DNA of 64,000 bases. Source: Deltaproteobacteria bacterium. GTDB lineage: Bacteria > Myxococcota_A > UBA9160 > SMWR01. Below the pieces are notes generated by a model. It was not told the origin of the DNA. It worked only from the letters and a program-made list of their open reading frames with translations, and did not search any database. The position numbers and the translations under genes were made by a program. Location: the NCBI GenBank assembly GCA_002729515.1, contig PBYF01000091.1, positions 1 through 64,000 of the forward strand. The letters are read 5' to 3'. Of the stretch, positions 1 through 64,000 are shown in pieces (within the stretch, counting starts at the first letter, position 1; each line of letters begins with the position of its first letter).

Positions 1-1
1 G

Positions 2-115
2 GAAATGCAGGTCGATCTGATTACGCCGATCGCGATGGACAAGGAGCTGCGCTTCGCGATTCGCGAAGGTGGCCGTACTGTCGGTGCCGGCGTCGTCAGC
101 GACATCATCGAATAA
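2..115 (+). CDS. tuf: Elongation factor Tu, 3' end only
   Basis: The window opens inside this gene. The last 37 codons read [20 protein letters not shown] and continue to a conserved [15 protein letters not shown]-type end before TAA, which is the beta-barrel domain 3 tail of EF-Tu, the GTPase that carries aminoacyl-tRNA to the ribosome. GTPase domain and start lie outside the window. It sits 24 bases before rpsJ, the usual str operon to S10 operon junction. Confidence 0.93.
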
Positions 116-139
116 AGCGAAGGCGGACGAACTCAAGCG

Positions 140-457
140 ATGGCGGACTTGGCAGCCCAAAAGATTCGGATCCGGATGAAGGCCTATGACTTCAAGCTCC
201 TCGACCAGAGCGCCGGGGAGATCGTCGATACGGCCATGCGCACCGGCGCGCGGGTGGCGGGACCGATCCCGCTCCCCACGGCCATCAACAAGTACACGGT
301 GCTGCGGGGTCCCCACATCGACAAGAAGTCGCGGGAGCAGTTCGAGATCCGCACCCACAAGCGACTGATCGACATTCTGGATCCCACGCCGCAGACGGTG
401 GACGCGCTCATGAAGCTGGAACTCGCCGCCGGTGTCGATGTGGAGATCAAGCTCTAG
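140..457 (+). CDS. rpsJ: 30S ribosomal protein S10 (uS10)
   Basis: A 105-residue protein, the normal length for S10, with the family stretches [24 protein letters not shown] and [21 protein letters not shown]10 is a small-subunit head protein that also joins NusB in antitermination complexes. It begins the S10 operon here. The next gene starts only 7 bases after its stop and is rplD, not the expected rplC, which is noted as an anomaly. Confidence 0.97.
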
Positions 458-464
458 GCTGGCA

Positions 465-1106
465 ATGGCGACCATCGACGTAGTAACACAGGCGAACGGG
501 AAGGCGGGCACCGTCGAGCTCGACTCGGCCGTATTCGAGGCGCCCGTGAAGCCGCACCTCTTTCATGCCGAGGTTCGCCGGCAGCTCGCCGCGCGACGCA
601 GCGGTACGCACAGTACGAAGAACCGGGCCGCGGTCTCGGGTGGCGGATCGAAGCCCTGGCGGCAGAAGGGCACGGGCCGTGCCCGCCAGGGCACGAATCG
701 GGCGCCCCAGTGGAAGGGCGGCGGTGCTGTCTTCGGGCCGGTGCCGCGGCATCACGTCCACGAGCTGCCCAAGAAGGTGCGGCGGGCGGCTCTGCGGGGA
801 GCGCTTTCCGCTCGCCTCGCTGAGGGAGCGGTGAAGGTGGTCGAGTCACTCGAACTCGGCGAGTACAAAACACGGCGAGTGGTGGAATTGCTCGTGGGCC
901 TGGAGCTGGCGGGAGAGTCCGTGCTGGTCGTCATCGAAGCTGCGGACGCGCATTTCGAGAAATCTGCACGAAACCTTCCCGGTGTGACCGTGCTGCGGGC
1001 TGCCGGTGTCAATGTCTACGATGTTCTGCGCCACAACCGCCTGCTCATGACGAAAGCCGGTGCGGCGGCGGTGGCGAATCGTCTCGGTGGGGAGGTCACG
1101 GGGTGA
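465..1106 (+). CDS. rplD: 50S ribosomal protein L4 (uL4)
   Basis: The ATG at 465 gives a 213-residue protein beginning MATIDVVTQANGKAG. An in-frame GTG at 432 lies inside rpsJ and only adds non-family residues. The exit-tunnel loop with GGGSKPWRQKGTGRARQGT and the WKGGGAVFGP motif identify L4, which binds 23S rRNA domain I and, in Gammaproteobacteria, represses its own operon. No clear Shine-Dalgarno is visible upstream, so translation is probably coupled to rpsJ. It overlaps rplW by 4 bases. Confidence 0.95.
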   Translation: MATIDVVTQANGKAGTVELDSAVFEAPVKPHLFHAEVRRQLAARRSGTHSTKNRAAVSGGGSKPWRQKGTGRARQGTNRAPQWKGGGAVFGPVPRHHVHELPKKVRRAALRGALSARLAEGAVKVVESLELGEYKTRRVVELLVGLELAGESVLVVIEAADAHFEKSARNLPGVTVLRAAGVNVYDVLRHNRLLMTKAGAAAVANRLGGEVTG

Positions 1107-1390
1107 ACCTTCACGAGATCGTTCGCAGGCCGCTCGTTACCGAAAAGAGCAACATTGGACGCGAAGAGGGAAACCTGGTCACGTTCGCCGTAGACCCGAG
1201 GGCGAACAAACACGAGATCAAACGCGCGGTCGAAGAACTCTTCGACGTGCGGGTGCTCGATGTGCGGACGATGCGCATGCCTCGCAAGACGCGGCGCGTG
1301 GGGAAGTTCACAGGGCGCAAGCCCGAGTGGAAGAAGGCGATCGTGCAGTTGGCTGAGGGTCAGACGATCGAGTTCTTCGAGGGAGTTTGA
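1103..1390 (+). CDS. rplW: 50S ribosomal protein L23 (uL23)
   Basis: A GTG start overlaps the rplD stop (GTGA). The 95-residue product has the L23 signature: [12 protein letters not shown] near the N-terminus, [20 protein letters not shown] in the middle and a basic loop before the last strand. L23 lines the polypeptide exit and is the docking site for trigger factor and SRP. Length is normal. Followed 7 bases later by rplB. Confidence 0.95.
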
Positions 1391-1397
1391 CGCACCC

Positions 1398-2228
1398 ATG
1401 GGCATCAAGAACTACAAGCCCACGTCTCCGGGGCGCCGCGGAATGAGCGTTTCGGAGTTTTCAGACGTGACCCGGGCGAAGCCCGAGCGCTCGCTCGTGG
1501 AGGGCGGCATCAGCAAGTCCGGTGGCCGGAACGTCAACGGACGGATCACCTCCTGGCACCGGGGCGGTGGCCACAAGCGCCGGTACCGGCGCATCGACTT
1601 TCGGCGGGACAAGATCGGCATCCCCGCACGGGTTGCAGCCATCGAATACGACCCCAACCGCTCGGCCCATATCGCGCTTCTCCACTATCGGGATGGTGAG
1701 AAACGTTACGTGCTGGCGCCGGCGGGCGTGCGGGTGGGCGATGTGCTGGAGTCGGGACCGGAGGCCGACGTCCGCCCGGGCAACGCGCTTCCGATCGGCC
1801 GGATCCCGCTTGGGACCGTGTTGCACGCGATCGAGATGAAGCCGGGCAAGGGGGCCCAGCTCGTGCGTGCGGCGGGTCTTGGGGCCCAGGTGATGGCGCG
1901 TGAGGGCCGTTACGCCACCCTTCGCATGCCGAGTGGCGAACACCGGCTGATCCTCGTGGACTGCATGGCCACCATCGGCAGCGTGGGCAACCCGGACCAC
2001 GAGAACCAGACTCTCGGCAAGGCTGGACGCAACCGCTGGCGCGGACGGCGCGGAAACGTGCGGGGCGTGGCGATGAACCCGGTCGACCACCCCATGGGCG
2101 GCGGTGAGGGGCGCAGTTCCGGTGGGCGCCATCCCTGCACGCCCTGGGGCGTTCCGACCAAGGGGCACAAGACCCGTCACAACCGGCGGACCCAGAAATA
2201 CATCGTGAAGCGGCGAGGCAAGAAGTAA
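1398..2228 (+). CDS. rplB: 50S ribosomal protein L2 (uL2)
   Basis: The ATG at 1398 gives 276 residues, the standard L2 length, starting [20 protein letters not shown]. The peptidyl-transferase-centre segment [20 protein letters not shown] is present, with the invariant His of that motif, and the C-terminus is basic. L2 supports subunit joining and peptidyl transferase assembly. Its TAA overlaps the ATG of rpsS by one base. Confidence 0.97.
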
Positions 2229-2506
2229 TGGCGCGTTCTCTTCGCAAGGGACCGTTCGTGGACCCGAGCCTTCAACGCAACGTGGACCGCGTGATGCGAT
2301 CCGGGTCGAAGCAGGTGGTTCGCACCTGGTCACGGCGGTCGATGATCACGCCCGAGTTCGTGGGAATGACGTTCCACGTTCACAATGGAAAGCTGTTCGT
2401 TCCGGTCTTCGTGACCGAGAACATGGTTGGTCACCGGCTGGGAGAGTTTTCCCCCACGCGGAAGTTCACCGGGCACTCCATGTCCAAGAAGGTGAAGACG
2501 AAGTAA
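2228..2506 (+). CDS. rpsS: 30S ribosomal protein S19 (uS19)
   Basis: A 92-residue protein starting [16 protein letters not shown] with [14 protein letters not shown] and a C-terminal [16 protein letters not shown], all diagnostic of S19. It forms a head complex with S13 and contacts A-site tRNA. Stop/start overlap with rplB (TAATG) indicates translational coupling. Confidence 0.97.
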
Positions 2507-2508
2507 GC

Positions 2509-2856
2509 ATGTCTGTTCGCGCGTGTCTGCAGAACTATCGTGTGAGTCCGCAGAAGGCGAGGCTTCTCGCCAATGAGATTCGCGGAAAAGGGGTTGAGGA
2601 CGCGCTGGCGATCCTCGATCTCTCGACCAAACGTTTCGCCCGTCCGCTGGCGAAGCTCGTGCGCTCGGCGGTGGCCAACGCTGAAGACAAGAACAACCGC
2701 GACAAGGCGGGTATCGACGTGGACAACCTGGTGGTCGGTACCATCACCGTGGACCAGGGAGCGAGCATGTGGCGGATCCAGCCCCGCGCTCAGGGACGCG
2801 CCGCATGGATTCAGAAGAAGACGAGCCACGTAAAAGTGGTTCTGTCCGAAGAGTAG
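2509..2856 (+). CDS. rplV: 50S ribosomal protein L22 (uL22)
   Basis: 115 residues, with N-terminal [18 protein letters not shown] and the long beta-hairpin that reaches into the exit tunnel near the C-terminus ([20 protein letters not shown]). The hairpin is a common site of macrolide resistance changes in other bacteria, and I see nothing unusual in it here. It starts 2 bases after rpsS. Confidence 0.95.
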
Positions 2857-2867
2857 GCGGAGGGTCA

Positions 2868-3551
2868 ATGGGACAGAAGGTTCATCCGTACGGTTTCCGA
2901 ATCGGTTCCCTCTACGGCTGGCAGTCGAACTGGTTTGCAGAAAAGAAATACGCGCAGCATCTCAAGGAGGACACTCGCATCCGCGAGTACATCAAGAAGA
3001 AGCTCTACCACGCCGGTATATCGAAGGTGGTGATCGACCGGACCGGAGAGAAGGTCGTCGTGAACATCCACACCGCACGTCCCGGTATCCTGATCGGGAA
3101 GCGCGGTGCCGAAGTAGAGACGTTGCGCGCCGAGCTAATCGGGCTCTCTCCGCACAAGGAGATCTTCATCAACATCCGGGAGATCCGGAAGGCCGAGCTC
3201 GATGCTCAGCTCGTCGCAGAGAACGTTTCCCTCCAGCTCGAGCGGCGCGTCGCCTTCCGCCGAGCCATGAAGAAGGCGGTGACGTCGACCATGAAATTTG
3301 GCGCTGGCGGCATCCGCATTCAGTGCGCCGGGCGGCTGGGTGGCTCCGAGATGGGTCGGCGCGAGTGGTACCGCGAGGGGCGGGTACCGTTGCACACCCT
3401 GCGGGCCGAGATCGATTACGGAATGACCGAGGCGCGCACAACCTACGGAATCATTGGCGTAAAGTGCTGGATCTTCAAGGGCGAGGTCGCGGACAGAGCT
3501 CTCCGTACCGGGGCCCTGTCCGAGAGAGTCGGCGGGGACACGGCGGGATAG
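2868..3551 (+). CDS. rpsC: 30S ribosomal protein S3 (uS3)
   Basis: The ATG at 2868 follows GGAGGGTC and gives 227 residues starting [18 protein letters not shown]. The KH type II domain with the GKRGAEVE loop lies near residues 60-75, and the C-terminal domain has [21 protein letters not shown]3 sits at the mRNA entry tunnel. An earlier in-frame ATG at 2769 lies within rplV and adds only non-family residues, so it was not chosen. Confidence 0.96.
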
Positions 3552-3554
3552 ATC

Positions 3555-3971
3555 ATGCTTCAGCCCAAGAAGGTCAAGCACCGCAAGCAGCAGAAGGGCC
3601 GGATGCGCGGCAAGGCGTACCGGGGCTGCAATCTCGACTTTGGAGACTACGGTCTCCAGGCACTCGAATGCGGCAGGCTCACGGCCCGCCAGATCGAGGC
3701 AGCTCGGATTGCGATGACGCGCCACGCGAAGCGCGGTGGCAAGGTCTGGATCCGGGTCTTCCCGGACAAGCCGATCACGAAGAAGCCCGCCGAAACGCGT
3801 ATGGGCAAGGGGAAGGGCACCCCCGAGGAGTGGGTGGCCGTGGTCAAGCCCGGACGTGTGCTCTACGAGATGGAGGGCGTACCGCTGGAGGTGGCAAGCC
3901 AGGCTTTGCGCCTTGCGGCGCACAAGCTCCCGCTGGCGACTCGCATCGTGGCGCGTGAGGATTACACATGA
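3555..3971 (+). CDS. rplP: 50S ribosomal protein L16 (uL16)
   Basis: 138 residues starting [19 protein letters not shown] with the L16 motifs [18 protein letters not shown] and [19 protein letters not shown]. It binds near the A-site elbow and the peptidyl transferase centre. The ATGA overlap with rpmC shows coupled translation. Confidence 0.97.
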
Positions 3972-4165
3972 AGGCCGGTGAGCTGCGAGAGCTGTCTGGT
4001 GACGAGCTCGTTGCAAAGCGACGCGACCTGGGCCTCGAGCTCTTCAACGTGAAGGTGAAGCGTTCCACGGGCCAGCTCGAGAACACAGCCCTGGCGCGGA
4101 AACTGCGCCGAGAAATTGCCCGAGTTGAGTCCGTATTGCGCGAAAAACTTGGAGCGAGCCAGTGA
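3968..4165 (+). CDS. rpmC: 50S ribosomal protein L29 (uL29)
   Basis: A 65-residue two-helix protein, [18 protein letters not shown] followed by [18 protein letters not shown] and [17 protein letters not shown], as expected for L29 at the exit-tunnel rim beside L23. It overlaps both neighbours by 4 bases (ATGA with rplP, GTGA with rpsQ). Confidence 0.94.
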
Positions 4166-4428
4166 CGAAGCGAGGAATCAAGCGAACCCTGGTCGGCTTG
4201 GTCGTCAGCGACCGAATGGACAAGACCGTGGTGGTCCGGGTGGAGCGGTTGGTCAAAGATCCGCGTTACGAGAAGTTCGTCCGGCATTACTCGCGCTTCA
4301 TGGCGCACGACGAGGCCAATGCCTGTTCGGTGGGGGACCGCGTCCAGATCATCGAGCACCGGCCGTTGTCGAAGCGGAAGCGTTGGAAGGTCCAGACGAT
4401 GCTCGAGAGCGCCGCCGGCGGTCAGTAG
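4162..4428 (+). CDS. rpsQ: 30S ribosomal protein S17 (uS17)
   Basis: GTG start inside the rpmC stop. The 88-residue OB-fold protein has [38 protein letters not shown] and the [13 protein letters not shown] block, all typical of S17, a primary 16S rRNA binder in the body of the 30S subunit. Normal length. rplN starts 5 bases later. Confidence 0.96.
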
Positions 4429-4433
4429 GAGTC

Positions 4434-4802
4434 ATGATCCAGCAGGAATCCGTACTCCAGGTCGCGGACAATTCGGGCGCTCGACGTGTCGCCTGCATCC
4501 GCGTGCTGGGTGGAACTCGGCGTCGCTATGCGTCGATCGGGGACGTGATCGTCGTCTCGGTCAGAGACGCCATTCCCAACGCACGGGTCAAAAAGGGGGA
4601 GGTTCTCCGCGCGGTCGTGGTGCGAACCAAGAAGGAGATTGGCCGCACGGACGGAACTCACATTCGTTTCGACGACAACGCAGCGGTCCTGATCGATGCG
4701 CAGCGAGAGCCGGTCGGGACACGGATCTTTGGCCCCGTCGCCCGTGAGCTTCGCGCGAAGCGCTTCATGAAGATCATCTCTCTTGCACCCGAGGTGCTGT
4801 GA
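4434..4802 (+). CDS. rplN: 50S ribosomal protein L14 (uL14)
   Basis: The ATG at 4434 follows an AGGAG at 4427 and gives the standard 122 residues, starting [19 protein letters not shown]. The motif [17 protein letters not shown] and the C-terminal [22 protein letters not shown] are L14. L14 contacts 16S helix 14 and binds RsfS. Its TGA overlaps the ATG of rplE. rplX, which normally separates the two, is absent. Confidence 0.97.
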
Positions 4803-5344
4803 TGGCTCCCCGGATGCTCGAACGCTACCGCAAGGAAGTGGTGTCGAAGCTCACAGAGGAGTTCGGCTACAAGAACGTCCACCAGGTGCCCGTTCTTTCC
4901 AAGATCGTGGTCAACGTGGGTCTGGGAGAGGCGACCCAGAACGGAAAGCTGCTGGAAGTGGCGGCCGAAGAGTTGGCCAGCATCACGGGGCAGAAGCCCG
5001 TGATCCGTCGCGCCCGCAAATCGATCGCAAATTTCAAGCTGCGCGTGGGACAGGAGATCGGGTGTATGGTCACCCTGCGCGGAGAACGCATGTGGGAGTT
5101 CTTCGATCGGCTCGTCAGCGTCTCGCTGCCGCGCGTGCGCGACTTCAAGGGGGTCTCTCCCAAGGCGTTCGATGGCCGCGGGAACTACTCGCTGGGTGTC
5201 CGCGAACAGATCATCTTTCTCGAAGTCGATTACGACAAGGTGGAACGTGTCACGGGCATGAACATCACGATGGTAACGACCGCAAAGACGGACTCCGAGG
5301 GGAAATCGCTGTTGGCGCACCTCGGTGTGCCGTTCAGGCAGTAG
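4802..5344 (+). CDS. rplE: 50S ribosomal protein L5 (uL5)
   Basis: The ATG at 4802 overlaps the rplN stop (TGATG), with an alternative GTG three bases earlier. The 180-residue protein has the L5 motifs [39 protein letters not shown] and a central [19 protein letters not shown]5 binds 5S rRNA and contacts P-site tRNA. Only 11 bases follow before rpsH, so rpsN is missing from its usual slot. Confidence 0.96.
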
Positions 5345-5355
5345 GGACGAATGTC

Positions 5356-5751
5356 ATGATGACGGATCCGATCGCTGATATGCTCGCCCGCATCCGGAAC
5401 GCGGGAACGGCGCAGCACGCCCAGGTAGCCTGCCCCTCTTCGAAGCTCAAGCTTGCCATCGCTCGGGTGCTCGAGAGCGCTGGCTTTCTCTCCAAGGTTC
5501 GCGTCGAGGCGCGCAAGGGTCGGGCTGTCCTCTGCTTTGACATTCGCTACGACCAGCAGGGTGATCCCATGATTGCCGGGATGCGGCGGGTGAGCCGGCC
5601 GGGATGTCGCGTCTATGTCGGAAGCCGCGACGTGGCCCGTGTCCGGAATGGCCTGGGCGTAGCGGTGCTTTCCACTTCCAGCGGTGTCGTCTCGGATGAG
5701 GACGCCCGGTCCGCCCGCATCGGCGGCGAGATCCTCTGCGAGGTCTGGTAG
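5356..5751 (+). CDS. rpsH: 30S ribosomal protein S8 (uS8)
   Basis: 131 residues from the ATG at 5356 (a second ATG follows directly at 5359), preceded by GGGACGA. MTDPIADMLARIRNA at the N-terminus and the C-terminal GLGVAVLSTSSGVVSDEDAR identify S8, a central-domain 16S rRNA binder and, in E. coli, repressor of the spc operon. The start chosen keeps the MTDPIAD family beginning. Confidence 0.96.
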   Translation: MMTDPIADMLARIRNAGTAQHAQVACPSSKLKLAIARVLESAGFLSKVRVEARKGRAVLCFDIRYDQQGDPMIAGMRRVSRPGCRVYVGSRDVARVRNGLGVAVLSTSSGVVSDEDARSARIGGEILCEVW

Positions 5752-5753
5752 CG

Positions 5754-6308
5754 ATGTCCCGCATCGGCAAGCAGCCGATCTCGATCCCGGACGGCGTCAC
5801 CGTGAACGTTTCTGGGAGCGAGGTCTCGGTGAAGGGTCCGAAAGGGCAGCTTTCCGGACGTGTTCCCGAAGAAATCGACGTGGCGATCGATTCCGGCAGC
5901 GTGGTATTCCGGCGGCCCGATGATCGGAAGAGCACGCGCGCGCTCCACGGCCTGTCGCGTTCGCTGGTGGCAAATATGGTGAAAGGCGTGACGGAAGCGT
6001 TTTTCAAGGATCTCGAGATTCAGGGTGTCGGCTACCGCGCCGAAGTCCAGGGAAAGAAGCTCATCCTCACCGTGGGTTACTCGCATCCGGTGGAGATGCC
6101 GGTGCCTGCGGGGATCTCCGTCTCGGTAGACCGCAATGTGGCGATTCGGATCGAGGGGGCCGATCGACAGGCAGTCGGTCAGTTCGCGGCCGACGTGCGC
6201 TCGGTGCGGCCCCCCGAGCCCTATAAGGGCAAGGGAGTCCGCTACCTGAACGAGTACGTGCGTCACAAGGTCGGGAAGGCCGCCGTGGGTTCGGGGGTCG
6301 GGGGCTGA
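5754..6308 (+). CDS. rplF: 50S ribosomal protein L6 (uL6)
   Basis: 184 residues starting [15 protein letters not shown] with two repeated L6 folds, [14 protein letters not shown] in the first and the C-terminal [20 protein letters not shown] in the second. L6 stabilises the base of the L7/L12 stalk and the GTPase-associated region. It starts 2 bases after rpsH. Confidence 0.97.
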
Positions 6309-6310
6309 GC

Positions 6311-6676
6311 ATGAAGCCGAAGTACCGCAGCGAGAAGATTCGGAAGTACAACGGGCGGCGGACCCGGGTGAACAAACGCACCGCACGTTCAAGCTACCCG
6401 CGGCTCACCGTCTTTCGAAGTGCGAAACACATCTACGCTCAACTGATCTCTCCCGAGGGCCGCACCCTCATCGCGGTGTCCACGCGCTCGAAGCAGGTTG
6501 CCGGGGAGGGACCGCTGAGGGGTGTGGAGGCGGCAAAACGCGTGGGCAAGGCTGTCGCCGAACTTGCGAAGGGGCAGCAGATACAGCGAGTGACGTTCAA
6601 CCGCAACGGCTTTCTCTACCACGGCCGGGTCAAGGCTCTGGCCGATGCCGCTCGCGAGGGCGGTTTGGAATTCTAG
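6311..6676 (+). CDS. rplR: 50S ribosomal protein L18 (uL18)
   Basis: 121 residues with [20 protein letters not shown] near the N-terminus, [19 protein letters not shown], and the C-terminal [20 protein letters not shown] typical of L18, the main 5S rRNA-binding protein. Length and position between rplF and rpsE are as expected. Confidence 0.96.
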
Positions 6677-6684
6677 GAAGGGTG

Positions 6685-7173
6685 ATGACTGTCGATCAGA
6701 TCAATCCCAACGACTACGAACTCGTCGACCGGGTCGTACACATCAACCGGGTCGCCAAGGTGGTGAAGGGCGGACGCCGCTTCAGCTTCAGCGCCTTGGT
6801 GGTCATCGGCGATGGCAACGGTGTGGTCGGTGCGGGCTACGGAAAGGCCGGAGAAGTTCCCGAGGCGATTCGCAAGGGCGTAGAGCACGCCCGCAAAGCG
6901 CTAATCCGGGTTCCGCTGCAGGACGGCACGCTGCCCTTCGAGACGCTGGGACGCTTTGGTGCGGCCCGCGTGCTGTTGCGGCCGGCGTCCGCAGGAACCG
7001 GTGTGATCGCCGGGGGACCGGTGCGCGCGGTACTCGAGACCGCGGGCGTGCGCGACGTACTCACCAAGAACATCGGAAGCAACAATCCGGGGAATGTGGT
7101 GCGAGCTACCATGAAGGCGCTGCGCGAACTCGAAGATCCGTCGGATCGGTTGCGGGAGCTGGGGCGCGCATGA
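6685..7173 (+). CDS. rpsE: 30S ribosomal protein S5 (uS5)
   Basis: 162 residues from the ATG at 6685, which follows AGGAAGGG (a GTG one codon earlier is possible). The N-terminal dsRBD-like domain has [20 protein letters not shown] and [20 protein letters not shown], and the C-terminal domain has [20 protein letters not shown]5 takes part in decoding accuracy and the mRNA helicase function of the ribosome. ATGA overlap with rpmD. Confidence 0.96.
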
Positions 7174-7358
7174 GTCGGCGCGAACGGATCCGGGTGCGTC
7201 AGGTGCGCAGCGCCATCGGTTACGACCGACGGCAGCGCGCGACACTGCGCGGGCTGGGATTGAGACGCGTGAATCACAGCGTCGAGGTGGAGGATACGCC
7301 GGCTGTGCGCGGGATGATCGTCAAGGTGGCCCACCTGGTTGCCGTGGAGGAAGCGTGA
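7170..7358 (+). CDS. rpmD: 50S ribosomal protein L30 (uL30)
   Basis: 62 residues starting [20 protein letters not shown], with the conserved [20 protein letters not shown]. This is the short bacterial L30, an optional large-subunit protein lost from several lineages but kept here. It overlaps rpsE by 4 bases and ends on the first base of rplO (TGATG). Confidence 0.93.
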
Positions 7359-7801
7359 TGCTGGACCGGCTGGCGCCGCGTCCCGGTGCCCAGCGTCCCC
7401 ACAAGCGGGTCGGCCGCGGTCCCGGGTCGGGACTGAACAAGACCGCCGGGCGTGGGGAGAAGGGGCAGGGCAAGCGATCGCCTGGACGGGAGGTCCCGTT
7501 CCACTTTGAGGGCGGCCAGATGCCGATGGCGCGCCGCCTGCCCAAGCGGGGGTTCCACAACCTCTTTCGCAAGACCTACCAGATCGTGAATGTCGGAGTT
7601 CTGGCCGTCTTCGGCGATGGTGCCAGCATCGACCGCGAGGTGCTCGTGGCCCGCGGTCTGGTCAACGCGAAGCGCGGCGGCGTGAAGTTGCTCGGTGAGG
7701 GCGAGGCTCCGAAGAATCTGAAGGTGAAGGTGCACCAGGTGAGTGCGGGCGCGCGCAAGAAGATCGAGGAAGCGGGTGGAAGCATCGAGGTCGTCAAATG
7801 A
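7358..7801 (+). CDS. rplO: 50S ribosomal protein L15 (uL15)
   Basis: 147 residues from the ATG at 7358 (an in-frame GTG one codon earlier overlaps rpmD). The glycine/arginine-rich N-terminus RPHKRVGRGPGSGLNKTAGR and FEGGQMPMARRLPKRGFHN identify L15, a late 50S assembly protein. It overlaps secY by 4 bases (ATGA). Confidence 0.96.
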   Translation: MLDRLAPRPGAQRPHKRVGRGPGSGLNKTAGRGEKGQGKRSPGREVPFHFEGGQMPMARRLPKRGFHNLFRKTYQIVNVGVLAVFGDGASIDREVLVARGLVNAKRGGVKLLGEGEAPKNLKVKVHQVSAGARKKIEEAGGSIEVVK

Positions 7802-9108
7802 TCGGCGGTGTCCAGAACATCGGCAGGATCAAGGAACTCCGGGACCGGATCCTGTTCACGTTTGCACTGCTCGCTGTGTACCGCATCGGTGCGTACGTGG
7901 TGACGCCCGGAATCGACCCCGAGGTGGTCAGGCAGTTCTTTTCGCAGCTCGAGGGCACCGTTTTCGGTCTCTTCAACCTCTTTTCCGGCGGTGCGTTGGA
8001 GCAGCTCTCCATCCTGTCGCTCGGCATCATGCCCTACATCAGCGCCTCGATCATTCTGCAGCTGCTCACGGTGGTGATTCCCAAGCTGGAGGAACTCAAG
8101 AAAGAAGGCGAGCAGGGGCGGAAGAAGATCAACCAGTACACGCGTTACTTCACCATCGTGCTGGCGCTGTTTCAGGGCCTGCTCATCGCGACAGCCCTCG
8201 AGAACGGCCAGTTTGGTGAGGGCGCGGTTTTGGATCCGGGATGGGGCTTCAAGCTCCTCTGCATGCTGACCCTGACTACCGGAACCGCGTTCCTCATGTG
8301 GTTGGGCGAGCAGATCACCGAGCGGGGCATCGGAAACGGTATTTCGATGATCATCTTCGCGAGCATCATCATCGGCCTCCCGAGTGCCCTCGGGCAGCTT
8401 TTTCAGCTGGTCCGAACGGACCAATTCAGCCTGCTCCAGGTGCTTTTCCTCGCCGGTTTTGCCGTCGCTGTGATCGCTTTCGTGGTCGTGGTCGAGCGCG
8501 GTCAGCGGCGCATTCCAATCCAGCACGCGCGGCGGGTCGTCGGGCGACGCGTCATGCAGGGCGGCATGAGCTATTTCCCGCTTCGGGTCAATACGGCGGG
8601 TGTGATCCCGGCGATCTTCGCTTCGTCGCTGCTGATGTTCCCGCTCACGATCGGGCAGTTCACCGATTCGCCCGCTGTCCAGAACTTCATCGACCGCTTC
8701 CTGAATCCGGCGAGCTTCGGCTACCAGATCGTCTACATCGGGCTCATCATTTTCTTCTGTTACTTCTACACGGCGATCATGATCGATCCGAACGACGTCG
8801 CCGAGAACATCAAGAAATCGGGTGCGTACATCCCGGGCATTCGTCCCGGCAAGAAGACCGCTGAGCACATCGACCGGGTATTGACCCGCATCACCCTCAT
8901 CGGTGCGGTCTACATATCGGCTGTCTGCGTACTTCCGACACTTCTCGCCGTTCGAGCCGGTGTGCCCTTCTACTTCGGCGGGACGGCCCTCCTCATCGTG
9001 GTGGGCGTCGGACTGGATACGATCGGACAGGTGGAGGCCCACCTGGTATCGCGTCAGTACGAGGGTTTCGCCAGCGGTACACGGATCCGCGGGAGGCTCG
9101 CCCGGTGA
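7798..9108 (+). CDS. secY: Protein translocase subunit SecY
   Basis: 436 residues with ten predicted membrane spans, the normal size for SecY, the pore subunit of the Sec translocon in the inner membrane. Visible family segments are LGIMPYISASIILQLLTVV (TM2), the cytoplasmic RKKINQYTRYFT loop, ERGIGNGISMIIFASI, the ARRVVGRRVMQGG loop and the late GIRPGKKTAEHID. ATGA overlap with rplO and GTGA overlap with adk tie it to the ribosomal operon. Confidence 0.97.
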   Translation: MIGGVQNIGRIKELRDRILFTFALLAVYRIGAYVVTPGIDPEVVRQFFSQLEGTVFGLFNLFSGGALEQLSILSLGIMPYISASIILQLLTVVIPKLEELKKEGEQGRKKINQYTRYFTIVLALFQGLLIATALENGQFGEGAVLDPGWGFKLLCMLTLTTGTAFLMWLGEQITERGIGNGISMIIFASIIIGLPSALGQLFQLVRTDQFSLLQVLFLAGFAVAVIAFVVVVERGQRRIPIQHARRVVGRRVMQGGMSYFPLRVNTAGVIPAIFASSLLMFPLTIGQFTDSPAVQNFIDRFLNPASFGYQIVYIGLIIFFCYFYTAIMIDPNDVAENIKKSGAYIPGIRPGKKTAEHIDRVLTRITLIGAVYISAVCVLPTLLAVRAGVPFYFGGTALLIVVGVGLDTIGQVEAHLVSRQYEGFASGTRIRGRLAR

Positions 9109-9674
9109 GCGCTACCCGCCTGCTGCTTCTCGGCCCCCCCGGTGCTGGAAAGGGTACCCAGGCCGCACGCCTGGTGGCGCGCCTCGGTGTTCCCCAGATT
9201 TCGACCGGCGACATGCTTCGAGCAGCCGTGGCGGCCGGAACCGAGATGGGACGGCAGGCCCGCGCAGCGATGGAGAGCGGCGAACTCGTCAGTGACGACG
9301 TCGTGATCGGGGTGGCCCGCGAGCGCCTGGCCCAGAAGGATGCCCAGGAAGGTTTCGTGCTGGACGGCTTCCCGAGGACGGTGGTTCAGGCGGAGGCGCT
9401 CGACGCCATCCTCGAACAGACAGGGGTGAAGCTCGAGCGGTGCGTCGCGATCACCGTGGACGAGGAAGTCGTGGTCGCCCGTCTGTTGCGAAGGGCTGAG
9501 ATCGAAGGGCGGACCGATGACAAAGAGGATTCGATCCGCACCAGGATGTGCGTCTACCGTGAGCAGACCGAGCCACTGCTGGCCTACTACCGGGAGCGCG
9601 GTGTCCTCGCCGAGGTGAACGGGGAGGGCGGTATCGAAGAGGTTGCACTCCGCATCGAGGGAGGGCTGTCTTGA
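9105..9674 (+). CDS. adk: Adenylate kinase, short-LID form
   Basis: GTG start overlapping the secY stop. Interconverts ATP + AMP and 2 ADP. The P-loop GPPGAGKGTQ lies near residues 9-18, followed by STGDMLRAAV, VLDGFPRTVVQAEAL in the AMP/CORE region, and RTDDKEDSIRTRM. At 189 residues it is about 25 shorter than long-form Adk: the sequence passes from RRAEIEGRTDD straight into the next helix, so the LID domain, including any Cys4 zinc site, is replaced by a short loop as in the short-form family. Confidence 0.95.
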   Translation: MSATRLLLLGPPGAGKGTQAARLVARLGVPQISTGDMLRAAVAAGTEMGRQARAAMESGELVSDDVVIGVARERLAQKDAQEGFVLDGFPRTVVQAEALDAILEQTGVKLERCVAITVDEEVVVARLLRRAEIEGRTDDKEDSIRTRMCVYREQTEPLLAYYRERGVLAEVNGEGGIEEVALRIEGGLS

Positions 9675-10465
9675 AGCTCTCCTACGGTCAGAAGATTCCG
9701 ATCAAGACCCGTTCCGAGATCGACCGGATGCGCGAGGCGGGCCGGCACGTGGCCGAGATCCTGGTGGAGCTGCGCGATCGGGTGCGCCCCGGCGTGGGCA
9801 CGGAAGAACTGGATCGCTACGCTCGCAAGCTGATCCGGGAGCGCGGTCTGACCTCGTCCTTCCTCGGCTACGGGCCCTATGGTCTCCCGGCGTATCCCGC
9901 TGTCCTCTGCGTTTCGGTGAACGAGGAGATCGTGCACGGCATTCCGGGCGGCCGCGTCATTCGGGAAGGCGATATCGTGAGCCTGGATTTCGGGGTTTCT
10001 GTAGAGGGCTGGCATGGCGACTCGGCGGTTACCGTCTGCGTGGGGGACGTGACCGAGGAGTGCAGGCACCTCGTCGAGGTCACCCGCGAGTCCCTGGACA
10101 GGGCGATCAAGACGATGCGTTGCGGGCAGCGCCTATCCGACATCGGACACGCCGTGCAGGAATTCGTCGAGCCGGCGGGGTATTCTGTGGTGCGCGATTT
10201 CGCGGGGCACGGCATCGGCGCAGCCATGCACGAGCCCCCGTGGATTCCCAACTACGGCCCTCGCGGGCGTGGCCCGCGGCTCGTGCCGGGAATGGTATTC
10301 GCCATCGAGCCGATGGTAAATGCCGGGGCGCCGGATGTGGAGATCCTCGACGACGAGTGGACGGCGGTGACGGTCGACGGTGCCGCATCCGCTCATTTCG
10401 AACACACGATTCTTGTAACCGACGACGGCCCTGAGGTTCTGACCCAGGTGGCCGGATCCCATTGA
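9671..10465 (+). CDS. map: Methionine aminopeptidase, type I
   Basis: A TTG start overlaps the adk stop (TTGA), giving 264 residues. It removes N-terminal Met from new proteins in the cytoplasm. The five dinuclear metal ligands of the pita-bread fold can be placed: Asp in SLDFGV, Asp in WHGDSAVT, His in FAGHGIG, Glu in FAIEPM and Glu in AHFEHTI. The substrate His is in IVHGIPGG. Located, as in many bacteria, between adk and rpmJ, but with no infA after it. Confidence 0.95.
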   Translation: MKLSYGQKIPIKTRSEIDRMREAGRHVAEILVELRDRVRPGVGTEELDRYARKLIRERGLTSSFLGYGPYGLPAYPAVLCVSVNEEIVHGIPGGRVIREGDIVSLDFGVSVEGWHGDSAVTVCVGDVTEECRHLVEVTRESLDRAIKTMRCGQRLSDIGHAVQEFVEPAGYSVVRDFAGHGIGAAMHEPPWIPNYGPRGRGPRLVPGMVFAIEPMVNAGAPDVEILDDEWTAVTVDGAASAHFEHTILVTDDGPEVLTQVAGSH

Positions 10466-10484
10466 GGCGCTGGAGGATTAGATC

Positions 10485-10598
10485 GTGAAGGTGAGATCTT
10501 CGGTACGCCGGATGTGCGACAAGTGCCGGATCGTCAAGCGCCGGGGTGTGGTGCGCGTGCTCTGCGACAACCCCAAGCACAAGCAGCGTCAGGGCTGA
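10485..10598 (+). CDS. rpmJ: 50S ribosomal protein L36 (bL36), zinc type
   Basis: A 37-codon gene starting GTG after TGGAGGATTAGATC, product beginning [20 protein letters not shown] and ending in NPKHKQRQG. The C-x2-C, later C and H arrangement ([13 protein letters not shown]) is the zinc ribbon of the Zn-binding L36 form. Located between map and rpsM in the canonical order, minus infA. Confidence 0.93.
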
Positions 10599-10608
10599 GG
10601 AGGCAGGA

Positions 10609-10992
10609 ATGGCCCGTATTGCAGGCATCGATCTCCCGCGGAACAAGCGGCTCGATATTTCACTGACCTACATCTACGGGATCGGACGCAGATCCGCGGC
10701 GCAGATTTGTGATAAGGCGGGAATCGAAGGGGGCTCTTCGACCGAGACGCTCTCCGAAGACGAGGTGGTGCGCCTGCGGGAGATCATCGAGCGGGAATAC
10801 AAGGTCGAGGGCGACGTTCGGCGCAGTACGTCGCAAAACGTCAAGATGCTCATGGACATCGGCTGCTACCGCGGGCTGCGACACCGCAGAGGCCTCCCGG
10901 TGCGCGGGCAGCGGACGCATACGAATGCCCGGACGCGGAAGGGCCCCAAGAAGACGGTCGCGGGCAAGAAGAAGACGCTGACCAAGAAGTAG
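10609..10992 (+). CDS. rpsM: 30S ribosomal protein S13 (uS13)
   Basis: ATG at 10609 after GAGGAGGCAGGA. 127 residues starting [19 protein letters not shown], with the helix-hairpin-helix [19 protein letters not shown] and the C-terminal [21 protein letters not shown]13 forms the head intersubunit bridge and touches P-site tRNA. The lysine-rich tail KKTLTKK is normal for the family. Confidence 0.97.
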
Positions 10993-11001
10993 GGAGTTTT
11001 G

Positions 11002-11382
11002 ATGAAGAAGGGCGGCCGGAAAAAGGTCAAAAAGAACGTCCAGTCGGGCATTGCACACATCCACTCGACGTTCAACAATACGATGATCACCATCACCGAT
11101 GTGGCGGGCAACGCCCTGTGTTGGACGACGGCCGGTGCACAGGGTTTCCGCGGCTCGCGCAAATCGACTCCGTTCGCCGCTCAGATGGCGGCCGAGGAAT
11201 GCGCCAAGAAGGCGATGGAACACGGCATTCGCCAGCTTTCGGTACACGTCAAAGGTCCGGGCTCTGGCCGCGAATCCGCGGTCAGGGCTCTCCAGGCGGC
11301 GGGTATCCGCGTCACGCTGATCCGTGACGTGACCCCGGTGCCCCACAACGGTTGTCGCCCGCCCAAGCGGCGGCGGGTCTAG
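11002..11382 (+). CDS. rpsK: 30S ribosomal protein S11 (uS11)
   Basis: 126 residues from the ATG at 11002 (TTG one codon earlier is possible), after AGGGAG. Family motifs are [55 protein letters not shown] and the C-terminal [19 protein letters not shown]11 belongs to the platform near the E site. Confidence 0.97.
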
Positions 11383-11392
11383 GGGATACGAG

Positions 11393-12019
11393 ATGGCCAG
11401 ATACACCTCAGCGGCCTGCCGGCTCTGCCGGCGTGAGGGCGCCAAGCTCTTTCTGAAGGGCGACCGCTGCTTTAGTCCCAAATGCGGTGTGGAGCGTCGG
11501 GCATACCCGCCGGGACAGCACGGCCAAGGGCGCACCCGTTTTTCGGATTATGGCGTCCAGCTCCGGGAGAAGCAGAAAGTCAAGCGGATGTACGGACTGC
11601 TGGAGAAGCAGTTTCTCGGCACGATGAATCGCGCATCGCGCATGAAGGGGCGGGCGGGCGAGAACCTGCTCATGCTGCTCGAGCGGCGGTTGGACAACGT
11701 GGTCTTTCGCCTGGGCTTCGCGACCTCTCGTGCCGAAGCCCGGCAACTCGTGCGTCACGGTCACTTCACGGTGAACGGCTGCAAGGCAGTCACGCCGTCG
11801 ATGCACCTCCGTGAGGGGGCGAAGGTCGAGTTGAGGGAGAAGTCAAGAAAGGTCGCGCGAATCATCGGTGCGCTCGAGGCCCTCGAGGGCAAGAGCGTTC
11901 CGCAGTGGCTCGAGATCGATAAGGGCGCGTTTTCCGGCGTCATCAAATCGCTGCCTGCCCGCGAGGACATTACGCTGCCGATCCAGGAGCAGCTCATCGT
12001 CGAGCTCTACTCGCGCTAG
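11393..12019 (+). CDS. rpsD: 30S ribosomal protein S4 (uS4), zinc-binding form
   Basis: 208 residues. The N-terminal CRLC and DRCFSPKC pairs form the four-Cys zinc site of the C+ S4 type. The S4 RNA-binding domain carries [32 protein letters not shown] and [10 protein letters not shown]4 nucleates 30S assembly and in E. coli represses the alpha operon. Here it sits between rpsK and rpoA, the usual order. Confidence 0.97.
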
Positions 12020-12042
12020 TAGTCGACAGGGGGAATACTGAG

Positions 12043-13065
12043 ATGGATCAGGATCATATCGCCAAGAACTGGCGGGAGCTCATCCGGCCCCGCGATATCG
12101 AGTCGGACGCAGAGCCCTCCGAGACCTATTGGAGGTTCGCCTGCGAACCGCTCGAGCGGGGCTTTGGTGTCACACTCGGAAACGCTCTTCGGCGCGTGCT
12201 GCTCTCGTCGCTTCAGGGTGCGGCGATCATCGCCGTGAGAGTGGACGGAGTGCTCCACGAGTTCTCCACCATCCCGGGTGTGATGGAGGACGTGAGCGAC
12301 GTCGTATTGAACCTCAAGGAAGTCCGGTTGCGTCTCCACGGCGAGGGACCGAAGACGCTTCGCGTCCACAAGAAGGGGGAGGGTGTGCTGACCGCTGGCG
12401 ATCTTGCCCTGGACGATTCCTCGGTCGAGGTCGTGAACGCCGATCACAAGATCGCCACGCTGGCGCCGGAGGCCAGTATCGAGATGGAGCTGACGGTCGG
12501 CACCGGGAAGGGCTACCTCCCGGCGGAGAAAAACAAGACCGAAGAGATGCCGATTGGAACCGTTCCGATCGATGCGATTTTCTCGCCGGTCCGGAAGATC
12601 AACTACACGGTGACGCCTGCCCGGGTCGGTCGCGAGACCGACTTCGACCGCCTGAACTTCGAGGTCTGGACCGATGGCACAGTGACGCCGGCCGATGCCG
12701 TGGGCTACGCCGCGAAGATCCTGAAGGAGCAGCTCAATATCTTCATCGGCTTCGACGAGCCTGCGGAGACGCTGCAGTCCGTTCACGAGGAGCCGCGACC
12801 GCTCAACCCGAACCTTTTCCGGTCTGTGGACGAGCTCGAGCTGTCGGTGCGTTCGGCCAACTGCCTACAGAACGCCAACATCCGATTCATCGGCGAACTG
12901 GTGCAGCGCAGCGAGTCCGAAATGCTGAAAACGAAAAACTTCGGGCGCAAGTCCCTGAACGAGATCAAGGCGGTTCTGACCTCCATGGGTCTCGAACTCG
13001 GAATGGCGATGGACAGCTTTCCGGATCGCGCCGAGATCGAGCGCATTCGGGAGCGTGAGGCGTAG
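12043..13065 (+). CDS. rpoA: DNA-directed RNA polymerase subunit alpha
   Basis: 340 residues. The dimerising N-terminal domain (to about residue 235) has [20 protein letters not shown] and [20 protein letters not shown]. After a short linker, the C-terminal domain (about 255-325) has [20 protein letters not shown] and [17 protein letters not shown], which bind UP elements and activators. Start ATG follows GGGGGAATACTGAG. The gene precedes rplQ as in most bacteria. Confidence 0.97.
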
Positions 13066-13067
13066 CG

Positions 13068-13631
13068 ATGCGCCACCGCGCACGCACGCGCAAGCTCGGG
13101 CGCACCAGCGCGCACCGGAAGGCGATGTACCGCAACATGGTTACGTCGCTGTTGGAGCACGAACGCATCGAAACCACGGATGCAAAGGCGAAGGAGGTTC
13201 GTCGCATCGCCGAGCGTATGATCACGCTTGGCAAGCGTGGGGACCTGCACGCGCGGCGCCAGGCCCTGAGGGTGATTCGGAGCCGAGACGTGGCCGCGAA
13301 GGTCTTCGACGACCTCGCCGAGCGCTATCGCGAGCGTCCGGGTGGCTATACCCGGGTACTGAAACTGCGGACCCGACCCGGCGACGCCGCGTCGCTGTCG
13401 CTGGTAGAGCTCATCGAGGGGGTCGCGACACCGGTCGCCGAACCCGAGAAGCGCGCGCGCAGGAAGGCGAAGCGCGCTGAGCCGGCCGAGGCGGAGAAAG
13501 CGGCGAAGAAGAAGGGATCCACCGGGAAGACCGGCCCGAAGGCCGCCGCGAAGAAGACTTCCGCCCGGAAGGCCACCTCGAAGAAGACACCCGTGCAACA
13601 GAAGAAGACGAGGAAGAAGAGCGGCGGCTAG
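13068..13631 (+). CDS. rplQ: 50S ribosomal protein L17 (bL17) with long basic tail
   Basis: The first 120 or so residues are ordinary L17: [36 protein letters not shown] and [20 protein letters not shown]. The remaining ~60 residues, after [13 protein letters not shown], are an Ala/Lys/Thr-rich low-complexity tail ([20 protein letters not shown]), so the protein is 187 residues against the usual 115-130. Such tails occur in some high-GC lineages. Its function is unknown and it resembles histone H1-like DNA- or RNA-binding tails. Confidence 0.95.
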
Positions 13632-13652
13632 AGACCCGCACGGGGAGAGTCG

Positions 13653-14198
13653 ATGGGGCGCGACGTGGGGGTGTGGGTCGTAGCTCTGGCGGCCGCCGGA
13701 GCGGCCGCATTTGCCCTGTTGATGGGGGGCGATACACCCGACCCGGTCGGTCGTGGGACGCCCGCTCCGGACTTTACGCTCTCGCGTCTCTCGGATGGGA
13801 CACCTGTCCGCCTCGAGGATCTGCGCGGCCGTGTGGTGCTGGTGAACTTCTGGGCGACGTGGTGTGAACCCTGCGAGGCCGAGATGCCGGCGATGCAGCG
13901 GCTGCACGCCCAGCTCGAAGGCTCGGATTTCGAGCTGCTGGCAATTTCCGTGGATGACGAGGTGCCCGCCGTGCGCGCGTTTCGGGAGCGATTGGAGCTT
14001 CGCTTTCCGATCCTGCTCGATCCGGACGAACGGGTGGCGCGCCGCTACCAGACTTTCCGTTACCCCGAGTCGTTCCTCGTGGGTCCCGATGGGGTGATCG
14101 TCGAGCGGTACGTCGGCGGAAAGGAGTGGGACGCGTCGGCCTACGTAGCGCGCATTCGACGCCTGATGGCCGGAGGGGTACCTTCATCGGCGGGTTGA
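13653..14198 (+). CDS. TlpA/ResA-like membrane-anchored thiol-disulfide oxidoreductase
   Basis: 181 residues. An N-terminal membrane anchor (about residues 7-24) is followed by a thioredoxin fold of the TlpA/AhpC-like family. [15 protein letters not shown] contains the redox motif with Cys71 and Cys74, and the cis-Pro is in [11 protein letters not shown] near residue 146. It probably acts at the periplasmic face in cytochrome c or disulfide maturation, but no cytochrome genes are nearby. Start ATG after GGGGAGAG. It begins the run of genes after the ribosomal superoperon. Confidence 0.88.
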
Positions 14199-14208
14199 GG
14201 GGGGAGGC

Positions 14209-14505
14209 GTGAGGGCGATCGGCTTTGCTCTGGCCGCGGCGGTTGCCACCGTACTGGGGGCGGCGGCACTCGACGCGGATACGGGACTTGCCCGTTGGGA
14301 ACACCTGCGCGGTGAACTCGCCGATGCACGCGGCCGCATTGCGGACCTCCGCACCGAGGTCGAGGGGCTCGAGCGCGAGGCCGGGCTGCTCGAGGGCGAT
14401 CCCTTTGCCCTCGAACGGGCGATTCGGGAGGAACTCGAACTCGTACGCCCGGGACAGCAGCTGATCCGACTCGGTGGAGGCACTTCAAGTGCCTGGAAAC
14501 TTTGA
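14209..14505 (+). CDS. Septum formation initiator (FtsB/DivIC-like)
   Basis: A 98-residue protein starting at GTG after GGGGGAGGC. One N-terminal membrane segment (about 3-20) is followed by a heptad-type coiled coil (LRGELADARGRIADLRTEVE) and a short tail with DPFALERAIREELELVRPGQ, which is the FtsB/DivIC pattern. These proteins join FtsL and FtsQ in the divisome. Family membership rests on architecture and the REEL..VRPGQ tail. Confidence 0.75.
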   Translation: MRAIGFALAAAVATVLGAAALDADTGLARWEHLRGELADARGRIADLRTEVEGLEREAGLLEGDPFALERAIREELELVRPGQQLIRLGGGTSSAWKL

Positions 14506-14538
14506 CGTTTCGTCCTTTTCGGGCGATGCTCCCGCGAG

Positions 14539-16275
14539 ATGAAGGAGAGGCTTCTCGAACGGCTGCGCTTGGCGATTCGCCAACTGCTCGACGCGGCGGG
14601 CGACTCGGGTCCGCTTCCGGAATTTGCGCTCGATGTTCCGAAGCGTGCGGACCACGGCGATTTCGCTTGTAACGCCGCCATGCTGGTTGCCAAGCGGTTG
14701 CGGGAGCCGCCCCGGGCGATCGCCGAACGGCTCGCTGCCGAGCTCGGCGAAGCGGGTGGGCTCGTAGCGCGCAGCGAGATCGCGGGACCGGGCTTCCTGA
14801 ACCTGTGGCTGGCGGAGAGCCGCTGGCAGGACCTGATGCGCCTCGTGCTGGAACTCGGAGCGGAATTCGGCCGTTCCGCGTCCGCTGGCGGACAGCGCGT
14901 TCAAGTCGAGTTCGTCTCTGCCAACCCCACCGGTCCGTTGACCCTCGGCCACGGTCGCCAGGCCGTGATCGGCGACGTGCTCGCGCGTTTGTTGGACGCA
15001 ACGGGTCACGAGGTCACGCGGGAGTACTACTTCAACAACGGCGGACGCCAGATGCGGGTGCTCGGAGACTCCGTCCACGCTCGCATGCTCGAGCGCCTGG
15101 GCCGGGCTGCTGCCCCCCCGCTCGAAGCTTTCGATGCCGACGAGGCGGACTGGTCCACGGAGATCGACGGTCTGCCGGTGCTCTTCCCCCGCGATGGCTA
15201 CCAGGGGGCTTATATCGCCGACCTGGCCGATGAGGTCTTTCGCGAGCACGGCGTTGACCTCGCCGAGCGCGAGGACGCATCGGATTTCTGCCGCCAACAC
15301 GCCGAGACCCGGATCTTCGAAAACATTCGCGTCAGCCTCGCCGATCTCGGCGTCACCTTCGACGTCTTCTCGAACGAGATGGACCTCTACAGCGAGGGCC
15401 ACATCGAGCAGACGCTCGCCGATCTGCGGGCCGCTGACCTGGTCTGCGACGCGGACGGTGCCGTTTGGCTCCGGGCTTCGACGCTTGGCCTCGAACGCGA
15501 CCGTGTGCTCGTGAAGAGCAATGGCGATCCGACCTACCTGCTACCGGATATTGCCTATCACCGCCAGAAGTTCCGGCGCGGTTTCGAGCGGATAATCGAC
15601 GTGCAGGGCGCGGACCACATCGACCAGTTTCCCTACGTGCGCGCAGCGGCAGAGGCCCTGGGTGTGCCGGAGCACGCTATCGAATTGCTGATGCACCAGT
15701 TCGTGACGCTGACGCGCGCGGGCGAGCAGGTGAAGCAGTCGACGCGCCGAGCGACCTACGTCACCGTCGACGAGCTTCTCGCCGATGTCGGATGCGACGT
15801 ATTCCGTTTCTTCATGATCCAGCGGAAGGCAGAGGCCCACCTCGACTTCGACCTCGACCTCGCCAAAGAGACCGACTGGAAGAAGAATCCCGCCTACTAC
15901 GTTCAGTACGCTCACGCCCGCACGCACGGCATCGAGCGGCAGGCGCGGGAGCAGGGTGTGGCGATGCCGGACGCGGCGACGGTGGATGCGGCGGCGTTGG
16001 CACTCCCGGAGGAGATCGAAATTCTCAAGAAAATCGCGGAGTTCCCGGATGTGATCGAGCGAGCTGCCGAGAGCCGGGAGCCGCACCACGTCGCCTACTA
16101 CGCCCGCGAGGTGGCCGGCCTGTGGAACCCGTACGTGCAGGACCGCACCCGTCATCGCGTGCTGTCGGATGATCCGGCCGTCACGAGTGCCCGACTCGGT
16201 CTGACGCTCGCCGTGCGCGCGGTGTTAGCGAGTGCACTCGGGTTGCTCGGCGTCGCGGCACCGGAGCGGATGTGA
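14539..16275 (+). CDS. argS: Arginyl-tRNA synthetase
   Basis: 578 residues, class I synthetase charging tRNA-Arg. The N-terminal Add-1 domain is followed by the catalytic core: VEFVSANPTGPLTLGHGRQA contains the HIGH-equivalent GHGR, and the KMSKS-equivalent loop is GEQVKQSTRRATYVTVDELL. The C-terminal DALR anticodon domain ends TSARLGLTLAVRAVLASALG. The gene ends at the start of the 56-bp tandem repeat. Confidence 0.96.
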   Translation: MKERLLERLRLAIRQLLDAAGDSGPLPEFALDVPKRADHGDFACNAAMLVAKRLREPPRAIAERLAAELGEAGGLVARSEIAGPGFLNLWLAESRWQDLMRLVLELGAEFGRSASAGGQRVQVEFVSANPTGPLTLGHGRQAVIGDVLARLLDATGHEVTREYYFNNGGRQMRVLGDSVHARMLERLGRAAAPPLEAFDADEADWSTEIDGLPVLFPRDGYQGAYIADLADEVFREHGVDLAEREDASDFCRQHAETRIFENIRVSLADLGVTFDVFSNEMDLYSEGHIEQTLADLRAADLVCDADGAVWLRASTLGLERDRVLVKSNGDPTYLLPDIAYHRQKFRRGFERIIDVQGADHIDQFPYVRAAAEALGVPEHAIELLMHQFVTLTRAGEQVKQSTRRATYVTVDELLADVGCDVFRFFMIQRKAEAHLDFDLDLAKETDWKKNPAYYVQYAHARTHGIERQAREQGVAMPDAATVDAAALALPEEIEILKKIAEFPDVIERAAESREPHHVAYYAREVAGLWNPYVQDRTRHRVLSDDPAVTSARLGLTLAVRAVLASALGLLGVAAPERM

Positions 16276-16280
16276 AGGCC

Positions 16281-16461
16281 GCACGCGGTCCCGTCCGCCC
16301 GCTGCACTGGCGCGGACGTGACGGCCGCATGCAGGCGCACGCGGTCCCGTCCGCCCGCGGCACTGGCGCGGACGTGACGGCCGCATGCAGGCGCACGCGG
16401 TCCCGTCCGCCCGCGGCACTGGCGCGGACGTGACGGCCGCACGCAGGCGCACGCGGTCCCG
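16281..16461 (+). repeat. 56-bp tandem repeat (three copies plus part)
   Basis: Copies start at 16281, 16337 and 16393, each opening GCACGCGGTCCCGTCCGCCC, with a fourth partial copy from 16449 that diverges after 13 bases. Copies differ at one or two positions. The first copy lies just behind argS and the last ones run into the coding sequence of the SPOR gene. Copies 1 and 2 each end with CATGCAGG, giving candidate start codons at 16329 and 16385. Because 56 is not a multiple of 3, these fall in different frames. Confidence 0.95.
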
Positions 16462-16993
16462 CTCACCGGGCTGGGCGGCGGTGGCGCTCGTGCTCGTGGC
16501 GCTGCCCGGCTTCGCACTTGGCCTCATCGCGGGGATCATTTGGGAGGAGCCTTCGCTCGTGGCGCGGCATTTGCTCGGACGGACGACCGACGTGGTGTGG
16601 CACGCTTCCGCGGGAGACGAGGCCGCGTCCGAACCGCTGCCCGACGTCGCGGCACTGCCCGATCGGGCGCCCGACCCTTTGACTCCGGCCCGCCCGGCGC
16701 CGAGTGTGACGCGGATGCGGCCGGAGGTGCTGACGCCCGGGGGAGCGGCGGGTCGGTTCGCGGTGCAGGTGGGTGCCTTTGTGGAGGGCGGTGCGGCGAA
16801 CCGGCTGGCCGACTCGCTGCGCGCCAAGGGCTACGAGGTCTATGTCTCGCCGGGTGCCGGAGCCGGTGACGCGCGGTGGCGAGTGAGGGTGGGTCCGCTC
16901 GATACGCGCGAGGACGCCGAGCGCTCTGCGAAGCGGCTCAAGGCGGAAGAGAAGCTGCCGACCTGGATTCTGGATGAGAATGGCAGCGGGTAG
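16385..16993 (+). CDS. SPOR-domain cell division / peptidoglycan-binding protein
   Basis: 202 residues from the ATG at 16385. The first 30 residues come from the tandem repeat and are probably a cytoplasmic Arg-rich stretch. A membrane segment follows (about 33-55, WAAVALVLVALPGFALGLIA), then a Pro/Ala-rich linker, then a C-terminal SPOR domain from about residue 122 (GGRFAVQVGAFVEGG-like start, WRVRVGPLDTREDAERSAKR). SPOR domains bind glycan strands lacking stem peptides at division sites. The start is uncertain because of the repeat. Confidence 0.8.
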   Translation: MQAHAVPSARGTGADVTAARRRTRSRSPGWAAVALVLVALPGFALGLIAGIIWEEPSLVARHLLGRTTDVVWHASAGDEAASEPLPDVAALPDRAPDPLTPARPAPSVTRMRPEVLTPGGAAGRFAVQVGAFVEGGAANRLADSLRAKGYEVYVSPGAGAGDARWRVRVGPLDTREDAERSAKRLKAEEKLPTWILDENGSG

Positions 16994-17008
16994 CTGCGGG
17001 TGGCGAGG

Positions 17009-17893
17009 ATGAAGCGTTGGGCGATTGTCGGCTGCCGCGGCCAGCTCGGAACAGCGCTCGGGCGGCAGCTTGCCGGGTGTGGGGATGCGCAGGTCGTGGC
17101 GGCGGTGGATTTGCCGGAACTGGACGCCTCGGATGCCGGGGCGGTGAGAGGTCTCTTCGAGGGTTTGCGCGCCGACGTGGTGGTGAATAGCGCCGCCTTT
17201 ACCCACGTAGATCGCTGCGAGCGGGAGCCCGCGGAGGCCCGGCGTGCCAACGCCTTCGCTCCGGGGCTCCTGGCCGAGGCCTGTGGCCGAGCGCATTGTC
17301 AGCTGGTGCACGTCTCCACCGACTACGTCTTTGCGGGCGATGGTAAACGCCCGTATCGCGAAGACGATCCGGTGGCGCCCGCGTCGGTCTACGGCCGCAC
17401 CAAGCTGGAGGGTGAGGAGCGGGTCCGGGCGGTCTCGTCCGATTTCCTGGTCGTACGGACGAGCTGGCTTTTCGGCCGAGGGAGGAACTTTCTGGCGGCT
17501 ATCCTGGACCAGGCGTCGGCGCGGGAGCGGGGCGAGGGGTCGGGACCGCTGCGGGTGGTGGACGACCAGCGGGGACGGCCGACCTACGCCGAGGACCTGG
17601 CGGCCGGGATTCGCGAGTTGGTCGCGGGCGGCGCCACGGGACTCTTTCACCTGGCGGGCGGTGGCGAGGCCAGCTGGTGGGAACTGGCGCGTTACTGCCT
17701 CGACGTGGCCGGCCACGAGGCGCTCGAGGTGGAGCGCATCCAGAGCGGCGATCTGGTCGTCGACGCGCCGCGTCCCAGCTATTCGGTACTCGACTGCTCG
17801 AAGGCGGAGGGCCAGGGCGTGAGCCTGCGCGCGTGGCGAGAAGCGGTGTCGGCGTATCTGCGCTCGCCGGATTGGGCGGCGTCGGTATCGTGA
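17009..17893 (+). CDS. rmlD: dTDP-4-dehydrorhamnose reductase
   Basis: About 294 residues from the ATG at 17009 (GTG at 17000 is an alternative). It reduces dTDP-4-keto-L-rhamnose to dTDP-L-rhamnose with NAD(P)H. The Rossmann motif GCRGQLG near the N-terminus, the [18 protein letters not shown] block and the catalytic Tyr/Lys in [10 protein letters not shown] are visible. No other rhamnose pathway genes are adjacent, so it may work with rmlABC elsewhere. Stop overlaps the lepA start (GTGA). Confidence 0.88.
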
Positions 17894-19692
17894 GCGACCT
17901 CGCGCACATTCGGAACTTCTGCATCATCGCTCACATCGACCACGGCAAGAGCACGCTTGCGGACCGCCTGCTCGATGCCACACAAGCCCTTAGCGAACGC
18001 GAGCGACGCGACCAGTTCCTCGACAAGCTGGACCTGGAGCGAGAGCGCGGCATCACGATCAAGGCGCAGACGGTGCGTCTGCGCTACCGGACCAACGAAG
18101 GCCGGGAGTACCTGCTCAACCTGATCGATACGCCGGGACACGTGGATTTCGCCTACGAGGTGTCCCGGGCGCTCCAGGCCTGCGAGGGCGCGATTCTCGT
18201 GGTCGATGCCTCTCAGGGGATCGAGGCCCAGACCCTGGCCAATGCCTACCTCGCCGTGGATGCCGGGCTCGAGATCGTGGCTGCCGTCAACAAAATCGAT
18301 CTTCCCGCGGCAGACCCCGACGCCGTGGCGCAGGAACTCGAGGACGTGATCGGTCTCGACGCCGCAGACGTGCTCCCGGTTTCGGCCAAGGAGGGCGAGG
18401 GAATCGGTGAATTGCTCGCGGCCGTCGTCGAGCGCGTTCCGCCGCCTTCGGGAAGCCTCGAAGATCCGGCACGTGCCCTGGTCTTTGACGCCTGGTTCGA
18501 TCCCTACGTCGGCGCGGTCATGCTCGTGCGCGTTTTCGACGGCTCACTTCGCCGCGGAGACGCGGTGCGCTTGATGGTCGCCGGAATCGAGCGCGACATC
18601 CAGAGCGTTCAGCTCATCGATCCCCATCCGCGCGAGGTGGAAATGCTCGCCGCGGGAGAGGTGGGCCTGATCGTGGCCGGCATCAAGACGCTGGCCGAGG
18701 TGCGAATCGGGGACACGATAACGCTCGCAAAAGGCGGGGCCGAGGCGCCGCTCCCGGGCTTTCGCGACGTGAAGCCAATGGTCTTCAGCGGACTCTATCC
18801 GGTTGCAGCGGACGATTACGAGGACCTGAAAGTGGCGCTCGAGAAGCTCCATATCAACGATGCGTCGCTCGTCTACGAGCCGGAGACGAGCGCTGCGCTG
18901 GGCTTCGGCTTCCGCTGCGGCTTCCTGGGCCTCCTGCACGCCGAGATCGTGCAGGAGCGTCTCGAACGCGAGTACGACCTGAACCTCATCAGTACGGCGC
19001 CGACTGTGCGCTACCGGGTGGTGCTCGCCAACGGCGACGCGACCGAGATCGAAAGTCCGGCGGCGTTGCCCGATCCGGCGGATACGGACCGGATCGAGGA
19101 ACCCGTGATTCTGGCCACGGTCCACGTGCCGGCAGATTACGTGGGAGCCGTGCTTGCGCTATGTCAGGAACGCCGCGGCGTACAGCACGATATGGTCCAG
19201 CACGGCTCCCGGGTTCAGATTCGCTACGAGCTGCCGCTGGCCGAAGTCGTGGTCGACTTCCACGACCGGATCAAGAGTGCGACACGCGGCTACGGCTCAT
19301 TCGACTACGATTTCCTTCGCTACCGTCCTGCCGATCTGGTGAAGCTCGATATTCTGGTGAACGGCGATCCGGTGGACGCGCTCTCCCTGATCGTCCACCG
19401 GGACAAGGCCTATGCCCGGGGTACGGAACTGGTGCGTAAGCTCAAGGAATTCATTCCGCGGCAGATGTTCGAGGTGGTGCTCCAGGCCGCCATCGGCGCG
19501 CGGGTGGTCGCGCGCACCAATGTCAAGGCGTTGAGGAAGAATGTGACGGCCAAATGCTACGGTGGTGACATCACCCGCAAACGCAAGCTTCTGGAACGGC
19601 AGAAAGAGGGGAAACGCCGCATGAAGAAGGTGGGTTCGGTCGAAATTCCCCAAGAGGCCTTCATGGCGGCGCTCAAGCTGGGGGATTCGTGA
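17890..19692 (+). CDS. lepA: Elongation factor 4 (LepA)
   Basis: GTG at 17890 gives 600 residues, the family length. The GTPase domain shows G1 [10 protein letters not shown]3 DTPGHVDF and G4 NKID. LepA-specific C-terminal features include [20 protein letters not shown] and the final FMAALKL. It is a ribosome-bound translational GTPase thought to affect initiation or back-translocation. It overlaps rmlD upstream and lepB downstream by 4 bases, the widely conserved lepA-lepB pairing. Confidence 0.97.
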
Positions 19693-20486
19693 GCCGGAAG
19701 GCCTCGGTATCCCGGTCTGGATCGAAAGCCGAGAAGTCGGTGGCGTCGTCGATCTGGGAGCAGGTCAGTACCCTGGTGCTGGCGGTGGTGATCGCCCTGG
19801 GCATTCGCGCCTTGGTAATCGAGCCCTATCGAATTCCCTCAGAGTCGATGATCCCGACTCTTCTCGTTGGAGACCACCTCTTCGTAAACAAGTTCATCTA
19901 CGGTGCCAAGCTCCCGTTTACAGAATTGCGCGCACCGGCACTCAGGGCTCCGGCGCGCGGTGACGTGGTCGTCTTCACCGTTGCGAAGCAGGGTGGCGAG
20001 ACATACCCTGCCGATCTGCGTTCCGATCTTCCTCGCGAGGAATTCGTGAAGCGAATCGTCGGGATTCCGGGCGACCGGATCGAGATTCGGAACGATCTGC
20101 TCTACGTCAACGGAGAGGCGGTGCCGTCGCGTCCTCTGCCCGACTCGTTCGCCGACCGCCACGGGCGCGAGCTGCACGAGAACGAGGTCACGCTCGACGC
20201 GCACACCTTCGTGACCCTGAATGACCCGTACAGCAAGGCACCGCCCTTCGGCCCCATCCTGGTGGGAGAGGGGCGCTACTTCATGCTGGGCGACAACCGC
20301 GACTACTCCAAGGACAGTCGCTTCTGGGGCACCGTACGGCTGGCGGAGATCAAGGGCCCGGCCTTCTTGCTCTACTGGTCCTGGAATTTCAACGGCAGTT
20401 GGGCGGAACTGCTGAACCCGCTCACCTGGGTGCGACTTCTCACGGGTGAAATGCGCTGGGACCGCATGGGAGACGGCGTGCCCTAG
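19689..20486 (+). CDS. lepB: Signal peptidase I
   Basis: 265 residues, GTG start overlapping lepA. One N-terminal membrane span (about 24-42) positions the catalytic domain in the periplasm. The nucleophile Ser53 is in [11 protein letters not shown] and the general-base Lys121 in [11 protein letters not shown]. The box with [14 protein letters not shown] is also present. It cleaves signal peptides from Sec and Tat substrates. A perfect 7-bp inverted repeat without a T tract (20486-20502) sits at its stop codon. Confidence 0.96.
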
Positions 20487-20593
20487 CGCTGGCCCCCAGC
20501 GCAGCCACGCACTCAGCTCCAGATCCAGCGTTGGGCGGACGGTATCGTGGTCCGCGGATTGCCTGCGGCGTGGCACGATCGCCGTGTCGTCGG

Positions 20594-20599
20594 TATTAT
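20594..20599 (+). promoter_or_regulatory. Possible -10 box of the pyr operon
   Basis: TATTAT matches five of six bases of the sigma-70 -10 consensus and lies 61 bases before the pyrR GTG. The -35 region at the right distance (TGGCAC) is weak. Transcription would begin near 20606, leaving a leader of about 54 bases that holds the PyrR element. Confidence 0.4.
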
Positions 20600-20615
20600 C
20601 ATGGGTCAGCGGAAC

Positions 20616-20656
20616 GACGGCCTTTTAATTCCGTCCTGTGAGGCGGAGAAAGACGG
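20616..20656 (+). promoter_or_regulatory. PyrR-binding RNA hairpin overlapping the pyrR ribosome-binding site
   Basis: CCGTC (20631-20635) pairs with GACGG (20652-20656) around a purine-rich loop CTGTGAGGCGGAGAAA, which carries the TGTGAGGC core seen in PyrR-binding loops of other bacteria. The only Shine-Dalgarno candidate (AGGCGGAG, 20641-20648) is inside this loop and the GTG start follows at 20660, so PyrR plus UMP should block translation. A second GACGG at 20616-20620 can pair with the same CCGTC, offering an alternative fold that frees the ribosome site. No intrinsic terminator is seen, which points to translational rather than transcriptional control. Confidence 0.75.
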
Positions 20657-20659
20657 CGC

Positions 20660-21265
20660 GTGAGCCACGCAGCCCCCCCTACCGGCTCCGGTGAGAGCGG
20701 ACCGCAAGCTGCAAAATTGCGTTCCATTCTCGACGACCGGGGTATCCGGCGGGCCTTGGCGCGCATTGCCCACGAGATTCTCGAGCGCAACGAGGAGCCC
20801 GAGATCCTCTATCTCGTGGCCATCCCGAACGGGGGGGTTCCGCTGGCCCGGATCCTGGCCAACGCCTTGAGCGAGCTCGCTGGGCTCGAAGTGGCGGTGG
20901 GCGTGCTCGATACCACTCTCTATCGGGACGATCTCATGATATCGGGCGAAAGGCCGCCGCTGCGGCGAACTGAGATGCCGTCGGTCGTGGACGAGCGGGT
21001 GGTCGTGCTGGTGGACGACGTGGTGAAGACCGGCCGCACCATCCGGGCCGCGATGGACGCCCTCATGGACTTCGGGCGGCCCCGGGCGGTGCAGGTGGTC
21101 GGGCTGGTCGATCGCGGCCACCGCGAACTTCCGATCAAGCTCGATTACGTGGGCAAGAACGTGCCGACGCAGGTGGGCGAAGCCGTGCGTCTGCGCCGGA
21201 ACGGCGGCGGTCCGGAGGACCTGCTCGAGGTGGTGGTGATACCGGCGGAGGAGCGTGTCGCGTGA
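20660..21265 (+). CDS. pyrR: Pyrimidine operon regulator PyrR / uracil phosphoribosyltransferase
   Basis: 201 residues, GTG start. The phosphoribosyltransferase fold carries the PRPP loop VVLVDDVVKTGRTIRAAMDA near residues 113-132, with YLVAIPNGGVPLARIL and YRDDLMISGERPPLRRTE typical of PyrR. It has an N-terminal extension of about 18 Ser/Gly/Pro-rich residues. PyrR binds pyr mRNA with UMP and often has uracil phosphoribosyltransferase activity. It leads a five-gene operon and probably controls its own translation through the hairpin above. Confidence 0.94.
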   Translation: MSHAAPPTGSGESGPQAAKLRSILDDRGIRRALARIAHEILERNEEPEILYLVAIPNGGVPLARILANALSELAGLEVAVGVLDTTLYRDDLMISGERPPLRRTEMPSVVDERVVVLVDDVVKTGRTIRAAMDALMDFGRPRAVQVVGLVDRGHRELPIKLDYVGKNVPTQVGEAVRLRRNGGGPEDLLEVVVIPAEERVA

Positions 21266-22212
21266 TCGGCCGGGATCTTCTGGGCATCGAGGACCTGGAG
21301 CGGGAGGATATCGAGCGGATCCTCGAGACCGCGATGCATATGCGCGAAGTGGGAGAGCGCGACGTGAAGAAGGTCCCGACGCTGCGTGGGCGCACGGTCG
21401 TGAATCTCTTTTTCGAAGCCTCGACCCGGACCCGGGCGAGCTTCGAGATCGCGGGCAAGCGCCTCTCTGCGGATGTAGTGAACTTCTCGCCCGCCGGATC
21501 GAGCCTCAAGAAGGACGAGAGCATTCTCGACACTGCGCGGACCCTGGACGCCATGGATCCGGACGTAGTCGTGGTGCGCCACGGCGTGGCGGGTGTCCCG
21601 AAGCGGATCGCGGACGTGCTCGCGGCACCGGTGATCAACGCAGGCGACGGGGCTCACGAACACCCGACCCAGGCGCTCCTCGACCTTCTTACGGTGCAGC
21701 AGGAAAAGGGGCGCATCGATGGGCTCACGGTCACGATCGTGGGGGATATCGTTCACTCCCGGGTCGCCCGTTCGAATATCTACGGCTTCCGGAAGATGGG
21801 CGCCGAAGTGCGGATCGCGGCTCCGCCGCCGATGATTCCGGCGAACATCGAGGTTCTCGGAGTCAAGGCCTATACCTCGCTGCGCGAATCGCTCAATGGG
21901 GCCGACGTGGTGATGGCGCTGCGCATCCAGAACGAGCGTCTCGCGGGCTCCTGGTTCCCGGGCGTCCGCGAATACAGCGCGACCTTCGGTCTCGACCGGG
22001 CGAAGCTGCGCCACGCGCGGGACGGGGCGATCGTGATGCACCCCGGTCCCGTCAACCGCGGGGTCGAACTCTCTCACGACTTGACCGATCACCGGCCGAG
22101 CGTGATTCTCGACCAGGTGCGCAATGGTGTCGCCATCCGCATGGCGGTGCTCTACCTCTTTGCCGGCCGCCGCGGGGGGGATGGACCCATGCCGTTGCCG
22201 GATGTCCGATGA
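21262..22212 (+). CDS. pyrB: Aspartate carbamoyltransferase catalytic chain
   Basis: 316 residues, GTG start overlapping pyrR by 4 bases. It forms carbamoyl-aspartate from carbamoyl phosphate and aspartate. The carbamoyl-phosphate motif FEASTRTRASFE, DEHPTQ-equivalent HEHPTQALLDLLTV, the GDIVHSRVARSN loop and the late HPGPVNRGVEL are all present. No pyrI regulatory-chain gene follows. The next gene is pyrC, an arrangement seen in PyrR-regulated operons. Confidence 0.96.
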   Translation: MIGRDLLGIEDLEREDIERILETAMHMREVGERDVKKVPTLRGRTVVNLFFEASTRTRASFEIAGKRLSADVVNFSPAGSSLKKDESILDTARTLDAMDPDVVVVRHGVAGVPKRIADVLAAPVINAGDGAHEHPTQALLDLLTVQQEKGRIDGLTVTIVGDIVHSRVARSNIYGFRKMGAEVRIAAPPPMIPANIEVLGVKAYTSLRESLNGADVVMALRIQNERLAGSWFPGVREYSATFGLDRAKLRHARDGAIVMHPGPVNRGVELSHDLTDHRPSVILDQVRNGVAIRMAVLYLFAGRRGGDGPMPLPDVR

Positions 22213-23504
22213 GCCGGCTCCTGATCCGCGGCGGGCGGCTGCTCGACCCCGCGGCCGACCGTGACGAACCCGGGGACCTGCTGTGCCAGGATGGGCTTGT
22301 CGAGGCCGTGGGCCCTGATCTCGACGCGCGCGGTGCGCAGGTGGTGGATGCGGAGGGCGCCTGGATCACTCCGGGCTTCGTGGATTTGCACGCCCACCTG
22401 AGGGAGCCCGGCCAGGAGTACAAGGAGGACATCGCGTCCGGCGGGAGGGCCGCCGTAGCTGGGGGCTTCACCGCGGTGGCCTGCATGGCGAATACCCAGC
22501 CGGTGAACGACGACCCGGCTACGACGGATTTCATCCTCGACCGGGCCCGGCAGGACTCGCCGGCGAAGGTCTATCCCATCGCCGCAGCGACGCGGGGCCT
22601 CGAGGGCGTGGTGATGACCGAGATGTCCGCCCTGGTCGATGCGGGAGCGGTCGCCTTCAGTGACGATGGCCGTACGATCATGGACAGCGGTGTAATGCGC
22701 CGCGTGCTCGAGTATTCGCGCCTGGTCGAAGTTCCCGTGATCGTGCACTGCGAGGATCGCACGCTGGTGGGGCAGGGCGTCGTGAACGAAGGCGCCATGT
22801 CGACGAGGCTTGGCCTTCCGGGCAACCCGGCGATTGCGGAAACGGTCCATGTTGCGCGGGACGTCATCCTGGCGGAACTCACCGGTGCGCACCTCCACGT
22901 GGCGCACGTCTCTACGGTGGGCGGTGTCGCGTCGATCCGGGTGGCCCGGGAGCGCGGGATCAACGTCACGGCCGAAGTGACGCCTCACCACCTGACCCTG
23001 AGCGACGAGGAAACCGTGGGGTACGACACGAATACGAAGGTGGCGCCGCCCCTGCGCTCCGCCCAGGACGTAGCGGCGTGCCGGGCGGCGCTGGTGGACG
23101 GCACGATCGACGCCATTGCGACGGACCACGCACCCCACGCCACGCATGAGAAGGACCAGGAATTCACCGAGGCGCCGTGCGGAATGATCGGCTTCGAGAC
23201 CGCTGCGGCGGTTTCGCTCGACCTGGTGCGCAGCGGCGAGCTCTCGCCGCTCGCGTGGGTGGCGCGGATCTCGACCGCCCCGGCGCGTATCCTGCAGTGC
23301 CCGGGGGGCAGCCTCGCGCCCGGCCAGCCCGCCGATGTCACCCTGCTCGACCCGGAGCGGCGCTGGCACTACGACCCCGCCAAGGGCTACTCGAAAAGCC
23401 GCAACTCGCCCTGGGCGGGTCGGGACCTGGTGGGTAGCGTGGTGGCTACCATCGTCGACGGGACGATCGTGTACCACGTGGATCGGGGCGTGCTCGTCCC
23501 GTGA
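22209..23504 (+). CDS. pyrC: Dihydroorotase, class I
   Basis: 431 residues from the ATG at 22209, overlapping pyrB by 4 bases. The metal-binding HxH lies in [19 protein letters not shown], the His residues of the barrel in VIVHCED and HVAHVST, and the catalytic Asp in AIATDHAPH. The carboxylated-Lys position of many amidohydrolases is not obvious in class I members. It cyclises carbamoyl-aspartate to dihydroorotate. The start precedes the family beginning [15 protein letters not shown]. Confidence 0.95.
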
Positions 23505-24700
23505 GCCCGCACTCGCCGGCGATGCTGGCCCTCGCCGATGGCACGGTCTTCCGGGGCGCTTCGTTCGGGGCCCAGGCGGTGGGGGTGGGCGAGGTCTGCT
23601 TCAACACGAGTCTGACCGGGTACCAGGAAATCCTGACGGATCCCTCCTACGCCGGTCAGATCGTGACGATGACCGCGACCCAGATCGGCAACGTCGGGGT
23701 GAATTCCGACGACGAGGAGTCGGTGCGCCCGTTTCTGGCGGGGTTCGTGGTGAAGGAGTACTTCGAGGTGCCGAGCAGTTGGCGATCGGAATCGCCGCTG
23801 GGTGTCTATCTCGAGCGCTACGGCGTCCCGGCGCTTTCCGATATCGATACTCGAGCCCTGGTCCGCCGTATCCGGGACGGCGGGTTTCAGATGGGCGTGC
23901 TCTCCACCGACCCGGCCCGACAGGACGCCGACGCGCTCGTGGCGGAGGCAGCGTCCGCACCGGATCTGGACGGGCGTGATCTCGCGTCGGAGGTGAGTTG
24001 CGAAGCGTCCTATCGCTGGAGCGCGGGCCGTTGGTCGGGCGTACAGGGGCAGTGCCCACGCGCCGCTCGGCCCACGCCCGTCTTCCGGCTGGTGGCGTAC
24101 GACTTCGGCATCAAGCGCAACATTCTGCGCCGTCTCGTGGATGAGGGCTTCGAGGTGACCGTCGTTCCGGCACGCACGCCCGCCGTCGACGTGGCGGCGC
24201 TGGAACCCGATGCGGTCTTTCTCTCCAACGGTCCCGGCGATCCGGCGGGAGTTCACCCGGGGATCTTTGACGCCGTGCGCACCCTCTCCGAGTCGCTGCC
24301 GATGTTCGGTATCTGTCTGGGTCACCAGATCCTCGGTCTCGCCCTCGGCGGGCGGACGCGCAAACTCAAGTTCGGTCACCACGGCGGCAATCAGCCCGGC
24401 CAGGACCGGAGCACGGGCAAGGTGGCGATCTGCGCCGAAAATCATGGCTATGCGGTCGACGCCGAGTCCCTCGAAGCAGCTGGTGAGCCGGTGGACGTCA
24501 CCCACGTGAACCTGAACGACGGGACGGTCGAGGGTCTCGCCCATCGCTCGCGCCCGCTTTTTTCGGTGCAGTACCACCCGGAGGCTTCCCCCGGGCCCCA
24601 CGACGCGGCGTACTTGTTCCGCCGCTTCCGCGCGATGGTTGCGCGTCACCGGGCCGGTGAGGCCGTTACCGGCGCGGACGTAGCCGCGCAGGGCGTCTAG
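23501..24700 (+). CDS. carA: Carbamoyl-phosphate synthase, small (glutaminase) chain
   Basis: 399 residues, GTG start overlapping pyrC. The N-terminal CarA domain ([32 protein letters not shown]) is followed by a class I glutamine amidotransferase domain with nucleophile Cys in [17 protein letters not shown] and the His/Glu pair in [12 protein letters not shown]. It supplies ammonia to CarB. The genes are in pathway order after pyrC. Confidence 0.96.
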
Positions 24701-24702
24701 CC

Positions 24703-27918
<3,216 letters not shown>

Positions 27919-27930
27919 TACTCTTGGGCC

Positions 27931-30330
27931 ATGGCGGAGAGCCCCTTCCACGCATCCCTCGGGGCGCTTCTGCGGCCGCTCGAGTTTGCCGCACGCGACG
28001 ATTACGCGGCGCTCACGCGAGTGCGCGATTTGGGCCCGAGTGTGGCGGCGCGCGCGCGCGAGGGGGCGGTGCTCTCGATTCCTCGGGACGTTCGGCCTCG
28101 ATTCGACGCGCTGGCCCGCCATTTCGAGGACGAGTTTCGGGAGAGGGCGAAGGACGCGGTGTCGCGGGCGTTGGCCGCCCTGCACCCGCTGGCTTCGCCC
28201 GGCTGGTGTGAGGTCGCGCTGGCCCGCAGCCCATCGGTGTTGCCGGGGATCGGACCCAAGACGGCGCAGGCGTTGGAGCGTCGCGGGCTCGCGACGGTGG
28301 GTGATCTGCTCTTCCACCTACCGTCGCGTTGGGACGACCGCAGAACGCTGCAGCAGGTCGGCGACCTGCAGGTCGGCACCCGGGCCACGTTCGTTGCACG
28401 AGTGCTCGGGTCGGGTTTTGCAGCGCGGCGCGGACGCAAGTTTGGGAATTTCTTCGAAGTCATCGTGGGAGACGAGACCGGAACGGTGAATCTCAAGTGG
28501 TTTCGCGGGGGTGAATCCATTTCGAAGCTGGTGCCGAAGGACGCGTGGCTGCTCGTCACCGGCGAGGTCAAGCGCTACCGCTTTGCCAAGGAGATCGCTC
28601 ACCCGGAGATCGAGCGTCTCAGCGACGCCGAGGTGGTGGAGCCGCCCGGCACTTCAGTCTTGCGCAGCGTCGTCCCAGACTATCCGACACCGGAAGGCGT
28701 GCATCCTCGAGCGGTGCGCCGCGCCGTGCAGGGAGCAGTCGAAGAGTACGCGGACCTGGTGGCGGGTTATCTCCCGCGCGACGTTGTTCGCGAGGCGGGG
28801 CTGCCGGTGCCGGCCGAGGCATTGCGGGAACTTCACGTGCCCGGAGTCGACGCGGACGTGGAGGCGCTGCGCGAGGGAAAGCACCCGGCGCGCAGTGGTC
28901 TGGTGCTCGAGGAGCTCTACCTGCTCGAACTCGGGCTCGCCTTGCGGCGTGCCGCTCGGGGGCGCGAGCCGGGCATTGCTCTCGAGGTGGCGGGGTCGAG
29001 GTTGCGGGCGGCGCCGGGTCGGCTCCCCTTTGCGCTGACGGGTGCCCAGGAGCGTGTATGGGTGGAGATCCTGGCCGATCTGGGGCAGCCCCACCCGATG
29101 AACCGGCTGCTCCAGGGCGACGTGGGGAGCGGCAAGACGGTGGTCGCGTTCCTGGCCGCGATCGCAGCCGCGCAGACCGGCTGCCAGGCCGCACTGATGG
29201 CCCCGACGGAACTGCTCGCCGAGCAGCACGCGCGCACCCTGACGGCACTGGCCGATACCGTGGGGGACGCTGCTCCGCGCCTCGGCCTGCTGACCGCATC
29301 GGTGCCCCGGGCCGACGCCGGTCGCTTGCGGGAGGCGCTCGCTGCCGGTGAGATCGACCTCGTGGTTGGCACCCACGCGCTGCTGCAGGCGGAAGTCGGA
29401 TTTCGGCGTCTTGCCCTCGTCGTGGTAGACGAGCAGCACCGCTTCGGCGTGCTTCAGCGGGGGGCGTTGGCTGGGAAGGGGACGCAACTCCCACCCCACG
29501 TGCTGGTCATGACGGCAACGCCGATCCCGCGCACGCTGGCGCTCACCGCCTACGGCGACCTCGATGTTTCCACTCTCGACGAGCTTCCGCCGGGGCGCCT
29601 TCCCGTGCGTACCCTGCTCCTGCGTTCCGGTGAAGGCTCGCGGGCGGATCGGCTCCTGCGCGAGACCGTGGCGCGGGGTGAACAGGCCTATGTGGTGTAC
29701 CCCCTGGTCGAGGAATCGGAGAAGGTGGATCTCCGCGCTGCGACCCATGCGGTCGAACAGCTGCGACGCGCCTACCCGGAGGTGAACATCGACCTCGTCC
29801 ACGGTCAGCTCGATGCGCGGTCGCGCGCAGACGCGATGCGCGGATTCGTCGCGGGGAGTACCCAGGTGCTCGTATCGACCACCGTGATCGAGGTAGGCGT
29901 GGATGTTCCCGGTGCCACACTCGTGGTGGTGGAGCACGCCGAGCGCTTTGGCCTCGCCCAGCTCCACCAACTGCGGGGCCGGGTGGGAAGGGGCAATCGG
30001 CCCGGCACCTGCGTCCTGATGGCGCGAAGGGTCACGGAGGACAGCGAGGCGCGGCTCGCGGCGCTGCTCCGCACCACGGACGGCTTCGAGATCGCCGAGG
30101 CGGACCTGGCGATTCGCGGCCCCGGCGAATTTCTCGGCACCCGTCAGCACGGACGGCTGCTGGACCTGCGGCTCGCCGATCTGGTGCGCGACGCGCACTG
30201 GGTGGCGCGGGCCCGCGAGGCGGCGGTCCAGACACTGGGCTCCGACCCCGGTCTGAAAGGCGATCCGGGGCTGTTGCGCGCCGTGCGCACCCATTGGGGC
30301 GATCGGCTCGAGCTGGCCGGGATCGGCTGA
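27931..30330 (+). CDS. recG: ATP-dependent DNA helicase RecG
   Basis: 799 residues, ATG start 12 bases after carB. RecG regresses stalled forks and processes Holliday junctions. An N-terminal extension of about 85 residues precedes the wedge/OB domain (LPGIGPKTAQALERRGLATV, then FHLPSRWDDR). The helicase core has Walker A GDVGSGKTVVAF near residue 396, DEQH in VVDEQHRFGVLQ near residue 500, motif III MTATPIPRTLAL and motif VI QLRGRVGRG. The C-terminal GPGEFLGTRQHG block is RecG-specific. Confidence 0.95.
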   Translation: MAESPFHASLGALLRPLEFAARDDYAALTRVRDLGPSVAARAREGAVLSIPRDVRPRFDALARHFEDEFRERAKDAVSRALAALHPLASPGWCEVALARSPSVLPGIGPKTAQALERRGLATVGDLLFHLPSRWDDRRTLQQVGDLQVGTRATFVARVLGSGFAARRGRKFGNFFEVIVGDETGTVNLKWFRGGESISKLVPKDAWLLVTGEVKRYRFAKEIAHPEIERLSDAEVVEPPGTSVLRSVVPDYPTPEGVHPRAVRRAVQGAVEEYADLVAGYLPRDVVREAGLPVPAEALRELHVPGVDADVEALREGKHPARSGLVLEELYLLELGLALRRAARGREPGIALEVAGSRLRAAPGRLPFALTGAQERVWVEILADLGQPHPMNRLLQGDVGSGKTVVAFLAAIAAAQTGCQAALMAPTELLAEQHARTLTALADTVGDAAPRLGLLTASVPRADAGRLREALAAGEIDLVVGTHALLQAEVGFRRLALVVVDEQHRFGVLQRGALAGKGTQLPPHVLVMTATPIPRTLALTAYGDLDVSTLDELPPGRLPVRTLLLRSGEGSRADRLLRETVARGEQAYVVYPLVEESEKVDLRAATHAVEQLRRAYPEVNIDLVHGQLDARSRADAMRGFVAGSTQVLVSTTVIEVGVDVPGATLVVVEHAERFGLAQLHQLRGRVGRGNRPGTCVLMARRVTEDSEARLAALLRTTDGFEIAEADLAIRGPGEFLGTRQHGRLLDLRLADLVRDAHWVARAREAAVQTLGSDPGLKGDPGLLRAVRTHWGDRLELAGIG

Positions 30331-30333
30331 GCC

Positions 30334-31683
30334 ATGGCGAAGCGGTTGCTTCCGGTGCTGATGCTATTCGGCTTGTTCCTCGCGGGTTGCGGCGCGCCGG
30401 AAGGGCAGGCCCCGCCCCGGAGCCTGCTGCTCGTCGTGGTCGATACGCTGTGCGCCGATCACACCTCGGCATACGGCTACGCGCGCGAGACGACCCCGCA
30501 GCTCGAACGTCTGGCTGCGGAGGGCGCTCGGGTGTCGACGGTGTATGCCCCGACGGCGACCACCGGTCCCACGCACGCCGCACTCTTTACCGGGCGCCAT
30601 CCCCGTAGCGTCGGTGTGCGTCGCAACGCCGTGCCCCTGCCCGAAGGCTTCGCCACGCTCGCCGAGCAGCTCGCGGATGCGGGTCTCGAGACCGCAGGCA
30701 TCGTGAGCTCCTTCGTACTGAACCGGCGCTTCGGATTCGACCGGGGCTTTGGGATGTGGGACGATCAGTTCGACCGGGAGCGTTCCACGGTGGGTCACCG
30801 CCGCTTCGAAGGCCACGTGCTCGAGGAGGGGTTCGACCGCCGGGCGTCGGATACCACGGATCGGGCGCTGCAGTGGCTGGCGGGAGTCGGGGGGGCTCCG
30901 TTCTTTCTCTTCGTCCACTACTTTGACCCCCACGAACCCTATGTTCCGCCGGCGCCGTACGTCCGGCGCTTCGCGGTGGACGCGGATGCGTCGCCGCGCG
31001 TTCGAGCGGCGGTGCTCTACGATGCTGAGGTTAGCTACACCGACGCGGAAATCGGGCGGCTGCTCGCTGGGCTCGACGACCTCGGACTCGCCGGGGAGAC
31101 GCTCGTCGCCGTGACCGCCGATCACGGTGAGGGGCTCCTCGACCACGGGTATCTCTTCCACGACGTCTTCCTCTACGAGGAGGCCGTTCGGGTACCACTC
31201 GTCCTGCGCGGTCCGGGTATCCCGGCGGGGCAGGTATTGTCTGGCCCCGTCAGCTTGGTGGATTTGCTTCCGACGCTTCTCGACCTCATGGACCGCCCGT
31301 CGCCCTCCGGGATCGCCGGACGAAGCTTCGCCCCGGCGCTGGCGGGAGGTGCGCTGCCCGACGCAGAGCGCCCCATCGTTCTGGAGCGGCGGGTGTTCAG
31401 CTCCGATCGGGTGGGAACGATTCCCGTGCGGGGCGAGAAGCTCGCAGTGCGCGAGGGTCGCTGGAAATACATCGAGGCACCCGAGGAGAAGCGTCGCGAA
31501 CTCTACGATCTGGAGAGCGACCCTGGGGAGCGGGTAAACCTGGCGCAGCGCGAGCCGGCCCGCGCTGCGGCGCTGGCCGAGCGCCTGGTCCGCTGGCGCC
31601 GGGAGACACCGGCCATCCCGCCCGCTGCGCCCGTTTCCCCCGAGGACGAGGAACGCCTCGAAGCCCTGGGTTACGCGGAATGA
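30334..31683 (+). CDS. Sulfatase-like (alkaline phosphatase superfamily) lipoprotein, Thr nucleophile position
   Basis: 449 residues. The lipobox FLAGC puts the lipidated Cys at residue 19, so it is probably membrane-anchored in the periplasm. The fold follows the sulfatase pattern: LLLVVVDTLCADH (metal Asp37), a nucleophile region TATTGPTHAALFTGRHP, and ADHGEGLLDHG. The formylglycine Cys/Ser of true sulfatases is replaced by Thr77 and the usual Arg of the motif by His, so arylsulfatase activity is doubtful. A Thr nucleophile acting on phosphate esters is possible. The C-terminal YDLESDPGERVNLA is typical of sulfatases. It is followed by a relative overlapping by 4 bases. Confidence 0.82.
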   Translation: MAKRLLPVLMLFGLFLAGCGAPEGQAPPRSLLLVVVDTLCADHTSAYGYARETTPQLERLAAEGARVSTVYAPTATTGPTHAALFTGRHPRSVGVRRNAVPLPEGFATLAEQLADAGLETAGIVSSFVLNRRFGFDRGFGMWDDQFDRERSTVGHRRFEGHVLEEGFDRRASDTTDRALQWLAGVGGAPFFLFVHYFDPHEPYVPPAPYVRRFAVDADASPRVRAAVLYDAEVSYTDAEIGRLLAGLDDLGLAGETLVAVTADHGEGLLDHGYLFHDVFLYEEAVRVPLVLRGPGIPAGQVLSGPVSLVDLLPTLLDLMDRPSPSGIAGRSFAPALAGGALPDAERPIVLERRVFSSDRVGTIPVRGEKLAVREGRWKYIEAPEEKRRELYDLESDPGERVNLAQREPARAAALAERLVRWRRETPAIPPAAPVSPEDEERLEALGYAE

Positions 31684-32927
31684 AGCTGTCCCTGCCCACT
31701 TTTGTCGTGTGTCTCTCGCTCATCGCGTCGGCCTGCGCACGAGAGGAGCCGCCGCGCCACGCCGTCGTCATCCTGGTCGACACCCTGCGGGCCGATGCTC
31801 TCGACCACGCCGACACGCCGGTGCTCGACGCCCTGGCCGCACGCGGCGAGCAGGTCGAGCGCGCTTGGAGTTCGGGGACATGGACGGCGCCGAGTCTGGT
31901 GTCCCTCTTTACGGGCATGCACGTTCGCGAGCACGGCTGGGATTTTGGTTTCCGCGGCAGTCGCCGGAATCGCGCCACCGCTTTCCCACTGCTTCCCGAC
32001 GTACCGACTCTCGGGCTGGTATTGCGGCGGGCCGGATTCGAGACGGCGGGAATCTTCGCCAGCCGGGTTCTCGCGTGGGACCTTGGCTTCGAACGCGGCT
32101 TCGCACGCTGGCGGCGAAGCCGCGACCCCCAGATTCCACGGCTCGTCCGCCAGGAAGTCGCAAGCTGGCGACCGGGCGAGCGGCACTTCCTGTACGTGCA
32201 CCTGATGGGACCGCACCAGCCGCTGCGTCCCAGCACCGAGGCCGCCGCGCGTTGGCAGATTGCGGAGGACCTCGAGGCCCATCCCCTCGGTATGTCGTTG
32301 CATTGGGCCCGGAAGCTTTCACCGGCACAATGGATCACGGGCGTCGATCTCTACCGCAAGGCGTACTGGGCCGTGGTCGAGGACACGGACGCGCGTATCG
32401 GCGAGATCCTCGAGGCACTGGGACCGCACCTCGACGACAGTCTCGTCGTCGTGACATCGGATCACGGTGAGATGATGGGCGAGAGATTTCGCTTCGGGCA
32501 CCGGCGCTGGCTCGATGAACCTCTGACGCGGATTCCACTGATCGCTGCCGGTGCCGGCCCCTTGCCCGACAGACTCACCCTGGCTGCGGTTCCGGACCTG
32601 GTGACTCGCGCGCTCGGGGTGGAGCACCCGTGGTCGGTCCGCGTCGATGGGGGCGGGCCCCTGGTCTCGCAGCGCCAGGGTGCCTTGGCGTTGTCTCCCG
32701 AGGGTCGCTTCAAGGCCGTCTGGCACCGCAACGGCAGCCTGGGCGACGTTTACGACCTCGAACGAGAGCCGCTGGAGCCGCAGAACCGCCCCGAGCAGGT
32801 GCCGGATCTCGAGGCCCAGCGTCGGGCATTCCAGGAGCGCGTTCCGGTTGGCATCTCCGAGAAGGGGAAGGTGCGCAGTGGGCCCGAGATCGAAGCTGCA
32901 CTGCGCGAACTGGGCTACGTCGAATAG
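31680..32927 (+). CDS. Second sulfatase-like lipoprotein, Thr nucleophile position
   Basis: 415 residues, overlapping the previous gene by 4 bases. A probable lipobox IASAC places the lipid-bearing Cys at residue 19. The family elements are VVILVDTLRADAL (metal Asp34), GTWTAPSLVSLFTGMHVREHG and TSDHGEMMGERF. The Cys/Ser nucleophile is Thr69 and the motif Arg is Leu. Similarity to the upstream gene suggests a tandem duplication that has diverged. Substrate unknown. No sulfatase-maturase gene is nearby, which fits a Thr enzyme. Confidence 0.8.
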   Translation: MKLSLPTFVVCLSLIASACAREEPPRHAVVILVDTLRADALDHADTPVLDALAARGEQVERAWSSGTWTAPSLVSLFTGMHVREHGWDFGFRGSRRNRATAFPLLPDVPTLGLVLRRAGFETAGIFASRVLAWDLGFERGFARWRRSRDPQIPRLVRQEVASWRPGERHFLYVHLMGPHQPLRPSTEAAARWQIAEDLEAHPLGMSLHWARKLSPAQWITGVDLYRKAYWAVVEDTDARIGEILEALGPHLDDSLVVVTSDHGEMMGERFRFGHRRWLDEPLTRIPLIAAGAGPLPDRLTLAAVPDLVTRALGVEHPWSVRVDGGGPLVSQRQGALALSPEGRFKAVWHRNGSLGDVYDLEREPLEPQNRPEQVPDLEAQRRAFQERVPVGISEKGKVRSGPEIEAALRELGYVE

Positions 32928-32957
32928 GGGCCACCGTGTTTTGGCCGAGCCTCTGGG

Positions 32958-32986
32958 TTGACGAGTTCAGTGGCATCGCCTAGTTA
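32958..32986 (+). promoter_or_regulatory. Probable leuA promoter
   Basis: TTGACG (32958-32963), a 17-base spacer and a weak TAGTTA -10 (32981-32986). Transcription would start about 32993, directly before the leader-peptide ATG at 32994. Confidence 0.5.
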
Positions 32987-32993
32987 TCGAGTG

Positions 32994-33080
32994 ATGGCGA
33001 ATCGGCACTCGATCCTTCGGAGCCTTCTCGACGCCCTGCTGCTTAGCAGGGCGGGAGTGGGTTCCTGCGCCGTTCGCTAG
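32994..33080 (+). CDS. leuL: leu operon leader peptide
   Basis: A 28-codon reading frame, beginning MANRHSILRSLLDALLLSRA and ending CAVR before TAG. Six of 28 residues are Leu (8, 11, 12, 15, 16, 17), with the triple Leu at 33036-33044 in the loop side of a hairpin. This is the classic control-codon arrangement of a leader peptide. It would lie at or within a base or two of the inferred transcript start, so initiation may be nearly leaderless. No recognisable product function beyond ribosome stalling is expected. Confidence 0.75.
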   Translation: MANRHSILRSLLDALLLSRAGVGSCAVR

Positions 33081-33124
33081 TCGACTCCGCAACCCTCTCC
33101 CGCCGCGTCTGGCCGGAGGGGGTT
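33033..33124 (+). promoter_or_regulatory. Leucine transcription attenuator
   Basis: Four segments are visible. A perfect 8-bp pause hairpin GCCCTGCT/AGCAGGGC (33033-33052) covers the Leu codons. Segment 2, GGCGGGAGTGGGTT (33050-33063), can pair with segment 3, AACCCTCTCCCGCC (33091-33104), at 13 of 14 positions. Segment 3 can instead pair with segment 4, GGCCGGAGGGGGTT (33111-33124), in a 14-bp stem with one mismatch and one G-U pair. The second stem is the terminator, followed by a modest T-rich tract (TTTCGTGTCT). A ribosome stalled at the Leu codons would open the pause hairpin and favour the 2:3 pairing, allowing leuA transcription when leucyl-tRNA is scarce. Confidence 0.78.
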
Positions 33125-33186
33125 TCGTGTCTCTGGGGTTTTTGAGTCCCCCGCTCCCGCGCCGGGCCCGGCATCAGGAGCAAGAC

Positions 33187-34338
33187 ATGTCCGAAAAAGT
33201 CCACGTATTCGATACGACCCTGCGCGACGGGGAGCAGGCCGCCGGCGTCTGCTTCTCCGAGCGCGAAAAGGTGGAGATCGCCACACGCCTCGACGCCCTG
33301 CGCGTCGACGTGATCGAGGCCGGTTTCCCTGCGGCGTCCCGTGCGGAATGGGGGAATGTGGCCGCGGTGGCGCGGGAAGTCCGCCAGGCGGCGGTCTGCG
33401 CTCTGGCGCGAGCGGTTCCGGGCGACGTCGACGCAGCCGGTGCGGCACTTCGGAAAGCCGTTCGCCCGCGCATCCACGTCTTCATCAACGCGAGCGATGT
33501 CCAACTCGCTCAGCAACTGCGCAAGGACCGCGACGAGGTGCTCGGCATGGCCGAGTTCGCCGTGGCGCGGGCCCGCCGCCATACGGACGACGTCGAATTC
33601 AGCCCAATGGACGCGACCCGTGCGGATCCGCAGTTTCTGGCGGAGATCGTTCGGGTGGCGCTGGCTGCCGGCGCGCGGATCATCAATCTTCCGGACACGG
33701 TGGGGTACGCCACACCGGATGCCTGCGCCCGGATGTTTAGCGACGTGCGGAGCGCCGTTCCGGAACTCGATGCAGCGCTGCTCTCGTTTCACGGCCAGGA
33801 CGACCTGGGCATGGCGACGGCCAATGCGCTCGCTGCGATTACTGCGGGCGCCCGCCAGGTGGAGGTTGCCGTGAACGGCATTGGCGAGCGCGCCGGGAAC
33901 ACCGCTTTCGAGGAGGTGGTTATGGCCCTTCGCGTTCACGGTGCAGCGTTGGGCTTGCACACGGACGTGGATCCGGTGGGCATCGCGCCGCTTTCCCGGT
34001 TGGTGGAAGAGTGCAGTGGAATCGCGGTGCCGCCGAACAAGGCCGTGGTGGGAGGCAACGCCTTTCGCCACGCATCCGGTATTCACCAGGACGGTGTGCT
34101 CAAGTTCCGGCAGACCTACGAGGTGATCGATCCCAAATCGATCGGACATGCCCGCGGTACGGAAATCGTACTGGGCAAGCTCTCCGGCCGCGCGGGCTTC
34201 GTCGCCCGGGTACGCGCGTTGGGGATCGACATTCCGGTTGATGGACTCGACCGTGCATTCGGCCGATTTCAGGCCTTGGCAGAGCAGCAGCCGATCGTCG
34301 ACGACACTGATCTCCGCACGATCTTTGCCGCGCTCTAG
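33187..34338 (+). CDS. leuA: 2-isopropylmalate synthase, short form without regulatory domain
   Basis: 383 residues from the ATG at 33187, which has AGGAG six bases upstream. The DRE-TIM barrel starts [17 protein letters not shown] (Arg13, Asp14). [47 protein letters not shown] and [16 protein letters not shown] are LeuA-like rather than homocitrate or citramalate signatures. The C-terminal ~120-residue leucine-binding domain of ordinary LeuA (about 510 residues) is missing. The HxH metal motif reads FHGQDDLG, so the second His (position 204) is Gln. The sequence matches leucine biosynthesis by its attenuator. Loss of allosteric control would leave attenuation as the main regulation. Confidence 0.85.
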
Positions 34339-35117
34339 AGACCGCCAGGGCGCGGGCTGCGACAGATCGCGAGCAGGTCGAGGCAGTCGTCGTCGGCTGG
34401 ACCGGAAGGGAAGTCCTTCCACGAGCAGTCGGGCATTCCCTCGTTTGCCTGGGTGCCGCGACGCACGAGCTGGGCAAAGCGCGCGAAGAGCCATTCGACC
34501 AGCGATCGGGGCAGGAGGTTGCGCAGGCCGAGCGGGTCCAGGCGCATGATGCGCTGGATGCGGCCGGAGCGTGCCTCCAGATAGGCACGGATCGGTGCAC
34601 TGGCGCCGATGCCGCGCATTTCGATCTCGGCGAAGCGGGTTTGGAGCAGCTCTGTGAGTTCGTCCGCCCGGTACTCGTGTACGTGGAAGGGGTTGACGCC
34701 ATCGGACATCAGGCGGTTGGGCGTGGTGATCAGCGCCGACCCGCCGGGAGCGAGGACGCGCGCCATGGCGTCGAGGTAGGGCCCGGGATCCTCGAGATGT
34801 TCGATCACCTGGAAGCTCAGGACGAGTGGAAAAATGCGCGGCTTCAGTGGGATCCCATTCAGGTCTGCCCGAACGAAGTGCGCCCGGCCGCGGCTGGCCT
34901 GCAGCGGCGCCACCCGGTCGAGAGCGATCACCGCTCCCGGCTGGGTGGCCAGGAAGGCGGCACCGTAGCCGCTGCCGCTTCCGAGCTCGAGCACCGGCCC
35001 CGCCGGCAGGCGCGTGGCTGCGATGCGGTAGGCGGCCTCGTGTCGCGCCAGGTCGACGCCGAAGAGCGGGTCGTCTGCATGCAGACGTTCGCCGGTGAAG
35101 GCGACGTCGTCGCTCAC
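34335..35117 (-). CDS. SAM-dependent methyltransferase, class I
   Basis: 260 residues from a GTG start at 35117, overlapping the upstream gene by 4 bases. Motif I LELGSGSGYGAAFLA binds SAM. FPLVLSFQVIEHLEDPGPYL and LAPGGSALITTPNRLM complete the Methyltransf_11-type core. The C-terminal 90 residues are basic and end CLDLLAICRSPRPGG. Its gene converges on leuA with stops overlapping by 4 bases. Given its partners, a role in modifying a cell-surface sugar or lipid is likely but unproven. Confidence 0.82.
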   Translation of the reverse strand: MSDDVAFTGERLHADDPLFGVDLARHEAAYRIAATRLPAGPVLELGSGSGYGAAFLATQPGAVIALDRVAPLQASRGRAHFVRADLNGIPLKPRIFPLVLSFQVIEHLEDPGPYLDAMARVLAPGGSALITTPNRLMSDGVNPFHVHEYRADELTELLQTRFAEIEMRGIGASAPIRAYLEARSGRIQRIMRLDPLGLRNLLPRSLVEWLFARFAQLVRRGTQANEGMPDCSWKDFPSGPADDDCLDLLAICRSPRPGGL

Positions 35118-36070
35118 GCCTTTTCTCCTCGTGTCTGCTCGAGCGCCTCGCGCGTGAACTCGCGCGCGAAGAGCAGACCCGTGGTGGCGCGCAACCCGAT
35201 CAGCCCGGTGGAGAGGACCAGGGAAAGCGCCAGCAGCGTTTCGGGAGTTGCGGTGCCCTGGAAGATCTCGACCGCTGCGATCTGTCCCGGTCCGATCCCG
35301 GCGACGGCGATGGGAAGTGCTCCGACCAGCGCGAGGATCATCACGCCACCGATCAGCTGGGCCGGTCCGACTGCAACTTCGAAGGCGGAGAAGGCGGCGC
35401 CGGCCACAGCGATGAAGCCAATACAGAAGAGGAGTCTCAGCCCCCCGAGTTCCCACAGGTTTCTGGCCGGAGTGTGGCGCAGGGCATCGAATACGGCGAG
35501 CGAGCGGATGCGCTCCAGTGGGCCGAGGCTCGCCTGCATCCTGAGCAGCACCAGGGCGCCGAAAAAACCCGCGCCGGCGAGCACGAGGAGCCCGGCGTTG
35601 ATCGCGAGACGGTCTGCATGGGCGAGCAGGCCCAGGGTGCCGAGCAACAGGACGACGCAGAGGTCGGTCATCGAGATCAGGAGCACGATGCCCACCGCCT
35701 CGCCGAGGCCGAGTGCCGCTCGGCGGCGCAGCAGCAGCGTGAGTGCGGCACCGCCGAGCGCGTAGTTTACGATGGCGAGCAGGTAACTCGCGGACTTGAC
35801 GCGGGCGGCGGTCCACGCGCCGAAGCCCGGTGGCCGCCGGGAGAGGAGGCGGAGGATCGAGGCGGATTCGATCACGAGCGTGAAGGCACCGTAGAGAATC
35901 AGCGCTGGGACGAGCACCTGGACGATGCGCCACGAGAGGGCGTCGGCCACCGCGCTGAGGTCGAAGCGCGTGAAGACCCAGGCGAGGCTCGCCCCACTGA
36001 CCGCGATGGGCAGGGCGCGCTTCCAGGCATTTCCCAAGCTCGCCACTCTCAGGGGAGGAGGTGCGGCCAC
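35114..36070 (-). CDS. Lysylphosphatidylglycerol-synthase-like membrane protein (flippase domain)
   Basis: About 318 residues, Leu/Ala-rich with seven or eight predicted membrane segments, of the LPG_synthase_TM (YbhN/UPF0104) type. A typical pattern is ALPIAVAGIGPGQIAAVEIF in the last third, matching the conserved G-G-x-G segment of that family. No aminoacyl-transfer domain is attached, so the function is probably transport of a lipid or glycan intermediate rather than lipid lysylation. It starts inside the upstream PDZ gene (overlap about 22 bases). Exact start uncertain. Confidence 0.72.
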   Translation of the reverse strand: MAAPPPLRVASLGNAWKRALPIAVSGASLAWVFTRFDLSAVADALSWRIVQVLVPALILYGAFTLVIESASILRLLSRRPPGFGAWTAARVKSASYLLAIVNYALGGAALTLLLRRRAALGLGEAVGIVLLISMTDLCVVLLLGTLGLLAHADRLAINAGLLVLAGAGFFGALVLLRMQASLGPLERIRSLAVFDALRHTPARNLWELGGLRLLFCIGFIAVAGAAFSAFEVAVGPAQLIGGVMILALVGALPIAVAGIGPGQIAAVEIFQGTATPETLLALSLVLSTGLIGLRATTGLLFAREFTREALEQTRGEKA

Positions 36071-36873
36071 ATGAGCCGGTGCTTGAGGCCGAAGCCCATC
36101 GGGCCTCGGTCGATGTAGAGCCGCACGATCTCCCCGTTTCGAAGCACCTCCACCGGCACGCTCTCTCCGATCTTGCCGCTAGTGCTCGAGCGCTGCAGCT
36201 CCGCACCGTGAAAGATTCGCGAGCCGTCGTAGCGGATGATCACGTCGCCGGGCACAAAGCCGGCGTGGGAGCCCGGGGAGCGATCGACGATATCGGCGAC
36301 CACCACGCGGTTGTGCTTACCGGTTCCGAAAAGCAGCAAATCGTAGTCCTCGTCGCCGATCTCGGTGCGGAATTCGGCGCTGGTCTGTTGGCGTGCCTCG
36401 CGGTAGCGCGGTGTCTTGAACCAGTCCTCGCGCATCGCCCGGTGTTGGAGTTCGATCAGGTCCATCTGCGATTTTCCGAAGTACTCGTAGAGTCGTTCCA
36501 CCTCGTGAGGTGGGATTCCCCTGTGCAGCAGGGCTTCGGCGTTGAACCACCTCCGAGGCCCTTTGGTCCGGGCGGCGGGTGTCCCTTGCCCCGGTTCTTT
36601 CTCCGCGGGAGTGGTCGCGCTTTCATCGTCGGCTTCCGGGGCGGGAGTTTTGGCGGCGGCCGTCAGCTCCTCGATGCGATGCTGCTGGGCCATGAGCTTC
36701 GCTGTGAGCTCTGCTCGGAGTCGGCGCTCGTTCGCCAGCTCGCGACGCAGGGCCGCGAGTTCGGCGTCTGCCGGCGCCGCTTGCGCCGTCGGTACCGGTT
36801 CCCGATTCGCCTCCTGGCAGGCGGCGAGGAGCAGGGCTCCTGTCATGAAGCCGAGGATCGGGCGGCGGCGCAT
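36049..36873 (-). CDS. PDZ-domain lipoprotein
   Basis: 274 residues from the ATG at 36873. Lipobox LLAAC gives a lipidated Cys19. A coiled coil follows (LAALRRELANERRLRAELTA), then a Pro/Glu-rich linker, then a helical stretch RGIPPHEVERLYEYFGKSQM and a C-terminal PDZ-like domain (DRSPGSHAGFVPGDVIIRYD, VPVEVLRNGEIVRLYID). No protease domain is attached, so it is probably an adaptor in the periplasm. An in-frame upstream extension to 37149 was rejected because it removes the signal peptide from the start. Confidence 0.78.
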   Translation of the reverse strand: MRRRPILGFMTGALLLAACQEANREPVPTAQAAPADAELAALRRELANERRLRAELTAKLMAQQHRIEELTAAAKTPAPEADDESATTPAEKEPGQGTPAARTKGPRRWFNAEALLHRGIPPHEVERLYEYFGKSQMDLIELQHRAMREDWFKTPRYREARQQTSAEFRTEIGDEDYDLLLFGTGKHNRVVVADIVDRSPGSHAGFVPGDVIIRYDGSRIFHGAELQRSSTSGKIGESVPVEVLRNGEIVRLYIDRGPMGFGLKHRLMWPHLLP

Positions 36874-36925
36874 CGAGTGGAGGATCGCCCACGCCCCCGG
36901 GCGAGTCGAGCGTCCCGGGGCTACC

Positions 36926-38596
36926 GTGAAGCGCGTGCACGCCGCTCGCGCCGCGCCGCGCCGCGAGGCCCTCGGGGTCGCCGCGTTGGCCGTGGTGCCG
37001 CTGCTTTTCTTTCTCGACAAGGCGTTCTCCCTGGACTCGCCTGTCTTCGTGGCCGTGGCCCGGCAGATCGCGGCTGCGCCCCTCGATCCGTTCGGCTTCG
37101 AGATGTTCTGGGACGAGACGTCGCTCGCGGTCTCGGAGTTCAATCGCAATCCGCCGCTCCTGTCCTATTGGCTCGCACCGTGGCTCGCGCTCTTCGGCGA
37201 GCGGGAGTGGGTGCTGCACGCGGCGGTGCTCCCGTTTCCGCTCGTCGCGGCGCTCTCGTTCCTCGGAATTGCACGCCGGCTTTGCGGTGCGGGGGTGGCG
37301 CCGGTGGCCCTGCTCGTGACGGGTCCCTCCTTCCTCGTCCTGGGCACGACCCTGCTGCTGGACGTTCCGCTGCTGGCCGCAATTCTGCTCGCCGTCTACT
37401 GCTTGCTGCGCGGGGCGGAGTCCGGCGGGGCGGGCTGGCAGTGGGCCTCGGGCGCGGCCGTCGCCGCTGCCGGGCTGCTGAAGTACGCGGGCCTCGCGTC
37501 GGCGCCGCTCCTGGCCGCGGGCGCGCTGCTGCTCTGCCCCGGGCGCGCTGCTGCGTTGGCACGCGTGGTCGTCCCGCCGTTGTTCGTGTGGGCTGCCTGG
37601 GCGGTGTGGACCCAGGATCTCTACGGAAGCGTCCACTTTCTGGGGTCGGCAGCCGTCGTGACGGAGCGCAGCTTTTCTTTTCGGCTGTTTGGCAACCAGG
37701 CGGTTGCGACCTTCGTCTGGTATGGCGCTGCGCTCGGCTTTCCCGTCGCCGTGTGGGGGCGGGCGTTGCTGCGGACTGGGCGCGGACTCGAACTCGCTCT
37801 CGCCGTCATGGCTCTCGGGATGCTCGTGGTGCCGTTCGTTCTCGCCACCGGCGAACCGGAGCGTCGCTACCCCCTCGAGCTGGGCCAGGCCGCGCTCGCC
37901 GTCGTGGCGTTTGCCGGCGCGGCCTTCCTGTGGGCGCAGCTGCTCTTGCACTCACGGGTTTCGGCGGGTGGCGTCGACGCCTTCCTCTGCCTGTGGCTGC
38001 TGGGTTTCCTCGTCTTCTCGCTCTTCGTGAACTGGCACGTGAACGCGGCCGACGCGCTGTTGGCTGCGCCGCCCGCGCTGCTGCTGCTCTTCCGGCGTTC
38101 GGAGCTGCGCCCGACCCGGCGCTTGAGCGCCGCGTGCGCCGGCGTGTTGCTGGCGCTCTCGGTGGCCCTGGCCGGCGCGGACGCCGTTCATGCCAACTTC
38201 TACCGAGACGTCGCCCGCGCGATAGCCGCCGAGATCGGGGAGCGGCCCGGTGCGCGCTGGTTCGTGGGCAATTGGGGTTTCCAGCACTACCTGGATCGGG
38301 AGGGCTTCCGCCCCGTGCTGCCCCTCGAGTTCGCCCCCCTGGAGCTGTCCCCGGGTGACTGGCTGGCCGTACCCCGCAACGTGGCCCAACTCGATGTGGG
38401 AGAACACCAGAGGCGGGCAGAGGTCGTCGAGGTGCGGAGCTGGGAGCGCACCAGCTGGCTGCCGCTGCGCACGACCCACCTCGACGCGGCTTCTGGCTTC
38501 TACAGTCACCGCTTCGGCTACACCCCGTACGCCTGGAGCTGCGAGCCGGTCGAGCGCGTCCAGCTGGGCCGGGTCACGCGGGTTCGATCCCCCTAG
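36926..38596 (+). CDS. GT39-family (ArnT/PMT-like) glycosyltransferase
   Basis: 556 residues from a GTG at 36926, diverging from the PDZ gene with 52 bases between them. About a dozen membrane segments carry a first periplasmic loop with DETSLAVSEFNRNPPLLSYW, containing the acidic and PPL elements of the GT-C family that uses polyprenyl-phosphate sugars. A soluble C-terminal part follows (from about residue 420). It likely glycosylates a lipid or protein at the periplasmic face. Acceptor unknown. A small hairpin GGGCGAAAAAGCCC (38604-38617) behind the stop could be a weak terminator. Confidence 0.78.
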   Translation: MKRVHAARAAPRREALGVAALAVVPLLFFLDKAFSLDSPVFVAVARQIAAAPLDPFGFEMFWDETSLAVSEFNRNPPLLSYWLAPWLALFGEREWVLHAAVLPFPLVAALSFLGIARRLCGAGVAPVALLVTGPSFLVLGTTLLLDVPLLAAILLAVYCLLRGAESGGAGWQWASGAAVAAAGLLKYAGLASAPLLAAGALLLCPGRAAALARVVVPPLFVWAAWAVWTQDLYGSVHFLGSAAVVTERSFSFRLFGNQAVATFVWYGAALGFPVAVWGRALLRTGRGLELALAVMALGMLVVPFVLATGEPERRYPLELGQAALAVVAFAGAAFLWAQLLLHSRVSAGGVDAFLCLWLLGFLVFSLFVNWHVNAADALLAAPPALLLLFRRSELRPTRRLSAACAGVLLALSVALAGADAVHANFYRDVARAIAAEIGERPGARWFVGNWGFQHYLDREGFRPVLPLEFAPLELSPGDWLAVPRNVAQLDVGEHQRRAEVVEVRSWERTSWLPLRTTHLDAASGFYSHRFGYTPYAWSCEPVERVQLGRVTRVRSP

Positions 38597-38666
38597 AGTC
38601 CCAGGGCGAAAAAGCCCCGCGGGTACTGGCAGGTCGGGGGCTGGGCGCCTAGTTTCCGATCCGCCC

Positions 38667-38788
38667 GCCGGATTGCTGCTCGCAGTCCAGCGGGGTCCGT
38701 AGCGCGTCACCACGCGCCCCGAACCCCGCCGGATTGCTGCTCGCAGTCCAGCGGGGTCCGTTCCGCGCCACCACGCGCCCCGAACCCT
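38667..38788 (+). repeat. Two tandem 61-bp copies, each with a hairpin
   Basis: Copies 38667-38727 and 38728-38788 share GCCGGATTGCTGCTCGCAGT and the following AGCGGGGTCCGT...CACCACGCGCCCCGAACCC, with a few differences. Within each, CCCCGC-C-GGATTGC can pair with GCAGTCC-A-GCGGGG (6 and 7 bp, one G-U, one C-A mismatch) around TGCTC. For the first copy the outer left arm is weaker. They lie in the 214-base gap between the glycosyltransferase and hppA. Confidence 0.9.
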
Positions 38789-38810
38789 GCTTCTCCTGGA
38801 GAGACTCCCC

Positions 38811-40859
38811 ATGCATGGCCTCGCTTTCCTCACGTCCGTCGCCGCCCTGGCGCTCGGCGTCTATCTGTACCGCTCGGTCCTGAATGCCCCGACATCGACT
38901 GACCGGGCCAATGAAATCGCGGCGGCGATTCGCGCCGGCGCTTCGGCGTTTCTCAACCGCCAGTACCGCACTGTCGCAATGGTGGGTGGGCCGATTCTCG
39001 TGCTGATCGCCATTCTGCTCGGCGTCTGGTATGCGATCGGGTTCCTCATCGGCGCGGTCGCGAGCGCGGCGGCGGGCTTCATTGGGATGAACGTGTCGGT
39101 GCGGGCCAACGTCCGCGTCGCTGAGGCCGCCAAGTCGGGCTTCGGTCCCTCGTTCGATCTCGCATTCAAGGGCGGGGCGGTGACCGGGTTGATGGTGGTG
39201 GGCCTGGCCCTGCTGGCCCTGGCGGTGCTCGTCTCCCTCCATCCCGAACCGGATGCCCTGATCGGGCTGGCCTTCGGCGGCTCGCTGATCTCGGTCTTTG
39301 CGCGTCTCGGGGGCGGCATCTTTACCAAGGGCGCCGACGTGGGAGCGGACCTGGTGGGAAAGGTCGAGGCCAACATTCCGGAGGACGACCCGCGCAACCC
39401 GGCCGTGATCGCCGACAACGTGGGCGACAATGTGGGCGACTGCGCCGGCATGGCTGCTGACCTCTTCGAGACCTACGGCGTTACGGCAGCTGCGGCGATG
39501 CTGCTTGCGCACATCATCTTTTCCGGCGAAGGGTTCACTGCGGCTCAAAGCCACACGATGTTCCTCTATCCGCTCGGGATCGGTGCTGCCGGGATCGTCG
39601 GCACCCTCGTGGCAATCTTCTTCGTGCGTGTCTCGGAGCCAGGTCAGGGCGAGCAGCCCGCGGTGATGAAGGCCATGTACAAGGGCCTGGGAATTGCCGC
39701 GGCGATCATGCTGGGATTGATCCTGTTGTTCAACGTGCAGGCCGATTTTCCGGCTCAGGACATCACGGGCCACGCTATTTCCGGTGCCGCCCTTTGGATC
39801 TGTGCGCTACTGGGAGCGATTGTCACGGGCGTCATGATGTGGATTACGGATGTCTACACCGGCGACGGTTCGCGCTATGTGGCCCGCATCTCGAAGGCGA
39901 GCGAGGGCGGTCATGGGACCAACGTGATCTCGGGTCTCGCGGTCGGCATGCAGGCGACCGTCGTGCCGGTCGTCACGATCGTGCTCGCCATCGTCATCAC
40001 GCACAACCTGGCGGGCCTCTACGGCGTCGGGACGGCGGCGATGGCGATGCTGGCACTGGCCGGCATCGTGGTCGCGATCGATGCCTACGGCCCGATCACG
40101 GACAACGCGGGCGGCATTGCCGAGATGGCCGAGCTCGGTGACGAGGTGCGGGCCGTCACGGACCCGCTCGACGCCTTCGGCAATACGACCAAGGCCGTCA
40201 CCAAGGGCTATGCGATTGCTTCTGCGGGCCTGGCCGCGGTGGTGCTCTTCGCGACGTACATCGAGGACCTGGAGCGGCTCGCCGGCATCGAGGCGAGCTT
40301 CGAACTCTCCAACCCGGCGGTGCTCGTGGGGCTGTTCATCGGTGCGATGATTCCGTTCGTCTTTGCCTCGTTTGCGATGGATGCGGTGAGTGTTGCCGGC
40401 AGCAAGGTGGTCGATGAGGTCCGGCGCCAGTTTCGCGAGATTCCCGGTATCATGCAGGGGACCGACAAGCCGGACTACAAGACCTGCGTCGACATCGTGA
40501 CCCGCGAGGCGCTGCGCCAGATGGTCGCACCGGCGCTGATCCCCGTGGTCATTCCCGTCCTGGTGGCCTTCGGCTTTGGGTCGGACGGACCGGAGGCGCT
40601 CGGCGGGCTCCTGATCGGATCCATCGTGTCCGGCGTCTGTGTGGCGCTCTCCATGACGACCGGCGGCGCGGCTTGGGACAATGCGAAGAAGTTGATCGAG
40701 ACCGGTGCCTACGGCGGAAAGGGCTCCGAGGCCCACAAGGCTGCCGTCACGGGTGACACCGTGGGCGACCCCTACAAGGACACGGCGGGGCCGGCGATCA
40801 ACCCGATGTTGAAGCTCGTGAACGTGGTGGCCCTGCTGCTGATTCCCTTCCTCGGCTAG
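38811..40859 (+). CDS. hppA: Membrane-bound proton-pumping pyrophosphatase, K+-independent type
   Basis: 682 residues with about 16 membrane spans. It couples PPi hydrolysis to proton export across the inner membrane. The substrate site [20 protein letters not shown] and [20 protein letters not shown] is intact, as are the late [18 protein letters not shown] residues. The segment [15 protein letters not shown] has Lys461 at the position that is Ala in K+-dependent enzymes, pointing to the K+-independent H+-translocating subclass. ATG follows CCTGGAGAGACTCCCC. Confidence 0.95.
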
Positions 40860-40889
40860 TCGAAACCCGGCGAGCTAGCATCGGGCGCC

Positions 40890-42230
40890 GTGACCAGCGC
40901 GCCCGATGCACACCCGCGCGACCGGCTGCGGCGTGAGCTCCGGCTGCGCGACGGGACCCTGCTCGTCGTGTCCGGCGTCATCGGCTCGGGGATCTTCCTG
41001 ACGCCGGGGATCATCGCGGACGAACTCCCGCATCCGGGAGCGATCCTGCTCGTCTGGCTCCTGGGCGGGGTCCTCTCGCTGGCCGGGGCACTTGCCAACG
41101 CGGAGTTGGGTGCGATGTACCCCCGCGCGGGGGGGGATTACGTCTACCTGCGTGAGGCCTTCCATCCGCTGGTCGGCTTCCTGGTGGGCTGGCTGAGCTT
41201 CTTCGTGATCTACGCGGGAACGGTCGCCACGCTGAGCGCGGGTTTTGCTGAGGCCCTCGACGTCTTCGTGCCCGTCGGCGAGACGGGTCAGCGATTGCTC
41301 GCGCTCGGGCTCCTCTGGGCCGTTTCCGGGCTCAACTATGTGGGTGTGCGCTGGGGAGTCCTGGCGAACAACCTGACCGCCACGCTGAAAGTCGGCGCGC
41401 TCGTCGCCTTCGCCGCGCTGGGAATACTGCTCGGCTCCGGCAGCGCGGAGCACCTGCAACCAGTCGTGCGCGGTTTCTCCGAACTCTCGCCCCTGGCCTT
41501 TGGTCTGGCCCTGTCGCCGGTGCTCTTCAGCTACCTGGGCTGGAACTCCACGATCTACGTGGCGAGTGAGCTGCGCAAGCCCGGGCGCAACCTGCCCTGG
41601 TCGCTCTTCCTGGGCGTCGCCCTGTGTACCGGGATCTACTTGCTGGTCAACGTTGCGTACCTGTATGCGCTGCCGGTGGAATCAATGCGCACGGTGCCTA
41701 ACGCAGGCGATGCGGCTGCCCGGGCACTCTTTGGAGCCGGCTCGGGCGCCCTGGTGGGGGCTTTCGTCCTGGTCTCGATTCTCGGGACGCTCAACGCCAC
41801 GGTGCTCGTGGGAGCGCGCATTGCCTACGCCATGGCGCTCGACGGCCTCTTCTTCCGGGGTGTGGACCGCGCCCACCCGCGCTTTCGCACGCCCTCGGCT
41901 GCGATCGGGGTCCAGGCGCTCACTGCCTCGGCTATCCTGCTCGTCCTCGGCACCTTCGAGCGCGCCCTCTACTACACGACGTTCGCGATCCTGCTGGCCA
42001 CGATCGCGGATGTGGCGGCGCTCTATCGGTTGCGGCGCACCCAGCCCCGCCGCCCGCGCCCGTACCGGGCGTGGGGCTATCCCTGGGTGCCGGCGCTCTA
42101 CATTGTCGCCTGTGCTGTGGTCGCTGGAATCCTGGTCTGGGGCCAGCCGGAAGAGTGCCTGTACGGTCTCGGCCTGCTGGCGCTGGGGCTGCCCTTCTAC
42201 GCGGTCTTTCGAAGGCGTGCAGTGTCTTGA
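40890..42230 (+). CDS. APC-superfamily amino acid permease
   Basis: 446 residues, GTG start, with twelve predicted membrane segments. TM1 carries GVIGSGIFLTPGIIADEL, the unwound substrate-binding helix of the amino acid/polyamine/organocation family, and the next spans contain NAELGAMYPRAGGDYVYLRE, also family-specific. Substrate cannot be assigned. It sits between hppA and an aminotransferase-hom-thrC cluster, which makes an amino acid plausible. Confidence 0.82.
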   Translation: MTSAPDAHPRDRLRRELRLRDGTLLVVSGVIGSGIFLTPGIIADELPHPGAILLVWLLGGVLSLAGALANAELGAMYPRAGGDYVYLREAFHPLVGFLVGWLSFFVIYAGTVATLSAGFAEALDVFVPVGETGQRLLALGLLWAVSGLNYVGVRWGVLANNLTATLKVGALVAFAALGILLGSGSAEHLQPVVRGFSELSPLAFGLALSPVLFSYLGWNSTIYVASELRKPGRNLPWSLFLGVALCTGIYLLVNVAYLYALPVESMRTVPNAGDAAARALFGAGSGALVGAFVLVSILGTLNATVLVGARIAYAMALDGLFFRGVDRAHPRFRTPSAAIGVQALTASAILLVLGTFERALYYTTFAILLATIADVAALYRLRRTQPRRPRPYRAWGYPWVPALYIVACAVVAGILVWGQPEECLYGLGLLALGLPFYAVFRRRAVS

Positions 42231-42266
42231 TTTCTCCAATAGACTAGCGGGGTTAGGGGGGAGGTC

Positions 42267-43478
42267 ATGCCCGGCGTGATCCGTCACGACTTCGACAAAC
42301 TCAATCGGCTGCCCCCCTACATTCTCGCCGAGGTGATCGATCTGATGAAGACCGCCCGACGCGAGGGCGAGGACATCATCGACCTCGGCATGGGGAACCC
42401 CGACCTGCCCACGCCGCCGCACGTCGTGGAGAAGATCTGCGAGGCGTCGCGCGATCCGCGCAACCACCGCTATTCGGCGTCGCGCGGCATTCCCAACCTG
42501 CGCGCGGCCATCACCGAGTGGTACCAGCGACGCCACGGCGTTTCTCTCGATCCGGAGCGTGAGGCCATCGCGGTGATCGGCGCAAAGGAGGGGCTTTCCC
42601 ATTTCGTGTTGATGACGGTGGGGCCCGGCGATGTGGTGCTATGCCCGGATCCGGCGTATCCGATTCACCAGTATTCGACGATCATTGCCGGCGGCGACCT
42701 GCGCCACGTGCCGCTCACGCCGGACACGGACTTCATCTCGAATCTCGAGCAGGCGATGGAGCGGACCTGGCCGAAGCCGAAGCTGATGATCCTCTCGTTC
42801 CCGCACAACCCCACGACCGTCGTGGTGGATCGCGGGTTCTTCGAGCGAGTGATCGCGTTCGCACGCGAGCACGACCTGATGGTGATTCACGACTTCGCCT
42901 ATGCCGAGATCTGTTTCGACGGCTACCAGGCGCCGAGCATTCTCGAGGTTCCGGGGGCCAAGGACGTCGCCATAGAGTTCACGTCGCTGTCAAAGAGCCA
43001 CTCCATGGCGGGGTGGCGGGTCGGGTTCGCGTGTGGAAACCCGGACATGATCCACGCCCTGGGCCGCATCAAGAGCTACCTCGATTACGGCATGCCTCAG
43101 GCCATCCAGATCGGCGCCATCGTAGCCCTGCGCGGTCCTCAGGACGTGGTGACGCATAACGAGGCGGAGTACCGGTTGCGGCGTGACGCCCTCGTCGAGG
43201 GGCTCGGGAAGCCGGGGGAGGGCTGCTGGAAGATCGAGAAGCCCCTGGGCACGATGTTCGTCTGGGCGCGCATTCCCGAGCCCTTCGAGTCGATGGGGTC
43301 GCTCGAGTTCTCCAAACGCATTGTCCGGGAGGCCGGAGTCGCCGTGTCACCCGGCATCGGCTTTGGCGCCAACGGCGAGGGCTACGTGCGCTTTGCGCTG
43401 ATCGAGAACCGCCATCGCATCCGTCAGGCGGTGCGGGGCATTCGCCGCTTCCTGCGCGACGCCGGGGTCGGGGCGTGA
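42267..43478 (+). CDS. Class I/II aminotransferase (AlaC/aspartate aminotransferase-like)
   Basis: 403 residues after a strong GGGGGGAGGTC. A fold-type I PLP enzyme: [20 protein letters not shown], the [14 protein letters not shown] block, [20 protein letters not shown]-Lys in [15 protein letters not shown] and [15 protein letters not shown]. This subgroup often lies beside hom in Deltaproteobacteria and probably handles alanine or aspartate-family amino acids. It overlaps hom by 4 bases. Confidence 0.88.
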
Positions 43479-44806
43479 GCGATCGACGCGCCATCGGGGT
43501 CGGACTGATCGGCTTCGGTACGATCGGTACCGGTGTGGTGAAGGTGTTGCGGCGCAACGCCGACGTCATCGAGCAGCGCCTCGGCGCTCCGTTGCGGCTC
43601 CTGCGCATCGCCGATCTCGATACCGAGACGGACCGCGGGGTGGACCTCGAGGGCATCCGCTTCGACGCGGACGCCGAAGGCCTGGTGGCGGACCCGGCTG
43701 TCGACATCGTGGTCGAACTCATCGGTGGCATCGAGGCAGCGCGGCGCCTCATCCTCCGCTCCGTCGAAGGCGGCAAGCACGTCGTGACCGCAAACAAGGC
43801 CCTGCTGGCCCTGCATAGCGCCGAGATCTTCGGCCAGGCGGCGCGCCGGGGCGTCGACGTGGCGTTCGAAGCGAGCGTCGGTGGCGGAATTCCGATCCTG
43901 CGCTCGGTGCGCGAAGGGCTGGCCGCGAACCACATCGAAGCGATCTACGGGATCCTCAACGGAACCACCAACTACGTGCTTTCCGAGATGGAGGAAACCG
44001 GTGAGGACTTCGCCGTGGTGCTCAAGCGCGCCCAGGACCTGGGCTACGCCGAGGCCGACCCGAGCGTCGACGTGGATGGCGGCGACGCCGCCCACAAGCT
44101 GACGCTGCTCGCGGCGATGTGCTTCGGTGCCGAGCTCACCTGCAAAGAGGTGCCGACCGAGGGCATACGGGGTCTCGCACCGATCGATTTCGAGGCATCG
44201 CGCGAGTTCGGCTACCGCATCAAGCTGCTCGGCATCGCGAAGGCCCGGCGCGAGCCCGGGAGCGAGCGCATCGAGGCTCGCGTTCACCCGACACTCGTGC
44301 CGGTCTCGAGCTTGCTGGCGCGGGTCGATGGCGCCATGAACGCGGTGGCGGTGATCGGCGACGCGGTGGGAGAGACCCTCTTCTACGGGGCTGGTGCAGG
44401 GGAGCTGCCGACGGCGAGCGCGGTGGTGGGAGACCTGATGGAGATCGCACGCGAGCTGCGGCGGGGCAACGCGGGCCGCGTGGCACCCCTTTCGTACGTT
44501 CCCGAGATGCTCGAGCCCAAGCCCCTGGTACCGCTCGGCGAGCTTCACGGCCGCTTCTACCTGCGTTTCACAGCGGTCGATCGCCCCGGCGTGCTGGCCC
44601 ACCTGGCCGGCGTACTCGGCGAGCACGAGATTGGCATTGAATCCGTGATGCAGAAGGGGCGGGGCGGCGCACGGGAGTCGGTTCCCGTGATCGTGCTGAC
44701 CCATCCGGCGGGGGAGGCGGCAGTGCGTGCCGCGCTCGACCACATCGATGAGCTCGAGGACGTGACGGCGCCCACGCGCCTCCTGCGCATCGAGCAGGAG
44801 CTCTGA
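43475..44806 (+). CDS. hom: Homoserine dehydrogenase
   Basis: 443 residues, GTG start in the preceding stop. NAD(P)-binding [16 protein letters not shown] near the N-terminus, [27 protein letters not shown], catalytic-region [14 protein letters not shown] and [15 protein letters not shown], and the [20 protein letters not shown] motif. Residues 350-443 form an ACT domain ([20 protein letters not shown]), which gives threonine feedback. It reduces aspartate semialdehyde to homoserine. thrC follows after 19 bases. Confidence 0.95.
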
Positions 44807-44825
44807 TGCTCGGCAAAGAGGTCGA

Positions 44826-46172
44826 ATGAGCCGCGAGAAACCCCACTATCGCGCCCGGTTCCGCAGTCTGTCGGACCCGAGCGAGACCTACCCGCTCGAC
44901 GAGATCGTCTACAGCTCGCGAGACGGGAGTCTCCTCGAGGTGGAGCAGGATCTGGGGGAACTCGCGAAGACGCCCGCCGAGGAGTGGCGGCGCCTCTTCC
45001 GCGCCCGGGGTCATTCCACCGAGTGGCCCTACGGCTCCGGCGTCTGGGGCAAGAAGGAGTGGGTCCTTCCGGAGATCGACAACGAGAACATCGTCTCGAT
45101 GTACGAGGGCAACACGAACCTCTTCTGGGCCCAGCGTTACGGTGCGGAGCTGGGTCTCGACGACTTGTGGATCAAGCAGTGCGGCAACTCCCACACGGGG
45201 TCGTTCAAGGACCTGGGGATGACGGTGCTCGTCTCGATGGTGAAGGAGATGATCGCTCGCGGCCGGCAGATTCCGGCGGTGGCCTGTGCTTCGACCGGGG
45301 ACACCTCGGCGGCGCTGGCGGCCTACGCGGCGGCGGCCGGCATTCCGGCCATCGTATTCCTGCCGCGTGGCAAGGTCTCGGTGGCACAGCTGATCCAGCC
45401 GGTTGCGAATGGGGCGATCGTATTCGCTCTCGATACCGATTTCGATGGCTGCATGGAGATCGTGAAGGAGGTCTCTGCGAAGGACGGGATCTACCTGGCG
45501 AACTCCATGAACAGCCTGCGCATCGAGGGGCAGAAGACGGTTGGCATCGAGATCATCGAACAGCTCGATTGGGAGGTTCCCGACTGGTTCGTGATCCCCG
45601 GTGGAAACCTTGGCAACGTGTCGGCGCTGGCCAAGGGGCTCGATCTCTGTCTCGAACTCGGACTGATCGACCGCAAGCCGCGCATCGCGTGTGCGCAAGC
45701 AGAGGCGGCGAACCCTCTCTACCTGTCGTACCAGCGCGGTTTCGAGGTTTTTGAACCGATCGCAGCCCGCCCGACCCTGGCATCGGCCATTCAGATTGGC
45801 AACCCGGTTTCGGCGGAAAAGGCGATCGACGCATTGAAACGCTACGACGGCATCGTCGAGCAGGCGACCGAGGCGGAGCTGGTCGCCGCCTGCGCCCGGG
45901 CGGATCGCACTGGCCTGTTCAACTGTCCCCATACGGGCGTGGCGCTTGCCGCGACGGAGAAGCTGATCGGGCGCGGCGAGATCGGGAAGAGTGATCGCGT
46001 CGTGGTGATCTCGACGGCACACGGGCTGAAATTCGTCGACTTCAAGGTCCAGTACCACCAGATGCAGATCGAGGGCGTCGAAGCGGTGTGTGCCAATCCG
46101 CCGATCGAACTCCCGGCGCGTTACGACGCAGTGCGCGACCAGATGCTCCGCGAGATCGAGCGGCGGTTCTAG
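44826..46172 (+). CDS. thrC: Threonine synthase
   Basis: 448 residues, ATG after AAAGAGGTC. PLP-Lys in [11 protein letters not shown], phosphate-handling [19 protein letters not shown], the glycine loop [17 protein letters not shown]. It converts O-phosphohomoserine to threonine. The protein lacks the N-terminal extra domain of plant-type enzymes. Clustered with hom, it completes the last two non-shared steps from aspartate semialdehyde except the kinase, for which no thrB is seen nearby. Confidence 0.94.
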
Positions 46173-46178
46173 GGCTTC

Positions 46179-46781
46179 GTGTTCACCGGGATCGTGGAGA
46201 GCGTCGGACGGGTGATCGAATGCACGCCGCGCGGTGAGCTGACGCGCATCGCGGTGGAGGCCCCCACCGTGACCGAAGGCGTGGCGGTCGGCGACTCCGT
46301 GGCGGTCAATGGTGCCTGCCTCACCGTGGTCGAGGTGACGCCGCCGACGCTCGCCTTCGAGGTGGTGAAGGAAAGCCTCGATGTGACGTCGTTGGGCGAT
46401 CTCAGCGTCGGTTGTCCGGTGAATCTCGAGCGAGCCCTGCGGGCCGATGCGCGATTCGATGGACATATCGTCCAGGGCCACGTGGATGGAACCGGCGTGG
46501 TGCGTGATTTCGAGCGGCGGGGGGACGATGTCCGGCTCGCCGTGGCCTGCGGCGCGGTGATTCTCGACCAACTGGTGCCCAAGGGCTCGGTGGCGATCGA
46601 CGGCGTATCTCTCACGGTGGTCGGCGTCGGCGCCGAGAGTTTCGACGTCGCGCTGATCCCGCATACCCTCGCGGCGACGACGCTCGGAGACTCCCGTCCG
46701 GGAGAGCGCGTGAACATCGAGGCCGATGTGCTCGGAAAGTACGTGAAACGCTATCTCGATCGCATGGCGATTGGGGGCTAG
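46179..46781 (+). CDS. ribE: Riboflavin synthase, alpha chain
   Basis: 200 residues, GTG start directly giving MFTGIVESVGRV, the normal beginning. Two repeated lumazine-binding domains: NGACLTVVEV with FDGHIVQGHVDGTGVV in the first/second, and VAIDGVSLTVVGV with LGKYVKRYLDRM in the second. It dismutates dimethyl-8-ribityllumazine to riboflavin. No ribD, ribBA or ribH gene follows, unlike many rib operons. Confidence 0.95.
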   Translation: MFTGIVESVGRVIECTPRGELTRIAVEAPTVTEGVAVGDSVAVNGACLTVVEVTPPTLAFEVVKESLDVTSLGDLSVGCPVNLERALRADARFDGHIVQGHVDGTGVVRDFERRGDDVRLAVACGAVILDQLVPKGSVAIDGVSLTVVGVGAESFDVALIPHTLAATTLGDSRPGERVNIEADVLGKYVKRYLDRMAIGG

Positions 46782-46849
46782 GCGCCGGCTGTGGGGCGCA
46801 TCGTCGCTGCATTCAGCTCGCTCTGGGCCGCGCTCTCCCGGGGCGGTGT

Positions 46850-46995
46850 GGGTCCCTGGTCGAGTTGATGCAGCGGGCCTTCGAGAGGTGCGCTCGGAGG
46901 CCGAAGGGCGCGGCGCCGACCTGCGAACGGCTGCGATGATTCTCGGTATCAATCGGGTGAAGGAGGCCAAGTGTCGTCGGGGAGTCTTCCCCTGA
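46850..46995 (+). pseudogene. Broken 3' end of a glutamate dehydrogenase-like gene
   Basis: Two frames together give a typical C-terminal end of Glu/Leu/Phe/Val dehydrogenases. Frame A reads VELMQRAFE (46859-46885). Frame B continues EVRSEAEGRGADLRTAAMIL and then GINRVKEAKCRRGVFP to a TGA at 46993. A single lost G in TTCGAGAGGTG would explain the shift. The catalytic domain is missing upstream, where ribE ends at 46781. The PP2C gene begins inside this remnant. Alternative: intergenic sequence that resembles the motif by chance. Confidence 0.6.
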
Positions 46996-47780
46996 CCGGT
47001 GCGCTCTTCACCGCCGAGGAGATGACCGATGTCGAGGCCTGGTCGCTCGCCGGTGGTACCTGCGTAGTCTTTTCCGCGCCTTCTCCAGAAGGTGGAACCA
47101 ACCAGGACGCTGCGGCGGTGATTCCGATGACCGAGACGAGCGGAGTCGTTGCTGTGGCCGATGGGCTGGGCGGCGAGCGCGGCGGGGCCCGGGCGGCGGA
47201 GCGGGCGGTCCGCGCGCTTGCGGACGCGGTCCGCGAGCGCGAGCCCGAGACGCTGTTGAGGACCGTCATGATGGATGGCTTCGAGGCGGCAAACCGCGCA
47301 GTCGAGGAACTCGCCGTCGGTGCCACGACCCTCGTGGCATTGGCCATCGAGGACGGCGGTGTGCGCCCCTACCACGTCGGCGATTCGTCGGTGCTTCTCT
47401 GCGGTGGGCGGGGCAAGCTCAAGCTACTCACGGTTTCGCACTCGCCGGTGGGCTTTGCGGTGGCAGCAGGCGTGCTGGACGAAGACGAGGCCATGCACCA
47501 TAAGGAGCGGCACATCGTCTCGAACGTTCTGGGATCTCCGGACATGCGCATCGAGGTGGGGCCGAGAAGGCGACTCGCCGCTCGGGATACGGCCGTTCTG
47601 GCCAGTGACGGGTTGCTCGACAATCTGCACACGGAAGAGGTCGTTGAGCTCGCGCGGCGTGGCGATCCTGTCGAAGCGGCACTCAACCTGGTAGAAGCGG
47701 CGCGGCGGCGGATGCTCGAGCCGGAGAAGGGCGTTCCGTCGAAGCCGGACGACCTGACGCTCGCACTCTTCCGCCCCTAG
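46971..47780 (+). CDS. PP2C-family protein serine/threonine phosphatase
   Basis: 269 residues from a GTG at 46971 preceded by AAGGAGG (ATG at 47022 is an alternative). All metal-site motifs are present: TNQDAA, VADGLGGERGG, GATTLVALAIEDGG, YHVGDSSVLLCGG, VLASDGLLDNLHTEE and the final PDDLTLALF. It has no attached sensor domain, so its target is unknown. No partner kinase is nearby. Its last 12 codons with the stop are repeated twice more in tandem. Confidence 0.85.
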   Translation: MSSGSLPLTGALFTAEEMTDVEAWSLAGGTCVVFSAPSPEGGTNQDAAAVIPMTETSGVVAVADGLGGERGGARAAERAVRALADAVREREPETLLRTVMMDGFEAANRAVEELAVGATTLVALAIEDGGVRPYHVGDSSVLLCGGRGKLKLLTVSHSPVGFAVAAGVLDEDEAMHHKERHIVSNVLGSPDMRIEVGPRRRLAARDTAVLASDGLLDNLHTEEVVELARRGDPVEAALNLVEAARRRMLEPEKGVPSKPDDLTLALFRP

Positions 47781-47852
47781 CCGGACGACCTGACGCTCGC
47801 ACTCTTCCGCCCCTAGCCGGACGACCTGACGCTCGCACTCTTCCGCCCCTAG
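47745..47852 (+). repeat. 36-bp tandem repeat containing the stop codon of the PP2C gene
   Basis: Three exact copies of a 36-base unit starting CCGGACGACCTGACGCTCGC (47745, 47781, 47817), each ending CCCCTAG. The first encodes the C-terminal PDDLTLALFRP and the stop. The others are downstream, in the same frame, and would add 12 residues each only on readthrough. The region after the repeat (47853-47940) shows nothing recognisable. Confidence 0.97.
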
Positions 47853-47940
47853 CCGGGCGGCGGAGATCGCATCGGCTGCGCGTTTCGGGGAGCCGCCCAG
47901 GAGAGCCGGTCGAAGCGATCGCGGATTGGTGTGCGCCGCG

Positions 47941-49296
47941 TCATCCAGTCAGGTGATCGAGGAGCAACGTGGCGATGCCGAGGAAGGAGAAGAAGGCGAA
48001 CACGTCGGTGAAGGTCGTGACGATCACACCGGCGCCGAGCGCCGGGTCGAGACGCACCGCCTTCAGGAAGAGCGGTACGGCGGCCCCCATCAGGCCCGCG
48101 GCTGCCATCGTGACAACCATGGCCAGGAAGAGGGCGGTCCCGATGGCCGGGACGCCGACCGTCAGATATGCGAGACCCGCTGCCACCGTGCCCGTCAGCG
48201 CGCCCATGACGAGCCCGACGGCCAACTCCTTGAGGGCTGCGCGAAGACCGCTCGAGAATTCGATCTCTCCCAGCGCGATGCCGCGGGTGATGACCGTCAG
48301 GGACTGGATGCCGCCGTTGCCGCCCATCCCCGCCACGACCGGCATGAAGATCGCCAGAGCCACGACCTGTTCGAGCGTGCGCTCGAATAGCCCCACGACC
48401 CACGCCGCCAGGAACGCGGTCGCGAGATTCACCAGCATCCAGGGCAGACGCTTGCGCACCGCGATGTGCGCCGGACTGAAGACCCGGTCATCTTCGGAGA
48501 GGCCGGCGAGGTGGTACATGTCCTCGGTGGCTTCTTCGGTGATGACGTCGATGACGTCGTCGACCGTGATGACACCGAGCATGCGGCCGTCGACGTCGGT
48601 CACGGGAACGGCCAGCAGGTCGTAGCGGGCCACGATCTGTGCCACCTGCTCCTGGTCCGCGTCCGGCTGTACGCTCACCGGGTCGGGGATCATCAGATCT
48701 CGGATGAGGCGTGCGGGCGGTGCGGAGACCAGGCGGCGGATCGGAACCACGCCGCGAAGACTGCGCTGTTCGTCGATCACGTAGAGGTAGAGGATCGACT
48801 CATCGTCATCGGCTCGCGCTCGGAGCGTGTCGATGGCCTCCTGCGAGGTCATCTTCTCGTCGAGCGAGACGAAGCTCGTCTGCATCACCCGCCCGGCGCT
48901 CGACTCCGGGTAGAGCTCGGCCTTTTCGAGTTCGGCCCGCGCGGCGTCCGGCAGTCGCCCGACCACCGCACTGCGGCGCTCTTCCGGGATCCACTCGACC
49001 ATCTCGAGCAGGTCGTCGATCTCCAGCCGGTGGAGGACCCCAGCGAGGCGTTCGTCGTTCACCGCATCGAAGATCTCGGGCAGCATTTCCGGCGGAAGCT
49101 CGCGCAAGACCCGTGCGGCGCGGCGCTGCCGGAAGAGGAGGTCGATGACCGAGGCGATCTCCTCGCGGGTCAGGCCCGAAAGCAGGGGGGCGATGTCCGC
49201 CGGCGCCATGCGCGCGAGCAGGCGCTCGGCACGCCCGTGCACGCCGCTGGCGAGCAGGCGGCGCAGGATTCTCGTGGTGACTTGAGGAGTCGCCAT
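47941..49296 (-). CDS. mgtE: Magnesium transporter MgtE
   Basis: 451 residues on the minus strand, ATG at 49296. N-terminal MgtE_N helical domain (VTTRILRRLLASGV, then repeats ending LPEEERRS-type), two CBS domains with SLDEKMTSQEAIDTLRARAD and VTDVDGRMLGVITVDDVIDV, a connecting helix, then a five-helix membrane domain with PVVAGMGGNGGIQSLTVITR and GAAVPLFLKAVRLDPALGAG. It is a Mg2+-gated Mg2+ channel. No Mg2+-sensing leader was recognised upstream. Confidence 0.95.
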   Translation of the reverse strand: MATPQVTTRILRRLLASGVHGRAERLLARMAPADIAPLLSGLTREEIASVIDLLFRQRRAARVLRELPPEMLPEIFDAVNDERLAGVLHRLEIDDLLEMVEWIPEERRSAVVGRLPDAARAELEKAELYPESSAGRVMQTSFVSLDEKMTSQEAIDTLRARADDDESILYLYVIDEQRSLRGVVPIRRLVSAPPARLIRDLMIPDPVSVQPDADQEQVAQIVARYDLLAVPVTDVDGRMLGVITVDDVIDVITEEATEDMYHLAGLSEDDRVFSPAHIAVRKRLPWMLVNLATAFLAAWVVGLFERTLEQVVALAIFMPVVAGMGGNGGIQSLTVITRGIALGEIEFSSGLRAALKELAVGLVMGALTGTVAAGLAYLTVGVPAIGTALFLAMVVTMAAAGLMGAAVPLFLKAVRLDPALGAGVIVTTFTDVFAFFSFLGIATLLLDHLTG

Positions 49297-49652
49297 TCGG
49301 AAGGCCCCGGTCCGATCGCCGGAGCCCTCGCGCGAGAGGACTCAGCCGATCGGAATTCGACTTGGCCGGCCCGGTTGGTGCCCGGGTCGACGTTCGCTGT
49401 GCATCTCGTCTCGACTCATTTGTCCAGGGAGACTGTCTACCCCAGTTTCGGCTGTACTGCCAGCAGGCTGAAATCAACTTCGCGAGTTATCTCGGGCCCT
49501 TTGGTCGCTTTCGCGGTGACTCCTCTGGCTGTTCTGCCCCCGGTCGGGCGCCTCGGATCTAGGCGGGAACGAGGGTAAAGCCCTGCGTTCTGGCACCCGA
49601 TGAGTTCTCCGATCGAGTCCGGATTCCCACCCCCTGGAGCGAGAGGAACAGC
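49297..49652. other. Divergent intergenic region, no gene found
   Basis: 356 bases between mgtE (minus) and the exported protein (plus). It must hold promoters for both. Near mgtE there is a small palindrome CTCGCGCGAG in the presumed leader. I see no riboswitch signature and no convincing -35/-10 pair. On the plus side GAGCGAGAGGAAC before the GTG at 49653 provides a ribosome site. Confidence 0.6.
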
Positions 49653-50984
49653 GTGTTGCGAGCGTGGCAGGGGTCGTGTGCCGGGCTCGGGGTGATGTTT
49701 TTGGTCGGGACGGCGGGTGCCGGCTCCTTGGAATTGGCAAGTGCCGCCCCGGTTGTGAGCAATCAGGTTATGAGCCAGGGAGAGTGGGCCCGGCGGCTCG
49801 TCAGCGTGCTCGAACTCGAGCGCGCACTGCCGCCGGAGCCCCAGCCCTCCGATTTGAGCGGGCTCCTCTGCCCGGACCAGGCCGAGATCCGGATCGGTGC
49901 GGGCAGGCGCAGCCTTCCGGCTGGCGAAAGCTTCTCTGCGGTTGCGCATCCCGGGGCGCCGAGTCGTCCGCAGCGGCCCGTCCGGGTCGTACTGCGCGTG
50001 CCGGTCACCGCGCTCTACCAGCTCACGGTGACGGGCGCTGGCCGCCAGCGCTGGCTGATCGACGGTCACCCGGTGGGCCATCTCGACCTCTCGGTGCTCG
50101 GCGCAGCGCAGGCCGGCGGTGTGGTCCCGCTGCGCGCGGGGCCGCATGAGGTCTCTGGCTACCTGGCGGGTCGGGCGCGCGTCGATCGTGTGGAACTCGC
50201 CGCCCACCACACCCTGTGCATTGCCCCGGCCGATGGTTGGCACGCTTCGCGCGCGCTTCGCTACGGCGCCTTTGCCCGCACCCTGGTTCGCAGTTTCGAC
50301 CTCGACCGGCGGCTTCCGGTGATCGCCGAAGAGACGTTCCGGGTCGAGGGCGAACACTTCGATGGGGCCTCGGAAATCGTTGCGGGGGTTCCCTCTGGCC
50401 TCGGGGGCGGAGGCAGCGCGGGGGTTCCCTCTGGCCTCGGGAGCCCTGCCTCGGGAGGCGGCTGGGCCGAGGCTGCATCGAGCCCTGAAGAGTTCACGTG
50501 GAGCATCTGGTTGGATGAGCCGCGCGTCGTGACACTTCGTGCACGCACACGCGGCACGCCGGAACAGTTCTGGAGCATCGACGGCCGCTACCGCGCCACA
50601 CTGCAGCCCGACGCGTTTCCGGGGCTATTCACCTGGAATCGCGTATTCACGCTGCCACTTTCGGCCGGGCGCCACGTGGTCCGTGCGCGGGTCGCGCCGG
50701 GTACTGCCATAGACCTTGTCGAGATGGTTCCGCATCGCTCGACCGACGCGGATTACGCGCGCGTCTTGATGGGTTTGGGATTTCGCGGCGATGTGCCGGC
50801 GACTCCGATGACCCGAGCCCGGGTTCGCGCCGAGCTGACCGGCGCGTCCTTCGGACGGCTCACCCAGGGCTTCTGGCGCAAACTCGCCGGCGACCGACGG
50901 GACCACCCGCTGGTGCTAGTCGATCTCGAACCTCAACGGGCGACCTCCGGTCCGCTCGCGCCCCTGTTGCCCGGGGAGTTCTGA
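49653..50984 (+). CDS. Exported protein of unknown function with three repeated helical motifs
   Basis: 443 residues, GTG start, N-terminal signal peptide (about 1-31, ending ASAAP). No known family recognised. Three segments resemble each other: EWARRLVSVLELERALP near residue 48, FARTLVRSFDLDRRLP near 209 and YARVLMGLGFRGDVP near 369. The third is followed by TRARVRAELTGASF, which recalls S-layer-homology-like layout but lacks its full signature. Between are beta-rich stretches (QRWLIDGHPVGHLDLS, FTWSIWLDEPRVVTLRARTR). A 36-bp local duplication gives two GVPSGLG segments. It is adjacent to a beta-barrel gene, 2 bases away, so the pair is probably co-expressed. Confidence 0.7.
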   Translation: MLRAWQGSCAGLGVMFLVGTAGAGSLELASAAPVVSNQVMSQGEWARRLVSVLELERALPPEPQPSDLSGLLCPDQAEIRIGAGRRSLPAGESFSAVAHPGAPSRPQRPVRVVLRVPVTALYQLTVTGAGRQRWLIDGHPVGHLDLSVLGAAQAGGVVPLRAGPHEVSGYLAGRARVDRVELAAHHTLCIAPADGWHASRALRYGAFARTLVRSFDLDRRLPVIAEETFRVEGEHFDGASEIVAGVPSGLGGGGSAGVPSGLGSPASGGGWAEAASSPEEFTWSIWLDEPRVVTLRARTRGTPEQFWSIDGRYRATLQPDAFPGLFTWNRVFTLPLSAGRHVVRARVAPGTAIDLVEMVPHRSTDADYARVLMGLGFRGDVPATPMTRARVRAELTGASFGRLTQGFWRKLAGDRRDHPLVLVDLEPQRATSGPLAPLLPGEF

Positions 50985-50986
50985 TC

Positions 50987-52165
50987 GTGGGGTACGCGTT
51001 TTGCCGGTGGGTCGTCTTGCTCCTCGTGGTCTGCCCGGGGTTGGCTGCAGCGGAAGGCGAGCGGGCCGACTTCTGGTGGTCGCCGTCGCTGCGTGTCTCG
51101 ACGGTCATCGATGACAACGTTTTCTTCGAAGACGGCGAGGGAGAGGGGAGCGCCGGCTTCTGGTTGGCCCCGCGCGTCGAGGCCGGTTACCGCGGCGCCG
51201 CCCTGGAGGTGGGCGCAGACGTCGGAGTCGACGTCCGGCGTTACCTGGACGGTGGTTCGCAGCTATCCGACGAGTTCTACCGCGTCCTGGGCTGGGCCGA
51301 ACTGGGCATCGCCCCGGGCTGGAGTCTACGGGTGGCGGATGCATACGTGCCGCAGCCGGCCGTGCTCGGGTTTCCGGATGATGACGGACAGAATCTGGTA
51401 CAGACGAATCGCGCCGACGCAGAGCTGCGCTGGTGGCGGGAGTTGGCCGGCGGGCAGGCGACGCTCACGGCGGGGATCGTGGGCACCCACTTCCTGACCG
51501 GCAAGTACACGGAATGGGCTCCCGTGAGCGGCGGCTTCGTGCTCGACCCGAGCGTCGAGGCCGACTACTTCCAGGGCCTGGGCTTTGCCCAGATCGAGGT
51601 TCCGCTCGGAGAGCGCACTGCGATCTGGGGCCGCTGGCAGGCCTCCTACCGAGATTTCGATGCCCTCCCGGCTGCGGATCACGCCAACTTTTCGATGTTT
51701 GCGGGCGTTCGCTCGGGTCGCTGGAGGGGTGTCGAAATCGAACTCTCGGGTGCAGCCGGTGCAATCGCCTTCGAAAGACTGGGCACGGAGCTGCGCGCGC
51801 TGGCCCGGGCACGGGTGTTGCGCCGTTTCGAGAGCGGGTTCTCGGTCTGGGCATCGGGGGGGTTTTCCCACTCACCCGATCTCTCTGGGGACGAACTCGA
51901 GGAGGCCGTCGCCGAGATCGGTCTCGAGCAGCTTTTCGGCAGTGCCACCGCCGTCAGCCTTCGGATCGACTGGACCCGCGTCGACGGCGGTTTTCAGGTC
52001 GGTGGCGTGAATGTTTTTGGTGCCGCCGAACTGCAGTTGAGGCGACAGCTGACGCGCCGACTCCAAGTGGGTCTGCGCTATCGCCACTGGCGCAATGTCG
52101 GCGCATTCACAGCGGACGACTTCTCCCAGAACCGCATCAACATCGAATTCGGCCTTCGCCTCTAG
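50987..52165 (+). CDS. Outer-membrane beta-barrel protein
   Basis: 392 residues, GTG start. Signal peptide about 1-22 (VVLLLVVCPGLAAAEG). The mature part is a run of alternating hydrophobic strands (ADFWWSPSLRVSTVIDDNVF, FGSATAVSLRIDWTRVDGGF, LQVGLRYRHWRNVGAFTADD) and ends INIEFGLRL, as expected of a transmembrane barrel of about 14-18 strands. No enzyme motif is visible. It likely forms the outer-membrane partner of the preceding exported protein. Confidence 0.78.
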   Translation: MGYAFCRWVVLLLVVCPGLAAAEGERADFWWSPSLRVSTVIDDNVFFEDGEGEGSAGFWLAPRVEAGYRGAALEVGADVGVDVRRYLDGGSQLSDEFYRVLGWAELGIAPGWSLRVADAYVPQPAVLGFPDDDGQNLVQTNRADAELRWWRELAGGQATLTAGIVGTHFLTGKYTEWAPVSGGFVLDPSVEADYFQGLGFAQIEVPLGERTAIWGRWQASYRDFDALPAADHANFSMFAGVRSGRWRGVEIELSGAAGAIAFERLGTELRALARARVLRRFESGFSVWASGGFSHSPDLSGDELEEAVAEIGLEQLFGSATAVSLRIDWTRVDGGFQVGGVNVFGAAELQLRRQLTRRLQVGLRYRHWRNVGAFTADDFSQNRINIEFGLRL

Positions 52166-52398
52166 TGCGTCTGCCACCGCCGCACCGTCGATCACGGGGT
52201 TGGGACCAACGCAAGAGCTTCGACTGGCGAAGCACTTTGAGCCGTTAGACGTCGGAACAAACGCTGTTGGTTCGGAGTCGTTTTGGTGGTTGCGCCGATC
52301 CCTTGGAAGATCCATCCTCTCTTTAGGGGGTGGAGCCCAGGCTCCCACAAGCGGCTGTAGAATCCGACCGTTGGGCGAAGCTGACTTGGAGGATCGTG

Positions 52399-52632
52399 AT
52401 GAAGTCCCTCATTCTGGCGATCGTTCGCTCGTTGGTGGACCAGCCTGATCAGGTTCAGATCAAGGAAGTGGTGGGCGAGCACGCGCACGTTCTCGAGCTG
52501 CGGGTCGCCAAGGAAGACCTGGGAAAGGTCATCGGCAAGGGTGGGGCACACGCCACGGCCATCCGAACGCTCATGGCCGCGACCAGCGGCAAGGAAAAGA
52601 AGCGTTACATCCTCGAGATCATCGAGGACTGA
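52399..52632 (+). CDS. khpA: KH-domain RNA-binding protein KhpA
   Basis: 77 residues from the ATG at 52399 after TTGGAGGATCGTG. A single type II KH domain with VIGKGGAHATAIRTLMAA carrying the GxxG loop, starting MKSLILAIVRSLVDQPDQVQ. KhpA/KhpB pairs bind many RNAs and affect cell elongation. No rpsP, rimM or khpB gene is adjacent here. A GTGGAGCC/GGCTCCCAC hairpin (52330-52348) lies upstream. Confidence 0.93.
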   Translation: MKSLILAIVRSLVDQPDQVQIKEVVGEHAHVLELRVAKEDLGKVIGKGGAHATAIRTLMAATSGKEKKRYILEIIED

Positions 52633-52874
52633 TCGGACTGCCGTGACGAGGGTGCGGTGCTCACGGATCCGAGCACCATTCCGAACTTGCGGAGTACGGT
52701 TTGGTAACGCGGGTGCCGGCTGCGTTCCTGCGGCCGTTGCGTCCGTTGCGGCCGTTGCGTCCGGAATCCGGAGTGTTGCCGTGACGGCTGCACATTGTGA
52801 TCTACGGCACGTTCTTTGCGATTCCGGGTCGTGTCGTTGCGGGCCTGTCCGCGGCGCGTATCGGGAGATCGCGT
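52633..52874. other. Intergenic region with an 18-bp direct repeat
   Basis: The 240 bases between khpA and the TPR gene contain GCGGCCGTTGCGTCC twice (52730-52744 and 52748-52762). No gene, terminator or promoter was recognised with confidence. Confidence 0.5.
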
Positions 52875-53375
52875 ATGGAAAAAACCACCTCTGCGGAAGA
52901 GTATTTCCGGGTGGGATGTGGGCATCTCGAAGCGGATCGCCCGTCCGCTGCACTCGAGCAGTTTAGGACGGCACAAAGGATCGATCCCACCAACGCGTGC
53001 TTTCGTTCCTATTACGGCCTCTGTCTGGGGCTGGCGGAGCGTCGCTTCGATCGGGCGCTCGAACTGTGTCGCTCGGCAGCAAGGGAGGAGTTCTTCAATC
53101 CTCTCCTCTACCACAACCTGGCCCGCGTCCACCTGGCATTCGGATTCAAGGCCGAAGCCATTCGCTACCTGAACCGCGGTTTGATGCTCGATCCCGCCTG
53201 CGAACCGCTGGTACAGGAGTTGTGCGGGCTCGGCGTGCGCCGCGGACCGGTGTTGCGTTTCCTGCGCCGTGGGAATCGGGTCAATCGCTGGCTCGGAAGG
53301 CTCCGAGACTGGGCGCGTGGGCGCGGCACACCCCTCGTGCGCTTCGGGATCTCGGGGTCTGCTTCGGCGAGGTGA
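52875..53375 (+). CDS. TPR-repeat protein
   Basis: 166 residues from ATG at 52875. Two to three tetratricopeptide-like repeats are visible: AEEYFRVGCGHLEADRPSAA, FDRALELCRSAAREEFFNPL and FKAEAIRYLNRGLMLDPACE, with the LDP/IDP turns typical of TPRs. The C-terminal 50 residues are Arg-rich (RRGPVLRFLRRGNRVNRWLG). No signal peptide is apparent, so it is probably cytoplasmic, possibly nucleic-acid associated. An in-frame upstream start at 52797 adds an unlikely leader. Confidence 0.7.
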   Translation: MEKTTSAEEYFRVGCGHLEADRPSAALEQFRTAQRIDPTNACFRSYYGLCLGLAERRFDRALELCRSAAREEFFNPLLYHNLARVHLAFGFKAEAIRYLNRGLMLDPACEPLVQELCGLGVRRGPVLRFLRRGNRVNRWLGRLRDWARGRGTPLVRFGISGSASAR

Positions 53376-53405
53376 GCTGACGGCCGAGCCGTTTTCTCGC
53401 GCTGG

Positions 53406-53434
53406 TTGACTTTGGCGGTGCATCGCAGTATTGA
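53406..53434 (+). promoter_or_regulatory. Sigma-70-type promoter of the bS22-like gene
   Basis: TTGACT (53406-53411), a 17-base spacer and TATTGA (53429-53434). Transcription would start about 53441, leaving 38 bases before the GTG at 53479, with AGGTGG at 53461 as a ribosome site. Confidence 0.55.
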
Positions 53435-53478
53435 AACGCCTCGATTCGATCTTTCTTGCGAGGTGGATTCTGGGCAAC

Positions 53479-53562
53479 GTGATCAAGAAACGGCGCAAGA
53501 AGATGCGCAAGCACAAGAAGCGGAAACTGCTTCGCCGCGCGCGCCACAAGCGCAAGCGCTGA
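53479..53562 (+). CDS. bS22-like / AURKAIP1-COX24-domain mini ribosomal protein
   Basis: A 27-residue, extremely basic product from GTG: VIKKRRKKMRKHKKRKLLRR then ARHKRKR. The KKRRKKMRKHK...LLRR.RHK pattern is that of the AURKAIP1/COX24 domain, known as ribosomal protein bS22 in actinobacteria and mS38 in mitochondria. It would bind the small subunit near the decoding centre. A TTG at 53431 in the same frame would give 43 residues but lies upstream of the inferred transcript start. The gene is too short for ordinary length filters. Confidence 0.75.
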   Translation: MIKKRRKKMRKHKKRKLLRRARHKRKR

Positions 53563-53983
53563 TTCCGAACGAGACCGCTTTTCTTCTTTAAACCCGATAG
53601 GTTGCCGGCAAGTACGGAGCGTGCCTCCAGGCCTGCAAAAGGCCCGGTTTGCCGCGAAAACGGCCGCTCGTCCGGAGTCGCCATTCGACGCATCTTCGGT
53701 TCGCCATCCGCAAGATGTGGGCGCATCGTCTTGATTTTTTGGGTTTGTACCTTGACAAGCATAAAAAAACGGCGATACGGTCAGTCGCAACAGTGGCTCT
53801 AGCACCGCGAATTCGAAGGAGAACGAAGGCAGATCGCCTTCAAGTCACACAAGCCAGTCTCCGATAGGGGGCGAGAGCAACTCGGCCGCGCAAGTTGGCG
53901 GCTTCCCGGGCAGGTGCCCGAATGGCTCATGGATGTGTGGTTACGTGGCGCTCGGGTCCACGACAAGGGGGGAAACCCAAGGT
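53563..53983. other. Intergenic region with the histone-like gene promoter
   Basis: 421 bases. An AGGCCT/AGGCC hairpin (53629-53644) might end the bS22 transcript but has no T tract. A TTGACA at 53752-53757 is followed 18 bases later by TACGGT (53776-53781), in an A-rich stretch that stands out from the GC-rich surroundings, and is the likely promoter for the histone-like gene. The leader would then be about 195 bases long, and no structured element was recognised in it. Confidence 0.5.
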
Positions 53984-54373
53984 ATGGCAGCTCGACGAAA
54001 GAAGAAGGCGACAAAGAAGGCCACTCGCAAGAAGGCTGGCCGCAAGAAGGCCACTCGCAAGAAGGCCGGCCGCAAGAAGGCGACGCGCAAGAAGGCTCGC
54101 CGGAAGAAGGCCACGCGCAAGAAGGCCACGCGCAAGAAGGCCGGTCGGAAGAAGGCCGGTCGGAAGAAGGCTGGTCGCAAGAAGGCCGGCCGGAAGAAGG
54201 CTGGTCGCAAGAAGGCCGGTCGGAAGAAGGCTGGCCGCAAGAAGGCCACCCGCAAGAAGAAGGCCGGCCGCAAGAAGGCCGGTCGCAAGAAGGCTGGCCG
54301 GAAGAAGGCTGGTCGCAAGAAGGCTGGTCGCAAGAAGGCGACTCGCAAGAAGGCTCGCCGCAAGAAGAAGTAG
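53984..54373 (+). CDS. Histone H1-like Lys/Arg repeat DNA-binding protein
   Basis: 129 residues from ATG at 53984. After MAARRKKKATKKATRKK, almost the whole protein is an imperfect five-residue repeat of the form (K)AGRK or (K)ATRK, about two dozen units, encoded by a 15-bp unit AAGGCCGGCCGCAAG. There is no folded domain. It matches the histone H1-like/Hc1-type proteins of high-GC bacteria that compact DNA. Copy number of the 15-bp unit is likely to vary. Its own promoter and a strong terminator make it a single-gene transcript. Confidence 0.82.
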   Translation: MAARRKKKATKKATRKKAGRKKATRKKAGRKKATRKKARRKKATRKKATRKKAGRKKAGRKKAGRKKAGRKKAGRKKAGRKKAGRKKATRKKKAGRKKAGRKKAGRKKAGRKKAGRKKATRKKARRKKK

Positions 54374-54420
54374 GCCTCGGGCCAACGGCGATCGATCTTC
54401 TTTTCGAGAAGGTCGCAGGA

Positions 54421-54457
54421 CCCCGGCCGGCGTTTTGTCGGCCGGGGTTTCCTTCTT
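54421..54457 (+). terminator. Rho-independent terminator of the histone-like gene
   Basis: Perfect 9-bp stem CCCCGGCCG (54421-54429) with CGGCCGGGG (54439-54447), loop GCGTTTTGT, followed by TTTCCTTCTTT. It lies 48 bases after the stop codon. Confidence 0.93.
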
Positions 54458-54529
54458 TGGGCGGGGCGCTACGCTGCTCCGGCTTCCGTCCAACCCCGTG
54501 TATTCCCCCGGGGAAAGGTGAGGTTCCGC

Positions 54530-54739
54530 ATGGCGCGTATTACAGTCGAAGACTGCACCCGGGCTGTCCCCAACCGCTTCCACCTGGTGCAGATGGCATC
54601 CATACGCACCAAGCAGCTGAAGAAGGGCGCTCACGCGCTGCTCCAGACCGAGGAAAACAAGGAGGTGGTGGTGGCGCTGCGGGAGATCGCGGCGGGCTAC
54701 GTCCAGCCCGACTATCCCTCCGAAGAACCTGCGGAATAG
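54530..54739 (+). CDS. rpoZ: RNA polymerase omega subunit
   Basis: 69 residues from the ATG at 54530 (GTG at 54518 adds four residues). [20 protein letters not shown] and [20 protein letters not shown] are characteristic of omega, followed by [16 protein letters not shown]. It aids beta-prime folding and ppGpp binding in many bacteria. GGGGAAAGGTGAGG lies upstream. Unusually it is not next to gmk or spoT in this window. Confidence 0.93.
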
Positions 54740-54742
54740 GGG

Positions 54743-56047
54743 CTAGCCGACTACCTGGATCGGGAGCTCGAAGGCGACCGTCGTCCCGCGGCCGATCTCA
54801 CTCGAGAGCGAGAGTTCGCCATCGAGCAACTCGACGAGTTCTCGAACCAGGGTCAGGCCGAGACCAGCGCCGCTGTAGCGCGGTGACGAGCCCTCATCGA
54901 CCTGGAAGAAGTGGTCGAACACCGAGACCTGGTCGTCCTGGGCGATGCCGATTCCCGTGTCCGATACCTCGCAGTAGAGGCGGTCTTTCTCCGCGCGGGC
55001 ACGGATCGTCACCTTGCCTGCTGGCGTGAACTTCACCGCGTTCTCGAGCAGCAGGAAGACCAACTGGTTGATCTTGGCCAGGTCGGACCGGATGTTGGGG
55101 AAGGGCTCGACGATTTCCTGCTCGACCTCGAGCGGTTTGCGTGAGGCCGCGTCCTGGACGCTGAAGATCGCCTCGTCCACGGCGTCGCGGAAATTGATCT
55201 CCTGGAGTTCTACGGGCATCTCGCCCTGCTTGACGCGCCAGAGGTCGAGGATGTTCTGGAGCGTGCGCAGGAACCCCGTTCCGTCGTCCAGGGCGCAGCG
55301 CAGGCTCTCCTTCGAGTTCTCGGCCAGGGCCTCGTTTTCGTTGGTCAGGACGGAGATGATCGTTTCGATGATTCCGTTGAGCGGCGTGCGGAGTTCCCGC
55401 GACATTCTCTCGATGAAGTCGCTCTTGAGATTTTCGACCTGGCTCAGTCGTTCCTTGCTCCGCAGCAGTTCGATGTCCTGGGCGAAGAGCGCTTCGGAGA
55501 GCTTCAGGATTTCCTCGCCCTTCTGCTCGAACCCCCACTGGGTGCGGCCGATCTGTTTCTCGAGTTGCTGGAAGCGGGTCGTCAGGTAGGCGTGGTCGAA
55601 ATGCAGAGCGAGCCCCTCGGCCAGCTGGGCCAAGGCTTGCTGGCGGGGGGTGTCGATCGACTCGGGCGAGGCGACTGCAAGAACGCCGTAGATTCGCTCC
55701 TCGAAGAGAAGAGGGTGCATCACGATGCCACCGCTGGCGCACTCACCGAGCGCGGGCTCGGCGGCGAAGGCGCCGGCCTGCCGCGTCTCCAGGGTTTCCC
55801 GCACCCGGGGCATCAGGGACTCCGCCGCGTCCCGGGCAGCCTGGGCCGACGTGAAGCCGGCCGCCGACCGGAGCTGCGTTTCCGATTGCGGCGCGTCGGC
55901 GCCAGCCGGCGACGCGAAGAGAATCGCGAGACCCCCCCCAGTTGCGTCCAGCGCGGCAGCGGTCGCCGCACGAGTCGCCTCGGCGAGGCGCTGCATTCGC
56001 GGGTTCCGGGTGGCCGGTGCACTGCCGTTCCTGGCTCTCGAGCTCAA
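54743..56047 (-). CDS. GAF-domain histidine-kinase-like protein lacking the phospho-acceptor His
   Basis: 434 residues, minus strand. A GAF-like N-terminal domain (about 15-165, with GGIVMHPLLFEERIYGVLAV) leads into a coiled coil, then a HisKA-type dimerisation segment KSDFIERMSRELRTPLNGII and an HATPase domain with N box LLLENAVKFTP, G1 DTGIGIAQDD and G2 GAGLGLTLVRELV. At the acceptor position the usual His (SHELRTPL) is Arg217, codon CGG at 55397-55399. ATP-binding residues look intact, so this is a pseudo-kinase for autophosphorylation or a regulator of a partner kinase. No response-regulator gene is adjacent. pilT is 24 bases upstream on the same strand, so they may be co-transcribed. Confidence 0.85.
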   Translation of the reverse strand: MSSRARNGSAPATRNPRMQRLAEATRAATAAALDATGGGLAILFASPAGADAPQSETQLRSAAGFTSAQAARDAAESLMPRVRETLETRQAGAFAAEPALGECASGGIVMHPLLFEERIYGVLAVASPESIDTPRQQALAQLAEGLALHFDHAYLTTRFQQLEKQIGRTQWGFEQKGEEILKLSEALFAQDIELLRSKERLSQVENLKSDFIERMSRELRTPLNGIIETIISVLTNENEALAENSKESLRCALDDGTGFLRTLQNILDLWRVKQGEMPVELQEINFRDAVDEAIFSVQDAASRKPLEVEQEIVEPFPNIRSDLAKINQLVFLLLENAVKFTPAGKVTIRARAEKDRLYCEVSDTGIGIAQDDQVSVFDHFFQVDEGSSPRYSGAGLGLTLVRELVELLDGELSLSSEIGRGTTVAFELPIQVVG

Positions 56048-56071
56048 AAGCGCCTCCGCACGGCCCAGCAG

Positions 56072-57211
56072 CTAGAAGCGTTCGTCCGACTCGATCTCGA
56101 ACGGACCGAGCACGCGCTCTTCGTCTGCGGACGCTTCCGGATCCACACCCTCGAGGGCGATCTTCGTCTTGAAGTCGGCAGGATTCGATGCCGCCGAGAG
56201 CGCGGTATCGACGGAAATCTTGCTGGCCCGGACCAGGTCGATCAGGTGCTGATCGAAGGTCTGCATCGACTCGCCGCGGGTCATGTACTCGGCGATCTCA
56301 CTGGTCTTTGCTGGATCCTTGATGCACTCGCGGATGCTCCGCGTCGTGCGCATGATCTCCACCGCGGGAACGCGGGCGATCTGTTTCTTCGTGGGGAGGA
56401 GCCGCAACGATACGATCGCCTGGAGGTTTTCGGCGAGCCGCGAACGGACGTTCTGCTGCTCCTCGGGGGGGAAGAAGGAGACGAGGCGGTGGATGGTCGC
56501 CGAGACGTCACTGGTGTGAATCGACGAGTACACGATATGGCCCGTTTCGGCGGCCTTGAGAGAGGTGTCGACCGTCTCCAGATCCCGCATCTCCCCGACC
56601 ATGATGACGTCCGGATCCTGGCGCAGAGCGGAGTGCAGGGCGTCCGGGAAGGACGCGGTGTCCGTTCCGATCTCTCGCTGGGTGATGATGCTCTTGTCGT
56701 GGGTGAAAACGAACTCGATCGGATCTTCGATCGTGACGATCTTGGCCTTTCGGTTCTTGTTGATGTCTTCGATCAACGTGGCCAGCGTCGTGGACTTGCC
56801 CATGCCTGTCGCACCGGTCACCAGGACGTAGCCGCGTTGCAGCTGGGTGAGGTCGCGCAGTGCAGCCGGAAGATTCAGCTTCTCCATGCTGCGGACCTGG
56901 AGCGGGATGACGCGGAGAACGATGTTGTAGAAACGGCGTTGGCGGGAGATGTTGACGCGGAAACGGCCCTCTCCGGGAAGCTCGAACGCGAGATCGATCT
57001 CGTTGAAGTCTTCGTCCAGACTGCGTGGCTCGGATTCCAGGAGCGTCCGGGCGATGGCCTCGGTGTCCTTCGCGGTGAGCACCTTGTAGCGCAGTTCGAC
57101 CAGGTCGCCGTGGAACCGGTAGAGGGGCAGGTAGCCCACCTGGAAGTGGACGTCGGATGCACCCTTCTCGATGCCGAGCCGCAACAGTCGGTAGAGCTTC
57201 TCCCGTTCCAT
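56072..57211 (-). CDS. pilT: PilT/PilU-type pilus retraction ATPase
   Basis: 379 residues, ATG at 57211. Type IV pilus retraction motor in the cytoplasm. N-terminal ASDVHFQVGYLPLYRFHGDL, Walker A GATGMGKSTTLATLIEDI, Asp box QREIGTDTASFPDALHSALR, Walker B VIMVGEMRD and the His box ETGHIVYSSIHTSDV are in order. The C-terminal GESMQTFDQHLIDLVRASKI resembles PilU members. No other pilus genes occur in the window. Confidence 0.93.
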   Translation of the reverse strand: MEREKLYRLLRLGIEKGASDVHFQVGYLPLYRFHGDLVELRYKVLTAKDTEAIARTLLESEPRSLDEDFNEIDLAFELPGEGRFRVNISRQRRFYNIVLRVIPLQVRSMEKLNLPAALRDLTQLQRGYVLVTGATGMGKSTTLATLIEDINKNRKAKIVTIEDPIEFVFTHDKSIITQREIGTDTASFPDALHSALRQDPDVIMVGEMRDLETVDTSLKAAETGHIVYSSIHTSDVSATIHRLVSFFPPEEQQNVRSRLAENLQAIVSLRLLPTKKQIARVPAVEIMRTTRSIRECIKDPAKTSEIAEYMTRGESMQTFDQHLIDLVRASKISVDTALSAASNPADFKTKIALEGVDPEASADEERVLGPFEIESDERF

Positions 57212-57351
57212 CGCTCGGGGACCCCCGCTCTTGGGTATCGGCGACCGGGGGGGCCTCTTGACCGAATCCGTGGGCGAAGCGGAGTTTCAATGGGTGTGTG
57301 ACGGGCTCGGCTACACTCATGGACCCGTATCGTCAAGGGAGACTGAACGGC

Positions 57352-57855
57352 TTGCGTCCTCACGCGAATAGATGCTTCCGCCGGTTCGTTCCGGTCCTGG
57401 GGGCGGCTGCCCTGGTTGCGGGGGTCGCGGCGGCGGAGCCGGACACCGGAGGTTCGGTTCCGCTCCAACAGCTGCTGAAGCTTCCGGCGGGTGCGGCGAG
57501 CGGGGTGAGCCTCGGAAAGCGGGGAGGGCACACCCGGTCGGAGTGGGAGGAACTCTTTCGCAAGGCCCGCCAGGACCACGAGAAGGCCGAGGCCAGCCTC
57601 GTGGCGACGCGCACAGCGCTCGAGAAAAAGGCGGCCACCGAGGGCGGACAATGGCGTGTATCGGCTCCGGGTTTCGGCACCGCGGCGTCGGCGGAGGGTG
57701 CGGATACCCCGCTCGACTACCATTTGACCCAGGAACTGCGGCGCAACCGCGAGGAGGTGGCGCGCAGCGAACGGAAGATTCAGGACCTGGAGGTCGAGGC
57801 GAACCTGGCCGGCGTACCCCCGGATTGGCGGGGCGAGCCCGAGGTGCCCGAGTGA
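57352..57855 (+). CDS. Exported protein of unknown function
   Basis: 167 residues from a TTG at 57352, chosen because AAGGGAGA lies nine bases upstream and the product then begins with a well-formed signal peptide (MRPHANRCFRRFVPVLGAAA, cleavage likely after GVAAA). Alternatives are ATG 57319 and GTG 57298. The mature part has two Arg/Glu-rich helical stretches (EWEELFRKARQDHEKAEASL, LTQELRRNREEVARSERKIQ), likely coiled coil, and ends with PPDWRGEPEVPE. No family recognised. Confidence 0.6.
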   Translation: MRPHANRCFRRFVPVLGAAALVAGVAAAEPDTGGSVPLQQLLKLPAGAASGVSLGKRGGHTRSEWEELFRKARQDHEKAEASLVATRTALEKKAATEGGQWRVSAPGFGTAASAEGADTPLDYHLTQELRRNREEVARSERKIQDLEVEANLAGVPPDWRGEPEVPE

Positions 57856-57868
57856 ACTGCGCCGGTTC

Positions 57869-59044
57869 CTACTCGTTCAGCCAGCGCCGGGCCCGCGGGA
57901 GGAAGGCGAAGGCAGGCAGCGCGAAGGCGCCGGTGAGTGCGAAGTAGCCGGCATAGCCCAAGGCCTCGGCGAAGATTCCCGATGGAATCCGGAGCAGCGA
58001 CCCGGCCAGATTGTAGATGGCGGTGAGGAGCGCGTACTGCACCGCCGCGTGCTCCTTCTCACAGATCCGCATCAGGAAGGACATGAAGGCGACGCCGGCC
58101 ATTCCGGCGCAGAACGACTCCGTCAGAGAAGCCGCGTATACACCGTAACGGCCGGTCTCCGGGAATGCGGCGACCGCCGCGTAGGCCAGGTTCGATCCCA
58201 GGGCCAGCGCGCCGATCCAGAGCAGCGAGCGTCCGATGCCGATACGCGACACGATCGACGCGGCCAGCCAGGCACCGACCAGTGTTGCGAGGCCCCCCAG
58301 TATTCCCGAGACCGTCGCGATCTCCTCATTCGTGAGCCCGCTGTGCTTCCAGAACGGGGTCACCATCGGCGCCATGGTGCTGTCGCCGATGCGGTAGAGA
58401 AGCACGAAGGCGAATACCGGGAGGGCGCCCGGGCGCGAGAGCCAGCGCGCGAGGGCGCTCCACATGGCTCGCCGCTTCTCGGGCGGCACTTCGACTCGCG
58501 GGATGCGTGTCGCGCCCAGGGCCATGGCGACGTGCAGCAGCGCCGCCGTGAAGAGGGCACCTTCCCAGCCGATCCAGGCCGGCAGGAAGAGCAACGCGTT
58601 GGCGAGTCCCACCATCCCGATCCGGTAGCCGGTCATGCGCATGGCGTTGGCGGGACCCTCGTCGCCGTGATCGATGAGGCCGATGGTGTAGGCATCGATC
58701 GCGATGTCCTGCGTGGCCGACGCGGCGCAGTAGCTCGCCAGGACGAGCCACGTCCACGCCGCGAAGTGCCCGCCCTCGAAGCCCGAAAGCGCGAAAAGAG
58801 ATGCGCCGAGTGCGAACTGAGCGCCCGTGATCCACTGGCGCCACTCCCCGAAACGGTCGACGAGCGGTGACCACAGCACCTTGAGCGACCACGCGATCGA
58901 GAGGCCGGCCGCGAAACCGATCTCTCTCAGTGGCACGCCGACGTCGGCGAAAAAAGCCGGCCATACTCCGGTGAAGACTCCCATCGGAAAGCCTTCCACC
59001 ACGTAGACCACAGCGACGACGAAGAGCTTGCGCCGGAACGACAC
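57869..59044 (-). CDS. ampG: AmpG-like MFS permease (muropeptide transporter family)
   Basis: 391 residues from a GTG at 59044, minus strand, converging on the previous gene. Twelve membrane segments. GLSIAWSLKVLWSPLVDRFG and SATQDIAIDAYTIGLI match AmpG signatures. AmpG imports anhydro-muropeptides for cell-wall recycling. An extension upstream to 59200 was rejected as it lacks family sequence. Ten G residues lie 3-12 bases before the start codon on this strand, which may affect initiation. Confidence 0.85.
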   Translation of the reverse strand: MSFRRKLFVVAVVYVVEGFPMGVFTGVWPAFFADVGVPLREIGFAAGLSIAWSLKVLWSPLVDRFGEWRQWITGAQFALGASLFALSGFEGGHFAAWTWLVLASYCAASATQDIAIDAYTIGLIDHGDEGPANAMRMTGYRIGMVGLANALLFLPAWIGWEGALFTAALLHVAMALGATRIPRVEVPPEKRRAMWSALARWLSRPGALPVFAFVLLYRIGDSTMAPMVTPFWKHSGLTNEEIATVSGILGGLATLVGAWLAASIVSRIGIGRSLLWIGALALGSNLAYAAVAAFPETGRYGVYAASLTESFCAGMAGVAFMSFLMRICEKEHAAVQYALLTAIYNLAGSLLRIPSGIFAEALGYAGYFALTGAFALPAFAFLPRARRWLNE

Positions 59045-59046
59045 GA

Positions 59047-59104
59047 CCCCCCCCCCTTGGCAGTATCGACGGGCCGCGGGAAGCTCGCTACGGTGCGGCC
59101 CGTC
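59047..59104. promoter_or_regulatory. G10 tract and inverted repeat between ampG and a small membrane-protein gene
   Basis: A run of ten C (59047-59056, ten G on the ampG strand) directly precedes the ampG start. A perfect 10-bp inverted repeat GACGGGCCGC / GCGGCCCGTC (59068-59077 and 59095-59104, 17-base spacer) lies between the divergent genes. It could be an operator or an RNA hairpin in either leader. I cannot distinguish these from sequence alone. Confidence 0.6.
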
Positions 59105-59124
59105 TATTCGGCAGGAGCAGGAAT

Positions 59125-59259
59125 ATGCCCACGCAAGACGAACCCCGCGGCAAGGTGGACCTTCCGGCGATCCTCTACATCGTGGGGGGCATTCCGGCAC
59201 TGGTTGGCTTTCTCGTGTTGGTGTTTTCGCTCACCCGGGCCTGCAACCTCCCCGCCTGA
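59125..59259 (+). CDS. Small single-span membrane protein, 44 residues
   Basis: ATG at 59125 follows GGCAGGAGCAGGAAT. The product starts MPTQDEPRGKVDLPAILYIV and continues as one hydrophobic helix (about 13-37, GGIPALVGFLVLVFSLTRA) ending CNLPA. The strong ribosome site and clean helix support a real gene. No family recognised. It is divergent from ampG and upstream of a transglutaminase-like gene. Confidence 0.6.
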   Translation: MPTQDEPRGKVDLPAILYIVGGIPALVGFLVLVFSLTRACNLPA

Positions 59260-59342
59260 GACGCGTATCGGGCGGCGGACCGAACGGGAATGCGCAACGG
59301 CGTCCACAGACGCCCGTCACTGCTCCAATAGACTGTTTTCCC

Positions 59343-59371
59343 TTTAAAATTCAATTACTTGTCTCAATAAT
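59343..59371 (+). promoter_or_regulatory. Possible promoter of the transglutaminase-like gene
   Basis: TTTAAA (59343-59348), 17-base spacer, AATAAT (59366-59371) in an unusually AT-rich island. Start of the next gene is 30 bases downstream. Confidence 0.45.
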
Positions 59372-59400
59372 CGGAGCTCTCGTGCCGATGTATTCAGACA

Positions 59401-60117
59401 ATGGGGAATTCACCGCACTGGGTCCGTCTGGCTCGATTGGCGGCGCTCGGATTGTGCCTGCTCCTGGGCTTTGGCTGCGCGGCGATTCCGCCTGTCGGCT
59501 TGGCGTACGATTACTTCGTCTCACCCCGAGACGACGACCCGTGGAGCCGCAAGATACGCCGCTGGCAGCAGCGCGAGCGCAGCGATACGGGCGAAGACGC
59601 GCTTCGGGCCCCCGCGCCCGTGGCCGAGCCGGGCGTGGCGGAGTCAGCATCCGGTGACGTGCTCCCGACCGACCTGCGAGAGAAGTACAACAGCTTCCGA
59701 GCCGAGCAGAAGCGGGCTCAGGCGCGCGATCTGGCCGAATGGATCCAACTGCAGTCGCGCGAACACTACGTGCCCGACGGGCCGATCGACCGCTGGGCCA
59801 CCTTCGCCGAGACGCTTCGCCAGGATGGCGATGACTGCGACGGCCTCGAACTGCTGACATTTCACCTGCTCCGCGACCTCGGGTTTTCCGAGGACGCGGT
59901 CTTCCGCGCCATCGTCTACCGCAAGCGCGACGGCCAGCACCATATGGTGACGCTGTGGTTCGAAGACGCCTACGACCCCTGGGTCCTGGACCCCACCGGC
60001 GCCATGACCTCGGGCATGCCCCGCATGTCCGAGCTGCCCGGCTGGGTGCCGCTCAAGGTCTTCGGCGTGGACGAGAACTTCAGCGTCGAACGATCCCGGT
60101 CTGTCGCCAGTAATTAG
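59401..60117 (+). CDS. Transglutaminase-like cysteine peptidase, exported
   Basis: 238 residues, ATG start. The N-terminal 26 residues form a signal sequence ending GFGC, which may be lipidated though the lipobox is not canonical. The catalytic triad of the transglutaminase/BTLCP-like fold can be placed: Cys146 in GDDCDGLELLTFHLL, His180 (or 181) in GQHHMVTLWF and Asp197 in WVLDPTG. It may cleave periplasmic peptide or adhesin substrates. A LapG-type relationship is possible, but no LapD/LapA genes are seen. Confidence 0.75.
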   Translation: MGNSPHWVRLARLAALGLCLLLGFGCAAIPPVGLAYDYFVSPRDDDPWSRKIRRWQQRERSDTGEDALRAPAPVAEPGVAESASGDVLPTDLREKYNSFRAEQKRAQARDLAEWIQLQSREHYVPDGPIDRWATFAETLRQDGDDCDGLELLTFHLLRDLGFSEDAVFRAIVYRKRDGQHHMVTLWFEDAYDPWVLDPTGAMTSGMPRMSELPGWVPLKVFGVDENFSVERSRSVASN

Positions 60118-60147
60118 GGTGCCGCACGCCTGCTAGGCTACTCGCCC

Positions 60148-61083
60148 GTGAGTGAGAGGCTCCATCCGGCCGAGGCCTCCCCCCTCCACGCGCGTCGAGA
60201 GCGCGTGTTCCTGGTGCTCGCCGGCACCTTCCTGGGCGCCATGGCGATGCTGAACATCCTGGGCATCACCAAGTTCATCCAGCTCGGTCCCTTCGCGCTC
60301 GCTGTGGGTGTGCTGCCGTATCCGCTGACGTTCCTGTGCACAGACCTCATTTGCGAGCTCTACGGACGCGCCCGGGCGAACTTCGTCGTTTTCACGGGGC
60401 TGCTGGTGAACCTGCTCGTGCTGGGCTTCGTCTGGGCCGGAGACGCGGCGCCCTCCATGGCGTTTCGCACCCCGCTCCAGCGCATCGTGACCCTCGATTA
60501 CGTGGGCGAGACGGATGCCAAGGGGGATCCGATCGTGGACCCGGCCACGGGGCATCCCCTGGTGCGCCCGGCGGTGCCGGAGCGGACTTCCGCGGGAGCG
60601 ACGGTTCTCCGCCCGGTGGAGCGTTTTGCGCTTGCGCCGCTGCCCGGAGGTCCGCCCGGCACCCAGCGGCTCGTCGATGCGGATACCGGGCAGCCGGTAT
60701 TGCGCGAGGAGTCGCTATTCGGGCGACTGGCCGCTTCGACGCGCCAGGCGGTGCTCGCCAGCATGATCGCCTACCTGTTTGCGCAGTTCGTGGACATCTG
60801 GCTCTTCCACTTCTGGAAACGCGTGACGCGCGGACGGCACCTCTGGCTGCGGAACAACGGCTCGACCGTGGTCTCGCAGTTGGTGGACACCGTATGTGTG
60901 GTGTTCGTGACCTTCTGGGCATCGCTCATGGCGGGTGCGATCACGCTGGCCGAGTTGCTGGCACTGATCGGCGGGGGCTATGCGTTCAAGCTGGTCATGG
61001 CATTGGCGGACACGCTGCCGTTCTATCTGGCTGTTGGGAAACTCTCCCGGTACCTGCAGATCGATCCGGCGCGAGACGCCTGA
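60148..61083 (+). CDS. yhhQ: Queuosine precursor transporter (YhhQ/VUT family) with a long loop insert
   Basis: 311 residues, GTG start. Family segments: VLPYPLTFLCTDLICELYGR, YLFAQFVDIWLFHFWKRVTR, and NNGSTVVSQLVDTVCVVFVT. It imports preQ0/preQ1 for tRNA queuosine. Residues 111-190 are an extra stretch, between the third and fourth membrane spans, without membrane character, containing DPATGHPLVRP and DADTGQPVLRE as similar 11-residue units. The usual protein is about 220 residues. The frame is uninterrupted, so it is an insertion rather than an error. Confidence 0.88.
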   Translation: MSERLHPAEASPLHARRERVFLVLAGTFLGAMAMLNILGITKFIQLGPFALAVGVLPYPLTFLCTDLICELYGRARANFVVFTGLLVNLLVLGFVWAGDAAPSMAFRTPLQRIVTLDYVGETDAKGDPIVDPATGHPLVRPAVPERTSAGATVLRPVERFALAPLPGGPPGTQRLVDADTGQPVLREESLFGRLAASTRQAVLASMIAYLFAQFVDIWLFHFWKRVTRGRHLWLRNNGSTVVSQLVDTVCVVFVTFWASLMAGAITLAELLALIGGGYAFKLVMALADTLPFYLAVGKLSRYLQIDPARDA

Positions 61084-61091
61084 GTCCGGGA

Positions 61092-63164
61092 TCAGGGCTC
61101 TTCGGCCTCGGGTTCGAGTTTCAGGCGCTTGCGCTGCTCCGCCGCGCGCGCGCGAGCCGCCATGCGTTCCCTCTCGATCTCTACCAACAGGTCCTTGCGC
61201 ACCTTTTCCGCGTGGTCGTGCTCCGCCGCGACGCGCACCTGCTTCATCGCCCGCAGGCAGTCCTCGAGCAGACGGTTGCGCGCTGTCACGAATTCCGGGG
61301 GGACGGTCGGATCGGGCGCTTCCGATGCCAGGGTGACCTGGATCTTCTTCGTCGCCTCGGCACCGTCCCTGGATTGTGCCTGCACCTCGATCTCGTTCTT
61401 GCCCGGTTCCATGGCGACGAATCCGGCCCAGGCTCCGTCGGCCGTGGCGCGAAAGAGGTCTGCCGGCTTGTCGTTCGTCAGGTTCTTGAGTGAGACGCTC
61501 TTCAGATTCGCGAAGCTCACAGACTCGATCACTTCGACGAGGTCTCCGGGGTGGCGCACCGGCGTGAAGAAGCCGTCGGTCCGAGACGCCATTTCGACGG
61601 TGGCCACGGGACCCGCGAGGGCGTCCGGGCCGATCGCGAAGGAGTGGATGCGGATCTTCGCTCGACCGGCACGGTTGGCCGCCCGCAGTACTGCGCGCAC
61701 GTTTTCGCGCTCGAAGCCCTGGTAGGGCAGGGTGGGTTGACCGTCGGTGAAGAAGAGGACGATCTTGTCGCTGTCCGGATTTGCGCGGGAGACCGATCCC
61801 CGCAGGCCGAGCAGTTCGATGGTGGCCTGGTCGACGCCGGCAGCCATGTGGGTGGCGCCGGCCGGGTCCCGCGCGATGATGTCATCGAGGGCGGCCTCGA
61901 CACGCGCGAAGTCCATCGTCAGCGGCTGGAGTGTGATGGCTGGAGCGTTTCCGCCGCTGATGGAGACGCCGCCGCCCTGCATGTCCTGCTCCCCGGAAAA
62001 CCGGACGACGCCGACTCGTGTGCTGCGCGGGTCCAGGCTGTGCAGCAGTTGGCGGGCCGCCGCGATCTCGGCAGCGAGAATCGAATCTCCCGGATCCGTG
62101 CTGCCGGTGTTGAAGATCGTTCCGATGCGCCCGAGGTAGGGCTTTCCGGTGATGCCGTTGCCATTGATGTCGGCGCCGGTCGGGTCGACTGTCGAGCGCG
62201 AGGTGTCGATTACGAGCATCACGTCGAAGCGCTGCAGTTCGCCGTGTAGTGCGATGGCGCGGCCCGACACGAAGGCGCCACAGGAGGTGTTGCCGATGAT
62301 GGCTCCGTCGCTCGGGTAGTCGATGGACAGGTGGACGCGTCCCTTGCCCTCGAGTTGCTGAGAAATCAGCGGACCCTCGCGTTCCGGGTACTGCCCCGCA
62401 ACGGTGAGGGTGCTGCCCGCGGGGGATTTAGGCGCCGGGCGATTCTGCTTGGGTTTCCCGAAGCTGGCGAAAGCCCTGCCTTGGCCTCCATCGAGTGGTT
62501 TGGCCAGCGCCTCGCGAACGCGCGCGATCGGCGAGACGATTACCCGCGACGTCGATCCGCGCGGGAAATAAGCCTGGAGCATGCCCAGGACCGCACCGGA
62601 ATTCGCATTGATCGCGGGGGCGCCCCCCCAGCCGCGCAGGTCGTAAGGCACGTCGAGGTCGATATCGATGCGCTCCGCGGTGGTTTCCACGACGGAGCCG
62701 AACAGGGCGTCTTCGTCGTCGGGTGTCGCATCCGGCACCCCGAGGATCTGAACGCGTGTCCCGGGTTCGGGGATCCCGCCCTTGTCGAGGGAGAGCAGGC
62801 GTATGCCTCGGGGCGGTGAGTCGAGGGCGTAGACCACGAAATCGTCCGCGAGGCTCGCGCCCGCCTCGTCGAAGGGGCGTCCCGGCGGTACCAGGAACCC
62901 GCTCGTCCGGGCGACCACACGGCGCGACCGCCCCAGCGAGATCTCACCGCGTTTTACTCCGGCCAGTTTCCCCAGGTCGAAGGTGTGCGCGGTGCCGACC
63001 GCGGCTGCTCCGCTGGCGGTGTCCGCCGGGACGAAGAAGACGAGACCCCGGGTCTGGATCTCCCCGTCGATCGGGAAGCTCGGGCGTGCCACGGCCGGAT
63101 CCGCGGCGTACACGGGCCCTGCTGCGCTGGCCGCGAGAATGAGCAGCATCACGCTGAATCGCAT
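61092..63164 (-). CDS. VWA-domain exported protein with degenerate trypsin-like N-terminal domain
   Basis: 690 residues, minus strand (ATG 63164, GTG three bases earlier). Signal peptide 1-21 (MLLILAASAAGPVYA). Residues 30-215 follow the layout of a trypsin-fold protease: His60 in GTAHTFD, Asp108 in ADDFVVYAL, but the Ser motif reads GWGGAP with Gly180 in place of the Ser, so it is likely inactive. A von Willebrand A domain from about 313 has a complete MIDAS start DTSRST (Asp320, Ser322, Ser324), with GATHMAAGVD and FTDGQPTLP further on. The C-terminal 80 residues are a charged helix. It probably binds a periplasmic or surface ligand through its metal site. Confidence 0.8.
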   Translation of the reverse strand: MRFSVMLLILAASAAGPVYAADPAVARPSFPIDGEIQTRGLVFFVPADTASGAAAVGTAHTFDLGKLAGVKRGEISLGRSRRVVARTSGFLVPPGRPFDEAGASLADDFVVYALDSPPRGIRLLSLDKGGIPEPGTRVQILGVPDATPDDEDALFGSVVETTAERIDIDLDVPYDLRGWGGAPAINANSGAVLGMLQAYFPRGSTSRVIVSPIARVREALAKPLDGGQGRAFASFGKPKQNRPAPKSPAGSTLTVAGQYPEREGPLISQQLEGKGRVHLSIDYPSDGAIIGNTSCGAFVSGRAIALHGELQRFDVMLVIDTSRSTVDPTGADINGNGITGKPYLGRIGTIFNTGSTDPGDSILAAEIAAARQLLHSLDPRSTRVGVVRFSGEQDMQGGGVSISGGNAPAITLQPLTMDFARVEAALDDIIARDPAGATHMAAGVDQATIELLGLRGSVSRANPDSDKIVLFFTDGQPTLPYQGFERENVRAVLRAANRAGRAKIRIHSFAIGPDALAGPVATVEMASRTDGFFTPVRHPGDLVEVIESVSFANLKSVSLKNLTNDKPADLFRATADGAWAGFVAMEPGKNEIEVQAQSRDGAEATKKIQVTLASEAPDPTVPPEFVTARNRLLEDCLRAMKQVRVAAEHDHAEKVRKDLLVEIERERMAARARAAEQRKRLKLEPEAEEP

Positions 63165-63279
63165 CACGAAAGCCTCACCTATGCCTCACGGCAGAATCGA
63201 CCATACGGGAGGCCAGTCGGAGTGTCACCCGGCTCCGGGAAGGCCGGATCCGCGCTACGTTGCCAATTCGGAGGGCAGT

Positions 63280-64000
63280 GTGGCGCGTCGTCGGGAGGGC
63301 AGCTGCAGGCCGGGCCGGAGCGCCGCTCTGGGCGTTGCGCTTGCGCTGCTGACAGCCGGTTCCTCAACGGGTACCCCTGCGCTGGATCCCTTCGACGTCG
63401 TCGTATTGGACGCGGGCCACGGCGGGTACGACGATGGTGCCACGGGACCCCGTGGCACCCGCGAGAAGGACGTGGTTCTGGACGTGGCCCGGGAGCTGGC
63501 TCGAGAGCTTCGAGCGCGTGGTATCACCGTCGTCATGACGCGCAGTGAAGATGTATTCGTCCCGCTCGAAGAGCGCACCCATATCGCCAACGACGCGCGA
63601 GGCGATCTCTTCGTGTCGATCCACGCGAACGCAGCGGCCGACGGCCGGATCCACGGCACAGAGACCTTCTTCCTGTCGCTCGACGCATCGGACGATGCGG
63701 CGCGGCGTCTCGCCGAGCGGGAGAATCGGGCCTTCGGAGAGGCGGCGGCGGCGCAGCCGATCGCGGCGGACCCGCTCGTCGCCATCCTCGGCGATCTGAT
63801 CGCCACCGAACACCTGAGCGCCTCCCAGGAGTTCGCCGGGCTTGCCGAGGAACGGCTCGGACGTCGGGATTCCACCAGTTCGCGCGGCGTCAAGCAGGCT
63901 CCCTTCGTCGTGCTGGCAGGTGTTCAGATGCCGGCCTCGCTGGTCGAGATCGGCTTCATCACCAACCGGCGAGATGAGCGCACCTTGGCGGCGGGTGCCG
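63280..64000 (+). CDS. N-acetylmuramoyl-L-alanine amidase (AmiC family), 3' end missing
   Basis: GTG start with GGAGGG four bases upstream. The 240 residues visible begin with an Arg-rich signal peptide (cleavage about 33). The zinc amidase fold shows His47 in LDAGHGG, Glu62 in GTREKDVVL, His115 in VSIHANA, and the catalytic Glu in PASLVEIGFITN near residue 227. It cleaves the bond between muramic acid and the stem peptide during cell separation. The gene continues beyond 64000. Confidence 0.92.
   Translation, partial: MARRREGSCRPGRSAALGVALALLTAGSSTGTPALDPFDVVVLDAGHGGYDDGATGPRGTREKDVVLDVARELARELRARGITVVMTRSEDVFVPLEERTHIANDARGDLFVSIHANAAADGRIHGTETFFLSLDASDDAARRLAERENRAFGEAAAAQPIAADPLVAILGDLIATEHLSASQEFAGLAEERLGRRDSTSSRGVKQAPFVVLAGVQMPASLVEIGFITNRRDERTLAAGA

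Follow-up and report, generated by a model that had tools for sequence, protein, structure and literature searches.

The DNA separating leuA from its upstream neighbor in the 64,000-nt stretch analyzed here (the window, belonging to a 4.4-Mb genome assembly of 149 contigs) raises the question of whether leucine biosynthesis in an uncultivated deltaproteobacterial lineage is controlled by a classic attenuator. A preliminary description of the region had proposed so, pointing to a 28-codon leader with six Leu codons, a hairpin over a Leu triplet and two mutually exclusive stems. The leuA leader is indeed best read, by its anatomy, as a ribosome-mediated transcription attenuator sensing leucyl-tRNA, a reading to which we assign a probability of about 93% from sequence comparison.

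Elements of the leader and alternative foldings

Ahead of leuA, and on its strand, the preceding gene stops at 32927; the leader region lies in the interval from there to leuA. The elements recognized are the following.

32958-32963, + strand: -35 element TTGACG of the leader promoter (sequence; same position in relatives)
32981-32986, + strand: -10 element TAGTTA, weak; TACACA, TAAACA and similar in relatives (alignment with relatives)
32994-33080, + strand: leader ORF of 28 codons, MANRHSILRSLLDALLLSRAGVGSCAVR and stop, ATG at 32994 (sequence, translation)
33032-33053, + strand: 1:2 hairpin spanning the control codons, its 3' arm overlapping segment 2 (fold; relatives)
33036-33044, + strand: control codons CTG CTG CTT, Leu-Leu-Leu (codon bias in relatives)
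33050-33063, + strand: segment 2, GGCGGGAGTGGGTT, left arm of the antiterminator (2:3 pairing)
33091-33104, + strand: segment 3, AACCCTCTCCCGCC, common to both stems (sequence, covariation)
33111-33124, + strand: segment 4, GGCCGGAGGGGGTT, right arm of the terminator (3:4 pairing)
33123-33131, + strand: tail TTTCGTGTC following the terminator stem, U-rich but imperfect (sequence; T-rich in relatives)
33176-33180, + strand: leuA Shine-Dalgarno AGGAG (sequence; equivalent in all 56 genes examined)
33187-34338, + strand: leuA, 383 aa, a short 2-isopropylmalate synthase devoid of the LeuA_dimer domain (NCBIfam, Pfam)

Sequence and translation bear out the leader as first described, its six Leu residues being specified by codons 8, 11, 12, 15, 16 and 17. 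The ATG is found 7 nt past the -10 element and is not preceded by a Shine-Dalgarno. The hairpin over the Leu triplet also holds: the arms GCCCTGCT-gctt-AGCAGGGC occupy residues 33033-33052, extend to 33032-33053 in the computed fold, and have an energy of -18.4 kcal/mol, flanks included. The same is true of the two exclusive stems sharing residues 33091-33104, as segments 2 and 3 pair at 13 of 14 positions, and segments 3 and 4 at 13 of 14, one G-U included, with a single C.C mismatch.

The preliminary description had suggested computing the energies of both folds and looking for covariation in relatives. The antiterminator 2:3 is computed at -29.7 kcal/mol, the terminator 3:4 at -23.5 kcal/mol. 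RNA extending from 33050 to 33106 adopts the 2:3 fold, RNA starting at 33091 or 33093 the 3:4 fold, and the modeled energies (about -30 and -23.5 kcal/mol, respectively) fit the order of events proposed below. The element as a whole folds only modestly better than shuffled sequences (z -2.4), which is what one would expect of a switch. When residues 32928-33186 were shuffled 3000 times with dinucleotides preserved, 15 shuffles gave stems this good and 16 a Leu-rich ORF, and none gave both. When the whole window was tiled on both strands, stems and Leu-rich ORF were found together only in tiles over the leader site.

A scan for consensus promoters and terminators called none at the leader site, because both the -10 element and the U tract are weak; the promoter assignment consequently rests on comparison with relatives. 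An inverted repeat, ATCGAGTG(12 nt)CACTCGAT, is found at 32986-33013, with the leader start codon in its loop. It is absent from the nearest relative (G001), and is thus possibly a chance occurrence.

The predicted course of events, from start site to ribosome stall, termination and leucine response, is as follows. Transcription would start at the leader AUG or a few bases away, and the leader would undergo near-leaderless translation. When leucine is scarce, the ribosome would wait at CTG CTG CTT and melt the 1:2 hairpin, leaving segment 2 free to pair with segment 3 once this is made; formation of 2:3 would block the terminator, and leuA would be transcribed. With ample leucine, the ribosome would reach the stop and cover segment 2, as suggested by the position of the stop, 0-18 nt past this segment in all leaders but one; segments 3 and 4 would then pair, and transcription would end before leuA. 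If the leader is not translated, the 1:2 hairpin would hold part of segment 2, and the terminator would form.

Conservation and covariation in relatives

The nearest named relatives are metagenome-assembled genomes (MAGs) filed under Deltaproteobacteria and Myxococcales (L032, which is G001, L034, L036 and L037); the LeuA of the first is 78% identical to that of the window. A covariance model (R1), built from the leader sequences of 19 relatives (alignment A2), matches 68 of the 80 genomes of the order to which the window belongs, an uncultivated group filed as Deltaproteobacteria/Myxococcales. Some further genomes of that class are matched too; beyond both order and class, matches in the phylum are few and weaker. 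Among the latter, those in G292 and G303 stand before a short LeuA. Low-scoring matches in two genomes of other families of the phylum, G324 (L182) and G255 (L183), were not counted, as the downstream DNA fetched contains no LeuA; small Leu-rich frames may be present in both, followed by a model-like terminator. No convincing R1 match was obtained at Chloroflexota and other LeuA loci (about 50% identity), the best having an E value of 0.007.

All the short-LeuA orthologs of the order with readable upstream DNA feature a Leu-rich leader and/or the three-segment pairing (unreadable are G036, because of a contig end, and G017, because masked). This is the opposite of the loss of both Leu codons and pairing that the preliminary description had named as the outcome speaking against attenuation. 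An uncultured Myxococcales MAG (L035), whose LeuA ortholog is 65% identical, carries upstream of leuA a Leu-rich ORF ending in ALPDLLLPLLRLLGGAAVREGRFAI, with no R1 match; this is perhaps a diverged or a separate attenuator.

Covariation was measured in 63 leaders (alignment A5) against 500 shuffles, a comparison to be read with the caveat that kinship among sequences can by itself beat shuffles. Both stems covary. In the terminator 98.7% of cells are paired and five pairs are changed on both sides, more than in any of the 500 shuffles, at most one of which is as good on any measure. The antiterminator, whose pairing was outside the structure of the R1 model, is paired in 87.2% of cells, with seven pairs changed on both sides, and on none of five measures does a single one of the 500 shuffles equal it; slid versions of the pairing reach 52-63%. 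Many relatives do not keep the outermost three antiterminator pairs (33061-33063 with 33091-33093). Conservation and covariation of both stems lend support to the leucine attenuation proposed at the outset.

The number of Leu residues per leader varies from 4 to 11 (58 leaders), and a stable hairpin over the control codons, in differing registers, is found in 56 of the 58. CTT is the last Leu codon in 51 of 52 leaders, and makes up only 5.8% of the Leu codons in six genes of the window. The spacing between the last Leu codon and segment 2 is constant across relatives.

A TTGAC box, followed after 17 bp by an nA -10 box and, 6-11 nt further on, by the start codon, is present in 50 of 58 leaders; among random ATGs of these loci, with the leader starts themselves counted in, such a geometry is met at 1.6% or less. 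Shine-Dalgarno-like 4-mers stand before all 56 LeuA genes, but before 8 of 58 leader starts, against a background of 13%. With a promoter 6-11 nt before the start codon and no Shine-Dalgarno, the leader mRNA is probably leaderless or nearly so. Transcription usually initiates 6-8 nt past the -10 element, a distance that would leave a 5' untranslated region of about 0-4 nt.

The terminator might merely end transcription of the upstream gene, the Leu-rich ORF being a chance frame. It is true that the upstream gene runs in the same direction and stops at 32927, and that comparable GC-rich sequences often form terminator stems in these genomes, as indicated by partial matches elsewhere to model positions 79-126 (those away from LeuA were taken as ordinary terminators and set aside). 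Promoter, in-frame Leu run and segment 2 are however kept together across the order, stems and Leu-rich ORF never coincided in the shuffles, and the antiterminator, not the terminator alone, covaries; comparison in practice refutes a chance frame, which is hardly credible.

Leucine could alternatively act mainly through the general translation of the leader, or the translation of leuA, rather than through antitermination by a stalled ribosome, an alternative that has been suggested for the leuA leader of Streptomyces. Mutations in the Streptomyces coelicolor leuA leader did not fit classical attenuation (PMC1262725), and the terminator tail at the leader is imperfect. Such control is very unlikely here, given a terminator that covaries, a leuA Shine-Dalgarno (33176-33180) lying outside the switch, and the fixed distance separating the last Leu codon from segment 2.

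In addition to attenuation, the short terminated RNA and the peptide may act in trans, by analogy with rnTrpL and peTrpL of Sinorhizobium. A probably leaderless leader would be freed as a small translatable RNA, as reported for rnTrpL (PMC7298713). The conserved C-terminal residues of the peptide, A-G-E-G, are nevertheless accounted for by the RNA pairing of segment 2, and an additional role in trans seems improbable.

LeuA types behind the leader, and a copy with Trp codons

Genes downstream of the leader were classified by tblastn and HMMs. The gene in the window is matched by NCBIfam LeuA models, and contains the Pfam HMGL-like and HCS_D2 domains only, PF08502 (LeuA_dimer) being missing. 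The best of the NCBIfam matches, NF002086, reaches 514 bits and stays below the cut-off (532), as the protein has no counterpart of the C-terminal domain in this 516-position model. The allosteric domain of LeuA normally gives leucine feedback; since the protein is made up by catalytic and post-catalytic domains without PF08502, such feedback is probably absent. The attenuator may accordingly be the main leucine control of the short LeuA, a division of labor that can be tested.

A second type of gene found behind the leader encodes a type-2 LeuA of about 550 aa (NF002991/TIGR00970), which has the LeuA_dimer domain and is 31-34% identical to the LeuA of the window. Among the 80 genomes, orthologs of the short LeuA (at least 63% identity) are found in 25, type-2 LeuA in 42, both in none. 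The leader is present at the short or type-2 LeuA locus in all of these genomes except G017, where the upstream DNA is N-masked, and G070, where the contig ends 144 nt upstream. At seven type-2 loci only the terminator half matches R1, and in two of these seven (G061 and G028) the Leu-rich ORF was directly seen. Two further leaders (G067 and G073) are located at contig ends. No leader was found in the 11 genomes having neither short nor type-2 LeuA. In this set of genomes the leader tracks LeuA, and not other genes. The match between leader and LeuA over 80 genomes, maintained through a swap of the enzyme, is unusually direct genomic evidence of what the leader senses.

A leader is lacking in front of all eight long type-1 LeuA paralogs that were inspected (about 50% identity). 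A second, full-length LeuA of type 1 resides in the genome of the window itself (L232, G000:C105); no such leader was found before its homologs. The type-1 paralog of this genome (G000) and of G001 seems to be part of an ilvC-psd-pssA-leuA-leuB cluster, gene names being assigned by reading.

R1 also matches a leader before an MFS transporter gene in the genome of the window (G000:C90:11454-11560, minus strand, E 1.8e-7; L142), and in several relatives (L143, L144, L145, L146, L147 and L207). The ORF of this sister copy features Trp codons in place of the Leu run: it reads MSAVQRQLWSVTDSTVLSIWKARVGEGISGR in G000, and contains TAWTVWKWKVGGGAPGR in G037 and LCLSWWKRAAGEEWPD in G051. One ancestral attenuator may have served as a reusable part, LeuA types being exchanged behind it, and a duplicate being retuned from Leu to Trp before the MFS transporter. 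We hold this view tentatively, with the odds slightly against it; the similarity of the sister copy could also be a convergence on a common terminator sequence.

The same RNA was sought before trpE and ilvB, and the idea rejected, no such leader being found in 12 genomes. The trpE genes of six loci (L246, L244, L241, L242, L243 and L240) have in common a TTGAC box, located 150-180 nt before the region matched; a Trp leader peptide was not seen at any of the six.

Comparison with known leaders

The leader seems to be a new family of this lineage, working like a classic leu attenuator and lying outside every Rfam family. No match to Rfam 15 (all families, leu operon leader and T-box included) was found in 32900-33300 at E values up to 1, nor did a search of the window give any at gathering score. 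The literature searched, mostly without subscription papers, holds no account of the leader or of a leu attenuator in the lineage, an absence which is not proof. Beyond what the preliminary description contained are the probably leaderless start, a LeuA that has lost its allosteric domain, the exchange of LeuA types and the sister copy with Trp codons. Classic leucine attenuation would be placed by these data in an uncultivated deltaproteobacterial/myxobacterial order, and the 63 sequences suffice to model a new RNA family. A natural experiment on the origin of attenuators and on their change of specificity may be seen in the Trp-codon sister, together with the probably leaderless start.

The leader of the enterobacterial leu operon (leuL; Rfam Leu_leader, RF00512) shares with the one described here a Leu-rich peptide, a hairpin over control codons, the choice between 2:3 and 3:4 pairing and the location before leuA. 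The RNA sequence is different, however, with no match at the level of sequence or covariance; further distinctions are the presence of a single leuA behind the leader, the probably leaderless start and CTT as control codon.

The trpL attenuator of S. meliloti (rnTrpL) is ribosome-dependent, and its RNA starts at the leader AUG, and is hence leaderless (PMC7298713). The leuA leader resembles it as an attenuator with a leaderless start, here probable. The S. meliloti system differs because it responds to Trp and not Leu, precedes trpE(G) and not leuA, and belongs to an unrelated lineage.

The actinobacterial LEU element similarly has, ahead of leuA, an ORF in which Leu codons form a run, and these codons are paired with the Shine-Dalgarno of leuA in the base stem of a pseudoknot (PMC1262725). 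The preliminary description had cited Actinobacteria among the best known cases of leu attenuators, a loose comparison, as the element is described as a pseudoknot and not as a classical attenuator (PMC1262725). Compared by description, the leader analyzed here is unlike it, featuring a covarying terminator and a free Shine-Dalgarno; its Leu codons pair locally with segment 2, both in the fold and in relatives. A short ORF, MPRQLDLRLLLILPSGS, found 152 nt upstream of the leuA match in a Thermoleophilaceae MAG (L104), is a candidate LEU-element-like leader.

In bacilli, histidine leader peptides are common to hisZ and a hisS paralog (PMC2965389), and here too one leader module stands before two paralogous genes. 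Unlike the histidine case, the genes behind this leader belong to two deeply diverged LeuA types that substitute for one another from genome to genome, and the leader also exists in a further copy with codons for a different amino acid.
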